In this document: piece after piece, positions 1 through 64,000 of the stretch
Layout: every line of letters begins with the position of its first letter
How positions within the stretch are numbered: the first letter of the stretch is position 1
NCBI RefSeq assembly: GCF_000018945.1
Contig: NC_011978.1
Coordinates: forward strand, 1,706,729-1,770,728
Direction: 5' to 3'
DNA: 64,000 nt
Source: Thermotoga neapolitana DSM 4359
GTDB lineage: Bacteria; Thermotogota; Thermotogae; Thermotogales; Thermotogaceae
Position numbers and translations under genes: made by a program
Notes under the pieces: generated by a model
Databases searched by the model: none
Told to the model about the DNA's origin: nothing
The model's input: only the letters and a program-made list of their open reading frames with translations

Positions 1-1281
1 TTCTGCCAGATCAACACGACAGGAAATCACTCCTTCTTCCGAAAGAGACTTCACCCTCACATTGTGGAACACCCCTATACCATCACCCACGAATTCGTGT
101 TTAACGTAGTATTCGTCGTATCCTGAAAGCACACCCTTTGCGATGTACCATTCCGCGAGAACTCTCCTCTTCTTGTTCACCATCCGCCTTTTGTATCTGT
201 GAGACACTTCTTTTGCCTTTTCCTTTAAAATGTTCAAGCGTTCTTTCTTCTTGTGTTCCGGAACAGCATCGGAAAAGGTACTCGCAGGAGTCCCTGGCCT
301 GGGAGAGTACCTGAATATGTGAACCCTGCTGAATTCGACCTCTTCCAGGAGTTTCACTGTCTTCAGGAAATCCTCGTCCGTCTCCCCTGGAAAACCAACG
401 ATGATATCCGTCGTTATGGAAAAGTCTGGATTGATACTTCTCAGTTTTTCCACCACTTTCAGAAAGTCGGAGGAACTGTACCGCCTTCCCATTCTCTTCA
501 GAACTCTGTCTGAACCACTCTGAACAGATATGTGGAGATGCGGACACAGTCTGGGGTTGTCCCGGAAAACTTCCACGAGTTCGTCCGTTATGTCCTCTAC
601 GTTCAGAGAACTGAGACGCACCCTGTAATCGCCAGGAACATGTTCTACGATCTTCAAAAGATCGACCAGGGTGGTCCCGATATCCTTTCCGTACTTTCCA
701 AGGTTGACTCCCGTGATGACGATTTCCTTGTATCCCTTTATCACCATTTTCTCGAATTCTTCTTTGAACAACTCCAGTGGTTTGCTTCTCACCTTCGTTC
801 CACGTGCAAACCTTATAGCACAATAAGTGCAGCCGTTGTCACATCCGTCCTCCACCTTTATGTAGGCTCTTGTTCTATCCTCAAAACTTCCCTTCACCTT
901 TTCGTAAACGGGGCTATCAGGAGCCGACACTACCAGTTTCTGTTCTCCGTTCAGAGAGAGAAGATGATCGACTATGTTCTTCTTCTCCGAGATTCCAAGG
1001 ACCATGTTCACGGGAAGCTTCTTTGCCTCTTCAGGAAAGAGCTGTGCAAAACATCCTGTGAGGATGATTTTTGCATCCCTGTTCTTCCTTCGTATGCTTT
1101 TAACCAACCTTTTTACCTTTTTCTCCACTTCTTGGGTGACCACACAGGAGTTTATTATGTAATAAGAAGCCTCGCCGGCTGGCAGAACGGTATAGCCGGC
1201 CTTTTCGAGCTGTTCGGCCATGTATTCACTTTCGTACTGGTTCACCTTACATCCAAAGGTCTCGATTCTCACCGTTCTCAT
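1..1281 (-). CDS. MiaB/MtaB-family tRNA methylthiotransferase (3' end outside window)
   Basis: Radical SAM enzyme that adds a methylthio group to a modified adenosine next to a tRNA anticodon. The first 427 codons are visible, without a stop before the window edge. The N-terminus reads MRTVRIETFGCKVNQYESE, which carries the first UPF0004 cysteine. Further cysteines of that domain follow (NSCVV, TGCFAQ). The radical SAM motif is CDNGCTYCAIR (CxxxCxxC), and a TRAM-like C-terminus begins near the edge. The GCKVNQYE opening resembles MtaB (t6A37 methylthiotransferase) more than MiaB, but I cannot separate the two with certainty. Its ATG overlaps the stop of the CBS gene (ATGA), so translation is probably coupled within a five-gene minus-strand run. 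Confidence 0.85.
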   Translation of the reverse strand, partial: MRTVRIETFGCKVNQYESEYMAEQLEKAGYTVLPAGEASYYIINSCVVTQEVEKKVKRLVKSIRRKNRDAKIILTGCFAQLFPEEAKKLPVNMVLGISEKKNIVDHLLSLNGEQKLVVSAPDSPVYEKVKGSFEDRTRAYIKVEDGCDNGCTYCAIRFARGTKVRSKPLELFKEEFEKMVIKGYKEIVITGVNLGKYGKDIGTTLVDLLKIVEHVPGDYRVRLSSLNVEDITDELVEVFRDNPRLCPHLHISVQSGSDRVLKRMGRRYSSSDFLKVVEKLRSINPDFSITTDIIVGFPGETDEDFLKTVKLLEEVEFSRVHIFRYSPRPGTPASTFSDAVPEHKKKERLNILKEKAKEVSHRYKRRMVNKKRRVLAEWYIAKGVLSGYDEYYVKHEFVGDGIGVFHNVRVKSLSEEGVISCRVDLAE

Positions 1282-1730
1282 ATCTCCAGTTTCCCCTCCG
1301 AAACCACTCTCAGAACATCTATCCTTCTGACGATTCCAACAAGTTGCATACTATCATCGACCACAGGTAGTGATTTGAAACCATGCCTTATGAGATAATC
1401 CGCCGCCACTATGAGAGGATCGTCCTCCTTCACCACAACAGGTGGTTTGCTCATGTAATTCGATATGGGTTTGTCCTTTATTTTGACTATATTTCTGATC
1501 AACTGGTTGGTGTCCGGGATGAAAGAAGCGGATCTGAGAAGAGAAAAATAACTGGGAACCAGGGCCTTTATCAGGTCACTTTCACTGACAAACCCCACAA
1601 CTCGCATGTCGTGGTCGACAACAGGTATTCCAGAGAGATTCTGCCTTGACAGAAGTTTTATGACCGTTTCCACAGTTTCATCTTCGAATACGGCTGATAT
1701 ATCATAAATGACGGCATCCTTCACTCTCAT
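1278..1730 (-). CDS. CBS-domain pair protein
   Basis: A 150-residue protein made almost entirely of two CBS motifs, about residues 8-60 and 95-148 (GIPVVDHDMRVVGFVSESDL and SLPVVDDSMQLVGIVRRIDV). CBS pairs usually bind adenine nucleotides and act as energy or ligand sensors. No catalytic domain is attached. It starts at an ATG behind a GAGGGTGAAG ribosome binding site and directly follows the PfkB gene stop. It overlaps the methylthiotransferase start by 4 bases. Its partner and ligand are unknown; operon position suggests, without proving, a link with the upstream sugar kinase. Confidence 0.85.
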   Translation of the reverse strand: MRVKDAVIYDISAVFEDETVETVIKLLSRQNLSGIPVVDHDMRVVGFVSESDLIKALVPSYFSLLRSASFIPDTNQLIRNIVKIKDKPISNYMSKPPVVVKEDDPLIVAADYLIRHGFKSLPVVDDSMQLVGIVRRIDVLRVVSEGKLEI

Positions 1731-2690
1731 TTACTTCACCCTCTCCACGGTGAAGTGATCGTATTCCTTCTTTATCGCCTCGAGATCTGGCATGTATTTT
1801 TCTTTTCTTCTTGTTGCAGCGAGTGCAGAAGCAAAACCAAATTTTGCCATCTCCAGGAAATTCGCTCCGTGGGTGACAAAATAGTAAACCATTCCCGCCA
1901 CGTAAGCATCTCCCGCACCGAGCAGATGGGACGCATCTATCTCCTCTTTCGATTTTATGATCCACACACCGTCCTTTGTGGCAACTATGTCGTTCTTCAC
2001 CTCGTAGGAGACAACTGCGACCTGAGATTTCTCTGCTATCTTCTCTGCAAGCCGAACGTAATCTTCAAAGGTTTTGAGCTCCATACCGAAAGGTGCCAGA
2101 TGGTTTCCTCTCAAGTCCGGTTTCACCACGTTTGGATATTCCGGACCTGCCAGTGTTCTTTCGAGCAATCTGGGGGTCTGTTCTACAAAGACGAAGATTC
2201 CCTTCTCACGCGCAAGTCTCACCAGTTCGTAACAGACGTCTTCACTTACTCCAAGCGGTATGCTTCCAGAGATGACCACACAATCGACTTTTGAAAGGGT
2301 CATCCTGTACCTTCTCAGAAAATGATTCAGATCGTCTTCACCGATTTCTGGACCGGGAAAATTTATGGCCGTTATGGTTTGATTCTTTTCATCTATGATC
2401 TCTATGTTCTCTCTCGTTTCCCCATCCACATAAACAAAATTCGTTGTGATCAGATTCGAAATCTTTCGCAGTTCCTCTACAAGAATTCGTCCTATGTGAC
2501 CTCCCACGAATCCGGTGGCTACTGAAGGAACCCCGAGCTTTGAGAGAGCTATAGAGACGTTTATCCCTTTTCCGCCAGGCGTCATCTGAGACCTGCTCAG
2601 ATCCCTCAACCTGTATAATTTGTTCACCTGGAAATCGTCTATGAAGATCTCCCGGTCCAGCGCGGGATTCAACGTGACGGTCAGTACCAT
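1731..2690 (-). CDS. PfkB-family kinase, 1-phosphofructokinase-like
   Basis: A 319-residue ribokinase-fold sugar kinase. The N-terminus MVLTVTLNPALDREIFID is typical of the FruK/LacC branch (1-phosphofructokinase, tagatose-6-phosphate kinase). The substrate loop GGKGINVSIAL and the C-terminal anion-hole/catalytic motif LLGAGDAYVAG (catalytic Asp) are intact. It would phosphorylate a phosphosugar with ATP in the cytoplasm. No fructose PTS component lies nearby, so the physiological substrate is open. It starts at an ATG with a GAGGTGATC ribosome binding site, 28 bases after the ABC ATPase gene, and abuts the CBS gene. Confidence 0.85.
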   Translation of the reverse strand: MVLTVTLNPALDREIFIDDFQVNKLYRLRDLSRSQMTPGGKGINVSIALSKLGVPSVATGFVGGHIGRILVEELRKISNLITTNFVYVDGETRENIEIIDEKNQTITAINFPGPEIGEDDLNHFLRRYRMTLSKVDCVVISGSIPLGVSEDVCYELVRLAREKGIFVFVEQTPRLLERTLAGPEYPNVVKPDLRGNHLAPFGMELKTFEDYVRLAEKIAEKSQVAVVSYEVKNDIVATKDGVWIIKSKEEIDASHLLGAGDAYVAGMVYYFVTHGANFLEMAKFGFASALAATRRKEKYMPDLEAIKKEYDHFTVERVK

Positions 2691-2718
2691 AGGATCACCT
2701 CGTTCGTGAAACGGTTCT

Positions 2719-3447
2719 TCACATCTTCAAAACAAAATCTCTGGGAGTTCCCGCATAATTGATTCTACCATCATTCAGTATTACCAACAAATCCGCAATG
2801 TAGAGAAACCTCTGGAGGATGCGGGTGGAGATTATGAAGGTCCTATCTTTTTTCATCTCGAAGAACGTACCGATGATTCTTTCAAGATTTTCATCGTCGA
2901 GGTGATCCAGCAGACAATCCATCAGTATAATCTCAGGTTGCTTCTGCTCCAGTATGAAAAAGAGGAGGGAAATCTTTTCGGCAGGCGAAAAAACAGAAAG
3001 GGGGGTTTTGCGTCCCAGCGTCAACATTTTCAGTATTCCCAGATCATCCAATCTTTCGGAGATTTTTTCAAGATCCACCTTCTTCTTCAGACTCAATCCC
3101 AAAAACTCTTCGAAACTGTAACGGTTCATAGCATCGATGAAACTTGTATCGAGGTAAAGAGCCTTCTTTCTTACATAGGTGTCATCGAGCTCTCTCACAT
3201 CCTGTCCGAAGAGATAAACTGTTCCGCCTTCCGTCACATCTTCCAGTATTTCATCATTCAACTTGACAACCGCTCGAAGAAGGGTGGATTTACCTGAACC
3301 CCGGGGCCCGTATAAAACATTTATTCCCTTAACAAAGGAAATGGTGATATCTTCTAAAATTTGCTCTCCGCTTACAGAAACAGAGAAATGATCAAACGTT
3401 ATCGGAGATCTTTCGTCTTTCATCGTTCTCTCTTTCTTTCTTTTCAT
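2719..3447 (-). CDS. Degenerate ABC-type ATPase domain protein
   Basis: A 242-residue ABC ATP-binding fold with an intact Walker A (GPRGSGKST, about residues 50-58). The other ATPase motifs are eroded: the signature position reads FSPAEK instead of LSGGQ, Walker B reads IILMDCLLD with Cys where the catalytic Glu belongs, and the switch His is replaced (IISTRIL). No permease gene is adjacent. It may bind nucleotide without efficient hydrolysis, or be a regulatory paralogue. Start uncertain: ATG 3447 or the internal ATG at 3423; neither has a strong ribosome binding site. It overlaps the preceding small gene, suggesting coupling. Confidence 0.75.
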   Translation of the reverse strand: MKRKKERTMKDERSPITFDHFSVSVSGEQILEDITISFVKGINVLYGPRGSGKSTLLRAVVKLNDEILEDVTEGGTVYLFGQDVRELDDTYVRKKALYLDTSFIDAMNRYSFEEFLGLSLKKKVDLEKISERLDDLGILKMLTLGRKTPLSVFSPAEKISLLFFILEQKQPEIILMDCLLDHLDDENLERIIGTFFEMKKDRTFIISTRILQRFLYIADLLVILNDGRINYAGTPRDFVLKM

Positions 3448-3562
3448 CAAAACCCAGCCTTCTCTTTATTTCCCTGAGGGCATTCTCATCTCCACCGGCC
3501 ATCATTCTGAGGAGTTCTATCTGTGAGAGTACTCTGGGATTCTTGGACACTTTTTTTCCCAA
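3392..3562 (-). CDS. Small basic hypothetical protein, 56 aa
   Basis: A short TTG-initiated frame (MGKKVSKNPRVLSQ ... ENDERRKISDNV) preceded by GGTGAT five bases upstream of the start. It is highly charged, with no membrane segment and no recognised domain. Its 3' end overlaps the start of the ABC ATPase gene by about 56 bases in another frame, which fits translational coupling. It would be the first gene of the minus-strand run and faces the divergent radical SAM gene across a 124-base promoter region. Support is the ribosome binding site and position only. Confidence 0.5.
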   Translation of the reverse strand: MGKKVSKNPRVLSQIELLRMMAGGDENALREIKRRLGFDEKKERENDERRKISDNV

Positions 3563-3609
3563 GTGGCATCACCTCACGATAGATTTTATTCCCAAACCTT
3601 TAATTGGAC

Positions 3610-3627
3610 TTGTAAGGATCATTACAA
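3610..3627. promoter_or_regulatory. 18-bp inverted repeat in divergent intergenic region
   Basis: TTGTAA-GGATCA-TTACAA is a perfect 6-bp inverted repeat around a 6-base spacer. It sits 47 bases before the divergently transcribed small minus-strand gene and 59 bases before the plus-strand radical SAM gene. It looks like a dimeric repressor operator. The regulator is not identified. Confidence 0.4.
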
Positions 3628-3686
3628 TTAGAGTCCTCCCCTTTTGAATCAATCTCAGGAGTTAAAATCTATCTGGAGGTGATTGA

Positions 3687-4658
3687 ATGCGAAAACCACC
3701 ACTCATAGTAGAGTACGAGTTGACAACAAGATGCAACTTCAGATGCAAGCACTGTTACTGCGAAGCGGGAGAGCCTCATCCGAATGAGTTGAGTTTCGAG
3801 GAGATAAAAGAACTGATGATCGACTTGAGGGAACTTGGCGTGTGGGCCCTGGATCTTGTGGGAGGTGAGCCTCTTCTCCATCCACACCTTCTCGACATAC
3901 TCGCTTTCGGCAGAGAGATAGGTCAGAGACTCATGATAAACACGAACGGATCCCTTGCTACCAGAGAAATGGTTCGGAAAATAAAAAGAGCCAATCCAGA
4001 TGTGCTGATTGGTGTATCGCTGGAGGGACCAGATCCTGAGACGAACGATTATGTGAGAGGAAATGGCAACTTCGAAAGAGCGATCGAGGGCATCAAAAAT
4101 TTCATAAGCGAGGGTTTTCAGGTCACGATACTCAACGTGATAAACAGAATGAACTGGAGAAAGTTCGAAGATATGGTAAAACTATCCCTGAAACTGGGAG
4201 TCAGAGCTCTGTACGTGGACAGGTTCATCCCAGTTGGAAGAGGAAAGATCCACGCAAAAGAACTGGACATGAATCCTGACGAATGGAAAGAGGCCATAAG
4301 ATACGTTCTCGAAGTTGTAAATACTTACAGAGACCGGCTGACGTTCTACGTGGAAGAATCCATATCCGGTGCCCCTTGCTCCGCCGGTATCACCCACGCC
4401 TCGATACTCGTTGAAGGAACCGTTGTACCATGTGGGCATTTCAGATACAACAAAGAGTACTACATGGGAAACGTACGAGAAAAGAAGTTTTCCGAGATAT
4501 GGAACGAATACAAACCCTTGCCCTCTCCCGAATCATGTTCAACGTGTCCAGTTTTGAAAGAATGCGGAGGAGGATGTAAGGCGTATTATCTGTTGAAAGG
4601 TTACGAGAAAGATGAAGCCATCTGTGCGATAAATCTCTCAAGGTACAACATAAAGTAA
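3687..4658 (+). CDS. Radical SAM/SPASM-type protein
   Basis: A 323-residue radical SAM protein. The 4Fe-4S motif CNFRCKHC (Cys16, 20, 23) is followed by the SAM-binding GGEPLLHPH motif. The C-terminal third holds a SPASM-like cysteine set (CSAGITHASILVEGTVVPCG, then CSTCPVLKECGGGC and a last Cys near the end) that should bind auxiliary iron-sulfur clusters. Family members modify peptides or act in heme-d1, PQQ or cofactor maturation. No precursor peptide is visible nearby, so the substrate is unknown. It starts at an ATG with a GGAGGTGATTG ribosome binding site. A second radical SAM gene follows 80 bases later. Confidence 0.85.
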   Translation: MRKPPLIVEYELTTRCNFRCKHCYCEAGEPHPNELSFEEIKELMIDLRELGVWALDLVGGEPLLHPHLLDILAFGREIGQRLMINTNGSLATREMVRKIKRANPDVLIGVSLEGPDPETNDYVRGNGNFERAIEGIKNFISEGFQVTILNVINRMNWRKFEDMVKLSLKLGVRALYVDRFIPVGRGKIHAKELDMNPDEWKEAIRYVLEVVNTYRDRLTFYVEESISGAPCSAGITHASILVEGTVVPCGHFRYNKEYYMGNVREKKFSEIWNEYKPLPSPESCSTCPVLKECGGGCKAYYLLKGYEKDEAICAINLSRYNIK

Positions 4659-4691
4659 CAAATATGCAACGTATATTTCACCTTATGGGCA

Positions 4692-4714
4692 TAGAATCTT
4701 TTACCGACCGGTAA
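4692..4714 (+). promoter_or_regulatory. Predicted TetR operator with overlapping promoter
   Basis: TTACCGACCGGTAA (4701-4714) is a perfect palindrome around a 2-base centre, typical of TetR/AcrR operators. A TAGAAT -10 element (4692-4697) lies just before it, so the transcription start would fall inside the palindrome. The gene two positions downstream encodes a TetR regulator, suggesting autoregulation of the second radical SAM gene and tetR. Confidence 0.6.
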
Positions 4715-4738
4715 GTAAAAAAAGACGGAGGTGGTTCA

Positions 4739-6187
4739 ATGCCAGTAGGCGGAATTAAAGGAATGATCTATCGACAGGCAGGAAAACTCGTCGGATCTTT
4801 TGTGAGAAACGCCGATGTGGAAACCCTGGGAAAGATATTCGGTACCCTCAGCATGTTCACGAAAGAGCCTTCGAAGAGTGGCCTTCGAAAACTTGCAGAT
4901 CTCGCCAAAGAAAGACATCCCATGGTGATGTCATGGGTCAATGTTTTTAAAAAGGCAAGTCCAAAATGTGTGGAAGGGGTCATAAACAACCTCATCATCA
5001 ACGAATTCGCACTCGGAGAACCCATAAGGCAGGAGAAGATGCACGAGTACAAAACCGTTCTTCCGAAACTTCTCGTTCTGAGTCCCACCTACGCGTGTAA
5101 CTTGAACTGTGTTGGGTGCTATGCAGGACTTTACGGCAGAAAGTACGAACTTTCCCACGACGAAGTCAGGGACATTTTGAAACAGGCCAACGACCTTGGA
5201 ATATACTTCTTCATCATCACCGGAGGAGAACCCTTCTTCTGGCCGCACCTGATGGACATCTTTGAAGAGTTCAAGGATAGTTATTTCCTTGTCTACACGA
5301 ATGGAACGTTGATAAAGGAAGAAACTGCAAAGAGACTGGCTGAACTTGGAAACGTGACGCTCTCCATTTCAGTGGAAGGTTTCGAAACGGACACCGACTG
5401 GAGAAGAGGAAGGGGCATCTTCAAGAGGATTCTCGAAGCGTGGGAAAGATTGAGAAGGCATGGTGTGATCTTTGGAGCCTCAGTGACGGCAACCAGAATG
5501 AACCATGATACCCTTATGAAAGATGAGTTCTGGGACTTCCTGGAAGAGCAAGGTGTCTCCTACGTCTGGGTGTACCAGTTCATGCCCGTTGGAATGAATC
5601 CATCCATGGACCTTGTCCCCACTCCCAAACAGAGGTATGAGAGATTCCACAAACTCGAACAGATCAGACTCAGCGGAAGATTCGCCTTCGTTGCGGACTT
5701 TTGGAACCACGGATTCCTCACCAACGGTTGTCTCGCAGCGGGTGCCAAATACCTCCACATAAACGCAAAAGGATACGTGGAACCCTGTGTCTTTCAGCAG
5801 TTTGCCGTTGACAGCATCCGCGAGAAGAAACTCATCGATATTCTGAGATCACCGTTCTTCGAAGCTTACAAACGAATGATTCCTTACAGCGACAACCTCT
5901 TCAGGCCGTGCCCAATAATAGACAACCCGAAGGTGTTCAGAGCCATGGTGAAAGCGTTCAACGCAAAGCCTCAGCACGAAGGTTCTGAGAGGATCATCAC
6001 CGAACTTGCACCTGAGATCGACAAACTCGCTGCCGAATGGAAGAAGTACGCAGACAAGCTCTGGTACGAAGAAGGATACTCAGAGATCTACCCGGCAAAC
6101 AGAGGCGTTTATAACTACGAAGTGAGAATGAGAAGGTACGCGGACAAGGAAAAGCTCCTCGCGGTGGACAAACGCTACAGGGATTGA
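4739..6187 (+). CDS. Radical SAM protein with long N-terminal region
   Basis: A 482-residue radical SAM enzyme. The first 110 residues are a helical region without a recognised domain. The cluster motif CNLNCVGC has Cys120, 124 and 127, and the SAM motif is GGEPFFWPH. Cysteines near the C-terminal half (NGCLAAGAKYLHINAKG, EPCVFQQF, RPCPIID) may bind a second cluster. Function unknown. It starts at an ATG with GGAGGTGG upstream, directly behind the TetR-type operator, and is followed 15 bases later by tetR. A substrate related to that of the preceding radical SAM gene is an inference from adjacency. Confidence 0.85.
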   Translation: MPVGGIKGMIYRQAGKLVGSFVRNADVETLGKIFGTLSMFTKEPSKSGLRKLADLAKERHPMVMSWVNVFKKASPKCVEGVINNLIINEFALGEPIRQEKMHEYKTVLPKLLVLSPTYACNLNCVGCYAGLYGRKYELSHDEVRDILKQANDLGIYFFIITGGEPFFWPHLMDIFEEFKDSYFLVYTNGTLIKEETAKRLAELGNVTLSISVEGFETDTDWRRGRGIFKRILEAWERLRRHGVIFGASVTATRMNHDTLMKDEFWDFLEEQGVSYVWVYQFMPVGMNPSMDLVPTPKQRYERFHKLEQIRLSGRFAFVADFWNHGFLTNGCLAAGAKYLHINAKGYVEPCVFQQFAVDSIREKKLIDILRSPFFEAYKRMIPYSDNLFRPCPIIDNPKVFRAMVKAFNAKPQHEGSERIITELAPEIDKLAAEWKKYADKLWYEEGYSEIYPANRGVYNYEVRMRRYADKEKLLAVDKRYRD

Positions 6188-6202
6188 TGTGGAGGGGTCA
6201 AA

Positions 6203-6778
6203 TTGGGCTCTGAAACAAGAAGAAAGATAGTGGAGGCAGCGAAGAGGGCCTTTTCGAAATATGGATACGACGGTGTCAGCATGGAAGATATCGCACGGGA
6301 AGCAGGTGTGAAAAAGGCTCTCATATACTACTACTTCCCGAGCAAGGACAAGCTCTTCGAAGAAGTCTGGAGAGAAGCACTCGAGGAACTGGAAAACCAT
6401 CTCTTCACAGTCACAAAGGAGACGAACTCTTACTTTGCCAAGATCAAAAAGTTCTTGAAGTCGTACGTTGATTTCGTGCTGAACAAGTCAGTGCTGAACG
6501 AAATAATAGAGAAGGAGAAAACAACGATCCGTTTCGAGGAGAAAGAAAAGTGGTCGGTTCTGAGAGAAAGATACGAAAACTTCATAAAACGTGTTGAGAA
6601 ACTGATAGAGGAAGGAAAAGAGCAAAATTACGTACCAAAGGATCTGAACTCACGAGCCGCTGCGGAACTCATTGTCAATTCGATGGGAGACGTTCCGAAA
6701 GACCAGAAGCTGCTTCAGAGTATACAGGAAATGATTCTCAAGGGACTCCTGAACACAAAAACGGAAGAGGGGCGATAG
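6203..6778 (+). CDS. TetR/AcrR-family transcriptional regulator
   Basis: A 191-residue regulator. The N-terminal helix-turn-helix (about residues 5-50) has the TetR hallmarks AFSKYGYDGVSMEDIAREAG and IYYYFPSKDKLFEEV. The C-terminal ligand-binding domain is helical and charged. It starts at TTG 6203 behind GGAGGGG. It is the last gene of the plus-strand run and probably binds the palindrome at 4701-4714, repressing the 482-residue radical SAM gene and itself. The inducer is unknown. A terminator overlaps its stop codon. Confidence 0.9.
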   Translation: MGSETRRKIVEAAKRAFSKYGYDGVSMEDIAREAGVKKALIYYYFPSKDKLFEEVWREALEELENHLFTVTKETNSYFAKIKKFLKSYVDFVLNKSVLNEIIEKEKTTIRFEEKEKWSVLRERYENFIKRVEKLIEEGKEQNYVPKDLNSRAAAELIVNSMGDVPKDQKLLQSIQEMILKGLLNTKTEEGR

Positions 6779-6794
6779 CCCCTCTTTTTTTTTT
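6766..6794 (+). terminator. Rho-independent terminator after tetR
   Basis: An 8-bp GC-rich stem (AGAGGGGC / GCCCCTCT, loop GATA) is followed by ten T residues. The stem contains the tetR stop codon. The convergent pheT gene ends immediately downstream; on the minus strand the same hairpin is followed by a weaker T run, so it may work in both directions. Confidence 0.9.
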
Positions 6795-9159
6795 AGAATC
6801 TTCTTTTCACACCGAATTTCTCTTCTACACGCTGAACCATTCTTTCGAAGATCTGATTCACCTCTTCATCCGTCAGTGTTCTTTCTGGATGTCTGAATAT
6901 CACATAGAAGGTAACACTCACCATACCCTCTGGAACACCCTTTCCCTCGTAAACATCGAACACTCCCACCTCTTCCACGAGAGATTCACCCATTTTTCTG
7001 AATAGGTCCAGTATTTCGAGGGATTTGAATCCTCTTGGAAGCAGGAAGGAAACGTCCCTTCGAACAGCCGGAAACTTCGGTGTGGGTTTGTAAACCGGCC
7101 TCTCTGAAACAAGTTCGGCGAGCGATTCCAGATCGATTTCGAAAAAGTATGTCTCCTCTTTGACATCGTACTCGTCGAGAAGTTTTGGATCGACCATTCC
7201 TAGAAATCCAAGTTCTTTTCCCTCAGAAAAGATACGAGCGGTTCTCGTCGGGAAAAATCCTGTCAGTTCTGCTTCTCTGTACTCGGCACGTACTCCGTAT
7301 CTTTGAAACAGCTCGTCAAGAACCCCTTTCATAGTGTAGAAAGATACCTTCCTTTTGTCGGTGTAGTCGTCTGGATTTTCCAGTCCACAGGCCACAGCAG
7401 ACAACGTTTCAACTTCTCTGTACTCACCGTTCTCTCTATAGTAGATCTTACCGATCTCAAAGAGTTTGAGATTTCTGTTCTGTCTCTTGAAGTTCTCAGA
7501 CAGCACCTGAATCATACTGTGAAACAGCGTGTAGCGCATCACATCCATATCCGAAGAGATGGGATTCGTGAGGAAGATTGGCTCTTTTCTTACAACAGGC
7601 CACTTTTTCACTTTTTCAGAGTTCACAAAGGAAAAGCTCACGATTTCATCGAATCCCATTCCTTTCATGAAGTGAGAAATCTCTTTCCTTAAGATCTGTT
7701 TTCTGTTCCATCCGATGTTCACAGCGGGCAGGCTTATGATCCTGGGTTCTATCTTTTCATAACCGTTTATCCTTCCTATCTCTTCGATCAGGTCTATCTC
7801 CCTTTCCACGTCGGGTCTGAAGGTGGGAACCACGACCTCGTATCCATTCTCCACACTCTTCACCTGAAACTCCAGACGTTCGAGTATTCTATCGGGCTCT
7901 TCGACCTCTATCCCCAGGATCTTCTTGACTCTTTCCTTTCTGAGAAACACCCTCTTTGGTTCTATCTTCTTTGGATACACATCCCAGAATTTTCTGAGAA
8001 CAACTCCCCCGGCGAGTTTTTGAATCATCTCTGCAAGTTTCAAAGATACCAGGTCTGCATCGTTGGGGTCGACACCACGCTCGAATCTGTAAGAAGATTC
8101 GGAACTGATACCGAGTGATTTGGACGTTTTTCTTATCCTGACAGGATCGAAATAAGCCACTTCGAGCACCAGATCCCTTGTATTCTCACTCACACCGGAT
8201 TCCATTCCACCCATGATACCACCGAGCGCCAGGATGTTCTCACCATCGGTTATCAGAACTTCTCCGCCTTTCATCTCGTATTCCTTCTCGTCGAGCAGAA
8301 GAACCCTTTCTCCTCCACTTGCTGTTTTTACAACTATTCTGGCGTTACCAAGACGCGCCAGATCGAACGCGTGAACAGGATGTCCAAGTTCAAGCATCAC
8401 GTAGTTGGTCGCATCGACCACGTTGTTCAGGGATCTCATTCCTGAGGCAACGAGCCTTGCTTTCAACCAGAGAGGGGAATCTTTCACTGTAACTCCTTTC
8501 ATTATGCGGGCGGTGTACCTTGGACAGCCTTCAACATCCTCCACGATCACATCGAAAGGAACATCTTCATCCACGAACGAAACCCTGGGAGAAGGTTTCT
8601 TCAGAGGCCTTCTGCTCAGGGCAGAAAGTTCCCTGGCCACCCCCAGAATGGAAAGGCAATCCGGCCTGTTCGGTGTAATTTCAAGATCGAGCACCCTCTC
8701 GTCCAGACCGAACTCTTCTATCACGTTCACACCTGGAGTCACCGGTTCTGGAAAACGGTACACACGGTCGGACTTTTCCTCCAGCCCGAGTTCTTCAAGA
8801 GAACACAGCATACCCTCGGATACGATCCCACTGAACTCGCGCGGTGCGATCTTCACTCCATTGTTCAGTGTGGCACCCTCAAGAGCCAGGATCACGTAGT
8901 CTTCTTCCTTCACCGTTCTGTCGGCTGTAACAACGGTGTAGAGTTTCTCTCCGGCATCCACTCTACACACCAGGAGTTTGTCAGATTTGGGATGCTGGAA
9001 AGTTTCAACTACCCTGGCTGTAACGATTTTGCCGGATACGTTGAAGGGTTTCAGGATGTCTTCCACGCTCGTTCCTGAGAAAGTGAGTCTTTCTGCTATT
9101 TCTTCTATGTCCCAGTCCAGATCTATGAATTCTCTGAGCCATGACTCCGGTACCCGCAC
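6793..9159 (-). CDS. pheT: Phenylalanyl-tRNA synthetase beta subunit
   Basis: A 788-residue beta chain of the (alpha-beta)2 enzyme that charges tRNA-Phe. Domains in order: N-terminal region (MRVPESWLREFIDLDWDIEE), EMAP-like tRNA-binding domain (about 40-150), B3/B4 editing region (about 210-380), B5 (about 400-470), catalytic-like core, and C-terminal ferredoxin-fold anticodon-binding domain (about 695-788). Full length for the family. The start is GTG 9159 with GGGGGTG upstream. It lies 14 bases after pheS, the usual pheST arrangement. Confidence 0.97.
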   Translation of the reverse strand: MRVPESWLREFIDLDWDIEEIAERLTFSGTSVEDILKPFNVSGKIVTARVVETFQHPKSDKLLVCRVDAGEKLYTVVTADRTVKEEDYVILALEGATLNNGVKIAPREFSGIVSEGMLCSLEELGLEEKSDRVYRFPEPVTPGVNVIEEFGLDERVLDLEITPNRPDCLSILGVARELSALSRRPLKKPSPRVSFVDEDVPFDVIVEDVEGCPRYTARIMKGVTVKDSPLWLKARLVASGMRSLNNVVDATNYVMLELGHPVHAFDLARLGNARIVVKTASGGERVLLLDEKEYEMKGGEVLITDGENILALGGIMGGMESGVSENTRDLVLEVAYFDPVRIRKTSKSLGISSESSYRFERGVDPNDADLVSLKLAEMIQKLAGGVVLRKFWDVYPKKIEPKRVFLRKERVKKILGIEVEEPDRILERLEFQVKSVENGYEVVVPTFRPDVEREIDLIEEIGRINGYEKIEPRIISLPAVNIGWNRKQILRKEISHFMKGMGFDEIVSFSFVNSEKVKKWPVVRKEPIFLTNPISSDMDVMRYTLFHSMIQVLSENFKRQNRNLKLFEIGKIYYRENGEYREVETLSAVACGLENPDDYTDKRKVSFYTMKGVLDELFQRYGVRAEYREAELTGFFPTRTARIFSEGKELGFLGMVDPKLLDEYDVKEETYFFEIDLESLAELVSERPVYKPTPKFPAVRRDVSFLLPRGFKSLEILDLFRKMGESLVEEVGVFDVYEGKGVPEGMVSVTFYVIFRHPERTLTDEEVNQIFERMVQRVEEKFGVKRRF

Positions 9160-9173
9160 TCGTCACACCCCCG

Positions 9174-10151
9174 TCAGTAACTGCTGAGGAACCTCACATC
9201 GTTTCTCACGAATTCTCTGATGTCCGTGATACCGTACTTCAACATGGAAATCCTTTCAACACCCATTCCAAATGCATACCCCGTCCATTCCTCCGGATCG
9301 TATCCCACGTTCAGAAACACGTTTGGATCCACCATTCCCGCACCGAGTATCTCGAGCCATCCATAGCCAGAGAGGTACACATCCACCTCAAAACTCGGCT
9401 CTGTGAAAGGAAAGTAACTTGGTCGAAGACGAATCCTGGCGTTTTTCCCGAACATCCTCCTGGCAAACTCCTCAAGGGTGAACTTCAGATGTGCCACGCT
9501 GAGATCTCTATCAACATGCAGGCCTTCAACCTGATGGAACATGGGAAGGTGTGTTGCGTCATAATCTCGCCTGTAGACTTTCCCCGGTGATATGATGGCA
9601 ATTGGAGGTTTTCTCTCCAGCATGGTCCTTATCTGAACGGGAGAGGTGTGGGTGCGCAGAAGAAGTTCATCTGTGATGTAGAACGAATCGTGTTCGTCAC
9701 GAGCCGGATGCCATTCTGGAGTGTTCAAAGCATCGAAATTGTGCCAGGTTGTTTCTATCTCGGGTCCTTCCACCACATCGAACCCCATGGAAACGAAGAT
9801 CCTCTCGATCTCTTCCATCACTTTGAGTACAGGGTGAGAATGTCCCACTTTCCTTCTGGCTCCCGGCAGTGTAACGTCCACTCGCATCTTCTCCATTCTC
9901 TCTCTTTCAAGAAGTTCCTCTATTTGTTTCTTCTTTTCGGAGAAAAGCCTTTCCACTTTCTCTCTGAGTTCGTTAACTCTCTTTCCATAGGCGGGCCTTT
10001 CCTCAGGAGGGAGATTCTTGAGATTTTTCATCAAACTGGTGATCTTTCCCTTTTTTCCAAGAAATTCCACTCTGAACTGTTCCAGTTCTTGAGCGTTTGA
10101 CACCTTTTCCAACTTCTCAATCGCTTCCTTTTCGACGGTTTCGACATCCAT
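9174..10151 (-). CDS. pheS: Phenylalanyl-tRNA synthetase alpha subunit
   Basis: A 325-residue catalytic subunit. It has an N-terminal coiled coil (about 1-90) and a class II synthetase core. Visible motifs include motif 2 ([22 protein letters not shown]) and motif 3 ([18 protein letters not shown]). The region [10 protein letters not shown] is also characteristic. It starts at an ATG behind an AGGGGG ribosome binding site, just after the tRNA-Ser gene, and forms an operon with pheT. Confidence 0.97.
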
Positions 10152-10172
10152 TTCTCATACCCCCTGGCTTTC

Positions 10173-10178
10173 ATTATA
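10173..10178 (-). promoter_or_regulatory. Possible -10 element before pheST
   Basis: A perfect TATAAT on the minus strand lies between the 3' end of tRNA-Ser and pheS. The -35 region would fall inside the tRNA 3' end and matches the consensus poorly, so pheST may instead be read through from the tRNA promoter. Confidence 0.35.
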
Positions 10179-10185
10179 CAAAAAA

Positions 10186-10274
10186 TGGCGGAGGCGGTGG
10201 GACTCGAACCCACAAGGGCCTTGCGGCCCACCGGTTTTCGAGACCGGCTCCTTAGCCAGTTCGGACACGCCTCC
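10186..10274 (-). tRNA. tRNA-Ser (CGA)
   Basis: An 89-base tRNA with encoded CCA. The acceptor stem is GGAGGCG / CGCCTCC. The anticodon stem is CCGGT / ACCGG around loop CTCGAAA, so the anticodon is CGA, which reads serine UCG codons. The long variable arm built on GGGCC / GGCCC is typical of tRNA-Ser. The T arm is GTGGG-TTCGAGT-CCCAC. Confidence 0.95.
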
Positions 10275-10285
10275 GCGTCGTACTT

Positions 10286-10294
10286 ATTATATCA
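10286..10294 (-). promoter_or_regulatory. Extended -10 promoter of tRNA-Ser
   Basis: On the minus strand TGATATAAT forms an extended -10 (TGnTATAAT) about 12 bases before the mature 5' end of tRNA-Ser. No good -35 hexamer is seen. It lies between the adh stop and the tRNA. Confidence 0.55.
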
Positions 10295-10308
10295 TCAAGT
10301 ATTTTATT

Positions 10309-11496
10309 TCATTTTGCGGCTATTTTCAATATCTCTTGAACGTCTTCTCTTTCCAGAACCTTCACCCTACCCAGTGTGGCTCCCTTTGGTTTCAGATTTT
10401 TCTCCACAAGGAGCATCACGTTGTCCACTATCTTCTCGATGTCTTTCTCCGGAATACCGGCATCTTTGAGAGTTACAGGAGCTCCCACCTTCCTGAGCCA
10501 GTTCTTGAACGAATCTATACCCCTCAGGATGAGATCCTCACCCTCTCCTTCGAGGTTGAATATTTTCCTCGCGAATCTTTCAAACTGGGCAGGATTTTCT
10601 CTGTACACGTACCTCATCCACGCGGGAAAAACGATTGCCAGACCTGCACCGTGAGCGATGTCGTAGAGGGCACTCAGAGAATGCTCTATTCTATGACAGG
10701 CCCATTCTCCACCTCTTCTTCCAACAGCCATCGTTCCGTTCAGGGCTATGGTCGCACTCCAGGCAAGATTGGCCCTTGCTTCGTAATCATCCGGTTTTTC
10801 AAGGAGCCTTTCTGTCATCTTCATGATGGTTCTGATGGTGCCCTCTGCTATTTCGTTCGAGATCTCCGGGCTGCTTCCATCGAAGTAATACTCGAGGATG
10901 TGAGCAATGGCATCCACCGCTCCGTACACCGTTTGCTCTTTTGGAAGTGTGGCCTGAACGGAAGGATCGATGATTGAAACTCTGGGATAGAGGGCTTTTG
11001 AACTCACACCATATTTTTCTTTCGTTTTTTCATTCGTTATGACGGCGTTTCCGTTCATCTCTGTTCCTGTGGCAGAGATCGTCAGCACATCGAAGACAGG
11101 AAGAGCCTCTTTTATCACGTATTTCCCAACGAAGGCATCCCAGATATCACCCTCGTACAGAATACCAGCTGCCACCGTTTTTGCCGAATCTATCACACTT
11201 CCGCCACCAACACCGAGCACAGCCTCTACCTTCTCTTTTCTTCCAACCTCTATCGCCTCATGAACTTTGGAAAGAACAGGATTCGGCTTGACACCGGAGA
11301 CCTCCACCCACTCTATTCCATGCTTTTTCAGAGATTCGACCACCTGATCGTAAACTCCATTCCTTTTTATGGATCCTCCACCGTAGAGAAAGAGCACTTT
11401 CTTTATTCCAGCATTCTTTATCTCCTCACCTATCTTTGGTATCGTTCCCCTTCCGAAGATGATCTTTGTTGGGTTGTGAAAGACGAAATTCTCCAT
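10309..11496 (-). CDS. Iron-containing alcohol (butanol) dehydrogenase
   Basis: A 395-residue group III iron-dependent alcohol dehydrogenase of the YqhD/BdhA branch, which reduces aldehydes to alcohols with NAD(P)H. The nucleotide-binding loop GVGGGSVIDSAK (about residue 95) and metal ligands in VDAIAH, CHRIEHSL and IAHGAGLA are present. The start is ATG 11496, with GGAGGTGAT five bases upstream; a TTG three bases earlier is too close to the ribosome binding site. An extended -10 (TGATACAAT) precedes it. Probably monocistronic, in redox balancing during fermentation. Confidence 0.93.
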   Translation of the reverse strand: MENFVFHNPTKIIFGRGTIPKIGEEIKNAGIKKVLFLYGGGSIKRNGVYDQVVESLKKHGIEWVEVSGVKPNPVLSKVHEAIEVGRKEKVEAVLGVGGGSVIDSAKTVAAGILYEGDIWDAFVGKYVIKEALPVFDVLTISATGTEMNGNAVITNEKTKEKYGVSSKALYPRVSIIDPSVQATLPKEQTVYGAVDAIAHILEYYFDGSSPEISNEIAEGTIRTIMKMTERLLEKPDDYEARANLAWSATIALNGTMAVGRRGGEWACHRIEHSLSALYDIAHGAGLAIVFPAWMRYVYRENPAQFERFARKIFNLEGEGEDLILRGIDSFKNWLRKVGAPVTLKDAGIPEKDIEKIVDNVMLLVEKNLKPKGATLGRVKVLEREDVQEILKIAAK

Positions 11497-11518
11497 CAAT
11501 TATCACCTCCTTATTTTT

Positions 11519-11527
11519 ATTGTATCA
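11519..11527 (-). promoter_or_regulatory. Extended -10 promoter of the alcohol dehydrogenase
   Basis: TGATACAAT on the minus strand fits TGnTATAAT and would start transcription about 15 bases before the adh start codon. The -35 region overlaps the 3' end of uraA and is weak. Confidence 0.45.
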
Positions 11528-11535
11528 CGTCTCTT

Positions 11536-12735
11536 TCAGTCTCTTTTTGGAAGAATCAGATTCAGAACGATTCCAACGAGTGCGGCAAGTCCGATTCCTT
11601 TGAGTTCGACCCTTCCCACCTTCAAAACCGCTCCTCCTATACCGGTCGTGAGCATCAGAGCAGCTATCATGAGGTTTCTGGGTTTGGAGAAATCTACTCG
11701 TTCGTTCACCATCGTTCTCACACCAACCGAGGTGATCATTCCAAAGAGAACAAGACTCACACCACCCATCACAGCCTGAGGAATCGTCTGAAGGATTGCA
11801 CCGAACTTTGAAACGAACGCGGCGAATATGGCAACAAGAGCTGCTCCCCTCAGAACGGACGGATCGTAGACCCTTGTGAGAGCCAGAACCCCTGTGTTTT
11901 CGCTGTAGGTGGTGTTCGCGGGACCACCGAGCAAACCGGCAACTGCAGTGGCCAGACCATCTCCAAGAAGAGTCCTGTGAAGACCCGGTTTGTCAAAGAA
12001 ATTCTTCCCCACGACTGCTCCGTTCGTGGTGATGTCTCCAAGGTGCTCCATGAAGGTGGCAAGAGTCACAGGAACGATCATGAAAATCGCACCGTAATCG
12101 AACTTGGGAAGCATGATCTTTGGCACGCTGAAGAAAGGCGTGTTCAAAATGGCGGTGGTGTCTATCTTTCCCATGAGAAGTCCTGCGATGTAACCAACGA
12201 AGACTCCCGTGATCACAGGTATCATGCTGAAGAAACCTCTGATCACCGTTGAGACGAAGACAACGGTTGCTATCACGATTAGAGCGAGAGGCCAATCGCT
12301 GGAGGCCATTTGGATGGCAACGGGACTGAGTGTGAGTCCTATCACCATGATCATGCTACCGGTGACGACTGGCGGGAGGAGTTTCTTTATCTTCTCGGGT
12401 CCCACGATCTTCACGATCACTGCGTAGAGCACATAGAAGAGCCCCGCAACGAATATTCCACCGGTTGCGTAGGAGAGGTCCCCGTAAAGTTCCTTCACCG
12501 CAAGGACAGGAGCAATGAAGGCAAAACTCGATCCAAGAAAAACGGGGACAATTCCACCGGTTACAAAGTGGAATATGAGGGTACCGATTCCCGCGGTGAG
12601 GAGTGCCACAAGAGGATCCAGACCGGTGATCAGTGGCACCAGCACGGTGGCTCCAAACATGGCAACGAAGTGCTGAAGTGCCAGAAGAAACCACCGCCAA
12701 CCGCTGACCCTGGTAACCGCTCCTTCAAACTCCAT
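11536..12735 (-). CDS. uraA: Uracil/xanthine permease (NCS2 family)
   Basis: A 399-residue integral membrane protein with about 12-14 hydrophobic segments. Family motifs are [14 protein letters not shown] near the N-terminus and [18 protein letters not shown] in the middle, which carries the conserved Asn/Thr and Glu region of nucleobase transporters. It should import uracil with protons for pyrimidine salvage. It starts at an ATG with GGGAGGTG upstream, 33 bases after wecG, with a hairpin in that gap. Confidence 0.93.
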
Positions 12736-12757
12736 GAAGACACCTCCCGTTTAAAAA

Positions 12758-12780
12758 TAAAGGCTCTTCAAAAGAGCCTT
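12758..12780 (-). terminator. Hairpin terminator after wecG
   Basis: AGGCTCTT / AAGAGCCT form an 8-bp stem containing the wecG stop codon. On the minus strand it is followed by TTTATTTTTA, an imperfect T run. It could limit read-through from wecG into uraA. Confidence 0.6.
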
Positions 12781-13511
12781 CGATTTCTGTTTTTCAATTT
12801 TTCTCTTAAAACAAGAAAGACGAATTTCAGAACCTGAAGGGGAACTTTTCTTTTGCTGACAGGAGACTGAAAGAACCGATAAAGCCACTCAAGGTTTATC
12901 TTCTGAATCCATTCTGGAGCCCTTTTCTTTTTTCCAGAAATGACATCAATGGATCCCCCAACACCCATGGCGAGTCTCACGTTCAGTTGAGGGAAATTCC
13001 TGTGTATCCACTTCTCCTGCCGAGGAACTCCCATTCCCACGAACAGAAGGTCGATGGATCTTTCGTTTATATCCCTCACCACCCTCTCTGACTCTTCCTC
13101 CCGAAAAAAGCCGTGGTGGTATCCCACAACGTTCACGCCGGATCTTTTCAGTGAATCGGCGGCCTTTTTGACGATCTCTTCTTTTGAGCCGAGAAGGTAA
13201 ACCCTCCAGCCAGTTTCCCTCGATCTGTCGCAGAGATACTTCATTATCTCGATGCCAGGAAGCCTTTCCGTGTGATCACCTGTGAGGGACCTCATCGCCC
13301 AGACCACACCGGATCCATCGGGCACGATCAGATCAGCGGAGTTGATGACATCACGGTACTCTTTGTCTTCCACAGCCTTCAGAAGGATGGAAGCGTTCAT
13401 GGTGACCACGAAGGTTTTCTTCTTCTCTTTCAACCTTTTTTCGATTTCGTTCAGAAATTCCTCCCTCTTCCCAGAGAGGACCCTCGTTCCAAAGAGTTCG
13501 ACTTCTTTCAC
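12768..13511 (-). CDS. WecG/TagA/CpsF-family glycosyltransferase
   Basis: A 247-residue GT26-type enzyme. The family core is clear: LIVPDGSGVVWAMR, GIEIMKYLCDRS, RVYLLGSKEEIV, and LLFVGMGVPRQEKWIHRNF. Relatives transfer N-acetylmannosamine or its uronic acid onto polyprenyl-linked GlcNAc at the inner membrane. The start is GTG 13511, with GGAGG upstream; the longer in-frame extension runs into the tRNA-Leu gene and its terminator and is rejected. A TagO/WecA-type enzyme at 29.5-30.4 kb could supply the lipid-linked acceptor (inference). Confidence 0.88.
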   Translation of the reverse strand: MKEVELFGTRVLSGKREEFLNEIEKRLKEKKKTFVVTMNASILLKAVEDKEYRDVINSADLIVPDGSGVVWAMRSLTGDHTERLPGIEIMKYLCDRSRETGWRVYLLGSKEEIVKKAADSLKRSGVNVVGYHHGFFREEESERVVRDINERSIDLLFVGMGVPRQEKWIHRNFPQLNVRLAMGVGGSIDVISGKKKRAPEWIQKINLEWLYRFFQSPVSKRKVPLQVLKFVFLVLREKLKNRNRRLF

Positions 13512-13524
13512 CCTGCTTTCCTCC

Positions 13525-13554
13525 AAAAAAAAGCGGAGGAAAAACCTCCGCTTT
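13525..13554 (-). terminator. Terminator after tRNA-Leu
   Basis: A 9-bp stem (AAGCGGAGG / CCTCCGCTT) is followed on the minus strand by about eight T residues. It ends the tRNA-Leu transcript immediately before wecG. Confidence 0.85.
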
Positions 13555-13558
13555 CCTC

Positions 13559-13645
13559 TGGTGCCGAGGGCGGGACTTGAACCCGCACGGGGAAACCCCC
13601 ACATGATCCTGAGTCATGCGCGTCTGCCAGTTCCGCCACCTCGGC
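13559..13645 (-). tRNA. tRNA-Leu (CAG)
   Basis: An 87-base tRNA with encoded CCA. The acceptor stem is GCCGAGG / CCTCGGC. The anticodon stem is CATGA / TCATG with loop CTCAGGA, so the anticodon is CAG, which reads leucine CUG. The long variable arm (GGGGG... / CCCC) fits a class II tRNA. Confidence 0.95.
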
Positions 13646-13663
13646 ACACCACTCCGTTTGAAT

Positions 13664-13692
13664 AGTTTAGCATCTTGAGGCTTTCACGTCAA
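13664..13692 (-). promoter_or_regulatory. Promoter of tRNA-Leu
   Basis: On the minus strand TTGACG (13687-13692) and TAAACT (13664-13669) are separated by exactly 17 bases, a good sigma-70-type promoter. Transcription would start about 12 bases before the tRNA. The -35 overlaps the 3' end of the MMPL gene. Confidence 0.8.
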
Positions 13693-15718
13693 GAGGTCCC
13701 CGTTTTCTTTCCCTGGAGAATCAGCGGCTGAACGATCAGAGTGAAGGTGGCTCCCACACCGATACCGAGCATCATGAGAATCGAGATGTTCTTGAAGAGT
13801 GCAAGTTCAGAAAAGAGCAAAACGGCGAATCCGGCGATCAAACCAAGCGCGTTTGTGAGAACAGATGGCCCTACGTTTTCGATGACCAGGTAAGGATCTT
13901 TCAATCTCTGTTCCTCGGAGGCGATGTGTATCGAATAATCTATCACAAGCCCCATGAGGATACCGGAGGTGATCGAGGTGGAAACATCGAGGTTGATACC
14001 GAAAAACACCATGAAAATGAAATTGAACACCGTTGTGAAGACAATTGGAGCCATCACACTGAGTGCAGAGAGAAGTTTTCGAAAGATGGCAAACACCATG
14101 CCAAAGATCATGATGGAGGCAAGAGCATGCTCTGCACCTGCGATCTGAGGATACTGTCGTTTATGTCGTTCCATATCAGCACAGAGCCTGCAACGTAGTG
14201 ATTCCAGCCTGTTCCTTCAACGATCTCGTTGATCTGCTTCACAACCTCTTTTGCGTGCTCGTATCCCTCCGGAGTGAGATTGACGATGAGTCTTATCCTG
14301 TTTCTGTCTCCAACGAAGGTTTTCAAAAAGGGATTGGCCCTGGAAAGAGCGTACATTATCGGAACGGGTATATCGACCGGGAAGACAACGCTGGACACAT
14401 AACCGCTCTGCTCTATCTTTTCAACCAGCTCCCTTATTGTTTTGGAATCCGTTCCAACGAAGGAAGAGTCCTTTTCCAGCACCAGATAGAGCGGTTCCCT
14501 CATATTGAATTTGTCCACGATGAGATCGTAAGCCTTCACCAGTTCGGAGTTTTTGCTGAAGTAGGATACCATGTCCGAGCCCACCGGAACCTTTGGGAGC
14601 AAAAACGGTGACAGACCGGCCACGATCAAAAAGACGATGAGTGCTACCGTTGCCGCCTTTCTTCCCACGTACTTCATCCCAAAGTTTCTGGGAAGCCTCT
14701 TTGGAGAGTAATCTCTGAAGAGTTCCACGCCCGAGGTGAAGATCACAAGTACCACAACAGCAAGACCGGAGGAAACCAGGATTCCAAGTTCTCTGAAAGC
14801 CCTTATGTCTATGAATATGAAGGACATGAAGCCCGCCGCGGTGGTGAGCATCGAAAAGAGGATAGGCTTGAAGATATGCCTGATCGCCTCTTTTCTGTCT
14901 TCGAACCTGAAAAGAGCGTTGTAAAAGTGTAGCCCGTAGGCAGAACCGATGATCAAAAGAAAGGAGATGGTCATCACGGTCATGGTGTTCAGGGTCTTTC
15001 CCACTGCAAAGAACACGGCAAAGACGAAGAAGGTGGACAGAACAGGAACGATCAGAGAAAACAGCGCTGCTCTGAACGACCTGAGCTGATAGTAGAAAAG
15101 AAGAAAGATGACAAGGAACATGAATACAGGATAGACGAGGGTCTGCTTCACAAGTTCCTTGAAAAGTGCACTGTCCAGAACCGGCTCTCCAAAGAGGTAG
15201 TTTTTCTCAAAATACCTGGACACAACCGATTTTATCTCTGGAATTTTCTCCCTCGCGTTCACATCTTTTTTGAATATCACGTTCAAAAGAGCGTACTTTC
15301 CATCTTTCGTTATGAAACTCTCCGAACTGGGATCCTTTAAGATATCTTCTGAAACGGCTCCGTTTTCGAAATAACTTTCTACTCTGAAACCAGAAAACCT
15401 CGGAAGGTTCACAGGACTCATCACACTGGAGATGTAACTTTTCCTTGCCAGCTCTTCGTGAAGATCGTAAAGCGCCCGTGCATCTTTGAAGAAGCTCTCA
15501 GAACTTTCGACCACGATCACGATGGAGGAACTTCCACCGAAATCCCGGTTCAACCTGAAAAGGTTCTTCACGTTCTCGTTGGTGGTCTTTTCTGGGTCTC
15601 CGTTGTAGCCGGGAAGGAAAACCTCAGGGCCGGTCTCTATCTTTCCCAGAGAGAAAACCACAACGAAAGAAGCGATGACGAGCACCACGTACACGATCGT
15701 GAACACGTACTTCTTCAT
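13689..15718 (-). pseudogene. MMPL/RND-family exporter, frameshifted
   Basis: Two overlapping frames together give one RND/MMPL membrane protein of about 675 residues. The 5' part (stop at 14108) has an N-terminal membrane segment, a large extracytoplasmic loop and four to five more segments (LIIGSAYGLHFYNALF). The 3' part supplies the second membrane bundle (GILMGLVIDYSIHIASEEQRL). In the 5' frame RSQVQSMLL ends abruptly; in the other frame the family continues as ASIMIFGMVFA. One missing base near 14121-14126 would restore it. It may be an authentic frameshift or a sequence error. It is coupled to marR by an ATGA overlap. Confidence 0.8.
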
Positions 15719-16149
15719 TCGCCTGATCCCTCCTTCGACAAGGCTTCAACCATCCTCCTGAACCCTTCGCTCACAACCTGAAGATCTTCTTCCGAGAACT
15801 TCTCAAGGACCGATCTCACAAGACCGTCAAAATTCTGAAGGATCTTTCCGTACGTTCTTTCTCCCTTCTCAGTCAGTATCACCCTGAAGGTTCTTCTGTC
15901 GTCTGGGTCCATCTCCCTCATCACAAGTCCCTTTTCTTCCAGAAAATCCACCACGTTCGTAACGTTGCTCTTCGTGGTAGAAAGAAACTCCGCTATCTCC
16001 TTCATCTTCTTCGGACCAAAGAGCGCTATGTACAAAAAAGCGTAGAGTTCAGTTGTTTTCATGTTCGATATCTCTTCATCCGGTGGGAGAAACCTCGAAA
16101 ACTTCATCACCAGGGAAAAGAGTGTTCGCAGAATTTCCTGTGAGTTCAC
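15715..16149 (-). CDS. MarR-family transcriptional regulator
   Basis: A 144-residue winged-helix regulator: MKEIAEFLSTTKSNVTNVVDFLEEKGLV is the recognition region and DPDDRRTFRVILTEKG is the wing. The start is chosen as GTG 16149, with GGAGGTGAAAAC directly upstream; an ATG at 16179 would put that ribosome binding site inside the gene. It heads a two-gene unit with the MMPL exporter and faces the MATE exporter gene. An inverted repeat in the shared promoter region is its probable target. It probably controls one or both exporters in response to a small compound. Confidence 0.9.
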   Translation of the reverse strand: MNSQEILRTLFSLVMKFSRFLPPDEEISNMKTTELYAFLYIALFGPKKMKEIAEFLSTTKSNVTNVVDFLEEKGLVMREMDPDDRRTFRVILTEKGERTYGKILQNFDGLVRSVLEKFSEEDLQVVSEGFRRMVEALSKEGSGE

Positions 16150-16208
16150 GTTTTCACCTCCATTATCTGGACTGTCCATTCAGGAAATAGTTCAATTATT
16201 TTACTAAA

Positions 16209-16240
16209 TGGTTCACTTTCCGAACCAAATGATGTAGAAT
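16209..16240 (+). promoter_or_regulatory. MATE promoter with predicted MarR operator
   Basis: TGGTTC-N7-GAACCA (16209-16227) is an inverted repeat in the marR/MATE divergent region. It overlaps the -35 of a plus-strand promoter, TTCACT (16212-16217), 17-base spacer, TAGAAT (16235-16240). Binding there would block MATE transcription. The -35 match is weak. Confidence 0.55.
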
Positions 16241-16257
16241 CGTAGTCGGTGGTGAAA

Positions 16258-17652
16258 ATGAGATACTCGCTTTTGAAGAATTATCTTTCAAAAGAAGAGG
16301 CACCAAAAATCAGAAAGGAACTGATAAAACTCGCCCTGCCAGCAATGGGCGAGAACGTTCTTCAAATGCTCTTCGGCATGGCGGACACAGCCTTTCTAGG
16401 CCACTATTCCTGGAAAGCAATGAGCGGTGTGGGACTTTCCAATCAAATCTTCTGGGTGGTTCAGGTAGTTCTCATAGCTGCAAGCATGGGGGTCACCGTC
16501 ACAGTGGCGAACGCTCTCGGTGCTGGTAACAGACGGGCATTGAGAACACTGGCGTGGAACGGTATCTTTCTGGCTCTTTTCACCGGGCTCCTTCTCACCG
16601 CGCTCACGATGTTTTCCGATGGTTTGCTGAACATCTTTCCGAATCTGGAAGATGAAATAAGAGACGCAGCAAAAGAGTATTTGAAGATCATCCTCTCTGG
16701 TTCAATGGGATTTTCCATCATGGCGGTGTTTTCGGCCATGTTGAGAGGTCTGAGTGACACGAGAACCCCCATGATCGTCACGGGTGTTACGAACCTTCTG
16801 AACATCTTTCTGGATTACGCTATGATCTTCGGTAAATTTGGTTTTCCTATGTGGGGTGTTCGCGGGGCTGCGATCGCGACTGTTCTTTCGAGATTCGTGG
16901 GAAGTGCCATTCTCACGTTCGTGATTTTCAAAAAAGAGGAGTTCCAGCTCAAAAGAGGCTATGTTTTTCCCACCTGGAGCGTTCAAAAGGAAATTCTCCG
17001 TGTTGGTTTCCCTACCGCCATCGAAAATTTCGTTTTTTCCACAGGTGTTCTTCTCTTTGCAAACGTTCTCTTGATGGCAGGAGCAGAGGCCTACGCAGGA
17101 CACAGAATAGGTATAAACGTGGAGTCGCTTTCCTTCATGCCCGCTTTTGGTATCTCAGTTGCCATCACCACCCTGGCTGGAAGATACAACGGGATGGGAA
17201 ACCGGGATCATGTTCTTGGAGTCATCCGCCAGGGATGGATTCTGAGTCTTCTCTTTCAGGTGACTGTGGGTGTTATCATATTTCTTTTTCCGGAACCGCT
17301 GATACGGATCTTCACCAGCGATCCTCAAATAGTAGAGATCGCAAAGCTTCCGGTGAAGATAATAGGACTCTTCCAGTTTTTTCTGGCGACGGAATTCACC
17401 ATGAACGGAGCGTTGAGGGGAACGGGAAACACACTCCCACCCATGATCATCACCTTCATCTCCATCTGGGCCGTGAGACTTCCCGTTGCCTACGTAATGG
17501 TGAAGTACTTCGACCTGGGACTCCTCGGTGCATGGATCGGTATGATCTCAGACATCGTCTTCAGAAGCACGCTGAAACTCGCCTTTTTCCTTTCAGGAAA
17601 ATGGGAAAAGAGGGCAGCCCTCACAAGAGAGAGGGTGAAAGAGTTAGGCTGA
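16258..17652 (+). CDS. MATE-family multidrug/cation antiporter
   Basis: A 464-residue membrane protein with about 12 hydrophobic segments in two repeats. MATE landmarks include ALPAMGENVLQMLFGMADTAFLG at the first segment and GIGVNVES-like GINVESLSFMPAFGISVA in the second half. It exports organic cations or toxic compounds using a Na+ or H+ gradient. Three in-frame starts lie close together (GTG 16249, GTG 16252, ATG 16258); the ATG has GGTGGTGA just upstream. Its 3' end overlaps convergent nagA by 9 bases. Divergent from marR and likely under its control. Confidence 0.9.
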   Translation: MRYSLLKNYLSKEEAPKIRKELIKLALPAMGENVLQMLFGMADTAFLGHYSWKAMSGVGLSNQIFWVVQVVLIAASMGVTVTVANALGAGNRRALRTLAWNGIFLALFTGLLLTALTMFSDGLLNIFPNLEDEIRDAAKEYLKIILSGSMGFSIMAVFSAMLRGLSDTRTPMIVTGVTNLLNIFLDYAMIFGKFGFPMWGVRGAAIATVLSRFVGSAILTFVIFKKEEFQLKRGYVFPTWSVQKEILRVGFPTAIENFVFSTGVLLFANVLLMAGAEAYAGHRIGINVESLSFMPAFGISVAITTLAGRYNGMGNRDHVLGVIRQGWILSLLFQVTVGVIIFLFPEPLIRIFTSDPQIVEIAKLPVKIIGLFQFFLATEFTMNGALRGTGNTLPPMIITFISIWAVRLPVAYVMVKYFDLGLLGAWIGMISDIVFRSTLKLAFFLSGKWEKRAALTRERVKELG

Positions 17653-18735
17653 AAAGACCGTGTCTCCGCTTTTCACCGTCATGAGGACGTTAAGATCCTC
17701 ATCAAGAAGAACAAGGTCCGCCTTCATTCCCTCTTTTATCCTTCCTCTGTCAGCAAGGCCAAACTCCAGACAAGCGTTGTAAGAGGACACGATGGCAAGT
17801 TCCTTGAGTGAAGCACCTGTGAACCTCTGAAAGTTCTTCACAGCATTTGAAAAGAAAAGGGTGCTTCCAGCGAGCGTGCCGTCTTCCAGACGTGGAACAT
17901 CCTCCTTCACCTTCACAACAAGATCACCCAGAGTGGTTGTTCCCTCTTTGAAACCTGCTGTGGATATGGAATCGGTGATCAGAATAATTCCTCCTGCTCC
18001 TTTTACCCTGTAGACGAGCTTCACCATCTCTTTTGAAAGGTGTACTCCATCGCAGATGAGTTCGACTTTTACATCGTCCAGTAGAAGTCCCGCACCCATG
18101 ATACCAACCTCTCTGTGATGCAAGGTCCTCAGTGCGTTGGGAAAGTGGGTGATTCTCTTCACTCCCTCTCTGTAGAACTTCATGAACTCTTCGAACGTGG
18201 CGTTCGAATGTCCTGCTGACAGAACGATGGCTTTTTCTAAGAGTTCTAGCAAGATCGCGGAGTTTTCTATCTCAGGTGCAAAGGTGAGCACTTTTGCAGG
18301 AAGATCGATCTCCTTCAATTCTTCTTTGGAGGGAGTTCTTATGTACTTTTCTGAGTGGGCTCCTTTCTTTTCCCTAGAAATGTACGGTCCTTCCAGATGG
18401 ACACCGAAAAGTGAAGTCTCCGGATTTTTGAAGATGTAATCTCTTGCCTTCCCCAGAATCTCCTTCATCTTCTCAAGCGAGGTAGAGACGGTAGTGGCAA
18501 GAAACGTGGTGACCCCCTGAGAGTACAGAAACTCTTCCATCCTTTCAAAATCACAATTCATGGTGTCGGCTCCCATCACACCGTGAATGTGCGGATCAAC
18601 AAATCCCGGCATGAGAATTCCTCTGGGAGTGCATTCTCTCTTTCTTATACGACAAATCTTTCCGTCGTCCACCTCCACATCACCCGTGAACTCTCCATCA
18701 ACAGGATCCACGATCAGAACACGCTCTATCACCAT
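17644..18735 (-). CDS. nagA: N-acetylglucosamine-6-phosphate deacetylase
   Basis: A 363-residue amidohydrolase that removes acetate from GlcNAc-6-P. Motifs: GFVDPHIHGVMGADTM (metal-binding His pair), HLEGPYIS, LSAGHSNATFEE (metal/active-site His), THFPNAL, ELICDGVHLS and LITDSISTAG (catalytic Asp). The start is ATG 18735 with GAGGTG upstream. Last gene of the seven-gene nag operon, 10 bases after the SIS deaminase gene. Its product feeds that deaminase. Confidence 0.95.
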   Translation of the reverse strand: MVIERVLIVDPVDGEFTGDVEVDDGKICRIRKRECTPRGILMPGFVDPHIHGVMGADTMNCDFERMEEFLYSQGVTTFLATTVSTSLEKMKEILGKARDYIFKNPETSLFGVHLEGPYISREKKGAHSEKYIRTPSKEELKEIDLPAKVLTFAPEIENSAILLELLEKAIVLSAGHSNATFEEFMKFYREGVKRITHFPNALRTLHHREVGIMGAGLLLDDVKVELICDGVHLSKEMVKLVYRVKGAGGIILITDSISTAGFKEGTTTLGDLVVKVKEDVPRLEDGTLAGSTLFFSNAVKNFQRFTGASLKELAIVSSYNACLEFGLADRGRIKEGMKADLVLLDEDLNVLMTVKSGDTVFSA

Positions 18736-18745
18736 GAAAAACACC

Positions 18746-19735
18746 TCACAGCGTTACCGTCTTTTCCAGATGAGGTGGTCTGTCCGGAGAAACACCCCTG
18801 GAAGATGCCTTCTGATATCCCAGAATCTGAGCGGGTATCGTCCTCAAAAAGGCAGATCTCCAGTCGTTGCTGAGAGGAATGTCCCCATCTTCTCCTATCT
18901 CTAAAACTGTGGCACCGAGTGATTCCAGTTCTCTTTTCAGGCGTTTCTCCTGTTCATCCATTCCGGCGACCTTTTGAACAAAAATGAGAGTGCCTCCGTC
19001 GACCAGCGCTTTAGGACCATGTCTGTACTCAAGGGTTGAGTAAGCCTCCGAAAAGGTGAGTGACATCTCCATGCACTTCAGAGCAGATTCCAGACTGACT
19101 CCGTAGAACTCGGCCACCCCGAGAAAGACGAAGTGTTCATATCTTTTCAGATCGATACCTTCAACGGCTTTCCAGGAAATATCGAAGAACCTCTCGGAGT
19201 ACTCGACAAGTTCACCGTATGGACTGACGGATGAACCAGATATTCTATCCGCCATGAACATCAAGGAAAGCAGGATCATGTTGAAGGACTTCGTCATCAC
19301 AACGGCTTCTTCTTTTATTGGAAAAACAAGTGGAATGTCGCTTTCTTTTGAGAGTTTCGAGTTTTCCTCTATTGTGATCCCCACGGTCTTGAAACCCTTC
19401 CTTCCCAAAACCTCGTTTGCCAGAAGAACCTCCGTGGTGTTTCCCGTTCTTGAGAAAAGAAAGGCGAGTTTTCCTTCAAGTTTTGGTGTCTTCTCAAAAG
19501 CCACCTCTCCAGCGGGGAAGACTTTTGTTCTCACTTTCAAAACTCTTTCGAAGTATCTAGAGGCCGTGAGGGCAAGGTTGTAGGAACTACCACAACCGAC
19601 GAAGAGAACTTCATCTGTGAGTTTACCTTCTATCTCTCTGAAAACATCCATGTTCGGAAGCGCGAGAACAAAACTCTCAAAGAAACTCTTCAACTCATAC
19701 TTTTGATCGGTGATTTCTTTCAGGGTAAGACTCAT
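18746..19735 (-). CDS. SIS-domain glucosamine-6-phosphate deaminase-like protein
   Basis: A 329-residue protein with two SIS domains. The first has VGCGSSYNLALTASRYFE and SRTGNTTEVLLANEVLGRKG; the second has ALKCMEMSLTFSEAYSTLEYRHGPKALVD. This equals the isomerase half of GlmS without the glutaminase domain. In GlcNAc operons such proteins act as type II NagB, converting glucosamine-6-P to fructose-6-P and ammonia. The start is ATG 19735 behind GGAGGGAAG. Pathway position between importer and nagA supports the deaminase role. Confidence 0.88.
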   Translation of the reverse strand: MSLTLKEITDQKYELKSFFESFVLALPNMDVFREIEGKLTDEVLFVGCGSSYNLALTASRYFERVLKVRTKVFPAGEVAFEKTPKLEGKLAFLFSRTGNTTEVLLANEVLGRKGFKTVGITIEENSKLSKESDIPLVFPIKEEAVVMTKSFNMILLSLMFMADRISGSSVSPYGELVEYSERFFDISWKAVEGIDLKRYEHFVFLGVAEFYGVSLESALKCMEMSLTFSEAYSTLEYRHGPKALVDGGTLIFVQKVAGMDEQEKRLKRELESLGATVLEIGEDGDIPLSNDWRSAFLRTIPAQILGYQKASSRGVSPDRPPHLEKTVTL

Positions 19736-19751
19736 TTTCTTCCCTCCTTCG

Positions 19752-20567
19752 TCAGTATTTCACACCACCAGCAATAGCGTTTATTATGTACCTCTGTGCG
19801 ACTAGGAACAGTATTATAACAGGCAGAATAGAGAGAACTATACCAGCTGCTGTGTATCTGAAGTTCACCTGGAAAGTGCTGTTCAAATACACCAGAGCCA
19901 CAGCAAGTGGATATTTGTTCGAATCAGAAAGTACGATGAGGGGCCACAGAAAGTTGTCCCACCAGGTTATGACCTGAAACACAACTAGCGTGGCTATATC
20001 AGGTTTTATCAAAGGAGTTATTATTCGCCACCAAATGTAAAGTTCTCCCGCGCCATCTATTCTTGCAGCATCTTCAAAGCTTTTGGGAATGTTTAGATAT
20101 GCCTGTCTCATCATGAAGATTCCAAAAATAGTGACGGCCTGGGGAAGAACAACTCCGAGATAGGTGTTCAGCATGCCAAGCTTTCTCAAGGTGAGGTAGT
20201 TGACTATCAGCGTGTTCTGAACAGGAATCATCATCGGTAAAAGTACCAGGAAGAGGACAAACTGCTTTCCTTTGAAATCGATTCTTGCAAGGGGATAAGC
20301 TACCATCAGGGAAAAGAGCACGTTCAGGAAGGTTCCAAGACCTGCTATTATCAAGGTATTCAGATAATAACCACCCAGATTCACCGTCTTCCAGGCTCCG
20401 ACATAATTTGAGAAGGTTATCGGGTGTGGAAAAAGATTGGGTGGATACTTATAGACATTACCCCCTGCTTCCAGAGAAGTCTTCGTTATCCAGTAGAAAG
20501 GCCAAACAGATAGTAATGCAAAAAACACAAGAATCACGTAAGTTAAAAACTTTCTAAATTCAAGCAT
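19752..20567 (-). CDS. Sugar ABC transporter permease (MalG type)
   Basis: A 271-residue permease with six hydrophobic segments and the coupling-helix EAA loop (SFEDAARIDGAGELYIWWRIITPLIKP). Second membrane subunit of the CUT1-family importer in the nag operon. Its ATG overlaps the stop of the preceding permease (ATGCTTGA), with GGAGG lying inside that gene's last codons, so translation is probably coupled. No ATPase gene lies in the operon, so a shared MsiK/UgpC-type ATPase encoded elsewhere is expected. Confidence 0.92.
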   Translation of the reverse strand: MLEFRKFLTYVILVFFALLSVWPFYWITKTSLEAGGNVYKYPPNLFPHPITFSNYVGAWKTVNLGGYYLNTLIIAGLGTFLNVLFSLMVAYPLARIDFKGKQFVLFLVLLPMMIPVQNTLIVNYLTLRKLGMLNTYLGVVLPQAVTIFGIFMMRQAYLNIPKSFEDAARIDGAGELYIWWRIITPLIKPDIATLVVFQVITWWDNFLWPLIVLSDSNKYPLAVALVYLNSTFQVNFRYTAAGIVLSILPVIILFLVAQRYIINAIAGGVKY

Positions 20568-21465
20568 AATAGCTTTTAAGACCTCCTTCCCTGAAAATGT
20601 AGAAATTCAGAAGTGAGAAGGCGATAACAACAAAACTGAACAGTATCGCCGCCGCGTTTGAATACCCGAACTGAAGGTAACCAAATGCCTTGTTGTATAT
20701 GAAAAGCCCCATCGTTTCCGTTGCGTGAGCTGGTCCTCCCTTTGTCATCGCATATATCTCACCGAATACGTTCAAAGCCGCTATAGAAGACATCGTTGAA
20801 CAAAACAGTATGTACGGTTTCAGAAGGGGCATGGTCACTTTGAAAAACACCTGAGATGGCCGGGCTCCATCCACTTTTGCTGCTTCCAGCAACTCCCTGG
20901 GTATGCTCTGGAGCCCCGCCAGATATATCACCATGTAGTATCCAAATCCTTTCCACATGGTGACGAACATTATCGCAAAGAGCGCTATATTGGGATCTGA
21001 AAGAAAAGAGATTGACTTGTCAGTGATATGCAGGGATCGAAGCAAAAAGTTGATGAACCCTTTTTCTCTGTACATCCACTGCCAAGTGATGGCTGCAATG
21101 GTTATAGGCGTAACAACAGGAAGAAATATGAGCGTTCTGAACAGATTCCTTCCTTTTATGGCCTTATCCACCAGAACGGCAAGCAGCATCGAGATGATTT
21201 GAAGAGGCGGGACAACCAGTAGATACAATAGACTGTTTTTAAAAGCATTCCAGAAGAGGGGATCTTTCAAAAGTTCAATGTAGTTTCTCAGCCCGATGAA
21301 TATGGACTCTCCCACCATGTCGTACTGGTAAAAGGATATCTTCACACCGAATATCAACGGGTAATATATAAATAGGATCATGAGAAACGTTGGGATGGTG
21401 ATGAAGAAGAAAGCCAGAGTCAATTGTCTTTTTCTCAAACTCAGATGGTACTTCCTTCTGGACAT
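20560..21465 (-). CDS. Sugar ABC transporter permease (MalF type)
   Basis: A 301-residue permease with six hydrophobic segments and the EAA loop (PRELLEAAKVDGARPSQVFFKVTMPLLKP). It pairs with the next permease. The start is ATG 21465 with AAGGAG upstream; a longer frame back to 21513 would read through a strong hairpin and is rejected. It transports GlcNAc or chitooligosaccharides, judged from operon content. Confidence 0.92.
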   Translation of the reverse strand: MSRRKYHLSLRKRQLTLAFFFITIPTFLMILFIYYPLIFGVKISFYQYDMVGESIFIGLRNYIELLKDPLFWNAFKNSLLYLLVVPPLQIISMLLAVLVDKAIKGRNLFRTLIFLPVVTPITIAAITWQWMYREKGFINFLLRSLHITDKSISFLSDPNIALFAIMFVTMWKGFGYYMVIYLAGLQSIPRELLEAAKVDGARPSQVFFKVTMPLLKPYILFCSTMSSIAALNVFGEIYAMTKGGPAHATETMGLFIYNKAFGYLQFGYSNAAAILFSFVVIAFSLLNFYIFREGGLKSYYA

Positions 21466-21487
21466 CTTCTCTCTCCTTTCGAGATAG

Positions 21488-21511
21488 GGGGAGGGGGATT
21501 TTCCCCTCCCC
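21488..21511 (-). promoter_or_regulatory. Strong hairpin between binding-protein and permease genes
   Basis: GGGGAGGGG / CCCCTCCCC makes a perfect 9-bp stem with a 6-base loop, just after the binding-protein stop. On the minus strand it is not followed by a T run, so it is more likely an mRNA-stabilising or attenuating element that lets the binding protein exceed the permeases. Confidence 0.65.
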
Positions 21512-21517
21512 ACATTT

Positions 21518-22777
21518 TTATTTCGACTGCTGAGACTTCATAAGGTATCTCCAGTATTTTGCTGTTTGTTTCAAGGCTTCTTCAGGTGTTTTCTGGCCCA
21601 GGAACACCTGAACAATGGCATCCTTAAGTTTGTCAAAGGCCTCTTTTCTGAACGGTATATCATCGTTGTAGAACGTGATGTACTTGAGATACTTGGCTCC
21701 CATGATTCTTGCTTTGGCAGCCAGTGTTCCATCGTCCTCAGAGAACCAGGGATCGTTAACTGCTGCCTTGAGTGTCGGGAATATGGTCACGAGTTTACAG
21801 AAAGCGATCTGGTTCTCAAGGTTTGCAACAAAGGCGGCAAATTCCGCTGCTTCTTTCGGATTCTTGGAACCTCTGACAATGTTCAGCGTGGAATACCAGC
21901 CACTCATTCTCACACCTGGTTTTGGAGCTGGTACCGGTGCAACGTCGGATTTCTTGTATATCTCGGGAGCGTTCCATTTAACCCTGTCTGCAAACTGAGG
22001 CCCTGTGATCAGCATAGCAAGTTCGCCAGCCTGATAGAGTTCTGTTGCCCTGGTCCATTCTCCTCCCTGAACCAGTTCGCTCGGGATGTACTTCATTTTG
22101 TAGAGAGTCGCCCATTTGTTCAGAGTGTGTGCATACTCTGGCCTGTCGAAGAGGACTTCCTTTATTCTGTTGTTCTCATCCACGGTGTAGAGGTTCAGCC
22201 CGTCCCAGTTGAATATCGCCGATGGATCTTGGAGAATTGTCGGGAGCACACCGTACTTTCCAGTTTTTTCCTTTATCAGCACAGAGTAAAGAAGAATTTC
22301 ATCCCAGGTCTTCGGTGGGTACTTGGGGTCAAGACCAGCTTTTTCGAATATCTCCTTGTTGTAAAGGATAACATCAACTGCTGTGTACCAGGGTATTCCG
22401 TAGATGTGTCCTTTCCACGTAAGACCCTTCATCATGTCGTCGAAGTACTGACTAAGAACTTCTTCAGGAAGCAGTTCGTCGATGGGGAACAGGACTCTTT
22501 TCTGGGCAAATTCGATTGTCCACTGGGCGTTCAGGTTAACAACGTCAGGTGGATTTCCGGAGGAGAAAGCCGCCAAGAGCTTCTGCTGTAGAACATCCCA
22601 TGGAACATCTTCCCACACGATCTCAACATCAGGATGAAGCGCCTCGTACTTGTCAATGATCCCCTGAATGAAGTCTGTGAAGGTTGGCTTCAGTGACATG
22701 GTCCAGAAGACGATCTTCGTTTTCGGCAGAGCAATGGTTACAAGAAGGATGAGCAGAACAACCAGAAGCTTCCTCAT
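21518..22777 (-). CDS. Sugar ABC transporter substrate-binding protein
   Basis: A 419-residue family 1 extracellular binding protein. It has a signal peptide (MRKLLVVLLILLVTIALPKT) and no lipobox Cys, so release or another anchor is expected. Core motifs are SSGNPPDVVNLNAQW and IYGIPWYTAVDVILYNKEIFEKAGL. In this operon the ligand should be GlcNAc, chitobiose or related oligosaccharides. The start is ATG 22777 with GGGGAGGTG upstream; it overlaps the nagZ stop (ATGA). Confidence 0.92.
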   Translation of the reverse strand: MRKLLVVLLILLVTIALPKTKIVFWTMSLKPTFTDFIQGIIDKYEALHPDVEIVWEDVPWDVLQQKLLAAFSSGNPPDVVNLNAQWTIEFAQKRVLFPIDELLPEEVLSQYFDDMMKGLTWKGHIYGIPWYTAVDVILYNKEIFEKAGLDPKYPPKTWDEILLYSVLIKEKTGKYGVLPTILQDPSAIFNWDGLNLYTVDENNRIKEVLFDRPEYAHTLNKWATLYKMKYIPSELVQGGEWTRATELYQAGELAMLITGPQFADRVKWNAPEIYKKSDVAPVPAPKPGVRMSGWYSTLNIVRGSKNPKEAAEFAAFVANLENQIAFCKLVTIFPTLKAAVNDPWFSEDDGTLAAKARIMGAKYLKYITFYNDDIPFRKEAFDKLKDAIVQVFLGQKTPEEALKQTAKYWRYLMKSQQSK

Positions 22778-24175
22778 GAAGAACACCTCCCCAAAAGATG
22801 TTGAAAGGATTTATAAACAGAGATGGGTTTTGTCGAATGGGTGATGACAACACTCCTTCCAGGGAAGAATTTCGCATCAAAGGGATTTCTGATGATGAAA
22901 TAGATGGTTCTATCCGAAGGTAAGCTGAGATGAGCCTGCAACACCTGCTCATTTTTTGAAGCGTTCACCACAAAATCGAAGATCAGTTCCCCATCAACAT
23001 CGTCAGGACCTGCTTCTATATCGTATCTGATGACGTCTCTCACCTTGAAAAACCTTTTCGCCACCTCCGGTATCAGATCGTAATCGTCACCGGTGGTATC
23101 GGCCGGGCTCAGATTTTTGTTCGATGGGACCAGGAGAACAACTTCTCTGCCAAGAAGTTCTTTTCTCATCCGTGTGCACTCTATGGCTCTTTCTGCAACT
23201 TCGGCGATCAGTCCAGAGTTGAACCTGTTTTCCAGCGCGCTCAAATACTCGTCAACGATCTTTATGGAGCGCTCCACTTTTTCCCTTTCGATACTTCCGT
23301 CCTCGATGAGTTTCTTCAGAGATTCGTAATAAACGGGAAGATCCCCTGAAGTTGTCAAGGAGTATCATGTTCCCTCCTGCTTCAATGAAAAACCTCACTG
23401 CCTCTTCGACGGAGAAGTTTTCAGATATCGCCTTCATCTCCATCGCATCACTGAGAACAAGGCCCTTGAAGTTCAACTTTTCTCGAAGCACTTCTGTTAT
23501 CAGTTTTTTCGAAAGAGTCGCTGGAAGATCATCCACAGCAGGATACTTCACATGTGCCGTCATGACAGCCGTTTTCACTCTACTCTGGAAAATCCTTCTG
23601 AATGGCAAAAGATCTTCTCTCCACAGCTCCTCGAAAGATGCATTGACGGTCGGAAGAAGATAATGCGAATCATCCGCGGTTTTTCCGTGCCCTGGAAAAT
23701 GCTTGATACAGGGAATCACTCCTCCTTTGAAATATCCCATGCATGCTTCCATTCCATGGGAAGCTACTACTTCCGGATCTGATCCAAAGCTTCTCAAGTC
23801 CACTACAGCAGAGCCTTTTTCTGAAAGCAGATCCAGAACCGGTGCAAAAACCATGTTGAAACCCAGCGTGTTCATAATCCTCCCGGCCATCTCACAGTAT
23901 CTGCCTGTAAAGACTGGATCAACCTTTCCAGCTGCAAGATTCCCAGGAAAAGAGGGAACGTACTTCAAAACTTCAAGTTGTCCACCTTCGTGATCCGAAC
24001 TCACGATGAATCTTCCATTTCTGGACAGAAAGTTCATGAAATCAAGGAACAGATACTCCTTTGAAAGAACTCCAGGGTAGATCAGAACGCCGGCCGGTCT
24101 GTATTTTTGTATTACCTCCCTTGCTTCCTCGTTGAAGTCATCAAAACCACAGAAAAACAGCTTTCCAAGATCCAC
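22774..24175 (-). pseudogene. nagZ: Beta-N-acetylhexosaminidase (GH3, NagZ family), frameshifted
   Basis: The GH3 domain is in one frame: SSDHEGGQLEVL, the NagZ signature KHFPGHGKTADDSH, and the nucleophile region GLVLSDAMEMKAI. That frame breaks after GGNMILLDNFR. The rest (DLPVYYESLKKLIEDG to the end, about 185 residues) is in another frame that joins exactly at a GGGG run (CCCC at 23343-23346 on the plus strand). With GGG the gene would read through as about 466 residues. The start is GTG 24175 with GGGAGTGAT upstream. It cleaves terminal GlcNAc from chitobiose. Either an authentic lesion or a base-calling error. Confidence 0.85.
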
Positions 24176-24191
24176 ATCGATCACTCCCTGT

Positions 24192-25241
24192 TTACAGTAT
24201 TTTCCGGGCGAATTCATAGTCTTCCAGTATCTTCTTCCAGAAAGCCCTCGCCGCTCCGACCGCGATTGTCCAGAGCCCTCTGTCATCGAAGAGAATCTCA
24301 ACGTTGGGAACGTGCCTTTTCTCCAGCCGATTTAGAAGTTTCCCCTTCAGTTCTTCACGAAAAACCGGGGAAAAAAGAACGATGTCTCCCCCGAAAACAA
24401 CTGTTTCTGGATCGATCAGATATATCACAAAAGAAGCGACTTCTGAAAGCCGAAGGATGAGATGTGAAAGCGATTCGAGAGACATCGTTTCGAGATTGAC
24501 TTCATCGAGAGTTGAAGAATCGTTCAGAATAGATGGAAGAGTGTTCATTTCAAACTCTCCAGAGGCGCCAGTGCCCCCCTGGTACAATCTTCCTTCCAAC
24601 CACAGCCCCGCTCCCACACCCACAGATAAATTCAGATAGTATGGAACGGAGAGCAGAAAATAAACCACATTCCTTCTCTGGAGTCCATATCCAACCACCG
24701 CCGCATTGGCATCGTTCAAAATGAGAACTTCCAGATTCAGTCTTCTGGAGAGTTCCTCTCCCAGATCGAAGTTTTCTATGTCGAGTGCTGAAGAGAAAAT
24801 CACCCTGTTGTCTTTTATAATTCCCGGCATTCCAACCGAAACACCAACGACGTTTGAGAATTTCTTTTGAAGAGGCTTCACACAGTTGATCAGAACCGAA
24901 GCGATCTCTTCACCACGAAATTCCTCGTGCTTCTCTATCTCCTCAACGACGTTCCCCCTGGCATCCAGCACTGTCACGATCAGCCTGTTCTGTTCCATTC
25001 CCACACCGAGGATGAAGAACTTGTTTGGATTTACCGTGTACAGCGTTGTTTTTCTTCCACCCTGAATTCCCGGAGAGACTTCTTCTTTTTTCAGGGCAAA
25101 GCCCGACTTCAAAAGGGGTCTGAAGTTTCTGGATACGGTAGAGAGATTGACGGAGAGCTCTTTACTCATTTCTTTCATGGAGATTTTTTCGTTTTCTATC
25201 AAAAGTCTGAGGATTCTGTGCTGGGTTGGAGATAGGTTCAA
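24192..25241 (-). CDS. ROK-family repressor of the nag operon
   Basis: A 349-residue ROK regulator. The N-terminal winged helix is about residues 1-70 (MSKELSVNLSTVSRNFRPLLKSG). The sugar-binding ROK domain follows, with VGVSVGMPGI, ILNDANAAVVGYG and VGVGAGLWLEGRLYQGGTGASGE. The usual zinc cysteines of ROK proteins are not evident, so it may bind sugar differently. The start is TTG 25241 with GGGAGGGATC upstream. First gene of the operon; the palindrome just upstream is its likely operator, making it autoregulated with GlcNAc or a phosphorylated derivative as inducer. Confidence 0.9.
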   Translation of the reverse strand: MNLSPTQHRILRLLIENEKISMKEMSKELSVNLSTVSRNFRPLLKSGFALKKEEVSPGIQGGRKTTLYTVNPNKFFILGVGMEQNRLIVTVLDARGNVVEEIEKHEEFRGEEIASVLINCVKPLQKKFSNVVGVSVGMPGIIKDNRVIFSSALDIENFDLGEELSRRLNLEVLILNDANAAVVGYGLQRRNVVYFLLSVPYYLNLSVGVGAGLWLEGRLYQGGTGASGEFEMNTLPSILNDSSTLDEVNLETMSLESLSHLILRLSEVASFVIYLIDPETVVFGGDIVLFSPVFREELKGKLLNRLEKRHVPNVEILFDDRGLWTIAVGAARAFWKKILEDYEFARKIL

Positions 25242-25262
25242 AGATGATCCCTCCCGTAATGC

Positions 25263-25323
25263 TAGTTGCGTGTTGCAAGCAACTACATAATGTATTTTTA
25301 AACAAAACGATATCTTGTGTCAA
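25263..25323 (-). promoter_or_regulatory. nag operon promoter and predicted ROK operator
   Basis: On the minus strand a perfect -35 TTGACA (25318-25323) is followed after 17 bases by TAAAAA, a fair -10. Just downstream, TAGTTGC-N9-GCAACTA (25263-25285) is a 7-bp inverted repeat with extra symmetry in its core. It covers the expected transcription start and leader, so bound repressor would block the promoter. Confidence 0.65.
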
Positions 25324-25373
25324 GTTCCAATTCCATTTTTTTAATATCAGAAAGAAATAACAGGCGGGAAAAA

Positions 25374-25400
25374 CAAAAAAGTGGCTCCCGAAGGAGCCAC
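25374..25400 (-). terminator. Terminator after peroxiredoxin gene
   Basis: A perfect 8-bp stem (GTGGCTCC / GGAGCCAC, 4-base loop) is followed on the minus strand by TTTTTTG and more T. It separates the peroxiredoxin from the nag promoter. Confidence 0.9.
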
Positions 25401-25406
25401 GCTATT

Positions 25407-26057
25407 TTATTGAACTTTCCTGTAGCAGAACCACCAATCGTAACACTCGTATTCCTTCGATTCCAGTCTTTTTCTTGCCTCTTCCACACTGGTGGCGGGT
25501 GGTACTATCACCGCGTCCTTTATGATGTCGTTCTCTGGCCAGTTGGCAGGTATGGCGACCTTTTTCTCATCAGACACCTGGAATGCCCTTATCACCCTCA
25601 GGATCTCGTCGATGTTTCTTCCAACCTCGGGAGGATAGTAAATGATGGCCCTTATGACTCCGTTCGGGTCCACCACGAAGACAGCGCGCACGGTGTTCGT
25701 TCCCTTCTTGGGATGGATCAGACCGAGTTTTCTAGAGAGCTCTCCGAGATCGTCTGCTATGATCGGGAACTCGATCTCAACTCCGAGTTTCTCCTTTATC
25801 CACTCGACCCACTTGATGTGTGAGAACACCTGATCGATACTGAGCCCTATGAGTTCCGTGTTCAACTTTCTGAACTCGTTGTACCTCTTCTGGAACGCAA
25901 AGAACTCAGTGGTACAAACCGGTGTGAAATCCGCTGGATGGCTGAAGAGAACGAACCACTTTCCCCTGTAATCGTCTGGAAGGGTCTTCTTTCCGTGTGT
26001 GGTCCTCACTTCCACTCTGGGAAACTCCTCACCGAGCAAAGGAATCCTGCCTTCCAT
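25407..26057 (-). CDS. Peroxiredoxin (1-Cys/Prx6-like archaeal type)
   Basis: A 216-residue thiol peroxidase that reduces hydrogen peroxide and organic peroxides. The active-site motif is [12 protein letters not shown] with the peroxidatic Cys near residue 47. A long C-terminal extension has another Cys pair ([12 protein letters not shown]), similar to the archaeal Prx6-like group. The start is ATG 26057 with GGAGGTG upstream. Monocistronic between two terminators. Useful to an anaerobe exposed to oxygen. Confidence 0.93.
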
Positions 26058-26213
26058 GTTAAGCACCTCCCTGTAAATTTTTAAAATGATTTCAAATTGT
26101 CATCCAGATAGTATAATAACCGATCCGTGTTTCCAATAAATTGCGAAAATGTATCAAAAAAGAATGAGTATCAATAAGGTGTGGTGTGAACTTCTTCATT
26201 ACAGGAGGGCTTT

Positions 26214-26240
26214 AAAAAAACGAGGAGGTTTCCCTCCCCG
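26214..26240 (-). terminator. Terminator after O-antigen-ligase-like gene
   Basis: CGAGGAGG / CCTCCCCG form an 8-bp stem with one G-U pair and a 4-base loop, followed on the minus strand by seven T residues. It ends the pyrG-to-ligase transcript. The rest of 26058-26213 holds the peroxiredoxin leader and no gene that I can support. Confidence 0.8.
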
Positions 26241-26243
26241 GTT

Positions 26244-29200
26244 TCAGATGGTGTTTTCCAGATCCTTGAGATACTCTTTGAACCTCTCCAGCCATTCAAG
26301 GATTTGCTCTTTCGTTTCGAATTTTTCGTCGCTCAAAAGGTTCACACTCCAGTCCTCCAGTATCATCTTCCACTGTTCATCACTAGTTGCACTGTACGCC
26401 TTTTCGATGCTTTCAAGGAAGTTTTTCGCATCGTTCAGGATCAGCCTGTAGTGTGCAAGAAATCTCAGGTATCTTTCAAGAACAAGAACCTCCTTGAGAC
26501 CAATTAGATCGTTGTAGATTCTTGAGATGACTTCATTGATTCTGGAAGATTCCAGATTTCTCTGTTTTAAGTAGTCTCCAAATTCATTCAGCCGTTTCAA
26601 AAGGAGTTCTCGCCATGGATTCAGTTTGTAAGTGTAGTTTTTCTCGGTTATGAATTTTCTCATCTCCTCTGCGTTTATAGAGAGCCAGTTCTGGTTCTTG
26701 AAGTCTTCGAACAGGTCTTTGAAGATTTCTTCGAAACGAGATGAATACTCCTCTCCAAAGTCGCTTCTGAGGTATTCCTTCAGATCGTTCAATACGCTTT
26801 CAAACCTTCTTTCAGCGGCCTTTTCGTACTCTGGAAGTGATTCTTTTGTCCTTCTGTAACTTTCTTCGTAGAGTCTCAGGACATCTTCAAAGACAAAGAG
26901 GGCTTCCTGGTGTTCTTTTGAAGACATGTATTCAAACGGCATCGCATGGAGAAAATCCAGCACTCCATCGGGCACTCCCCAGACACCAACTCGGTTCATG
27001 TTTTCAACGGCCCAGATCTCTTTTCTTGCAAGGTAAAATAGAAACTCTCTGTTCTTTTCTACGGTCAGAGGCTGCGCTTCAGAGGCCTTCATGGCGAAAT
27101 ACCTGTAGATATCCTGCCCCGCAACGGCCTGTCTGAGATCGTAATGCTTCCAGTCGGAGAACCTGTTCCATGCACCGGGAAGATAATGAATGGTGATCCT
27201 GGCGTAGTTTATGAACTCATCGAAGTATCTTACAGCCAATTCGGAAAAGGCTTTTTTCATCAGATCATCCTGAGCCTTTGTAAGTAGAATCTTCATGACC
27301 TGATGAAGTCCCACATACCTTGTCGCAAGACCCCTGTAAGTATTTCTTTCGTTGAAGGATTTCAGTGAGGAAAGATACAGAGAAACAGAATCGAGGAAAG
27401 CCTGGGCGGTGATCAGGTTGTCTTTTCCCAGAGAATCGATCACGGAAAGATCTTGATCCTTCAGGAACGAAAGATCAGTTTTCCGAGAATCAGAAAAAAT
27501 CACCTTCTGGTACTCATCGAAGTTCTGGTTGAAAAACCTTTCATAATCTTCCTTTGTGTTCAGCTGGTTTTTCAACTCATCGACTCTGAATTCACCCACC
27601 GCAAGGGCAGCAAGATAAAAATAGGACCTTCCGTAAGCCCTGTTGATGTGAACAGACCTCAGAAAGTTCTCCTTCGCCTTTCTATAAAGTTCCACTCTCT
27701 GGTTCAGAAGCTGAGTTCGATAGGATGCGATCTTCTGGATGGTGCTCTGTATGTTCTGTCTTTCCTTCTGTATGGTTTCGAGTCTGAGTTTTTCTATCTC
27801 CATGTCAGATGGTATCACTGGAAGGTTTTGTTTCATCACGAACTTTTTGAACTCATCCGGCCTCAGGTAACTGTAGCGGCCCGTGAGTGAATTCAGTTCC
27901 TCCAGAGCGTTCTTTGCCTGTTGCTCGTAGCTGTCCAATCTGGAGAGGTCTTCTTCGATTTTTCTGATGGCAAGGTATGCAGCGTTTCCCTGTTTGAAGT
28001 ACACTTCTGATACGAAGTGGTTCCACTTCAGATACGAAGAAACCACACCGATCAGGATCACAATAGTTCCCAGTGTAACCGCCCATCTTCTCTCAAATCT
28101 CATGACCCTTCCACCGTAGAAATAACCACCAACTGCCATTGAGGCTGCAGCGACCACGAGAAATCCGTTCGGGAGAAGATGTGCTGGAAAACTGAAAGCA
28201 CTGTGCATCATGAAGGTGATAAAAGAACTGGAGAGGGCGAGAAAGAGAAAAAGATCGTCCCTCGTTTCAACTCTCCTCAGTATCCTGAAGAACAGAACAC
28301 CAAGTGAGAGCGCCAGAAAGACCAGAGAAGCAATTCCCACGATCCCCATCTCTCCTAGAACCTGAAGGTAGTCGTTGTGTGTTCTTTTGAAATTGTTCCA
28401 GCCGTACATCAGTTCTGGATGATCCTCTATCACGTCACCCATGTAGTTTATCGTGAGAAGCTGGTACGTTCCGATCCCACTGCCGAATATCCTGTGATCC
28501 TTCCACTGATACACGGAAGAAAGCCAGGAAAGAAGACGCTCGTGCCAGGAACTCACTTCCGCTACAGCCTGTATCCTCTCGGCAGGAGAAACCCTTCCGT
28601 AGCCGTTCAGAGGAGTCGGTACGTTGTAGAGAACAACAAGAGCGATCACGGCGATCACAACGAACACCGTAAGGGTTCGACTCATATCGGCAACTTCCCT
28701 GTCTGCTTTTTCCTGACTCTTTTTTCTTCTAAAAACCATATAGAAGGAAAGGAAGATACCAAAAGACACGATGTTCGCAACATAGAGAGAACGTGTCTGC
28801 CCGACAAGAATACCAGAGACCATGAGAAGCGCAGAAACAGAAGCGATCACCTTCACAGCGGATGCTTCTTTCTTTCTGAAATCGTTCGACGCTATGAGGT
28901 ACAGGGCGAGCGGGAGGTTCAGAGAAAGAAAGTTCGAAACGAAGTTCACGTTTCCTATGGTTGCCTTCACACTCGCCCTTGAAAAGGGATCACCGATCTT
29001 TCCAAGGAAGATATCAACGCCACCGTAGAAATTCAAAAGAGCGTCGAAGGCAACAAAACCAGCCAGAGCCACGCTGACTGTGAGAAACCTTTTTATCCTC
29101 TCTTTTGTGACGAAGAAGTTCGAAATGAAAATGGAAGTGAAGAACATGAGAAGAACATAAATCGCTATATCGAAGGAATAACGGAAGTAGACAGGATTTT

Positions 29201-29441
29201 CACGATAGACGTTTATCGTGGAAAGAAGGGCTGAAACCGAGAAGGCAAAGAAAGCCACATGAGCCATATTGAACCTGATCTCCAGTTTCTCTCTTCTCAG
29301 GATCTTCAGAAGGCTCATGAAAAAGATGACACTCAAAAACACCGTGATGATGGCGTATTTTGGAACACTGAATTCGTACGTCAACTTTTTCGAAGAAAAA
29401 AGAGCCACAACGATGTACATTATGTAGAACAGCACTTCCAT
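26244..29441 (-). CDS. O-antigen ligase/polymerase-like membrane protein with large C-terminal helical domain
   Basis: A 1065-residue protein. Residues about 1-490 hold roughly 12 membrane segments with the Wzy_C (O-antigen ligase) region, including the loop motif HPELMYGWNNFKRTHNDYLQVLGEMGIVG. Residues about 500-1065 are soluble, charged and almost wholly alpha-helical, with coiled-coil-like stretches. Usual family members end after the membrane part or carry short TPRs. It should act on lipid-linked glycans at the membrane. The start is ATG 29441 with GGGAGGG upstream. It follows a WecA/TagO-type gene by 16 bases, supporting a role in cell-surface glycan assembly. Confidence 0.8.
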   Translation of the reverse strand: MEVLFYIMYIVVALFSSKKLTYEFSVPKYAIITVFLSVIFFMSLLKILRREKLEIRFNMAHVAFFAFSVSALLSTINVYRENPVYFRYSFDIAIYVLLMFFTSIFISNFFVTKERIKRFLTVSVALAGFVAFDALLNFYGGVDIFLGKIGDPFSRASVKATIGNVNFVSNFLSLNLPLALYLIASNDFRKKEASAVKVIASVSALLMVSGILVGQTRSLYVANIVSFGIFLSFYMVFRRKKSQEKADREVADMSRTLTVFVVIAVIALVVLYNVPTPLNGYGRVSPAERIQAVAEVSSWHERLLSWLSSVYQWKDHRIFGSGIGTYQLLTINYMGDVIEDHPELMYGWNNFKRTHNDYLQVLGEMGIVGIASLVFLALSLGVLFFRILRRVETRDDLFLFLALSSSFITFMMHSAFSFPAHLLPNGFLVVAAASMAVGGYFYGGRVMRFERRWAVTLGTIVILIGVVSSYLKWNHFVSEVYFKQGNAAYLAIRKIEEDLSRLDSYEQQAKNALEELNSLTGRYSYLRPDEFKKFVMKQNLPVIPSDMEIEKLRLETIQKERQNIQSTIQKIASYRTQLLNQRVELYRKAKENFLRSVHINRAYGRSYFYLAALAVGEFRVDELKNQLNTKEDYERFFNQNFDEYQKVIFSDSRKTDLSFLKDQDLSVIDSLGKDNLITAQAFLDSVSLYLSSLKSFNERNTYRGLATRYVGLHQVMKILLTKAQDDLMKKAFSELAVRYFDEFINYARITIHYLPGAWNRFSDWKHYDLRQAVAGQDIYRYFAMKASEAQPLTVEKNREFLFYLARKEIWAVENMNRVGVWGVPDGVLDFLHAMPFEYMSSKEHQEALFVFEDVLRLYEESYRRTKESLPEYEKAAERRFESVLNDLKEYLRSDFGEEYSSRFEEIFKDLFEDFKNQNWLSINAEEMRKFITEKNYTYKLNPWRELLLKRLNEFGDYLKQRNLESSRINEVISRIYNDLIGLKEVLVLERYLRFLAHYRLILNDAKNFLESIEKAYSATSDEQWKMILEDWSVNLLSDEKFETKEQILEWLERFKEYLKDLENTI

Positions 29442-29457
29442 GCGCTTTCCCTCCCAA

Positions 29458-30381
29458 TCAGTCGTAATCGAACAGTCTCAAACCCTTTATGATGAGGTAA
29501 GAGAAAACACCGGCAATGACAAGAGTCAAGACTCCTGTGAATGCGTTTCCCATCGCCCCAAAACTGAACCCGCACAACAGAGAGTGTATCAAACACATGA
29601 CAAGCAGTGCTTTTCTGACTCCCAGTCTCCGTGAAAGTTTGTCGTACATGTGGTCTCTGTCTCCGGAAACGATCGATCTTCTGTTTCTGAACCGTCTTAT
29701 CACACTGGCGAAAAAATCAAGCAGAAATATCCAGAGAGGAAACACGAGTGGTACAAAAGAGTTGAACGAGACGACACGGTTTTGAGAGATGATCATCGTG
29801 GAGAGTAGAACGGCCAGGAGATAACTTCCAGCATCTCCCATGAAGACCCTTGCCGGTGGAAAGTTGAAGACAAGATATCCCAGCGAAACACCAAGAAGCG
29901 CCAGCGAGAGATCCTGAAAGAAAGTCCCCTTGACCAGAAAGAAGAAAAAGAGAGAAGAAATGGCCACAAGACTTCCACAGAGCCCATCCATTCCATCCAT
30001 CATGTTCACAGCGTTCATCAGGATCACAACGAAAAAAACCCAGAGGATCGGATACCAGACGTTGTGGAATCCCACGTACCTCCAGACCAGAATCAGAGAA
30101 ATTCCAAACTCCACAACGAGTCTGAAAAAAGGAGACAGCGAAAACAGGTCATCCAGCAAACCAAGTGTGAGAGCAAGAGACGATGTTAAAAGAACAGCCG
30201 TATCTTTCCACAAAAACGGCAGAACACCGGCGAATATACCGAGCCCCCCAAGATAGGGAATCTCTCTTCCGTGGGGTTTCAACAACCCATCTGGTCTGTC
30301 CACGATGTTGAGTTTCTTTGCGAGTTTTCCGAAAAACCAGACCCCAAACATCCCCAGAAGAAAACTCAGAACAAAGGGCAT
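29458..30381 (-). CDS. MraY/WecA/TagO-family phospho-sugar transferase
   Basis: A 307-residue polytopic enzyme that moves a sugar-1-phosphate from a UDP-sugar to undecaprenyl phosphate. Motifs are PYLGGLGIF, LGLLDD (substrate/Mg site), NAVNMMDGMDGL and RVFMGDAGS. About 10 membrane segments. The length and DGMDGL motif fit the WecA/TagO branch rather than MraY. The start is an ATG behind a GGTGAAGG-type site. It sits next to the O-antigen-ligase-like gene, so together they probably start and polymerise or ligate a surface glycan. Confidence 0.9.
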   Translation of the reverse strand: MPFVLSFLLGMFGVWFFGKLAKKLNIVDRPDGLLKPHGREIPYLGGLGIFAGVLPFLWKDTAVLLTSSLALTLGLLDDLFSLSPFFRLVVEFGISLILVWRYVGFHNVWYPILWVFFVVILMNAVNMMDGMDGLCGSLVAISSLFFFFLVKGTFFQDLSLALLGVSLGYLVFNFPPARVFMGDAGSYLLAVLLSTMIISQNRVVSFNSFVPLVFPLWIFLLDFFASVIRRFRNRRSIVSGDRDHMYDKLSRRLGVRKALLVMCLIHSLLCGFSFGAMGNAFTGVLTLVIAGVFSYLIIKGLRLFDYD

Positions 30382-30385
30382 TCCT

Positions 30386-31087
30386 TCACCTCAGTTTTTT
30401 GGTGAAAAGTTTTTTCCCTTCAACGACAACGTATTCGAAGTTGAACCTTCTCAATTTTGACATGACCTCCTCGATTCCCCGGCCTATGTGCTGTACTTCA
30501 TGGGCATCCGAACCGATCGTGATGAATCTTCCCCCAAGATCCCAGTACATCTCCAGTATCCAGTAGTCAGGATTGGGCTTTCCGTGTTTGAAAAGCCCCG
30601 CGGTGTTCACCTCGAGGATCTTTTCACGGGCTACAAGAAACCTCAGGATCTTCTCTATCAGATCTCTGTTTGCTTTGAAATCGGCATTTGCATACCTTGC
30701 AGGATAGTCAAGGTGTGCCAGCGTGTGAAATTCCACCCTTTCCATAACGTAAAGCGTTCTTTCGAGGTAGTCCCTTGCCAGTTCATCTGGCGGAAGGTTC
30801 TCATCGTACCTGTGCACTCCAAGAAGCAGGTAATCGAATCCTTCCGGAAAGATTGCTTCTTTCACACCGTCCCAGCTGATCTCTGCTCCTCTTGGAAGAT
30901 CGAATTTGTCCATGGTGAGGAAGTACTCTTCCACGTTGAAATCGTGAACGAGTTTTCCGTTTTCGTACTCGTAGTGATCTGTGATGCAGAAATGATTTAT
31001 TCCGAGCTTTTGCACCTGAGCGATGATGTCTTCCACTTCTGCCTTTCCATCGTAGGAGAACGTGGAGTGAAGGTGCATATCTATCAT
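30386..31087 (-). CDS. PHP-domain phosphoesterase (histidinol-phosphatase-like)
   Basis: A 233-residue metal-dependent phosphoesterase. The PHP ligands are visible in order: MHLHSTFSYDG, FCITDHYEY, GAEISWDG, HTLAHLDYP and TIGSDAHEVQHIG. This is close to HisK-type histidinol-phosphate phosphatases, but no his genes are near, so specificity is open. Its ATG overlaps the pyrG stop (ATGA), and the transferase gene follows 4 bases later, all in one transcription unit. Confidence 0.85.
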   Translation of the reverse strand: MIDMHLHSTFSYDGKAEVEDIIAQVQKLGINHFCITDHYEYENGKLVHDFNVEEYFLTMDKFDLPRGAEISWDGVKEAIFPEGFDYLLLGVHRYDENLPPDELARDYLERTLYVMERVEFHTLAHLDYPARYANADFKANRDLIEKILRFLVAREKILEVNTAGLFKHGKPNPDYWILEMYWDLGGRFITIGSDAHEVQHIGRGIEEVMSKLRRFNFEYVVVEGKKLFTKKLR

Positions 31088-32658
31088 TGCAATCCCTCCA
31101 GGACCTTCTTAAGGTGAACAAAGATCGGATGAGGTGCTCCCACCTTGCTCTTGTACTCCGGATGGTACTGAACACCTATGAAGAAGGGGTGATCCTCTAT
31201 TTCCACGGCTTCGATGAACTCCGACTTTGCAGAAACAACGAGTCTGTATCCCTCCTCACCGGGTTTCTTGAAGATTTCTGGAAAGGCCTCTTCGTTTGCT
31301 TCGTATCTGTGTCTGTGCCTTTCGTAAACTTCTTCTGCTCCACCGTATATCTCATGCAGTTTTGTACCTGGAAAGATCTTCACCTTCTGTGCGCCAAGCC
31401 TCATCGTACCACCGAGTTTCAGAATTCTTTTTTGTTCCTCCATCAAGTCCACGACAGGATATGGGGTTTTTGGATCGAACTCTGTGGAATTCGCCTCTTT
31501 GTATCCGAGAACGTTTCTTGCGAACTCAATGATCATGAGTTGCATGCCAAGGCATATGCCGAGGATGGGTTTCTTATTTTCTCTGGCGTACTTTATGGCC
31601 TTTATCTTCCCCTCGATTCCTCTTCTCCCAAACCCTCCTGGAATGATCAGGGCATCGTACTCGTCCAGAACTTTTGCTACCTCTTCTTCACTCATCTCCT
31701 CCAGCATCTGACTGTCCACCACGGTTGGCTTTTCCACACCCGTCAAGAACACAGATTCTATGATGCTCTTGTAGGCATCGTCTGTTCCAAGGTATTTCCC
31801 CACCAGTGCTATCCTGTAAGGTTTGAAAGCCTTCGGATAGGACCAGTTGAACCCAGTGTCCTTCAGATCGAGTTTCAACTTGGAAGAGATCTTTTCATGC
31901 AGTCCCATGTCTCTCAGTATCTCCGGGACTTCGTAAACGTTCTTCGTGTCGGGAAGGTTTATCACGAATTCTCTGGGAACACCCGAAAAGAGGGCAACCT
32001 TGTTCATACTGGGAACGTCGAGGGGGAACTCACTCCTCACGATGATCATGTCAGGAGTGATTCCGATCCTTCTGAGAAGTTGAACCGACTGCTGCGTTGG
32101 TTTGGTTTTGAACTCGTTCGTGGTTCGAAGGTAAGGAACGTACGTAACATGGGCAAAGAGGAAGTTTTCTCTTCCTTCTTCCATCTGCAGCTCTCTGACT
32201 GCTTCCAGAAAGACCTCACCTTCGATGTCACCGACGGTACCTCCGATCTCAACCACAAGGAGTTCTGCCTCGAGAGACCTTATTCTGTCCTTTATCTCCT
32301 CTGTGAGATGGGGAACGATCTGGACGGTGTTTCCGAGGTATTTTCCCTGCCTTTCCTTTTCTATAACCCGAAGGTAGACCTGACCTGCCGTCATGTTGTT
32401 GTGGCGGGTCATGTCTCTTCCGAGGAAACGCTCGTAGTGACCGAGATCCAGATCCGCTTCGTAACCGTCTTCGGTGACGAAGACCTCACCATGCTGGTTC
32501 GGGTTCATGGTTCCTGCGTCCACGTTCAGGTATGGATCGATTTTCAGCACGTTCACATCGACACCGTATTCTTTCATGAGTCTTGCCAGAGAAGCGGAGA
32601 ATATACCCTTTCCTATACCACTGAGAACTCCTCCGGTCACAATAACGTACTTCTTCAT
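31084..32658 (-). CDS. pyrG: CTP synthase
   Basis: A 524-residue enzyme forming CTP from UTP, ATP and glutamine. The N-terminal synthetase domain (about 1-265) has the P-loop-like [22 protein letters not shown] and the Mg/regulatory region [14 protein letters not shown]. The C-terminal class I glutaminase has [13 protein letters not shown], nucleophile motif GICLGMQ, and VQYHPE for the His/Glu pair. Full length. It starts at an ATG with a GGAGGGAATG region upstream. First gene of the pyrG-php-transferase-ligase unit. Confidence 0.97.
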
Positions 32659-32736
32659 CCCATTCCCTCCTTCTTCAGATATGTTATCACCTGAGAAGTA
32701 AATTTATTGTTTCTTTCTCATGATCGAGGCCAGAGA

Positions 32737-32766
32737 TTGAAACTTCCTGTGAGATTATGATATAAT
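32737..32766 (+). promoter_or_regulatory. fab operon promoter
   Basis: TTGAAA (32737-32742), 18-base spacer and a perfect TATAAT (32761-32766). The predicted start is about 25 bases before the fabF TTG codon. Confidence 0.75.
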
Positions 32767-32797
32767 CATGCCAGATTTTTTGTCGGGAGGTGGTATT

Positions 32798-34036
32798 TTG
32801 AGACGGGTGGTCATAACGGGAATGGGCATCGTAAGTCCTTTTGGTGTTGGGAAAGAAAAGAATCTGGAAGGTCTTAGAGAAACCAAAGTAACGATAGATC
32901 GAATATCTTCTTTTGATGCTTCTAACTTACCTGTTCAAATCGCAGCAGAGGTTAGAGATTTCAAACCGGAAGAGTACATAAATCCAAAACTCGTGAAGAG
33001 AACAGATCGGTTCGTTCACTTCGCTCTCGTCAGCACCAAAGAAGCGGTGGAAGAGGCAGGGATAAATTTCGAGCAGTTTTCGGAAAGAACAGCAACGATC
33101 ATAGGATCCGGAATGGGAGGATTCCTGACACTCGACAGCGAAAACAACAAGTTCCTCTCTCAGGGGCCCAACAGGGTGAGTCCGTTTCTGATTCCAATGA
33201 TCCTCATCGATATGGCGTCCGGTGTCGTTGCAATGGAGTACGGTCTGAAAGGACCGAACTTTTCTTCTGTGAGTGCCTGTGCTTCTTCTCTGCACGCGGT
33301 GGCACTCGGTACTCTTCTGATAAGGCATGGATACGCAGACGTGGCCGTCGTTGGGGGAACGGAAGCAACGATAGCACCCCTGCCGATCACCGGGTTTGCG
33401 AACATGAGGGCGCTCTCAAGAAGAAATGACGACCCCAAACGAGCTTCCCGTCCGTTCGACAGAGACAGAGACGGCTTTGTCATGGGAGAGGGTGGAGCGA
33501 TCCTCGTTCTTGAAGCGGAAGAGGTCGCAAAATCAAGGGGTGCGAAGATCATAGCAGAGATAAAGGGAGTTGGCATGACGGACGATGCATACCACTTCAG
33601 CGCACCGGATCCAGAGGGCAGAGGAGCGGCAGAAGCGATGAAACTGGCTCTGAAAGAGTCCGGTCTTTCTGTTGAGGACATAGATTACGTGAACTGCCAC
33701 GCCACAAGCACACCCGCCGGCGATGAGGCAGAACTCAAGGCTATAAAGAAGGTGCTGGGAGAACACGCAAAGAACGTGGCCATAAACTCCTCTAAGGCCC
33801 TGATAGGACATCTTCTCGGTGCCGCTGGTGCCGCAGAACTCGTCCTTTCGATTCTTCAGATGCAGCATTCCTTTGTGCACGGAATGCCAAACCTCGACAA
33901 CCCAACGGAAGAGGCAGAAGGAACAGGTCTTGTTGGAAAAGAGCCGATCCAGAAAGAGATCAGAAACTTCATTAAGAACTCCTTCGGATTCGGTGGGCAC
34001 AACGTTTCGGTCGTTGTGGGGAGGTATGAGCCATGA
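32798..34036 (+). CDS. fabF: 3-oxoacyl-ACP synthase II
   Basis: A 412-residue condensing enzyme that elongates acyl-ACP with malonyl-ACP. The catalytic Cys161 is in [13 protein letters not shown]. The two His residues are in [11 protein letters not shown] and [14 protein letters not shown]. The start is set at TTG 32798 because GGGAGGTGG lies five to seven bases upstream and [16 protein letters not shown] is the usual N-terminus; an upstream ATG at 32768 precedes the likely transcription start. First gene of a five-gene operon with 4-bp overlaps. Confidence 0.96.
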
Positions 34037-34446
34037 ACATAGATTACGTGAGGTCGATCCTTCCACACAGGTATCCTTTCCTTCTGGTGGACGGTGTGAT
34101 AGAAGAATCCGAAGACAGGATCGTCGCTTTCAAGAACATCAGCATTTCTGATCCCGTCTTTCAGGGTCATTTCCCGGAGTATCCCATATACCCGGGTGTG
34201 CTCATCATCGAGGGGCTCGCCCAGACTGCCGGTATTCTTCTTTTGAAAGATCTTGAGGGAATACCTCTCTTTCTCGGAATAGACGAGGCACGTTTTAAAA
34301 AGGAAGTGCGACCAGGAGACAAACTGATCTACGAGGTGAAAAAGATAGGTGAAAAACTCGGCACGGTTCAGGTGGAAGGTGTGGCAAAGGTTGAAAACAC
34401 CATCGTGGCGAAGGCCAAACTTTTGCTGGGGGTGAAGAAGAAATGA
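34033..34446 (+). CDS. fabZ: 3-hydroxyacyl-ACP dehydratase
   Basis: A 137-residue hot-dog-fold dehydratase. The catalytic pair is His46 in [13 protein letters not shown] and Glu60 in [12 protein letters not shown]. It removes water from 3-hydroxyacyl-ACP. The start overlaps the fabF stop by 4 bases (ATGA) and its stop overlaps the fabK start in the same way, so the three are translationally coupled. Confidence 0.96.
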
Positions 34447-35387
34447 ATCTGAAAACCAGAGTCACAGAGCTTCTTGGAATAGAGTATCCCATACTCATGG
34501 GAGGAATGGCCTGGGCGGGAACCCCTGTTCTCGCCGCCGCCGTCTCTGAAGCGGGAGGGCTCGGAATCATTGGATCTGGTGCCATGAAACCCGACGATCT
34601 GAGAAGGGCCATCTTCGATCTCAGAAAGAGAACGAGCAAACCGTTCGGTGTGAACGTTATCCTTGTTTCACCATGGGCAGACGATCTTGTCAGGGTTTGC
34701 GTGGAAGAGAAGGTGCCTGTGATCACCTTCGGGGCAGGAAATCCCACAAAGTACATAAAGGAATTGAAGGAAAATGGCATAAAAGTCATTCCCGTTGTGG
34801 CTTCAGATTCCCTCGCGAGAATGGTTGAAAGGGCAGGAGCAGACGCCGTAATAGCAGAAGGGATGGAATCCGGTGGCCACATAGGAGAGGTCACCACCTT
34901 CGTTCTTGTGAACAAAGTTTCAAGAAGTGTGGATATTCCCGTGATCGCTGCGGGTGGAATAGCGGATGGTAGGGGTATGGCTGCTGCCTTTGCCCTCGGA
35001 GCAGAAGCGATACAGATGGGAACGAGGTTCGTGGCGAGTGTGGAAAGCGATGTTCACCCCGTCTATAAAGAAAAGATCGTCAAGGCCTCTATAAGAGACA
35101 CCATTGTGACCGGTGCCAAACTTGGGCATCCCGCACGCGTTCTCAGAACTCCATTTGCGAGGAAGATTCAGGAAATGGAGTTCGAAAATCCGATGCAGGC
35201 AGAGGAGATGCTGGTGGGAAGTCTGAGGAGAGCCGTTGTGGAGGGAGACCTTGAGAGAGGTTCTTTCATGATGGGACAGAGTGCCGGACTGATCGACGAA
35301 ATAAAACCTGTGAAGCAGATCATAGAAGACATCATGAACGAGTTCGTGGAGACGGTGAAGAAACTGAGGAGGTACGTCGAAGAATGA
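34443..35387 (+). CDS. fabK: Enoyl-ACP reductase II (FabK-type, FMN-dependent)
   Basis: A 314-residue flavoprotein of the 2-nitropropane dioxygenase/FabK family, a TIM barrel binding FMN. Motifs: [50 protein letters not shown] (catalytic His) and [31 protein letters not shown]. It reduces enoyl-ACP in the last elongation step. No FabI or FabL is seen in this operon, so it is the probable enoyl reductase here. Confidence 0.93.
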
Positions 35388-35893
35388 AACAGCTTGTGAA
35401 GGCCGGTACTTTCACAGCCCTCATCGTGGTGGGAGCATGGATTTCGATTCCGATCGGTCCTGTTCCCTTCACTCTTCAGGTGTTCTTCGTTTTCCTAGCC
35501 GCTTACATGCTCGGGAAAAAATACGGTACACTATCGATTGCAACGTATGTGTTACTCGGTGCCATTGGCCTTCCTGTCTTTGCGAACTTCAAAGGTGGAG
35601 CGCATGTTCTCATCGGTCCCACCGGTGGGTACCTCTTCGGTTTTATTCTGGGAGGGTTTGTGATCGGACTTCTTTCTGAGAAGAGAGAAAACTTCGTGTG
35701 GTATCTCGTTTCTGGTCTTTCGGGTCTTGGAATCATATACTTGCTTGGTGTGTTCGTTTTGAACTTTTACGTTCACGATATCAAAAAAACAGTGGCACTC
35801 GGCTTTGCTCCGTTCATCTGGTTCGATCTGATAAAACTGATCGTTGCCGCCGCCATAGCCCTCAGGTTGAAAAAACTGGAGGTGAAACGGTGA
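35384..35893 (+). CDS. bioY: Biotin transporter substrate-binding component
   Basis: A 169-residue membrane S component with five to six hydrophobic segments. BioY features are WISIPIGPVPFTLQVFFVFLAAYMLGKKYG and GGAHVLIGPTGGYLFGFILGGFVIG. It binds biotin for an ECF-type or solitary importer; no EcfA/EcfT genes are adjacent. Its place inside a fatty-acid operon makes sense because acetyl-CoA carboxylase needs biotin. It overlaps fabK and fabD by 4 bases each. Confidence 0.93.
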   Translation: MKQLVKAGTFTALIVVGAWISIPIGPVPFTLQVFFVFLAAYMLGKKYGTLSIATYVLLGAIGLPVFANFKGGAHVLIGPTGGYLFGFILGGFVIGLLSEKRENFVWYLVSGLSGLGIIYLLGVFVLNFYVHDIKKTVALGFAPFIWFDLIKLIVAAAIALRLKKLEVKR

Positions 35894-36771
35894 GGGCGTT
35901 CGTCTTTCCCGGACAGGGATCTCAGTACTCTGGAATGGCAAAGGACTTTTCCGTGTACGAATCTTCAAAGGACATATTCGAAAGGGCGAGAAAGGTTCTG
36001 GGATTCGACATCACAGAGATCATGAACGGTGATGAAGAGACCCTGAAACTCACGGAGAACGCTCAACCCTCCATCTACATAACGAGTTACATCGCTTACC
36101 TCGAACTGGAAAAAAAGGGTATTCTCCCGGACATCGTGGCGGGTCATAGTCTTGGGGAATACACGGCACTGGCGGTGGCTGGTGTGTACGATTTCGAGAC
36201 AGGGCTTTACCTTGTGAGAAAAAGAGGAGAGTACATGTCGAAAGCCCTCGAACCTGGGAAGGGGACCATGGCAGCCGTTATAGGACTCGACATCGAACAG
36301 ATAGAGGAAGTGGTAAATTCGATAGATGGAGTGTACATAGCAAACTACAACTCGCACGATCAAGTGGTGATCAGCGGTCTGAAAGAATCCGTTGAAAAGG
36401 CAATGGACATCCTGAAAGAAAAGGGTGCGCGCCGCGTTGTGGAACTGATGGTTTCAAGTCCTTTCCACACACCGTTTCTGGAGTACGCCAGAGAGAAAAT
36501 GAAGGAAGAGGTGGAAAAGATAGAATTCAAAAAACCGAAATGGCCCATAGTGATGAACTCCACTGCAAAACCGACAGAAAACCCGGAAGAGATAAAAAAG
36601 AACGTGATCGAGCAGATCACAGGGCCTGTCCTCTGGAAACAATCGGTGGACACGATGAAAAAAATGGGTGTGGAAGAATTCGTGGAAGTGGGTCCAAAGA
36701 CCGTTCTGAAAAACCTCTGCAGGAAGATGGGAGTGAAAGCGCTCCACTTTACCGAGCTTCTTTCAGAGTGA
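35890..36771 (+). CDS. fabD: Malonyl-CoA:ACP transacylase
   Basis: A 293-residue transacylase that loads malonyl groups on ACP. The N-terminus is MRAFVFPGQGSQYSGM, the nucleophile Ser87 sits in GHSLGEYTAL, and a His is in SSPFHTPFL. The start is GTG 35890, overlapping the bioY stop (GTGA). Last gene of the operon. Its 3' end overlaps convergent comB by 23 bases, without a visible terminator. Confidence 0.96.
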   Translation: MRAFVFPGQGSQYSGMAKDFSVYESSKDIFERARKVLGFDITEIMNGDEETLKLTENAQPSIYITSYIAYLELEKKGILPDIVAGHSLGEYTALAVAGVYDFETGLYLVRKRGEYMSKALEPGKGTMAAVIGLDIEQIEEVVNSIDGVYIANYNSHDQVVISGLKESVEKAMDILKEKGARRVVELMVSSPFHTPFLEYAREKMKEEVEKIEFKKPKWPIVMNSTAKPTENPEEIKKNVIEQITGPVLWKQSVDTMKKMGVEEFVEVGPKTVLKNLCRKMGVKALHFTELLSE

Positions 36772-37432
36772 AAGCACCGTTTACAAGAACGGGAACTTCA
36801 TGGAAAAGGTCCTCTGTCGTGCAGAAATCAACATCCTTTTCAAATCCAAGAGATATCAACCTTTTCGCATGGGAGGAGAATCTCTTGATCTCCTCCCTTA
36901 TGTTCTGCACAGATTCGAAGTATCTCATCACCACGAGTGCACCGTCCAGAAGATCTTCCCTTTTCATTCTTTTCACGATCATTCCAGCAAGTAAAAAGTC
37001 TTCCAGGGAAAAATCTCCACTGGTTCCGGCACAGACGATGGTGATGTTCTCTTTCTCCTTCAGATATTCAACGACCGCAGAAACGTTCAGAAAAGAGGCT
37101 GCGATGACGCTGTCACCCTCTACCCTCTCGATCACCTGAGTGCCGTTCGTCGTTGTGAGAACGATCGTTTTCCCAAGGACCAGTTCGCTTTTGTACTCAA
37201 GAGGAGAGTTTCCAAGGTCGAAACCTTCTATCTTCTTCGCATTTCTTTCTCCACACACAAGAACATCCCTTTCTTTCCTCTTCAGCGCTTCCTCCACTGT
37301 TTTTACAGGGATAACTTCCTTTGCACCGTTCGCAAGCGCTGTGACAATGGTACTGGTGGCCCTCAGAACGTCCACAACGACCACCGTTTCATCTTTCACT
37401 ACAGAGCATGGAACCATTACAACGTTCACCAT
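36749..37432 (-). CDS. ComB family (2-phosphosulfolactate phosphatase-like)
   Basis: A 227-residue protein of the ComB family, whose founding member dephosphorylates 2-phospho-3-sulfolactate in coenzyme M synthesis. Seen: VVVVDVLRATSTIVTAL at the N-terminus, VCGERNAKKIEGFDLGNSPLE, LTTTNGTQVIERV and VCAGTSGDFSLEDFLLAG. Thermotoga is not expected to make coenzyme M, so the substrate is probably different. The start is ATG 37432, with GAGGGTGG upstream inside the previous gene's end. It is coupled to the DUF1611 gene. Confidence 0.85.
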   Translation of the reverse strand: MVNVVMVPCSVVKDETVVVVDVLRATSTIVTALANGAKEVIPVKTVEEALKRKERDVLVCGERNAKKIEGFDLGNSPLEYKSELVLGKTIVLTTTNGTQVIERVEGDSVIAASFLNVSAVVEYLKEKENITIVCAGTSGDFSLEDFLLAGMIVKRMKREDLLDGALVVMRYFESVQNIREEIKRFSSHAKRLISLGFEKDVDFCTTEDLFHEVPVLVNGAFTLKEAR

Positions 37433-38442
37433 TCGACCACCCTCTTCAACATCTCGTCGAGATCTTCCGGATAGAACGGGTTGTAGACTGGAAGGCTTGT
37501 TTCGAAGGTCCCGTTCAGGCACACTCCACCGATCACCTTTGCATCTGAGAGTGTTTCGATGAGTCTTCTTTCCTCTTCAAAATCGGGTTTCTTTGGTATC
37601 TTCGGGAAAGATTCAAAGTGTTTTCTGGATGGATCGTGCACCAGAAAGACAACATCGGGGTTGCAACCATACAGGAGTCCCAGGGTGACCTGACCGTACG
37701 CGGGATGCCTCAGTGCTCCCTGCCCTTCAACAAACACAATCTCCTTCCCAATCTTTTCGAGCTCCAGGATGGTCTTCTCCACCACACCAGAGACAAAATC
37801 GGCGGGAATAGCGTCTACAACGTACCCCGCGTCCGCGCCTATCAAAATACCGGTCTGACCTGTGGCCATGAAGGCCGCTTTTATTCCTTTCTGAAGCGCC
37901 CTCTCCCACAGCTGAACGGCAGTTGTCCTCTTCCCTACAACACAGTCCGTTCCGAAGACACCGGCGACCTTTATTCCCTTCCGATATACGTCACCGGAGA
38001 AGACTCTCAGATCTGCCGGTGGAACACGAACGTCCACGATTTTCGCTCCGCTTTCCTGGGCCAGTTTCAGAAACTCTGTTTGCTGGGAGATCTTGAAATG
38101 AAGCCCGGATATAACGTCAAAACCGTTCGATAGAGCATCTTTCACAAGCTGGGCTATCTTTTCTTCAAGGTAACCTCCCGGGTTGGACACTCCGACGATC
38201 ACAACCTTTGTACCGAACTCTTTGATCTTTTCTATCGAAGAAACCACGGGAACATCGAAGCGAACTGGCTGAACAAAGTCGCTTGCCTTCTTTCCTTCGT
38301 GCTCTGCGACGACACACACCGGTTTGAAGAGCCTGCTGTGTCTGAGAAGGCCATACGTGGTTTTTGCATGGGGTGTTCCCAGCTGTCCCCAAGCTATTAT
38401 CGCGGCGGGTGTTCCCGGCTGATATAATTTCCAGAGATTCAT
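37426..38442 (-). CDS. DUF1611 family protein (DgcN-like)
   Basis: A 338-residue protein of the DUF1611 family. It has an N-terminal Rossmann-like part and a C-terminal P-loop-like part with GTDCVVGKRTTA. A close family member, DgcN, is a D-glutamate N-acetyltransferase, and others sit beside Ala/Glu epimerases; whether this one acts on D-amino acids is unknown. The start is ATG 38442 with GGAGGG upstream. It shares 7 bases with comB and diverges from the PfkB gene. Confidence 0.75.
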   Translation of the reverse strand: MNLWKLYQPGTPAAIIAWGQLGTPHAKTTYGLLRHSRLFKPVCVVAEHEGKKASDFVQPVRFDVPVVSSIEKIKEFGTKVVIVGVSNPGGYLEEKIAQLVKDALSNGFDVISGLHFKISQQTEFLKLAQESGAKIVDVRVPPADLRVFSGDVYRKGIKVAGVFGTDCVVGKRTTAVQLWERALQKGIKAAFMATGQTGILIGADAGYVVDAIPADFVSGVVEKTILELEKIGKEIVFVEGQGALRHPAYGQVTLGLLYGCNPDVVFLVHDPSRKHFESFPKIPKKPDFEEERRLIETLSDAKVIGGVCLNGTFETSLPVYNPFYPEDLDEMLKRVVEW

Positions 38443-38489
38443 CGTTTTCCCTCCGTTTTTTTGAAATTCTATCATGGGAGGGATTTTCA

Positions 38490-39305
38490 TTGAAGATAGC
38501 GATCTTTGGCGGGACTTTCTGGGACATCTTCCTGTTCGGCGAAGATCCACACAAGACAATCATCAGGGAATCTCCAGGTGGGTCAGGCCTTAACGTGGCG
38601 TACGGCCTTTTCCTTCTTGGACACAGAGTCGATTTCTACTCCAACGTTGGAGAGGACTTTCGAGGAAAACACCTGATGGACGAACTTAAAAGATCGGGCT
38701 TCGATGTTTCTCATATGTCGATTCTTCATGGAAAAACAGGACTGTTCATAGCCCGTAACGGAAGACCTCTTGCCGTTGAGATCGGTGTGAACAGAGAAAA
38801 CATCGCCGTTCCACCCACGATGGACGATTATGATCTTGTCTTCGCAACGGGCGAAGTCCCAAAGAAAACTCTGAAAACCGTGTGTGAGAGAGGACACAAC
38901 GTAGTAATTGACATCGGTCCCAGAGCAAAGATCGACACCAGTGGTTTGAAGGCACTCATCATAGGAAACGAGAAAGAATGTTCAAGAACCAGATGTGATG
39001 TGGTGAAAATGGGGCCAGAGGGTGCAAGATGGGGCGATATCCATGTTCCAGGAAACGGGAAGTCGTTTTTTTATCCGATCGGTCTTGGAGATCTGTTCGA
39101 TGTTGTGCTGATTCACGAGCTTCTGAAAGGAAGATCTCGCAGAGAAGCCCTAGAAAAAGCGGTGGAATGTTCACAGATTCTTGGTCAGGAAGGTCCGGTG
39201 ACACCCTTTGAAAGGATCTCACGTCTCAAATTTTTCTACACGAGCCACAAAACGCTTGAAAATTGCGGCAAATCCACCGATACTTCCCACAACAACGGAT
39301 ATTAA
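38490..39305 (+). CDS. Short PfkB-family carbohydrate kinase
   Basis: A 271-residue ribokinase-fold protein, shorter than the usual 300-320. It has an N-terminal IFGGTFWDIFLFG, substrate loop ESPGGSGLNVAYGLFLLG and the catalytic region FYPIGLGDLFDV, where GLGD replaces the usual GAGD but the catalytic Asp remains. Its start is TTG 38490 behind GGGAGGG. Substrate unknown. The 3' end overlaps the convergent ABC permease gene by 87 bases, and the last residues after ISRLKFF look non-family, so the ancestral end may have been lost. Confidence 0.75.
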   Translation: MKIAIFGGTFWDIFLFGEDPHKTIIRESPGGSGLNVAYGLFLLGHRVDFYSNVGEDFRGKHLMDELKRSGFDVSHMSILHGKTGLFIARNGRPLAVEIGVNRENIAVPPTMDDYDLVFATGEVPKKTLKTVCERGHNVVIDIGPRAKIDTSGLKALIIGNEKECSRTRCDVVKMGPEGARWGDIHVPGNGKSFFYPIGLGDLFDVVLIHELLKGRSRREALEKAVECSQILGQEGPVTPFERISRLKFFYTSHKTLENCGKSTDTSHNNGY

Positions 39306-40628
39306 AGCCAGTGCGAAGAGAAGATGCGCCCCGAGTGAAAGAACGTATCCGAGAGCGGCCACCACCCCGAGGGCAAGAAGCTGTACCAGAAGAACCACCG
39401 GCGTGGAAAAGACCTTCGCAGGGTTTGCAAGTTGGCCCGCTTCCTCCCACTTTGAGAGAAAAAGCCCAACTACTGAGACAAAAAAGTAAAGACTCAAACA
39501 CACGGGAATGAAAGAAAGGTAGAGAAATTGCCTCTGGTAGAAGACCAGAAAGATCACGTAACCTGAAACAACCGCGGTGTTCAGAAAGGATGGAACGAGC
39601 ACCTTTGAAAGAACGACATCTTTCAACCTGACGGGAAAGATCCTGGGAAGTGGCCAGACTTCCAGTTCTTTCCTCCAGAGCATCGCCGTCATCGTCGCGT
39701 TGTAGAGAGCAGAGATACCAACTGCAAAGATCAATCCGAAATCTGCACTTCCCACGATCGTCATCAGAACTCCAAAGCCCACCGGATAGAAAAGAAAATA
39801 AACCATCCTTTCTTCACGAAAAAGGGTGATGAAGTCCTTCTTGAAAAATCCTCTCCCCGGAAACCTTTTTTTCCCCTGTTCTTCTCTTTTCCCATACGCA
39901 ACGGGTTCAAAGGCAGCTTTCTGTGATACTAGATAAAAGGCCAGAAAAGAAAGGACTACAAGAAGAGCTTCGTGGATTAAAAAAATGGACCTGACGTGTG
40001 AAAGAACGGGATACGCCAGAATATTCCACTTCGAAACGATGAACCTTCCTGCCACGGTGGCAAAGTCTGGAACGTTCACGATCGCGAGGAACCCGAAAAC
40101 GGCAAGAAGCTGTACCACCGAAGAAAGCCGGCGTGCCATCGATCGATTCAAGATCCTCCCAAGAGCTATCGACAGAGCAGATCCCAGAAAAACAAGGAAG
40201 AAAAGATGCAAAATCCCAGACAGTACCGGAACGGGATCTCTGGTGAGAAAAGAGAGCATCAGAAGGTTCAGAAACATCGTTATCAAAACAAAGGCCTGGT
40301 AAAAGAGAGACATCAACATCTGATAGATGACCACCGTACTTCTTCTGATCGGCAGGGTGAGGAGAAATTCGATCTCTTCCTCCAGAACAAGAGAATGAGA
40401 AAGATAGAAAGAAATCCCAAGTAGAAACATCATAGAAAACAGGGTGGTCGAAAACGTCAGAGAAGCAACAAAAACTTCCTCTCCGAACCTGTTCAGCAGT
40501 TCTTCAAAGGTCTTTCCCATGAGAGAGTAAAAGAGCACACCCATCATCAGTGCGGTGAAGAGCACCGCGTACAGTCCTTTCTTTCCCTGTGGATTTGCGT
40601 ACTTCATGAGCACAAAGAGTTCTCTCAT
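39219..40628 (-). CDS. ABC-2-type exporter permease
   Basis: A 469-residue membrane protein with about 12 hydrophobic segments in two sets, as in ABC-2 permeases that fuse two halves. It includes EEIEFLLTLPIRRSTVVIYQML, the conserved cytoplasmic loop of this group. It pairs with the ATPase gene 3 bases upstream. The exported substrate is unknown. The 87-base antisense overlap with the PfkB gene at its 3' end is unusual. Confidence 0.85.
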   Translation of the reverse strand: MRELFVLMKYANPQGKKGLYAVLFTALMMGVLFYSLMGKTFEELLNRFGEEVFVASLTFSTTLFSMMFLLGISFYLSHSLVLEEEIEFLLTLPIRRSTVVIYQMLMSLFYQAFVLITMFLNLLMLSFLTRDPVPVLSGILHLFFLVFLGSALSIALGRILNRSMARRLSSVVQLLAVFGFLAIVNVPDFATVAGRFIVSKWNILAYPVLSHVRSIFLIHEALLVVLSFLAFYLVSQKAAFEPVAYGKREEQGKKRFPGRGFFKKDFITLFREERMVYFLFYPVGFGVLMTIVGSADFGLIFAVGISALYNATMTAMLWRKELEVWPLPRIFPVRLKDVVLSKVLVPSFLNTAVVSGYVIFLVFYQRQFLYLSFIPVCLSLYFFVSVVGLFLSKWEEAGQLANPAKVFSTPVVLLVQLLALGVVAALGYVLSLGAHLLFALALISVVVGSIGGFAAIFKRFVARVEKFET

Positions 40629-40631
40629 ACC

Positions 40632-41384
40632 TCACAACTCCCTGATGATCTCTTCTATTTCCTCGTTTTCCGCCGTGAGTTGAAGGAAGAGGTCCTCCAG
40701 TGAAGCTTTCTCCTGACCGGAGAGTTTTCTGAGCTCTTCCATGGTTCCCTCCGCTATGAGTCTTCCTTTATTTATGATGCCGATCCTGTCGCACATCTTC
40801 TCCGCGATCTCCAGGATGTGCGTGGTGAGGAATATCGTGGCACCTTCGTCTGCGTACTTTCTCAGGAGAAGTTTCAGAATTTTGGCACTCTTTGCATCGA
40901 GACCCACCGTGGGTTCATCCAGAAAGATCACCCTGGGCCTTCTCATGAAGACACTGACCAGCATGAGCTTCTGTTTCATTCCGTGCGACATCTCACCCAC
41001 TCTCTTTCCCAGGTAATCCACCTTGAAAGCCTCGCAGAGCTCCGCTATCCTTTTGCTCACCTCTTTTTCGTTGAGGCCGTATATTTCCACGATGAAATCC
41101 AGAAATTCCTTCCCCGTCAGGTGAGTGTAGATCTTCGGCTCATCCGGAACGACTCCGATGTTCTTTTTTATCTCCATCTCGTGTGTCTTCATGTTCATTC
41201 CGAGGATTTCTATCTCACCCTCAGTTGGCTTCAAAACACCTGTGAGCATCCTTATGGTGGTCGTTTTCCCGGCACCGTTTGGTCCCAGAAAGCCGTATAT
41301 CTCACCAGGTCTCACCACAAGATCAACATGATCGACAGCGACAAAATCTCCGAACTTTCTCGTCAGTCCCCTCGCGACTATCAA
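40632..41384 (-). CDS. ABC transporter ATP-binding protein
   Basis: A 250-residue ABC ATPase of the DrrA/CcmA type. Walker A is GPNGAGKTT, signature MSHGMKQKL, Walker B VIFLDEPTVGLD and the switch His is in FLTTHIL, all intact. The start is probably TTG 41384 (MIVARGLTRKFG), with GGGAG eight bases upstream; a longer frame to 41414 would overlap yhhQ. It powers the ABC-2 permease encoded next. Confidence 0.92.
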   Translation of the reverse strand: MIVARGLTRKFGDFVAVDHVDLVVRPGEIYGFLGPNGAGKTTTIRMLTGVLKPTEGEIEILGMNMKTHEMEIKKNIGVVPDEPKIYTHLTGKEFLDFIVEIYGLNEKEVSKRIAELCEAFKVDYLGKRVGEMSHGMKQKLMLVSVFMRRPRVIFLDEPTVGLDAKSAKILKLLLRKYADEGATIFLTTHILEIAEKMCDRIGIINKGRLIAEGTMEELRKLSGQEKASLEDLFLQLTAENEEIEEIIREL

Positions 41385-41389
41385 AGGTA

Positions 41390-42028
41390 TCAGCTCCCTT
41401 CCTTCACAACCCATCTACCACTCACGAGTTTCACTCCCAGATAGACGAAGGGAGTGTCGATCGCGGCGATGATCAGTTTCACTGCGTACTGAGAGAAGAC
41501 CATCTGGGAGAGTGCAGTTCCCGGAACCGTTCCGGCGAAGGCCACGGTGATGAACACGAGGGTATCTATGAACTGGGAGACCATCGTGGAAAGATTGTTT
41601 CTGAGCCACAGATGTGATCCCCCTGTGATCCTCTTCCAAAAGTGAAAGGCCCAGACATCGTGGGACTGAGAGAGAACGTATGCGAGGATACTCGCAAGAA
41701 CGATCCTCGGCGTGGCACCGAACACCTTCATGAACGCTTCGTTCCCTTCAAAGATGGAGGCGGGAGGGTAGAGAGCGGCGATCTGCGAGTAGATTACGAG
41801 TATGAGAGAGGTGAAAAAGCCGGTCCACACCACCTTCTGCGCGGTTCTTTTCCCGTAAACCTCCGACACGATGTCCGTTACAGCAAACGTGATGGGATAA
41901 CACAGAACCGCCACAGGAACAAGGAATGGACCTATGTTCACAAGTTTTCCCGCGATCACGTTCGAAATGGTCAGAGCAGAAACGAATATTCCTGTCAGGA
42001 GTATCAGTCTCTCATTCAGCTTTTCCAT
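41390..42028 (-). CDS. YhhQ-family queuosine precursor transporter
   Basis: A 212-residue membrane protein of the VUT/YhhQ family with six hydrophobic segments. Family features: [46 protein letters not shown] and [31 protein letters not shown]. YhhQ proteins import preQ0, preQ1 or queuine. Adjacent queF, overlapping by 17 bases, strongly supports preQ0 uptake. The start is ATG 42028 with GAGGGAAGAG upstream. Confidence 0.9.
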
Positions 42029-42425
42029 TTTCTCTTCCCTCCAGTGAACCTATCTGCGTTGTTGTCTTTATCCCGCCTCTTATGTTGTATATCACGGTGA
42101 CTCTCAGACGGTCCGTTTTCAAGAGGTTCTTCAGGTCTTCGTATATTCTCTTCGTTGCCTCTTCCTGGTATATTCCCACGTTCCTGAAACTGACGAAGTA
42201 GTACTTCAGGGACTTCAACTCAACTATCTTTCCACCGTCGGGATAGTATTCTATGATCACCTTGCCTATGTCTGGAAGTCCAGAAAAAGGACAGACGGCA
42301 GAGAACTCTTCGGTTTCGATTCTGATGTACTCTTCTTTTCCATCGAAATCTATGGCCTCCAGAAAGTCCGTTCTTATCGCATCGTGCCCTTTGAAATCGA
42401 AGATTCTGCCTTCTGCCTTCGGCAT
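42012..42425 (-). CDS. queF: NADPH-dependent 7-cyano-7-deazaguanine reductase
   Basis: A 137-residue tunnelling-fold enzyme that reduces preQ0 to preQ1 for tRNA queuosine. The catalytic Cys is in [12 protein letters not shown] with the following Asp, and the substrate Glu is in [15 protein letters not shown]. The short YkvM-type single domain fits its length. ATG 42425 with GGAGTGAG upstream. It forms a unit with yhhQ and sits 4 bases behind thiDN. Confidence 0.95.
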
Positions 42426-42429
42426 GCTC

Positions 42430-43626
42430 TCACTCCTTCAGCATGAGTTTTATCTTCTCCAGAACCTCCTTTGGATTTCTCCCAAACACCCTTATCATCG
42501 CTTCTTTCCCCCACCACCCTTCATTATATATCAAGTCTGGAGGCGATTTCAACTCCGAGATCGCCCGCTCTATCATCCACACCATGGACTGGCCCTCCTT
42601 TTCTCTGATCTCCTCTGGTTCTTTCGATCTGTCGTAATGATAGACTTTCAATCCCTTTTTCCTTGCCCTCTCCACGTACTCTTTTCTGTATCTCACGTTC
42701 ACCGTGCATCTCATGTACGGATAAAAACGCATCATGGTGATCGTCATCCGTGCGGTGTGGGATCTGTCTCTGAAGGAAGCGCAGGATACAGCCACCGCCT
42801 TTCCCTCTTTGAGCCTGATCCTTCCTGGAAACTTTCCCACCTCGTACTCACTCTGTGCCCAGGGCAAAGCGTAAGAAACGTTCTGTCCAACCTCCGGCAC
42901 CGTGAGGGGTCCTATCTCAAGAAACTCCGGGAGGATCTCGTCCAGTGTGTTGAGGACGTCGTACTTGTGCCAGTCACGAAGAAGTTTTTCTGTCTCCACC
43001 ACACTCGAGGACCTTTCGAGGATCTTTCTGAGAAGTTCCATGGCGGCTCTGATCGCCTCCTCCACAGGGTAATTCAGCGCCAGAAAACCAGCAATTGCAC
43101 TGGAGAAGGCGCACCCTGTTCCGTGAAACTCTCCGGGCACCCTGGAGATTTCGATGACGAGTTCCCTGTACCTCACCCTTATCCTGTCATCTTTTTCATG
43201 TCCGCCGGTGACGATGAAATTTTCATGTTCTCCCACCCTTTTTGCTTCCTCGTTGTTCAGTACAACGTAGTCGGCGTAACTGGTGAACTCTCTCACTTCG
43301 CCCAGATCCTGAAACCTGAAACCCGAAGAAGACTCAAGCACAACGTTCCACACGATCGTTGAATCTGGAAACATCTCTCTCAAATTCTTCACCACTTCGG
43401 GACGGGCAAGACCCACCTTTATCACCCGTGGTGGAGTGAGCACCTCGATCTCCCTTTTCATTTCTTCCCAGTCTCTGAAACTCACAGAGAAAACCTTTTC
43501 CTCGTTCTGAACGGTCAGGGCAGATATCACACCGTGGGCCCTTATCCCGAGTGCAGACAGAATTTTCACGTCCTGAAGCATTCCCGCCCCTCCAGAAGGG
43601 TCAAAGCCCGATAACACAAGTACCAT
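42430..43626 (-). CDS. ThiD-ThiN fusion (HMP-P kinase / thiamine-phosphate synthase)
   Basis: A 398-residue fusion. The N-terminal part (about 1-245) is HMP/HMP-P kinase ThiD, with [24 protein letters not shown] and catalytic [16 protein letters not shown]. The C-terminal part (about 255-398) is ThiN, a thiamine-phosphate synthase unrelated to ThiE. It thus makes HMP-PP and joins it to the thiazole phosphate. The start is ATG 43626, just after GGAGGGATC, overlapping the previous stop by one base. Fits the thi4-thiC operon. Confidence 0.92.
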
Positions 43627-44372
43627 CACAGATCCCTCCAGTACTCGAGGAGTTTTTCCAGGCCCTCACTACACTCTGGAGTTGGTTCTATAACGAAATC
43701 CACATCCATACCTCTTATGAACTCCAGAATCTCGAAGAAGTCCTTCAACTCACCCCAGGGAGCATGGTGACACCTTCTGTAAGTTTCAAAGTCAGCGTAG
43801 TATACGTGGAACTCTTCGATCAGGTCTGAAAGCTCTTCGATGAACTTCACAGGAGAAAGGTGGTAGATCTCAGCGTCGAGAAGAAGGTGCCCTACATCAA
43901 CACACATCTTGCAACCTGTGTTCTCAAGGAAGATTCTGTAGTCCTTCGCAGAGTGAAAATGATCGTTTCCGTAGACGTTCTCCACCCGGACCCTGGCGAG
44001 GGTGGCAAGTTCGGAGAATTCTCTTTCCACTTCTTCGTAAATGAAAAGCCAGTTTTCCTTCTGAACGGCGTTTGGAAAGTGAACAACGACGTAATCGGCT
44101 CCGATCTTTTTTGAGAGATCAGCACACCTTCTGTTCACGGAGAACGTGTCCCATCTTTTTTCTTCGTTCAACGAGGTGGGGTTTGGGTGGCGATCGACGT
44201 ATCTGTAAACGAAAGGAGCATGAACCCCAAAGTGTCTGCCTGAAAAGAAGTGGAGGACGCGTTCCAGGTCCTCCATTTTGAAAAAACCCAGTTCGTACAC
44301 ATCGGCCTGTGGAAGTGTTTCAAGGAGATCCGGTCTGCTCCTTATGATGCTTGTGGAAACGCCTTTCCTCAA
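43626..44372 (-). CDS. TIM-barrel protein, xylose isomerase/endonuclease IV-like, in the thiamine operon
   Basis: A 248-residue AP-endonuclease-2-type barrel. Putative metal ligands appear in order: [62 protein letters not shown] and FVIEPTPE. Function unknown. The start is TTG 44372 with GGAGGAG upstream; it shares TTGA with the thiC stop, so it is tightly coupled inside the thiamine operon. A thiamine-related isomerase, lyase or hydrolase is possible but unproved. Confidence 0.75.
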
Positions 44373-45643
44373 GAGAACTCCTCCGCTATCTTTATTGCAC
44401 AGAAGGGTCCACACATGGAACAACCCTTGTCGGGATATGGCCTTTCCTCGTACTTTTTCTTTGCAATGTCTCTTCCCAGTGAAAGATCGAACATCGTTTC
44501 CCAGTCGAAGTTCTTCCGGGCGAGAGCCATGCGCTTTTCCAGTTCCCAGGCTTTTCTGTTTCCACGTGCAACATCCGCCACAACCGCCGCTATTTTAGAT
44601 GCTATCACACCTTCTCTCACATCCTCAACATCTGGAAGGGAAATGTGTTCCGATGGTGTCACATAACAGAGAAAGTCCGCACCGTAGTAGCCGGCAAGAG
44701 CCCCTCCGATCGCACAGGCTATGTGGTCGTATCCCATTGCTCTGTCGGTGGGAAGAGGACCCAGTAGAAAGATGGGAACACCTTTTCCTACCTTCTTCAT
44801 GAGTTTCACGTTCATCTCCACTTCGTTCAGTGGAACGTGGCCGGGTCCTTCCAGCATCACCTGGACTTCCTTTTCTCTTGCTCTCTCCACGAGTTCTCCC
44901 ATCACGAAGAGCTCTTCAAACTGCTGGGAGTCACTCGCATCCACTACCGCTCCCGGTCTCATTCCATCTCCAAGGCTCAGGGTGATATCGTACTCCTTTG
45001 CTATGTCCAGAAGTTCATCGAAGTGTTCGTAGAACGGGTTTTCTCTATTGTTCTTTATCATCCAGCCGGCGATGATCGCTCCTCCCCTGCTCACGATCTT
45101 CAGAATTCTCTTTGAGTTCTTCACTCTTTCGAGAACCCTTCTTGTCACACCCACGTGTATCGTCATAAAATCGATGCCGTCTTCGGCGTGTGCGATCACC
45201 ATGTCGAAAAAGTCCTTCTCCGAGAAATCCACCACGTTCTTTTTCATCTGATAGCTCTTCACGGCAGAATCGTAGATGGGTACAGAACCAACGGGGACGG
45301 GAGACATTTCCACGATCGTCCTTCTGATCTCTCTCAGGTCCCCCCATGTGGAGAGAACCATGAGGGAATCCGCTCCGTACTCTATCGCTACTCTGGCTTT
45401 CTCCTTTTCCTCTTCGATCGAGGAGAACCCCTGAGATGTTCCTATGTTGGCGTTCACCTTCACACTGAAGCCTTCACCAACGATCATGGGTTTACTCACT
45501 CTGTGGAGTTTGTTCTTTGGAAGAACGGCTCTTCCCTCTGCTATCTTTTGCCGAACCTCTTCCACATCCACACCTTCGTACTCGGCAACCTTTTTCATCT
45601 CTTCGGAAACGATACCTTTCCGTGCCATCTCCATCTGAGTCAT
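44369..45643 (-). CDS. thiC: Phosphomethylpyrimidine synthase
   Basis: A 424-residue radical SAM enzyme that converts aminoimidazole ribotide to HMP-P. The C-terminal cluster motif [11 protein letters not shown] (CxxCxxxxC) is present, as are the core regions [27 protein letters not shown] and [16 protein letters not shown]. The start is ATG 45643 ([15 protein letters not shown]) with GGGGTGAG upstream. It lies 4 bases after thi4. Confidence 0.96.
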
Positions 45644-45647
45644 GATC

Positions 45648-46394
45648 TCACCCCAGCTTTTCACTTATCAACTTCGCAACCTTCTGACCGGACAGAACCA
45701 TGCCTCCGAAGATCGGACCCATTCTGGGGCCACCGTGGACGGCACACACAGCCATTCCGGAAACGAGAAGTCCCGGGAAGATCTCACCGGTGTTTTCCAC
45801 AACGAACTTCTCCGCTTCATCGGCATCCATGGGAAATTCCGTTTTCATCTCAACGAGTCCACGCTTTGCAAGAAGCGATACCACGTTCGCAGGATGCCCC
45901 GTTCCATCCACGGTGAAGGAAGCCTTTATCGTGATGGGATCAACGTGGAGTCCCAGCCTCACCGTGGGTCCCCAGTTCACCACAACGCCGCACACCCTTC
46001 CGTTCTGGACGGCAACATCCTCTACAGAGACGTTGTTGAAGAGTAAGGCCCCTACCTTCGTTGCCCTGTAAAGGAGTCCGGAAGCAAAGTGCACGGAATC
46101 CACCACGATGTGATCTTCTCTAAGAGTGTATTCGATCTCCAGTTCTTTCAGAAAGTCTTCCAGTTCCTTCTCCAGCACGATCTCGTTGAACATCATTCCG
46201 CCGCCCCATATACCACCACCAGGCACGTTTCTTTCTTCAAAAACTGCTACTCTGAAACCCTTCTTCGCCAGCTCGTACGCCGCTGTGAGTCCACTTGGCC
46301 CTGCTCCAACGATCGCAACATCCAGTTCCAGACTGTCTCTGAGTTTTTCGAAGTACCTCTCGACGATGAGTCTGGAGATCAGAACATCCCTCAT
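45648..46394 (-). CDS. thi4: Thi4-type thiazole synthase (sulfide-dependent)
   Basis: A 248-residue FAD/NAD-binding protein with the dinucleotide motif [21 protein letters not shown] and [12 protein letters not shown]. It builds the thiazole from NAD and glycine. The residue that is the sacrificial Cys in yeast Thi4 reads His here ([10 protein letters not shown]), as in archaeal enzymes that use free sulfide catalytically. The start is an ATG with GGGAGGTG upstream. First gene of the operon, directly behind the TPP riboswitch. Confidence 0.93.
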
Positions 46395-46409
46395 GAAAGC
46401 ACCTCCCTA

Positions 46410-46441
46410 TAAAAATAAATTCCTCCGCACAGGGCGGAGGG
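46410..46441 (-). terminator. Riboswitch-controlled terminator (expression platform)
   Basis: CCTCCGC / GCGGAGG form a 7-bp stem (46422-46440), followed on the minus strand by a T-rich run (TTTATTTTTA). The 5' side, CCCTCCGCC (46433-46441), is also perfectly complementary to GGCGGAGGG at 46465-46473 inside the aptamer. That gives a mutually exclusive antiterminator when no ligand is bound. Confidence 0.8.
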
Positions 46442-46452
46442 TTTTTTCTTTT

Positions 46453-46556
46453 CCCTTCCCCATTCCCTCCGCCGGTATTACCCGGATCAGGTTCTAGGGG
46501 TCGAGGACTTCCGTCCTCCTCTCAGCCCCGGAATAGGAGCTCCCCCTGGGGAAGGG
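46453..46556 (-). ncRNA. TPP riboswitch (THI element)
   Basis: Minus strand, upstream of thi4. P1 is CCCTTCCCC / GGGGAAGGG (46548-46556 with 46453-46461). The conserved THI core is visible: GGGGCTGAGAGG, then GACCCCTAGAACCTGATC and GGGTAATACCGGCGGAGGGA. It senses thiamine pyrophosphate and represses the thi operon through the downstream terminator. Confidence 0.97.
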
Positions 46557-46656
46557 TTGTATCTGGATTTCCACAGTGAGATTCTAATACATACTTTTGT
46601 GGTAAAATTTAAATGGATGTTTCATTTTCAAAAGAATTCAATGGAGGTGAGAGAAA

Positions 46657-47001
46657 ATGGCAGATCAGTACCATGAACCGGTTTCTGAACTCACAGGAAA
46701 GGACAGAGATTTCGTCAGGGCCCTCAACAGTCTGAAGGAAGAGATAGAAGCGGTTGCCTGGTATCACCAGAGAGTCGCAACCACCCAGGATGAAACCGTA
46801 AGGAAGATCCTGGAGCACAACAGAAACGAGGAGATGGAACACGCTGCGATGCTTCTTGAGTGGTTGAGAAGGAACATGCCGGGCTGGGACGAAGCCCTCA
46901 GAACATATCTGTTCACAGACAGGCCGATCACAGAGATAGAAGAGGAAGAGACCTCCGGTGATTCCTCTGCAGGTGGAGACCTCGGTATAAGGAAGATCTG
47001 A
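46657..47001 (+). CDS. Encapsulated ferritin-like protein (encapsulin cargo)
   Basis: A 114-residue EncFtn-type ferroxidase. Two helices carry the metal ligands: [12 protein letters not shown] and [19 protein letters not shown] (Glu, Glu and His). An acidic, flexible linker is followed by the cargo-loading peptide GGDLGIRKI at the extreme C-terminus, which docks on the encapsulin inner wall. It oxidises Fe2+ so that the shell can store iron. The start is an ATG with GGAGGTGAG upstream; a TAAAAT -10 lies at 46603-46608. Encapsulin follows 14 bases later. Confidence 0.93.
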
Positions 47002-47015
47002 AAGGGGTGAAAAAC

Positions 47016-47813
47016 ATGGAATTTCTGAAAAGATCGTTTGCTCCTTTGACAGAGAAACAGTGGCAGGAGATAGACAACAGGGCAAGGGAGATATTCAAAA
47101 CACAACTTTATGGAAGAAGGTTCGTAGACGTGGTAGGCCCCTACGGCTGGGAATACGCCGCCCATCCACTCGGAGAAGTCGAGGTGCTCTCGGATGAGAA
47201 TGAAACTGTGAAATGGGGATTGAGAAAATCCCTTCCTTTGATCGAACTGAGAGCGACGTTCACACTTGGACTGTGGGAACTCGACAACCTCGAAAGGGGA
47301 AAAGAAAACGTGGATCTTTCCAGTCTTGAAGAGACCGTGAGAAAAGTGGCTGAATTCGAGGATGAAGTGATATTCGAAGGGTGCGAAAAATCTGGTGTGA
47401 AGGGCCTTCTTTCCTTCAATGAAGAGCGAAAGATCCAGTGTGGAAACTCTCCAGGAGATCTTCTCGAGTCTCTGATGAGGGCTCTTTCGACGTTCTCAAA
47501 AGAGGGTATAGATGGTCCCTACACCCTCGTCATAAACACGGACAGATGGATCAACCTCCTGAAAGAAGGGACCGGGCATTATCCCCTCGAAAAAAGAGTG
47601 ACGGAACTTCTTGGAGGTAGAGTCATCACCACACCCAGAATTGAAGACGCTCTTGTTGTGTCCGAGCGAGGAGGAGACTTCAAACTGATCCTTGGACAGG
47701 ATCTGTCGATAGGCTACGAAGACAGGGAAAAAGACAGTGTGAGGCTCTTTGTGACGGAGACGTTCACCTTCTATGTCGTTAACCCAGAAGCGATGGTGTA
47801 TCTGGCATTCTGA
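47016..47813 (+). CDS. Encapsulin shell protein (family 1)
   Basis: A 265-residue HK97-fold shell subunit ([20 protein letters not shown]). It assembles into an icosahedral protein nanocompartment. The Thermotoga shell binds flavin near Trp87 and Arg79; both positions are conserved here ([14 protein letters not shown]). The start is ATG 47016 with GGGGTGAAA upstream; a GTG nine bases earlier overlaps the ribosome binding site. It is co-transcribed with its ferritin-like cargo and forms an iron-storage compartment. Confidence 0.96.
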
Positions 47814-47834
47814 ACTGAAAGATCGGTGGGGAAA

Positions 47835-49155
47835 ATGCCGGACGTTTTGCTGGTGTATCCCCCCATGAAAAAGGTGGGGATAGCGGATCATCTGGGACTA
47901 CCTTATATCGCTGCCTACCTGAGAGAGAAAGGAATGAGTGTCCAGATTGTGGACACGAAACTCGAGGGCTGGTCTCCAAGACGGGCCGTCGAAGAGATCT
48001 CAAAAATACCAGCAAAGGTGATAGGAGTAACTCTTCCCTTTCAGATTTACGCTGTGGAGGTGTTGAACTTCATCTCAGCTCTGAGAAAAAAAAACCGATG
48101 CGCACATATCTGTGGGTGGCATTTTCCCCACCTTTGCTTATCGTGAGATACTGGAAAAGTACCACTGCATCGATTCTGTGGTTCTCGGTGAAGGAGAGAT
48201 CACTTTCTACGAACTGGTGAAAGCCATCTTTGGAGATAAAGACTGGAGGAGGATCCATGGCGTTGCCTACAGAGAGGAAGGAGAAATAAAAACCACTCCC
48301 TCGCGCTCTCTCGTGAAAGATCTGAACAGTCTGCCCTTTCCTGTACGGGACAACCTCCCAAGGATATACGAAAAGACGGGAGCAGCGTCGGTGATAACTT
48401 CCCGTGGGTGTTACGCTTCGTGCTCTTTTTGCAGCGTTGTTCCGTTCTACGAAAAGTTCGGGCCGAAGATTCGTCTGAGAGATCCAGAAAACGTGGTGGA
48501 TGAACTGGAAGTGCTGGTGAAGGAGTACAAAATCGAAAACGTCATCTTCTGCGATGCGAACTTTACGATCTCTAAAGAGAGAGCAGCAAAGATAGCAACC
48601 GAAATAATCAGAAGAAAGCTGAAACTGAGGTACGCAATAGAAAGCAGAGTTACAGAGGTAGATGAAAGGTTGTTCAGGCTGTTGAAAGAAAGTGGTCTGA
48701 GAAGAGTCTTCCTCGGGCTGGAGTCGGGATCTCAATCCATGCTGGACAGGTTCAGAAAAGGAGTCACAGTTGAACAGAATCTGAAAGCTCTGGAGATTCT
48801 CTCTAAACTCGATCTTTACGTTTCTCCGGGTTTCATTATGTTCGACGATCGCACAAGTCTTGAAGAACTGCAGGAGAATGCAAAGTTTCTGAAAATTGTT
48901 CGCCGGATCATGAGAGATAAGATCCGCCCGATCGATATCACCACAAAACTTCTGCCCCTTTCTGGTACAGAGTTCGAAAGATACCTTAAGGAAAGAGGAA
49001 AATATCGTGGAGACGTGTTTCGTTTCAACTACAAAATCGAAGATCCATCGGTACGTTTCATCTACTACTTTCTGAAAGTCTCTGGAACCATCGTTTCATC
49101 CCTGAAAAAACTCTTTCCCCGAAAAGATTGGGACAGAAAGTGGCTGGAGAGCTAG
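47835..49155 (+). pseudogene. B12-binding radical SAM protein, frame broken at an A9 tract
   Basis: Frame one (to about 48094) encodes a B12-binding-like Rossmann domain (LLVYPPMKKVGIADHLGLPYIAAYLREKG). Frame two (from 48094 to 49155) continues it (DAHISVGGIFPTFAYREIL) and contains the radical SAM motif SRGCYASCSFCSVV and a SAM-binding region. The switch falls exactly in nine A residues (48086-48094): eight would give one 440-residue protein. It may be a frameshift mutation, a sequencing artefact, or a site of transcriptional slippage. It follows the encapsulin gene by 21 bases. Confidence 0.8.
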
Positions 49156-49661
49156 ATTACCACGATGCTTCCTCTCGTCCATATTCCCGTCACCTTTCCA
49201 ACGTTTCCCACCACTCCAAGTACCTGATCGTTCTTCTTCACTGTCTTCAGAAAGCCTGGAAAGTCTTCTGGCCATTTCACCGTTTCGTCGAATTTTTTGA
49301 TCAAGTCTTCTGCCGTCTCTTCGGTTCTTGCCATCACAACGCATCCTCTGCCATCTTCAAAATCTTCGAAGATGAGGAAGGCAGGTGTCAGGAACGGATC
49401 TATCCTGATCGTCAGATCCCTCGAGTAACGAAGTGTGAGAGGTCTGGCCAGTTTCAAAAACACCTTTCCGTCTCTTTCCAGGATGAATTCGTCCAGAGCG
49501 TTCATCAGGTCTTTTCCGATTTCCTGAACGCTCTTTGCGGAGAAATCAATATCTGGTAGTTTTCCCGTGTGTTTCCTTCCGATCATCAGGGAGCATCCTC
49601 CAAGATCGTACCTTCTGAATCGTGACGTTCCCAGGATGGGTCCTCCGATCTGAACTCTCAT
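49152..49661 (-). CDS. Conserved-looking hypothetical protein behind a structured leader
   Basis: A 169-residue soluble protein I cannot assign. It is rich in beta-prone segments, starts MRVQIGGPILGTSRFRRYDL, and ends with VVGNVGKVTGIWTRGSIVVI. No cysteine cluster, signal peptide or membrane segment is seen. A strong ribosome binding site (GGAGGTGAAAG) precedes its ATG. Upstream lies its own promoter and a terminator/antiterminator leader, so expression is conditional. Its stop and that of the convergent radical SAM gene share the palindrome CTAG. Confidence 0.75.
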   Translation of the reverse strand: MRVQIGGPILGTSRFRRYDLGGCSLMIGRKHTGKLPDIDFSAKSVQEIGKDLMNALDEFILERDGKVFLKLARPLTLRYSRDLTIRIDPFLTPAFLIFEDFEDGRGCVVMARTEETAEDLIKKFDETVKWPEDFPGFLKTVKKNDQVLGVVGNVGKVTGIWTRGSIVVI

Positions 49662-49680
49662 TCTTTCACCTCCTTCTGAA

Positions 49681-49780
49681 AAACAAAAGGGGCCGACCTT
49701 TCGGCCGGCCCCTCGATTTTCTGCTCAGCGGTCACGCAAAAACCCCCGGTCCGCTGAGGGGCCGGCTCTTCGATGTAGTG
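49681..49780 (-). ncRNA. Attenuator-like structured leader (unassigned cis-regulatory RNA)
   Basis: On the minus strand an intrinsic terminator (GGGGCCGGCC, GAAA loop, GGTCGGCCCC, then TTTTGTTTTT; 49681-49712) precedes the 169-residue gene. Its 5' arm is also part of an 11-base segment (49704-49714) perfectly complementary to an upstream segment (49756-49766), a competing antiterminator. Between them CTCAGCGG / CCGCTGAG (49751-49758 with 49724-49731) makes a third stem sharing three bases with the antiterminator. This three-way competition resembles a riboswitch or protein-sensing attenuator. I do not recognise the class. Confidence 0.7.
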
Positions 49781-49786
49781 CACATT

Positions 49787-49814
49787 ATCATATCGCTGAG
49801 AATTCCCTGTTCAA
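49787..49814 (-). promoter_or_regulatory. Promoter of the structured leader
   Basis: TTGAAC (49809-49814), 16-base spacer and TATGAT (49787-49792) on the minus strand. Transcription would start near 49780, just before the first arm of the leader structure. Confidence 0.6.
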
Positions 49815-49875
49815 AAAGTACGAAACTGCACACGCTCTCACCTCATGAGAAAACCATACCACTCTGTTGTTAAAA

Positions 49876-50880
49876 TCATGTTGCTTCTTTCATTAAATTC
49901 ATGATCTCACCTTCGTCAGCCTCGAACACACCTATAGCCCAGTCGGAGACACCACCTATCCATATCACCTTTCCTTCGTATACCACAAGTCCACAACCAA
50001 AGATCACTCTGATCCTGTCACCGTACTCTTCGATCACGCCCTTTGGTGAGAGAACGTAGTTTGTCGTTCCAAGAAGTTTTCCTCTACCATCCACGAGCGC
50101 CAGACCGTTTTTGTAGGTGAGATCCTTGAGAACCGCGTGCCAACCTATGAGGTACCCTCTCTTAACCCTGACGGCGTTGGTGGACCATCCAACTTTTGTT
50201 TCCCATTTTTCCGGGAAGAAAACCGGATCTAGGCTGTAGAGATCTATGGAGTCTCCTTCCATTCTTCCACGCCAGCAGACTTTGGTATCTCCCACCGTTA
50301 TCCTGGTCAGTATCACGTTCGATTCTACAAAAGAGCTATCCTTCATCGAAACGGGGATGAAATCACCGAGCGTGCTCTTTATGGAGACGTATTTCTTTTC
50401 CAGAAGATTCAGGTCTTCGTCCAGAACAGCGTAAGCAAGAAAGTCCGTGTGCGGCTTTCCTTCCTGTGACCAGTCTTTGTACCCTTTTGCTGTGTACAGT
50501 ATCTCGAACCGAGAGTCTCTGAAAAAGACCCTTGGATCTTCGCACCCGAGGAACTCCTGGATGTCGCGTGGCCAGAAGACGATTTCCATTTCTATGGGTT
50601 TTTTCACTTTCCCATTGAACAGATCATCGATGTCCACCACGAAGTGACCTATCGACGACACGTACTTGTAGTAATCGAATATCACCCTTGGGAACACATG
50701 AAGACTCTTTCCCACGAGGACCGCTCCCGGGTTGAAGACAGCAACGGGTTGTCTGGGATAATTCGTGAGAACAAAATCTTTGGGAAAGAAATAGGTCACC
50801 CTTCTAAAAATGTCGATCGTTTCGTCTTTTCTCAGCGATCTTTTATGGAAAAGGAGTTTTCTTAAAATTTCCTCTGCCAT
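49876..50880 (-). CDS. GH130-type mannoside phosphorylase/mannosidase
   Basis: A 334-residue five-bladed beta-propeller enzyme of the GH130 family. The diagnostic motif GCEDPRV is near residue 115, with GWHAVLKDLTYKNGLALVD and FGCGLVVYEGKVIWIGG later. Members phosphorolyse beta-mannosides or beta-1,4-mannosyl-GlcNAc, or hydrolyse beta-1,2-mannosides. The specificity cannot be read here. The start is ATG 50880 with GGGGGAGTGG upstream. It follows a small gene and a long hairpin. Confidence 0.85.
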   Translation of the reverse strand: MAEEILRKLLFHKRSLRKDETIDIFRRVTYFFPKDFVLTNYPRQPVAVFNPGAVLVGKSLHVFPRVIFDYYKYVSSIGHFVVDIDDLFNGKVKKPIEMEIVFWPRDIQEFLGCEDPRVFFRDSRFEILYTAKGYKDWSQEGKPHTDFLAYAVLDEDLNLLEKKYVSIKSTLGDFIPVSMKDSSFVESNVILTRITVGDTKVCWRGRMEGDSIDLYSLDPVFFPEKWETKVGWSTNAVRVKRGYLIGWHAVLKDLTYKNGLALVDGRGKLLGTTNYVLSPKGVIEEYGDRIRVIFGCGLVVYEGKVIWIGGVSDWAIGVFEADEGEIMNLMKEAT

Positions 50881-50897
50881 GCCCCACTCCCCCATGA

Positions 50898-50922
50898 GTG
50901 AAGGGGCATCTCGCCCCTTCAC
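50898..50922 (-). promoter_or_regulatory. 10-bp hairpin between small gene and GH130 gene
   Basis: GTGAAGGGGC / GCCCCTTCAC form a perfect 10-bp stem with a 5-base loop, containing the small gene's stop codon. On the minus strand no T run follows; the GH130 ribosome binding site comes soon after. It may stabilise the upstream mRNA or reduce GH130 expression. Confidence 0.55.
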
Positions 50923-51128
50923 ACAAGTTGATCCATTGTCTTTCCAGAGTAAAGCTCTCCTGCGATCCTCACCAGTTTCAAGTTCAAACCTGTTTGCTGA
51001 TAGAGGGAGAAGAAAAGGATCTGCTCCATCTGTTCCTTGCTCATAACGGGAGTGTTACCAGTGGACAGAGAGCGCTGTACTGCATAGTTCGGATATACTG
51101 GATTGTATCCGACACTCTCTACTCTCAA
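50919..51128 (-). CDS. Small hypothetical protein, 69 aa
   Basis: Starts at TTG 51128 behind a consensus GGAGGTGAT site. The sequence (MRVESVGYNPVYPNYAVQRS ... LYQQTGLNLKLVRIAGELYSGKTMDQLV) has a disordered N-terminal half and a short amphipathic helical C-terminal half, with no signal peptide or cysteine. No family recognised. It lies 45 bases after the peroxiredoxin and just before GH130, possibly in one transcript. Confidence 0.6.
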   Translation of the reverse strand: MRVESVGYNPVYPNYAVQRSLSTGNTPVMSKEQMEQILFFSLYQQTGLNLKLVRIAGELYSGKTMDQLV

Positions 51129-51173
51129 ACTATCACCTCCCCTGTTCTTTTATCGGAAGAATCGTCCGGTCTT

Positions 51174-51647
51174 TTACCCTGAAAGACGTTCAAGTTCCAT
51201 CTCTATCTCTTCGTAGACGGGCTCTTTCCCTGGATCGTCGGACACCCAGGAGTAGACGATCGTTCCGCTACTGTCCACGATGAAGACCGCCCTCTTTGCA
51301 ACGGTGTAGCCAGGAATACCCAGGAAGTTCTCGTGCACTCCTCCGTACTGGGATGCCACTTTTCCAGCGAAGTCAGAGAGAAGGTCGAACGTGATGTGAT
51401 TCTTCTCTGCAAACGCTTTGTTCGCAAAGGGACTATCCACACTGATACCAAGAACAACTGCGTTGAATCTGTTAAACTTGGAGAGGGAATCTCTGAACGT
51501 GCACAGTTCCTTTTCACAGACACTCGTGAACGCACCAGGATAGAAAACGAGAACCACGTTTTTTCCTGAATAGTCCGAAAGTTTCACTCTTTTCAGTTCT
51601 GTGTTCACCAGTTCAAAATCGATCGCCTTATCGCCGGATTTCAACAT
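51174..51647 (-). CDS. Bcp/PrxQ-type peroxiredoxin
   Basis: A 157-residue thiol peroxidase. The active site reads FYPGAFTSVCEKELC, with peroxidatic Cys and a second Cys five residues on, the PrxQ pattern. Also RAVFIVDSSGTIVYSW. The start is ATG 51647 with GGAGGTGAT upstream. It reduces peroxides at the expense of thioredoxin-like donors. It is divergent from the Mut7-C gene. Confidence 0.93.
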   Translation of the reverse strand: MLKSGDKAIDFELVNTELKRVKLSDYSGKNVVLVFYPGAFTSVCEKELCTFRDSLSKFNRFNAVVLGISVDSPFANKAFAEKNHITFDLLSDFAGKVASQYGGVHENFLGIPGYTVAKRAVFIVDSSGTIVYSWVSDDPGKEPVYEEIEMELERLSG

Positions 51648-51709
51648 GAAGATCACCTCCACTTAGGTAAAACTTATACACTGATATTCTATCACAAGAG
51701 GGATACAGA

Positions 51710-52447
51710 ATGAAATATGAAAAAGTCGCCTTTTTCAGATTCTTCGGCAGGTTGAACGATTTTTTCAAGGACAACGAAAGGGTGAAAGTCCATCGCTTCA
51801 CAGGCTTTCAGACGGTGAAGGACAGAATAGAGGCACTTGGAGTGCCACACGTTGAAGTGAGTTTTATCATACTGAATGGAAAACCTGTGAGTTTCGATCA
51901 CATGGTGAACGATGGTGAATTTTTCTGCGTTTATCCTGAGTTTCAGACCATAGAGATTCCCTCAGAATGGCTCGTCACCCCCAGATACGAAGGTGAGCCC
52001 CGGTTCGTACTCGACATCCATCTTGGAAAACTCGCCAGGTTTCTCAGAATGCTTGGCTTTTACGCCTTCTTCGGCGAAGAAGAAGACGAAAAACTCTGCA
52101 GGATGGCAGTTAAAGAAAATGCCATACTCCTGTCCCGCGATGTGGGTCTGTTGAAGAGAAAAGAGCTTGTCTTCGGCTACTACGTGAGAAACACCGCCCC
52201 GAAAAAACAGCTGGTGGAAGTGGTGGAAAGATACGATTTGAAAAGGTGGATGAAGCCGTTCACAAGATGCATCGAGTGCAACACAGAATTCGAAGAAGTA
52301 CCTAAAGAAAGTGTGAAAGACAGAGTTCCTCCAAAAGTTTACAGAATCTTCAATGAGTTTGTACGCTGCCCGAGCTGTGGGAGAGTCTACTGGAAAGGTT
52401 CACACTACGATCACATGGTGGAGTTCATAGAGAAAAATTTGAACTGA
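51710..52447 (+). CDS. Mut7-C RNase-domain protein with N-terminal ubiquitin-like domain
   Basis: A 245-residue protein with three parts. The N-terminal part is a ubiquitin-like Mut7-C-associated region (about 1-85: FFRFFGRLNDFFKDNERV). The central part is a Mut7-C PIN-like nuclease (about 95-185: FVLDIHLGKLARFLRMLGFYAFF, ILLSRDVGLLKRK, with acidic residues). The C-terminal part is a zinc ribbon (CIECNTEF ... CPSCGRVYWKGSHYDHM). Predicted RNase; target RNA unknown. An extended -10 (TGATATTCT) lies upstream. Confidence 0.88.
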   Translation: MKYEKVAFFRFFGRLNDFFKDNERVKVHRFTGFQTVKDRIEALGVPHVEVSFIILNGKPVSFDHMVNDGEFFCVYPEFQTIEIPSEWLVTPRYEGEPRFVLDIHLGKLARFLRMLGFYAFFGEEEDEKLCRMAVKENAILLSRDVGLLKRKELVFGYYVRNTAPKKQLVEVVERYDLKRWMKPFTRCIECNTEFEEVPKESVKDRVPPKVYRIFNEFVRCPSCGRVYWKGSHYDHMVEFIEKNLN

Positions 52448-52465
52448 TACTCAATTTGTTACAAA

Positions 52466-52494
52466 TTCTTGCTTTAAAGAAAATGTGATACAAT
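52466..52494 (+). promoter_or_regulatory. Promoter of the exported protein gene
   Basis: TTCTTG (52466-52471), 17-base spacer, then an extended -10 TGATACAAT ending at 52494. Confidence 0.55.
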
Positions 52495-52525
52495 CTTACT
52501 TAAGATTTTTCAAGGGGGTGTTTTT

Positions 52526-53221
52526 ATGAAAAGATTGCTTTTACTCCTTGTGGCTCTGGGTTCACTGATTCTTTTTGTGGGAACAAGCTGTGAATCGAGA
52601 GTACAGGTTCCCGTTCCTCTTCCCGAAGTGAATGTGGAAGTACCGAAGGTGGATCTCGGTTTCAAGGTGGTAAAGCCAACTGGAACAGAAGATTTCTTCG
52701 AAGATTTCGAATCGTACGGTCAGGGAGAAGTGGCACCCTTTGGACCATGGAGGGTGCTTGGGAGAGCTCCCCACGTCGAAGAGGGAGTCCAGGCAGACAA
52801 AACCATCGGAAAGATTCTCAGAATGGACATAGACCGGGGAATTTTCACTCCGGGTGAGTGGACAAACTTCACACTCGAGTGCAACTTGAAAAGAGAAGGC
52901 TCAGCAGAAGGAAGAGTATACTTCAGACTCTCCGAAGATGGAAAGAAAGGATTCTACGTATCTTTCTCAGAGTACGGTGTGGCCCTTCACAAGTTCGCCG
53001 GGAGCATAGATATGAAAATAGCAGAGAACAAAAGTTTCAAACTGAGCGACGACTGGATGTACTTGAAGGTCATTGCAGACGGAGAGAAGATTCAGATCTT
53101 TATGAACGGAAGAAAGGTCATCGATGTCACTGACTCCGACGTGTTCTCAGGAGGAATAGGAATGGCAACAACCTTCCAGACTGTTTTCTTCGACAACGTG
53201 AGGGTCGAAACGATCGAATAA
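52526..53221 (+). CDS. Exported protein with concanavalin-like (LamG/DUF1080-type) domain
   Basis: A 231-residue protein. A hydrophobic signal (MKRLLLLLVALGSLILFVG) ends at GTSCES, which may be a weak lipobox, so it could be a lipoprotein. After a Pro/Val-rich linker, residues about 60-230 resemble a beta-sandwich of the 3-keto-disaccharide hydrolase or LamG type: FFEDFESYGQGEVAPFGPW, YLKVIADGEKIQIFMNGRKVIDV and FFDNVRVETI. It probably binds or cleaves carbohydrate outside the cell. Monocistronic, with GGGGGTG upstream of the ATG. Confidence 0.7.
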   Translation: MKRLLLLLVALGSLILFVGTSCESRVQVPVPLPEVNVEVPKVDLGFKVVKPTGTEDFFEDFESYGQGEVAPFGPWRVLGRAPHVEEGVQADKTIGKILRMDIDRGIFTPGEWTNFTLECNLKREGSAEGRVYFRLSEDGKKGFYVSFSEYGVALHKFAGSIDMKIAENKSFKLSDDWMYLKVIADGEKIQIFMNGRKVIDVTDSDVFSGGIGMATTFQTVFFDNVRVETIE

Positions 53222-53244
53222 AAAAGAAGGGGCTCTGCCCCTTC
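53220..53244 (-). terminator. Terminator after infB
   Basis: GAAGGGGC / GCCCCTTC stem with a 3-base loop, followed on the minus strand by six T residues. It also lies just after the convergent exported-protein gene, but the T run on that side is weak. Confidence 0.8.
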
Positions 53245-55312
53245 ATTTCTGTTCCTGAGCCATCTGCTCCTCTACAAAGGTGGGCTTCCTCTTCACTTTC
53301 TTTATCACGTAGAACTCGAGTTCATCCCCTTCCTGTATGTCATCGAAACCTGCAAATTTTATACCGCATTCCTGTGGTGCCTCGACGACTTTCACGTCTT
53401 CTTTGTAATGCTTCAGACTCTCTATTTTTCCTTCAAAGATGAGCTGGCCGTTCCTGTAGATTCTCACAAAACCATCTTTGTCTGCCTTTCCATCCAGCAT
53501 CTGCACGCCGGCAACTTTTCCAACCTTTGAGATCTTGAAGACCTTCTTTATCTCTCCATGTCCGATCACTTCCTCCACTTCTTCGGGCTCCAGCATTCCC
53601 TCCAGGGCGAGTTTCAGATCGTCAACGAGTTTGTAGATGATGGAGTACGTCCTCACGTCGACCCCTTCCTGTTCTGCGAGTTTTCTGGCTTTGTTGTTCA
53701 CCTTCACCCTGAAACCAAGTATCACACCGTCCACGGCTGCAGCCAGCATGACGTCACTGGTGCTGATCTCACCAACTCCGGCGTGGACGATGTTCAGCTC
53801 TATTTCCTTGGACTGGAGTTTGTTTATGGCGTTTCTCAGTGCCGCAACCGAACCGTAGGTGTCTGCCTTCAGAATGAGGTTCAGGATCTTTTTGTCTTTT
53901 TCCTGCATCATCTTCATGAGTTCTTCCAGGTTCACGTGCTTTTTCGTCTGTTTTTGGGACTCCAGCCTTTCCAGTCTTTTTTCAACGATGTTTCTTGCCT
54001 TCTCCACGCTTTCCACCGCGTAGACGTTCGAGTGAACGTCCGGCACATCCTCGAACCCGAGAATCATAACGGGTTGAGACGGAAGTGCCTCCTTTATAGG
54101 TCTCATCCTGTCATCGAACAGGTTCCTCACCTTTCCATAAGTGTTGGCGGCCACGACGGCGTCTCCTACTCTCAGAACACCGTCTTTCACTATCACACTC
54201 GCGACGGGTCCCATCTTTTTGTCCAGTTTGGACTCTATGATCACGCCTCTAGCGGGTCCTTCAGGATAACACTTGATCTCGTTCATTTCTGCAACGAGGA
54301 GAATCATCTCGAGGAGCTCATCCACTCCCTGTCCGGTCCTCGCTGAGATGGGAACAACGATCGTATCGCCACCCCATTCTTCCGGGATGAGACCGAGTTT
54401 TTCCACGAGCTCCTGTTTTGTCTTCTCCACATTCGCATTCGGTTTGTCTATCTTGTTTATCGCGACTATGATGGGAACGTTCGCCGCCTTTGCGTGGTTG
54501 TACGCCTCTATCGTCTGGGGCATCACCCCGTCGTCTGCAGCGACAACGAGAACAACGATATCCGTCGCCTGGGCACCCCTTGCTCTCATCTCGGTGAAGA
54601 GTTCGTGCCCCGGTGTATCTATGAAAGTGATCTTCTTTCCGTTCACTTCCACCTGATAGGCACCTATGGACTGGGTTATGCCACCTTCCTCTTTTTCGGC
54701 AACCCTTGTAGATCTGATCCTGTCAAGGAGCGTTGTCTTTCCATGATCGACGTGTCCCATCACCGTCACAACAGGAGGTCTTGGCACCAATTTGTCCTTC
54801 TCTTTCTCATAGAGCTCCTGGTATTTCTTCTCCAGAAGCTCAAATTCATCGATCTCCTCTTCGGGTGCCTGTTCTTCTTCCAGTTCCACTTCCACTTTGT
54901 ATTCTTTCAGGATCTGATCTACTTCTTCGAGTTTCAGGATCTGCCCCGGCCTCAGTGCGATGCCTCTTTTCACGAACATGTCCTGTATGATCTTGTTCTG
55001 AGGGACACCTATTTTTTCAGCGATTATGTCGAGTTTTAACTCGTCCGGTTTTAATGTGATTTTTCTCCTCTTTTTCTTTTCAACGACTTCCTTTTCTATC
55101 TCTTCGTCACTTTCTCTCTTTGATTTTGAAGGCTGCTTTGATTTCTTTCCTCTGTCTTCTTCAAGCAGATCTATGATGATGTTCGCGATCTCTTCGTCCA
55201 CGAAACTCATGTGGCTTTTCACACTGACGCCGAGTTCTTCCAGTTCCTGAAGGAGTTCCTTTGGAGACATGTTGAGTTTTTTTGCCAGCTCGTAGACTCT
55301 CAATCTGGCCAC
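53243..55312 (-). CDS. infB: Translation initiation factor IF-2
   Basis: A 689-residue GTPase that brings fMet-tRNA to the 30S subunit. A short N-terminal IF2_N ([24 protein letters not shown]) is followed by a charged linker. The G domain has [14 protein letters not shown] (G1), DTPGHE (G3) and NKIDKPN (G4). Domains II-IV follow. The start is GTG 55312, with GAGGTGATAG upstream; a longer GTG frame covers that site. Operon order infB downstream of an L7Ae-like gene is common. Confidence 0.96.
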
Positions 55313-55331
55313 TTCTATCACCTCGCCTCGT

Positions 55332-55646
55332 CTATTTTACCACCTTTTCTATAGCCTCAATCAGACTGTCCTCCTCCAGACCTACCACAGAAACACCGGG
55401 TTTGTCCAGAAGCCTCCCTAACTCTTCCTTGGTGAACATGACAATGTACGGAACGTTCTTGTTTTCACACCGTATTATAGTGTCCCTCTTTGTCCTCTCG
55501 CTGGCATCTTTCGCTATGATGATGAGTTTCTTCTTTCTCGGGGCCCTTATATACGCCCTGATACGTTCTTTTCCGAATACGATCTTTCTTGCCTTAACAG
55601 CGAATCCAATGTAACTGTAAACTTTCCTTTTTATCTGATCGTCCAT
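55332..55646 (-). CDS. L7Ae/YlxQ-family RNA-binding protein
   Basis: A 104-residue L7Ae-fold protein ([52 protein letters not shown]). Such proteins bind kink-turn RNAs; the YlxQ group accompanies infB in many bacteria, as here. The start is an ATG with GAGGTGATGG upstream, 4 bases after the DUF2905 gene. Confidence 0.9.
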
Positions 55647-55650
55647 ACCA

Positions 55651-55872
55651 TCACCTCATTCGGGATATCAGGTACAGAATGAGAGATATCACCACGCTGA
55701 TGATCAAGCTCGTCATCAAAGGAAAGTAAAAAACGAAGTTTTTTCGCCTTATCACTATATCTCCGGGAAGTTTCCCAAGAAACGGGATCTTTTCGAACAG
55801 TACAAGCAGAACCCCGAAAGCCACGAGGATGAGTCCCATGAGGATCAGAAACTTTCCAATCCCCTGGAACAT
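55651..55872 (-). CDS. DUF2905 membrane protein
   Basis: A small protein with two membrane helices separated by the family motif IPFLGKLPGDIVIRRKNFVFYFP. Function unknown. Two ATGs are possible: 55878, which overlaps the PSP1 gene stop (ATGA) but sits against the AGGGGG site, and 55872 (MFQGIG), which has proper spacing; the latter is chosen (73 residues). It is translationally linked to its neighbours in the infB region. Confidence 0.85.
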   Translation of the reverse strand: MFQGIGKFLILMGLILVAFGVLLVLFEKIPFLGKLPGDIVIRRKNFVFYFPLMTSLIISVVISLILYLISRMR

Positions 55873-55874
55873 CT

Positions 55875-56690
55875 TCATTCCCCCTTCCTGAAACGATCGA
55901 ACGGGACCTTTATCATCTCTCCCTCCTGATCCGAGAAAAGGGTCACTGTTTTCAGAAACACGTTCACGTTGACCACCCTGTAACGTTTCCCTTCGTACGT
56001 TATGGTGCTTCCCTCGTCGGGAATTCCCTTCAGCTCTTTTTCGTAGAAGTCGTACTCATAAGTGAGGCAACAGAGAAGTCTTCGACAGGGCCCGGATATC
56101 TTGGCCGGATTGATCATCATCTGCTGTTTTTTGGCGTGTTTCAGCGTGACACTGGAAAACTCCCTGAGGAAAGTGGAACAACACGTTGGAAGCCCGCACA
56201 ACCCAAGTCCTCCGAAGAACTTCATCTCGTCTCTTACACCAACCTGGCGCAGTTCTATCCTGGTTTTGAATATCTTCGCAAGGTCCCTCACGAGTTCTCT
56301 GAAGTCGACCCTTCCTTCCGCACTGAAGAAGAATATGAGTCTTGATCTGTCGAAGGTGTACCTCGCATGGAGGAGCTTCATCGGAAGACCGTGTTCCTTT
56401 ATCTTCTGTTTACAGATCTGAAAGGCCTTCCATGCGTCTTCCACGTTCTTTTTGTACTGCTCCATATCTTCCTCCGTTAGCTTTCTGATCACAGCTTTCA
56501 ACTCGTAGCCGACCTCGTCTATGCTCACTTCACGAACGGGAATGAGAACCCTCCCGACCTCAAGACCGAAGTCTCCCATCACAAGGACCAGATCTCCTTT
56601 TGAGTAATCCTCACCGTTGGGAACGGAGTAGTATATTATCTTACCCTTTGGAATTATCTCCACACCCACCGCTTTTGCTTTCAGCTCCAA
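55875..56690 (-). CDS. PSP1/RicT-family protein
   Basis: A 271-residue PSP1-domain protein. Cys-rich stretches CGLPTCCSTF and CRRLLCCLTYEYDF fit the iron-sulfur-binding RicT (YaaT) group, which acts with RicA and RicF on RNase Y in Bacillus. SAEGRVDFRELVRDLA and RIELRQVGVRDE are family core. The start is TTG 56690 with GAGAGGTG upstream, overlapping holB by 10 bases. The holB-yaaT neighbourhood is conserved in many Gram-positive bacteria. Confidence 0.9.
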   Translation of the reverse strand: MELKAKAVGVEIIPKGKIIYYSVPNGEDYSKGDLVLVMGDFGLEVGRVLIPVREVSIDEVGYELKAVIRKLTEEDMEQYKKNVEDAWKAFQICKQKIKEHGLPMKLLHARYTFDRSRLIFFFSAEGRVDFRELVRDLAKIFKTRIELRQVGVRDEMKFFGGLGLCGLPTCCSTFLREFSSVTLKHAKKQQMMINPAKISGPCRRLLCCLTYEYDFYEKELKGIPDEGSTITYEGKRYRVVNVNVFLKTVTLFSDQEGEMIKVPFDRFRKGE

Positions 56691-57619
56691 GCGTGAACAC
56701 CTCTCTTTCTTTTTCTGTGAATGATCAGAACGTTCATCAAAGTGATCCTGGTGTTCAGGTTCGCCGTCTTCACTCTGAGAATGGAATCAAGGAAAGACAC
56801 GTTCCTCTGGGCATCCGCTCCTTCCCATCCATTTTCGTGAAGCACGATTCTCACCATTTTCTGAATCAAAAGGAACGCATCCCTTCCTGTGATGGTGTTC
56901 ACCACCTGATCGAAAAGATCAAAGAATCCCTTTGGTTCTGCTTTGGAAAGTCTCTCCAGAAGCTCTCTACAGGCAAGATAACCCTCCAGATCCTTTGCCA
57001 TCACCTTCTTCAAAAGCTGGTTGGATCCCAGAGATTTCACGTTTTCCAGAAGAGAAAGGATCTTTTCCCGACCAGATCTGTAAGATTCCAGAGCCATTGA
57101 GAAATCCCTTTCAAGAAGCGGAAGTTCCTCCCACAGGTTTCCGAGTTTCTCCTTCACCGCTTCCCAGAATTCTCTGGGAACCCTCACACTCACCCTGAAG
57201 ACCCTACTCCTTATCGTGGGAAGCAGATAATGCCAGTGTCTGGTGTTCAAAACGATCACAGCGTACTCGGGAGGTTCCTCAAGGGTCTTCAAGAAAGCGT
57301 TTGCCGCCTGCTGAGTCATCCTCTCACAATCGTGGACAATCACGTACTTTCTGCTGTAAAGTTCCGGACTGTAATTCAAAAAGTCCTTTATCGATCGAAT
57401 CTCGTCTATTCCGATGTTTTCACCCTTTGGATCGATTTCCAGCACGTCCGATGCCTTCGGTGGAAACTTCTCCACGTACTCGGGCAGTGCCAGGGAGATT
57501 TCCCTCTGATAAGAGAGATCCTCACCATCTATGAGGAGAGAGACTCCTTTTGATCTTTCCACGATTCTCTTCAAAAGTTCCAGTTGGTCTTTTGCATATT
57601 TCACGATCAATTCATCCAT
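56681..57619 (-). CDS. holB: DNA polymerase III delta'-type clamp-loader subunit
   Basis: A 312-residue AAA+-like protein of the HolB type. The most diagnostic stretch is VIVHDCERMTQQAANAFLKTLEEPPEYAVIVLNT, followed by LLPTIRSRVFR. Walker A is not intact (LIDGEDLSYQREI), as expected for delta' proteins. It is part of the clamp loader at the replication fork. The start is ATG 57619 with GAGGTGGGA upstream. Confidence 0.87.
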   Translation of the reverse strand: MDELIVKYAKDQLELLKRIVERSKGVSLLIDGEDLSYQREISLALPEYVEKFPPKASDVLEIDPKGENIGIDEIRSIKDFLNYSPELYSRKYVIVHDCERMTQQAANAFLKTLEEPPEYAVIVLNTRHWHYLLPTIRSRVFRVSVRVPREFWEAVKEKLGNLWEELPLLERDFSMALESYRSGREKILSLLENVKSLGSNQLLKKVMAKDLEGYLACRELLERLSKAEPKGFFDLFDQVVNTITGRDAFLLIQKMVRIVLHENGWEGADAQRNVSFLDSILRVKTANLNTRITLMNVLIIHRKRKRGVHAWS

Positions 57620-57674
57620 TTTCCCACCTCGCCATTCAATTATATAATGATAAAATCGAAACTGAGGTGAAAGA

Positions 57675-59471
57675 ATGATCCTGAAATTCCTGAACGAAAC
57701 TCTACCATGGGTCAAAAAACCGAGCAGGTACATAGGTAAAGAAATAAACAGCGTTGTAAAAGATCCGAAAGAAGTTTCACTTCGGATCGCCCTGGTTTTC
57801 CCCGACACTTACGAAATAGGTACATCTAACTACGGCCTCGAAATACTCTACCACATCCTGAACAGCCAGCCCGATATCTGGGCAGAAAGAAGTTATCTTC
57901 CATGGGTTGATATGATAGAGAAGATGAAGGAAAGGGATATCCCACTCTACACGATGGAGTCCTACACACCGCTCTATCAGATGGACGCAGTTGGAATCTC
58001 TCTGGAGTACGAACTTTCCTACACCAACGTCGTCGAAGTTTTGAAACTCTCGAAGATCCCACTGTTCTTCTGGGAAAGAAAGAAGGATCCCATCGTCCTT
58101 GGGGGAGGACCCTGTTCTTCCAATCCAGAGCCCGTTTACGGGTTTTTCGATGCGATCCTCGTGGGTGACGGAGAAGAAGCCATCCTGGAGATCGCAAAAG
58201 TGTTGAAAGAAACAAAGGGGGAAAACAGGGAAACCATCTGGAGAGAACTCTCAAAGATCGAAGGAGTGTACGTTCCCGCCTTTTATGAACAGCGAGGAAA
58301 AAAGGTCGTTCCCGTATCAGGTGAGTTTCCAGCATCGATAAAAAGAAGGATCGTGAAGGATCTGAACGCCCAGCCGGTTCCTGTAAAAAAGATTCTTCCA
58401 AACACAGAATCCGTCCACGATAGGGCGGTAGTTGAAGTTGCGCGCGGGTGCACAAGGGGATGCAGGTTCTGTCATGCGAGTATTTACTACCGACCAGTGA
58501 GGGAAAGATCGCTCGAAAACATCATCGAAAACGCTGAAAAAATGCTGAAAAACACCGGATACGAAGAGATCTCGCTTCTTTCGCTCTCAACGATGGATCA
58601 CACACAGATCGAAAAAGTTGTGGAAGAACTGCTGAGGAGATTTTCCGAAAGAAAGATCGCCATTTCCATTCCATCAACGAGAATGGACAGGTTCGGTGTG
58701 GAGATCGCTTCCAGGATAGCGTCGGTCAGGAAAACAGGGCTCACGTTCGCTCCGGAAGCCGCCACACAGCGCCTGAGAAACATCATAAACAAGAACATAG
58801 AAGAACAGGACATCTTCTCGACACTGGAAGCGGCAAGGAAATCGGGATGGAGGCGGGTAAAACTCTACTTCATGGTTGGTCTTCCCGGTGAAACGGAAGA
58901 AGACCTGAAGGAACTGGTCGACCTTCTGGGAAGGGTCAAAGCCATCGGATTCAGGGAGGTTTCAGCGTCCGTGGCCGTTTTCGTTCCAAAACCGCACACA
59001 CCGTTTCAGTTTGCCCGACAGATCACTCCAGAGGAAGCAAACGAAAAATTCAAAATCCTCACCAGAGCAAAAAGAGTTGCAAAGGTCTCGTACCACAATC
59101 CAGAGATGAGCCTTCTGGAGGGGATCTTCTCGAGGGGTGATAGAAAACTTCTGGATCTCATAGTGAAGGCAAAGGAACTTGGAGCGCTTTTTGACGAGTG
59201 GAGCGAGATGTTTGACTTCAACGTATGGAAAAAGGCCTTCGACCTGACAGGAATAGATCCAGAGGAGCACCTGAGAGAAAGAAAAACGGAAGAGGAATTT
59301 CCTTGGGATCACATAGACATGGGTGTCACGAAGGAGTTTTTGGTGAGAGAATACCAGAGGGCACTCGAGGGGAAAACCACAGAGGATTGCAGATGGAAGG
59401 GTTGCTATCTCTGTGGTGTCTGTCCCAGATTCAAGGTGCAGAATATTCTCTCCGGAGGTGAAAAGGGATGA
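57675..59471 (+). CDS. TIGR03960-type radical SAM protein with B12-binding-like domain
   Basis: A 598-residue radical SAM protein. The N-terminal region (about 30-170) resembles a B12-binding domain (RIALVFPDTYEIGTSNYGLEILYHIL, IVLGGGPCSSNPEP). The cluster motif is VARGCTRGCRFCHASIYYRPVRER, and the C-terminus ends with a Cys cluster (CRWKGCYLCGVCPRFK). Function unsettled, possibly RNA or cofactor modification. The start is an ATG with GAGGTGAAAG upstream; a TATAAT at 57643-57648 may belong to its promoter. It overlaps the mutase start (ATGA). Confidence 0.87.
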   Translation: MILKFLNETLPWVKKPSRYIGKEINSVVKDPKEVSLRIALVFPDTYEIGTSNYGLEILYHILNSQPDIWAERSYLPWVDMIEKMKERDIPLYTMESYTPLYQMDAVGISLEYELSYTNVVEVLKLSKIPLFFWERKKDPIVLGGGPCSSNPEPVYGFFDAILVGDGEEAILEIAKVLKETKGENRETIWRELSKIEGVYVPAFYEQRGKKVVPVSGEFPASIKRRIVKDLNAQPVPVKKILPNTESVHDRAVVEVARGCTRGCRFCHASIYYRPVRERSLENIIENAEKMLKNTGYEEISLLSLSTMDHTQIEKVVEELLRRFSERKIAISIPSTRMDRFGVEIASRIASVRKTGLTFAPEAATQRLRNIINKNIEEQDIFSTLEAARKSGWRRVKLYFMVGLPGETEEDLKELVDLLGRVKAIGFREVSASVAVFVPKPHTPFQFARQITPEEANEKFKILTRAKRVAKVSYHNPEMSLLEGIFSRGDRKLLDLIVKAKELGALFDEWSEMFDFNVWKKAFDLTGIDPEEHLRERKTEEEFPWDHIDMGVTKEFLVREYQRALEGKTTEDCRWKGCYLCGVCPRFKVQNILSGGEKG

Positions 59472-60883
59472 TCCTGTTTGGAACGGGTGGAATTCGAGGT
59501 GTGATGAGAAAGGGAGAGTTCGATGAGGACACGGTGAAGAGGGCTTCACTGAGCGTCGCCTTCTGGATGAAACAGAGAAAACTGAAAAGCGTTGTGATCG
59601 CCTACGACACGAGAAAAAACTCCAGAGAGTTCGCAGAGCTTGCCGGAAGGGTCTTCGCAGGTGAAGGAATAGAAGCCTACGTGTTTCCAGAACCAACGCC
59701 AACACCGGTTCTCTCTTTCGCAGTGAGGCACATGAAGGCCGGTGCCGGTGTTGTCATAACAGCGAGTCACAATCCTCCAGAATACAACGGATACAAGGTT
59801 TACACCTGGGATGGCGTTCAGGCAATACCAGAGTACACGGACGAGATCACCGAAATATACAAAAAGGTCGATATCTCCGGAGTGAGGGAGGGAGGTTTCA
59901 AACACGTACCTTCCGAGGTGAAGGAGAGTTACATAGAGAAAGTGGTTGAGATAGTCTCGAACCTTCCAAGAAGAACGGACCTTGACGTTGCCTACTCTCC
60001 ACTCCATGGAACGGGAGCAAACTATGTTCCGGAGGTTTTGAGAAGACTCGGTTTCAAAGTGAGACCTGTGGAAGAACAGATGAAACCCGATCCAAACTTC
60101 TCCACAGTCCCAACTCCAAATCCCGAAGAAGATGAAGCGCTCGTTTTGCTGAACAAAAAGGAAGCGACCCTTGGACTTGCAACCGACCCGGACTGCGACA
60201 GGGTGGGAGTGGTGTACAGAGGAAGAAGGCTCACAGGAAACCAGGTTGGAGTGCTCCTTACGGACTTTCTCCTCGAACACGTGAAGGTAGAAAACCCTCT
60301 CGTGATAAAAACGATCGTCACCACGGACATGGTGAGGCCCATCTGTGAGGAAAGGGGTGCCTATCTCGAAGAAACACCAACAGGTTTCAAATTCATCGGT
60401 CATTTGATAGAAGAACACACAAAGAAAGGTGACAGAAACTTCGTCTTTGGTTTCGAGGAAAGCTGTGGATACCTCGCAGGAGACCACGCAAGGGACAAAG
60501 ATGGTGTTGTGGGAAGTGTCCTCTCTGCGATAGCCTTCAGCAACTACGACCCGTACGAAAAACTCGAAGAACTCTACAGAAAGTACGGTTACTACATGGA
60601 AAAACTCATCAACTTCAAGTTCGAAGACGTCAGCAAAGCGATAGAAATATACAACTCCCTGAAAGAGTACGATGGAATAATCGATTACTCCAGAGGTTAC
60701 AAAGGAATAATTCCAAACGAAACCATAGCCTTCGTGTTCGAAAAATCCAGAATCTTCGTCAGACCATCTGGAACAGAACCGAAGCTCAAGGTGTACATCC
60801 ACGTGAGAGGGGACACAAGGGAAGAGTCAGAGAATCTGATGAAGGAAAGTGAAAGAAAGATCAGGGAGATCCTGAAACTGTGA
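59468..60883 (+). CDS. Phosphoglucomutase/phosphomannomutase family protein
   Basis: A 471-residue alpha-D-phosphohexomutase. The four signature sites are present: phosphoserine loop TASHNPPEYNGYKVY (about residue 97), metal loop DPDCDRVG, sugar loop GFEESCGYLAGD and phosphate loop RPSGTEPKLKVY. It interconverts hexose-1- and -6-phosphates; glucose, mannose or ribose specificity cannot be told. Coupled on both sides by 4-base overlaps. Confidence 0.92.
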   Translation: MILFGTGGIRGVMRKGEFDEDTVKRASLSVAFWMKQRKLKSVVIAYDTRKNSREFAELAGRVFAGEGIEAYVFPEPTPTPVLSFAVRHMKAGAGVVITASHNPPEYNGYKVYTWDGVQAIPEYTDEITEIYKKVDISGVREGGFKHVPSEVKESYIEKVVEIVSNLPRRTDLDVAYSPLHGTGANYVPEVLRRLGFKVRPVEEQMKPDPNFSTVPTPNPEEDEALVLLNKKEATLGLATDPDCDRVGVVYRGRRLTGNQVGVLLTDFLLEHVKVENPLVIKTIVTTDMVRPICEERGAYLEETPTGFKFIGHLIEEHTKKGDRNFVFGFEESCGYLAGDHARDKDGVVGSVLSAIAFSNYDPYEKLEELYRKYGYYMEKLINFKFEDVSKAIEIYNSLKEYDGIIDYSRGYKGIIPNETIAFVFEKSRIFVRPSGTEPKLKVYIHVRGDTREESENLMKESERKIREILKL

Positions 60884-61668
60884 ACTGGTATCCTGGTCAC
60901 ATAGAAAAGACAAAGCGTCAGATCAGAGATCTTCTGAAACTGGTCAACACGGTTCTGGAGGTCCGGGACGCCCGGGCCCCTTTTGCCACATCGGCGTACG
61001 GAATGGATTTTTCATCGAAAAACACGATCATCGTTCTGAACAAAGTGGACATAGCGGACGAAAAGACAACGAAGGAGTGGGTGGAATACTTCAGAGAACA
61101 GGGAAAAAGGGTGATCACCACCTTCAAAGATGAACCGAGGAAGACGTTTTTGAAGAAACTGTCCTTCGACAGACTTGCCCGTGTGCTGGTTGTGGGTGTT
61201 CCAAATACGGGCAAATCAACGATCATAAACAAACTGAAAGGAAAAAGAGCAAGTTCGGTAGGGGCTCAACCCGGTATAACAAGGGGCATACAGTGGTTTT
61301 CTCTGGAAAACGGCGTAAAGATCCTCGACACGCCGGGCATCCTCTACAAAAACATCTTCAGCAAAGACCTCGCCGCAAAGCTTCTTCTGGTTGGTAGCCT
61401 TCCCGTGGAGAAAATTGACGATCACGAGGTTTTCGAGAAAGCGTTCGAGATCTTCAAACGCCATCAGGAAATCGAAGAAGATTTCACCACGTTCTTCGAA
61501 AACTTTGCAAAAAGAAGGGGACTCCTCAAAAAAGGCGGAGTCCCGGATCTGGATCGTGCCATCAGAGTGTTTTTCACAGAACTGTCTCAGGGAAAACTGG
61601 GACGTGTTTCTTTCGAGCGCCCCGACGAGATCAATCCTGAAGAACAAGGGCAAACTCGAACGGTTTGA
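60880..61668 (+). CDS. rbgA: Ribosome biogenesis GTPase RbgA/YlqF
   Basis: A 262-residue circularly permuted GTPase. G4 (LNKVDIAD) precedes G1 (GVPNTGKSTIINKL) and G3 (DTPGIL). It helps late 50S assembly. The start is GTG 60880, overlapping the mutase stop (GTGA). The N-terminus MNWYPGHIEKTKRQI is typical. Its 3' end overlaps the convergent maltosyltransferase gene by 38 bases. Confidence 0.95.
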   Translation: MNWYPGHIEKTKRQIRDLLKLVNTVLEVRDARAPFATSAYGMDFSSKNTIIVLNKVDIADEKTTKEWVEYFREQGKRVITTFKDEPRKTFLKKLSFDRLARVLVVGVPNTGKSTIINKLKGKRASSVGAQPGITRGIQWFSLENGVKILDTPGILYKNIFSKDLAAKLLLVGSLPVEKIDDHEVFEKAFEIFKRHQEIEEDFTTFFENFAKRRGLLKKGGVPDLDRAIRVFFTELSQGKLGRVSFERPDEINPEEQGQTRTV

Positions 61669-63547
61669 GAATCACCCTTTCTTTCTCTTCCCACTCTCTT
61701 CCGTCCCAGACCCTGCCACCGGAAAGTTCTTTCGTCTCTTTTCCAACGTTTGCAGCAATGACAAGTTTTTTCCCGTCTTTTTCGTAAGAGTACAGAACCA
61801 GATCCTCATTCGAGAGGTTTTTGAAGGTTCCTTCGAGGATGAAACCGAGGAACTCCTCTCTTATCTTCAACAACCTTCGTATGAAGGAAAGAACTCCCCT
61901 GTCAGGCCTGTCCCAGTGGAGAGCGTAGTGGTCGAAGAAAGCGAGTTTGCCAAAAAATTCATCCGTTGGTGGTAACACTTTTCTCAGATTCGGATCCGTG
62001 TCCAGACCCAAGTTCATTGGTTGTTTCTCGCCTATCTCCTGTCCCGTGTTCACGTACGGGATCGCATTCGGCAGAAAGTAGGTCACAAAAGGTGCCAGTT
62101 TTTTCATTCTGGAAGCGTGCTTTCTTGTGGCTATACGGGGTGTGTCCGGTGTTTCAACGGATGCCAGAAATGGAAGAACGAGTTTTTCTGCAATTTCTGG
62201 TAGTTTTCCTATTTCTTCTGTTCTTCCCGCGAAATACCAGCTGCTCCCAAGTATCACGTCGTAGCCTGCCTCTTTTGCCGCCCTGTCCCTGTTCATGTCG
62301 AGTTCTTCGGCTATAATCACAAAGGCCGGATCGTACTCTTTCACGTTCCTTATTATGAGATCGAGGAGTTCCTTTGGAAGGGCGTGCCCCATGTCGAGCC
62401 TTGCCCCATCGATTCCGTACTTCTTCTGATAGTGTGGTATCACGTTTGCAAGGTATTCCCAGAGTTCCCTGTTGGGCACTCTTCCCGGGAACTTGCTCGC
62501 CTTTATCACGTCGTAGAGAACGTAGGGAGGTTGATCTGGTTCGAGGAACCTTTTCGATGCCTCCGGATGGTCAAGGTACAGTCTCAAGAACGTGACATCG
62601 TCCCAAGTAGGCTGAGGATCGTTTATCAGATCGGAAAAACCAGGAGGTGTGATGACTCCAAATTCTTTCACGATAAGCTCCAGGATATTGCCCTCTTCTT
62701 TCTTTATCCTTTCCCACTTTTCTGAATCGATCCGATCCGGGGAGAGAGTGAACTTCTTGAGGTGTCTTTTCACGCTTTCTTTTCCGTAAATGATCTCCAG
62801 TTCATCCTCATCGGGCACTTTGAAGGGAATCTCCTCTGCCCTCGGTGGAGTGTAGTCTGCAAGTTCTTCAACCTTTATCCAGTAGAACCAGTCCGGGTGT
62901 TCTTTTATGAGATCCGAGTCCCTCGAGGCCGTTCTCGGTATGAAATCGAGTATCACCCTGATCCCGAGGATGTGACACGCTTCAACGAAGGCTTTGAACT
63001 CTTCTTCCACGTTGAAGGACTCAAGAAGTGGATCGTGGTATCTTTCATCGAGCATCATGGGATTCTTCACAGAGTACGGAGACGGTGCCCCACCCTTTTT
63101 GAAAAGATCGCTCATCTTGCTCACAGGAAGAAGGTAGATGGCATCCACCCCGAGCGATTTGATGAACGGAAGAAGAAGGATCATCTTGAAGAACGTTCCC
63201 GCCTCACGAAAGCCGAGGGCATCGTCCTCCTCGAAGTAGCCAGAACCCTTGTGATTGTACGAAGTTGTTGTTCTCGGAAGAGAACCGTAGACGACAGAGC
63301 GTTTTATCCAGTCAGGAGAACTTTCACCCTTCAGGAACGAAAGAGGCTGTGAATAATCGAGATCCCTTGAGTGCTTTAAGACCCAGTCCGTAACGGCCGC
63401 AGCGAATTCGTACGGATCGACGAAGTACTTTCCAGACTTCTCCTCGAAGTTCTTGAAAAACCTTGGTATCCAGAGCTTTGGAACTGCGTACAACTTTTTT
63501 CCGGTGATTTTCTCTCTGCAGAAACGGTTTATCTCTTTGAGGATCAA
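61631..63547 (-). CDS. mmtA: Maltodextrin glycosyltransferase (maltosyltransferase, GH13)
   Basis: A 638-residue GH13 enzyme that moves maltosyl units between malto-oligosaccharides. Conserved regions: VILDFIPRTASRD (region I), GARLDMGHALP with the nucleophile Asp (region II), IIAEELD with the acid/base Glu (region III) and VETPDTPR (region IV). Length matches the Thermotoga enzyme. The start is TTG 63547, six bases after GGAGGG; an ATG at 63553 would abut that site. No signal peptide. Transcribed from a good promoter at 63583-63611, divergent from gntR. Confidence 0.93.
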   Translation of the reverse strand: MILKEINRFCREKITGKKLYAVPKLWIPRFFKNFEEKSGKYFVDPYEFAAAVTDWVLKHSRDLDYSQPLSFLKGESSPDWIKRSVVYGSLPRTTTSYNHKGSGYFEEDDALGFREAGTFFKMILLLPFIKSLGVDAIYLLPVSKMSDLFKKGGAPSPYSVKNPMMLDERYHDPLLESFNVEEEFKAFVEACHILGIRVILDFIPRTASRDSDLIKEHPDWFYWIKVEELADYTPPRAEEIPFKVPDEDELEIIYGKESVKRHLKKFTLSPDRIDSEKWERIKKEEGNILELIVKEFGVITPPGFSDLINDPQPTWDDVTFLRLYLDHPEASKRFLEPDQPPYVLYDVIKASKFPGRVPNRELWEYLANVIPHYQKKYGIDGARLDMGHALPKELLDLIIRNVKEYDPAFVIIAEELDMNRDRAAKEAGYDVILGSSWYFAGRTEEIGKLPEIAEKLVLPFLASVETPDTPRIATRKHASRMKKLAPFVTYFLPNAIPYVNTGQEIGEKQPMNLGLDTDPNLRKVLPPTDEFFGKLAFFDHYALHWDRPDRGVLSFIRRLLKIREEFLGFILEGTFKNLSNEDLVLYSYEKDGKKLVIAANVGKETKELSGGRVWDGREWEEKERVILKPFEFALVLQD

Positions 63548-63582
63548 CGCCATCCCTCCTGATTTAATTGATGTCATCATCT

Positions 63583-63611
63583 ATTTTAACAAAACGAAAC
63601 AAAGAACGCAA
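63583..63611 (-). promoter_or_regulatory. mmtA promoter
   Basis: TTGCGT (63606-63611), 17-base spacer, TAAAAT (63583-63588) on the minus strand. The start would be near 63576. Confidence 0.65.
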
Positions 63612-63619
63612 GATGAAAA

Positions 63620-63655
63620 TTGACAGGAATCATTGTGTAATAGTACAATATTACA
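63620..63655 (+). promoter_or_regulatory. gntR promoter with predicted autoregulatory operator
   Basis: TTGACA (63620-63625), 18-base spacer, TACAAT (63644-63649). A perfect inverted repeat TGTAATA-N6-TATTACA (63636-63655) covers the -10, as expected for autorepression by the GntR protein encoded next. Confidence 0.75.
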
Positions 63656-63669
63656 GTGAGGTGATAGCG

Positions 63670-64000
63670 TTGTGGTTCAGGATCGATTTCCACTCTTCAA
63701 AACCGATCTACGAGCAGATAAAAGAGAAGATCAAACTGCTCATTCTGTCCGGAAAGTTGAAGGAAGGTGATTTCGTGCCCTCCATACGATCGCTCGCAGA
63801 GGACCTTGGGGTGAACCTGAACACCGTTGCCCGTGCGTACAGAGAACTCGTCCAGGAAGGCGTTCTGGAGGTGAAAAGAGGAGAAGGCTACATCGTATCG
63901 AGGGTGAACAGAGGAAAGTTCCAAGCGCAACTTGAGGAGAAACTCAAAAAGATGCTGGAAGACTGCAAAAAAGCGAAAATTCCTTTAGAGAGGGTGTTGA
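63670..64000 (+). CDS. GntR-family regulator, YtrA-like (3' end outside window)
   Basis: The first 110 codons are visible. The winged-helix GntR domain is complete: FRIDFHSSKPIYEQIKEKIKLLILSGKLKEGDFVPSIRSLAEDLGVNLNTVARAYRELVQEGVLEVKRGEGYIV. A short helical part follows, as in the YtrA subfamily (total about 120-130 residues). The start is TTG 63670 with GAGGTGATAG upstream. YtrA regulators usually control ABC transporter genes in the same operon, which would lie beyond the window. Confidence 0.9.
   Translation, partial: MWFRIDFHSSKPIYEQIKEKIKLLILSGKLKEGDFVPSIRSLAEDLGVNLNTVARAYRELVQEGVLEVKRGEGYIVSRVNRGKFQAQLEEKLKKMLEDCKKAKIPLERVL

Follow-up and report, generated by a model that had tools for sequence, protein, structure and literature searches.

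The DNA ahead of the gene for an uncharacterised 169-residue protein of Thermotoga neapolitana DSM 4359 very probably specifies a methionine-responsive, ribosome-mediated transcription attenuator. It lies in the window, by which is meant the whole stretch of 64,000 nucleotides that was analysed, taken from the 1.88 Mb genome of this Thermotoga. Ribosome stalling, the direction of control, the response to methionine and the function of the protein are what we infer from its features, which are given here in the order in which they would be transcribed.

49853-49861, minus strand: extended −10 promoter element TGGTATGGT (TGGTATnnT type), predicted; TGGTATNNT is invariant in all eight leaders
49836-49844, minus strand: ribosome binding site (RBS) of the leader open reading frame (ORF), GAGGTGAGA, from sequence; conserved in the seven genus members
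49732-49833, minus strand: leader ORF of 33 codons, (V/M)CSFVLFEQGILSDMIMCTTSKSRPLSGPGVFA*; frame conserved in eight of eight genomes
49783-49791, minus strand: regulatory Met-Ile-Met codons ATG ATA ATG, invariant in eight of eight leaders
49756-49766, minus strand: antiterminator 5' arm (A), with a perfect 11-bp pairing to 49704-49714
49724-49758, minus strand: inner hairpin of 8 bp (49758-49751 with 49731-49724), the leader stop codon being in the loop region
49704-49714, minus strand: shared segment (C), at once the antiterminator 3' arm and the terminator 5' arm
49687-49714, minus strand: intrinsic terminator hairpin of 12 pairs with a GAAA loop, then a T run to about 49679; from a consensus scan
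49665-49676, minus strand: RBS of the 169-residue gene, AGAAGGAGGTGA, from sequence; GGAGGTG is conserved in eight of eight
49152-49661, minus strand: the 169-residue gene, whose product appears to be a truncated, diverged relative of COG2122/UPF0280 (DUF375, ApbE-like)

Orthologs of the 169-residue protein occur in eight of the 61 Thermotogota genomes searched, that is in every one of the seven genus members and in one metagenome-assembled genome (MAG) of another genus, and the same leader precedes the gene in all eight. Across these genomes the leader ORF runs to about 32-37 codons and, apart from small variations, has the core E.GILS[DN]MIM[CR]. Between the window leader and its nearest relative seven changes are synonymous and two nonsynonymous, whereas chance would make 19% of them synonymous (P 2e-4); changes are few in the other close pairs, and one more distant pair, L003/L006, is without bias. 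A short ORF with its own RBS and start, and with signs of coding constraint, is thus located upstream of the terminator, as is expected of an attenuator. The invariant TGGTATNNT sits about 30 nt upstream of the ORF, and TATAAT is found at the equivalent place in leaders of other lineages. From the position of the extended −10 element the transcription start is predicted at about 49846-49848, so that the 5' UTR would have 13-15 nt. This agrees with T. maritima, where one of the main classes of 5' UTR, the short one, measures 11-17 nt (PMC3636130).

This arrangement differs from that in a preliminary description of the locus, which placed the promoter at TTGAAC-N16-TATGAT. The score of that site (9/12) is near the level of shuffled sequence (four hits in the region against 1.8 expected), relatives do not keep its −35 TTGAAC, and the site falls within the conserved coding frame, where the apparent −10 box, TATGATAATG, reads as Asp-Met-Ile-Met; there may be an additional promoter here, which would remove the start of the leader ORF. 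A leader peptide had been offered as an alternative reading, and a leader peptide is indeed supported, although in a different frame (49833-49732) that starts upstream of the promoter then proposed; the 41-codon frame from GTG 49783 that was named at the time ends elsewhere or enters the gene in six of the eight leaders.

Methionine codons are clustered just upstream of arm A, which in the window begins 25 nt from the start of the first regulatory ATG, and the corresponding clusters elsewhere read MMMM or MMM. Against this, the window leader has only two methionine codons, with an isoleucine codon in between. In MIM leaders this isoleucine codon (49788-49786 in the window, and its equivalents) is always ATA, to which a bias of the search contributes; ATA is read by a CAU-anticodon tRNA, as are methionine codons.

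The antiterminator and the terminator share segment C and so are mutually exclusive, as in known attenuators. Both were in the preliminary description, the terminator as a 10-bp stem with the same GAAA loop and T run, and both stand: the terminator, now with 12 pairs, is kept in all eight leaders of the orthologs, and the 11-bp perfectly matched antiterminator is present and above chance in the same eight (at most 1/1000 shuffles in each). Within the leader ORF segment of the window a helix as good as A:C arises in one of 1000 dinucleotide shuffles. The competing 8-bp hairpin also described at the time is found in the window, but several relatives have mismatches in it, and so comparison of the leaders across the eight genomes upholds an inner hairpin by position and not base by base. 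The single-strand folding energy of the whole leader is ordinary for its composition (z −1.5), and for that reason folding energy alone is no evidence here. Folding predicts that the window leader is antiterminated already when it is not translated.

For the 169-residue protein a Pfam search gave no match, nor did a sequence search of solved structures. The NCBIfam models for COG2122/UPF0280 (NF003323) match five of the eight orthologs weakly, below the cut-off; hhalign against ten Thermotogota COG2122 proteins gives a probability of 97.9 and an E value of 3e-13 over 124 columns. An AlphaFold model (pLDDT 76, built on a two-sequence alignment) has as its best PDB match 2O34, a DUF375 protein (DVU1097; E 1e-5), with ApbE proteins next. 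The C-terminal two thirds of the protein thus align with COG2122/UPF0280 and the predicted fold agrees with 2O34; unlike that family it has a shortened N-terminal part and, in the hhalign alignment, is without the conserved CTSSGTVGHS segment. Homocysteine synthesis involving COG2122 is known from other anaerobes. There COG2122 acts with DUF39 (HcyBio) and NIL/ferredoxin (PMC5764234). Thermotogota genomes with HcyBio mostly have a full COG2122, and no HcyBio/DUF39 partner is found in the eight genomes that carry the 169-residue gene. Since the CTSSGTVGHS segment, part of the N-terminus and HcyBio are missing, the protein is on sequence and model a relative of COG2122 rather than a proven member, with a role likely to be linked to methionine. 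The homocysteine route of the genus Thermotoga is metY-metA, and no leader or riboswitch was seen before this, its main methionine operon.

Convergent to the 169-residue gene in the window (46657-49155) are genes for an EncFtn-like protein, an encapsulin and a radical SAM protein, an order kept in the MAG (L009), and the 169-residue and radical SAM genes overlap by four bases at their 3' ends. The radical SAM/B12-binding gene beside the encapsulin gene changes frame at nine successive A residues (region 48080-48110) and is thereby split into 47826-48146 and 48112-49155, its L009 homolog being one intact frame of 448 amino acids. A TPP riboswitch (Rfam, 79.8 bits) is located at 46446-46556 on the minus strand, ahead of thi4-like and thiC genes.

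Further evidence comes from methionine-codon leaders elsewhere in the phylum. A sequence model of the window leader finds weak matches there, with ATGATAATG[CT]GC followed by a terminator in common. The motif ATGATAATGYGCA has 19 matches in 61 genomes against two for its reversed control, and 21 in 103 Thermotogota genomes. Thirteen of these are leaders complete with promoter, RBS, ORF and terminator, and all precede either methionine operons, the gene identities of which were confirmed by Pfam, or the 169-residue gene: eight this gene, four (in genus g6) metH-activation genes and one metQ-metN-metI. Three of the g6 operons were read, and contain metH-activation, metH, aspartokinase, HcyBio with a ferredoxin domain and COG2122 genes; a leader before metH-activation genes was confined to g6 and absent from the other upstream regions inspected. 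A further leader (MMIM), in G027, is found ahead of an aspartokinase-HcyBio-COG2122-metF-metH-activation operon. The other eight matches (L031, L036-L039, L048, L127, L128) are inside genes or without a terminator and were taken as chance. Genes downstream of the related leaders hence belong to methionine synthesis or uptake, the window's gene joining them by COG2122 homology only.

An association of methionine codons with such loci is also apparent without use of the motif. At 27 metQ and 30 HcyBio loci we scanned for a terminator preceded by a short ORF with its stop close by, and an ORF passed if it contained Met-x(0,1)-Met. Upstream of the genes 23 of 39 short ORFs passed, in 23 loci (MMMM, MMM, MMIM, MNMIM, MCM, MVM, MIM), compared with 0 of 26 in control sequence from the opposite strand, downstream of genes and other loci (Fisher P 1.8e-7); some of the 23 loci are close relatives, and so represent fewer independent events. 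Together with the f1 and f2 leaders, those that passed span families f1, f2, f3, f5, f6, f9 and f11 and are alike in architecture. Genome G047 has two such leaders, before HcyBio (L079) and metQNI (L030/L131), both with MIM and both ending ..SPGV*. Before four f9 metQ genes (L132, L134, L136, L142) a SAM riboswitch is found instead of a methionine-codon leader, and because related genomes have the leader ORFs, sensing systems appear to have been exchanged within one family. A HEARO RNA (Rfam, 140 bits) lies at L136:3301-3525, near an f9 metQ gene. In the same genome as the window, a histidine leader (L123 about 890-1080; G000:C1 about 1487451-1487636) has ..HHHH..GPAVSPPGV in its ORF and the layout leader ORF, terminator/antiterminator, then his genes (hisG by Pfam), as also does L126 (G004); it is a natural positive control for the architecture of the methionine leader.

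These comparisons also bear on what the ribosome might sense. TnaC is a nascent-peptide sensor of tryptophan, and the leader peptide itself, rather than the level of Met-tRNA, could by analogy stall the ribosome on sensing a small molecule such as methionine or SAM. Conservation of the Thermotogaceae peptide beyond its methionine codons (E.GILS[DN]MIM[CR]) and the invariant ATA would suit such an arrest, but other lineages keep only the methionine cluster (MMMM, MMM, MCM) in peptides that are otherwise different, and a histidine-codon leader of the same layout exists, which together make nascent-peptide arrest improbable.

Less probable still is a metabolite-binding riboswitch with 49766-49724 as its aptamer, although the terminator/antiterminator architecture would be the same and parts such as GGACCGGG are strongly conserved as nucleotides even where the L008 frame shifts. 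The preliminary description had left the choice between riboswitch and attenuator and recognised no known aptamer core. An Rfam 15 search of the leader at gathering and permissive thresholds bears out the latter, matching no family and giving only chance-level BjrC68 and Moco hits below the gathering score. Of the two readings it is the attenuator that gains support: no aptamer-like conserved core is seen outside the coding frame, the loop region varies in size and sequence across lineages whereas the methionine-codon ORFs are kept, and conservation upstream of the arm tracks the reading frame, the conserved element there being a short ORF with methionine codons. That the leader is just the terminator of the upstream GH130 gene with chance complementarity, the 169-residue gene being read by leak-through, would fit its place between two co-directional genes but is very improbable given that A:C is above chance in eight of eight leaders, that the leader ORF is conserved, as is the promoter element, and that L008 and L009 have the same leader although their upstream gene is not GH130.

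How a methionine attenuator could operate here can be outlined as follows. Transcription would begin at the extended −10 element, around 49853-49861, and the 33-codon leader ORF would be entered by a ribosome. With plentiful Met-tRNA it would pass ATG ATA ATG and move over arm A, or come to rest at the stop codon, which lies between A and C; with A blocked from C the C:D terminator would form ahead of the 169-residue gene. With scarce Met-tRNA the ribosome would stall at ATG ATA ATG with about 7 nt still to go to A, so that A could pair with C around the inner hairpin, preventing the terminator and allowing transcription of the gene. While it waits at the second ATG the ribosome would occupy about 18 nt, and A would be left free. 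At the stop codon it would be within the 41-nt A-C loop, where a steric block of A:C is expected from the size of the ribosome; the folding calculation only masks bases. Masking at the stop leaves A free, and so a ribosome parked there was considered as an antiterminating state, but this was set aside, since such a ribosome would be inside the 41-nt loop and the genes downstream serve biosynthesis or uptake.

In leaders whose methionine run is correctly located, arm A follows the first regulatory codon by 13-27 nt, C pairs by default with A, fully or partly, and the inner hairpin between A and C carries the leader stop codon. As the default fold is antiterminated, regulation would depend on the ribosome blocking A:C. 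Counting against this scheme, a ribosome stalled at the second methionine codon of the f2 and f6 leaders would reach over the edge of A and so destabilise it; the lack of base-by-base conservation in the inner hairpin and the absence of such a leader before metY-metA also count against it. Through this switch a relative of a homocysteine-synthesis protein would come under the control of methionine supply, which gives a first functional lead, in methionine/homocysteine metabolism, for this Thermotoga gene. In Thermotogota the DUF39 homocysteine pathway is probably methionine-regulated. More tentatively, methionine leader-peptide attenuation may be an old control found throughout the phylum and in places swapped for SAM riboswitches, its surviving Thermotoga target being a stripped-down COG2122 relative that has a methionine-linked job without a DUF39 partner.

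Descriptions of leader-peptide attenuation concern few amino acids and come chiefly from Proteobacteria, Actinobacteria and certain Firmicutes; the usual control of methionine genes is by SAM riboswitches, T-boxes or repressors. An attenuator for methionine across Thermotogota would broaden the mechanism in specificity as well as in range, and would point to ribosome-polymerase coupling as a means of control in a hyperthermophile. The leader-peptide attenuators listed in PMC3766115 are His, Leu, Thr and Trp (Rfam) with Ile/Val and Phe only; cysteine candidates are reported in Actinobacteria (PMC1262725) and a candidate cysteine leader peptide before cysS in Alphaproteobacteria (PMC8632094). 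No methionine leader peptide was found in the searchable literature, the scope of which excludes the 2010 survey by Lopatovskaya et al., and so priority is not certain; the initiator-tRNA effect suggested for the Streptococcus fthC uORF (PMC11109978) is a different idea. With the SAM (S-box) riboswitch and methionine T-box leaders the window leader would share control of methionine genes, often by transcription termination, but there RNA binds the ligand or tRNA, whereas here translation would be the sensor and no Rfam family matches. With the trp, his, leu, thr, ilv and pheA leaders it shares a short translated ORF containing codons of the regulated amino acid, a mutually exclusive antiterminator and terminator, and a place ahead of genes from the pathway of that amino acid. 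It differs from these in its methionine specificity, in its occurrence in Thermotogota and in its antiterminator, the arms of which pair at long range around an inner hairpin that holds the leader stop codon; in contrast to the trp leader it is predicted to read through when not translated.
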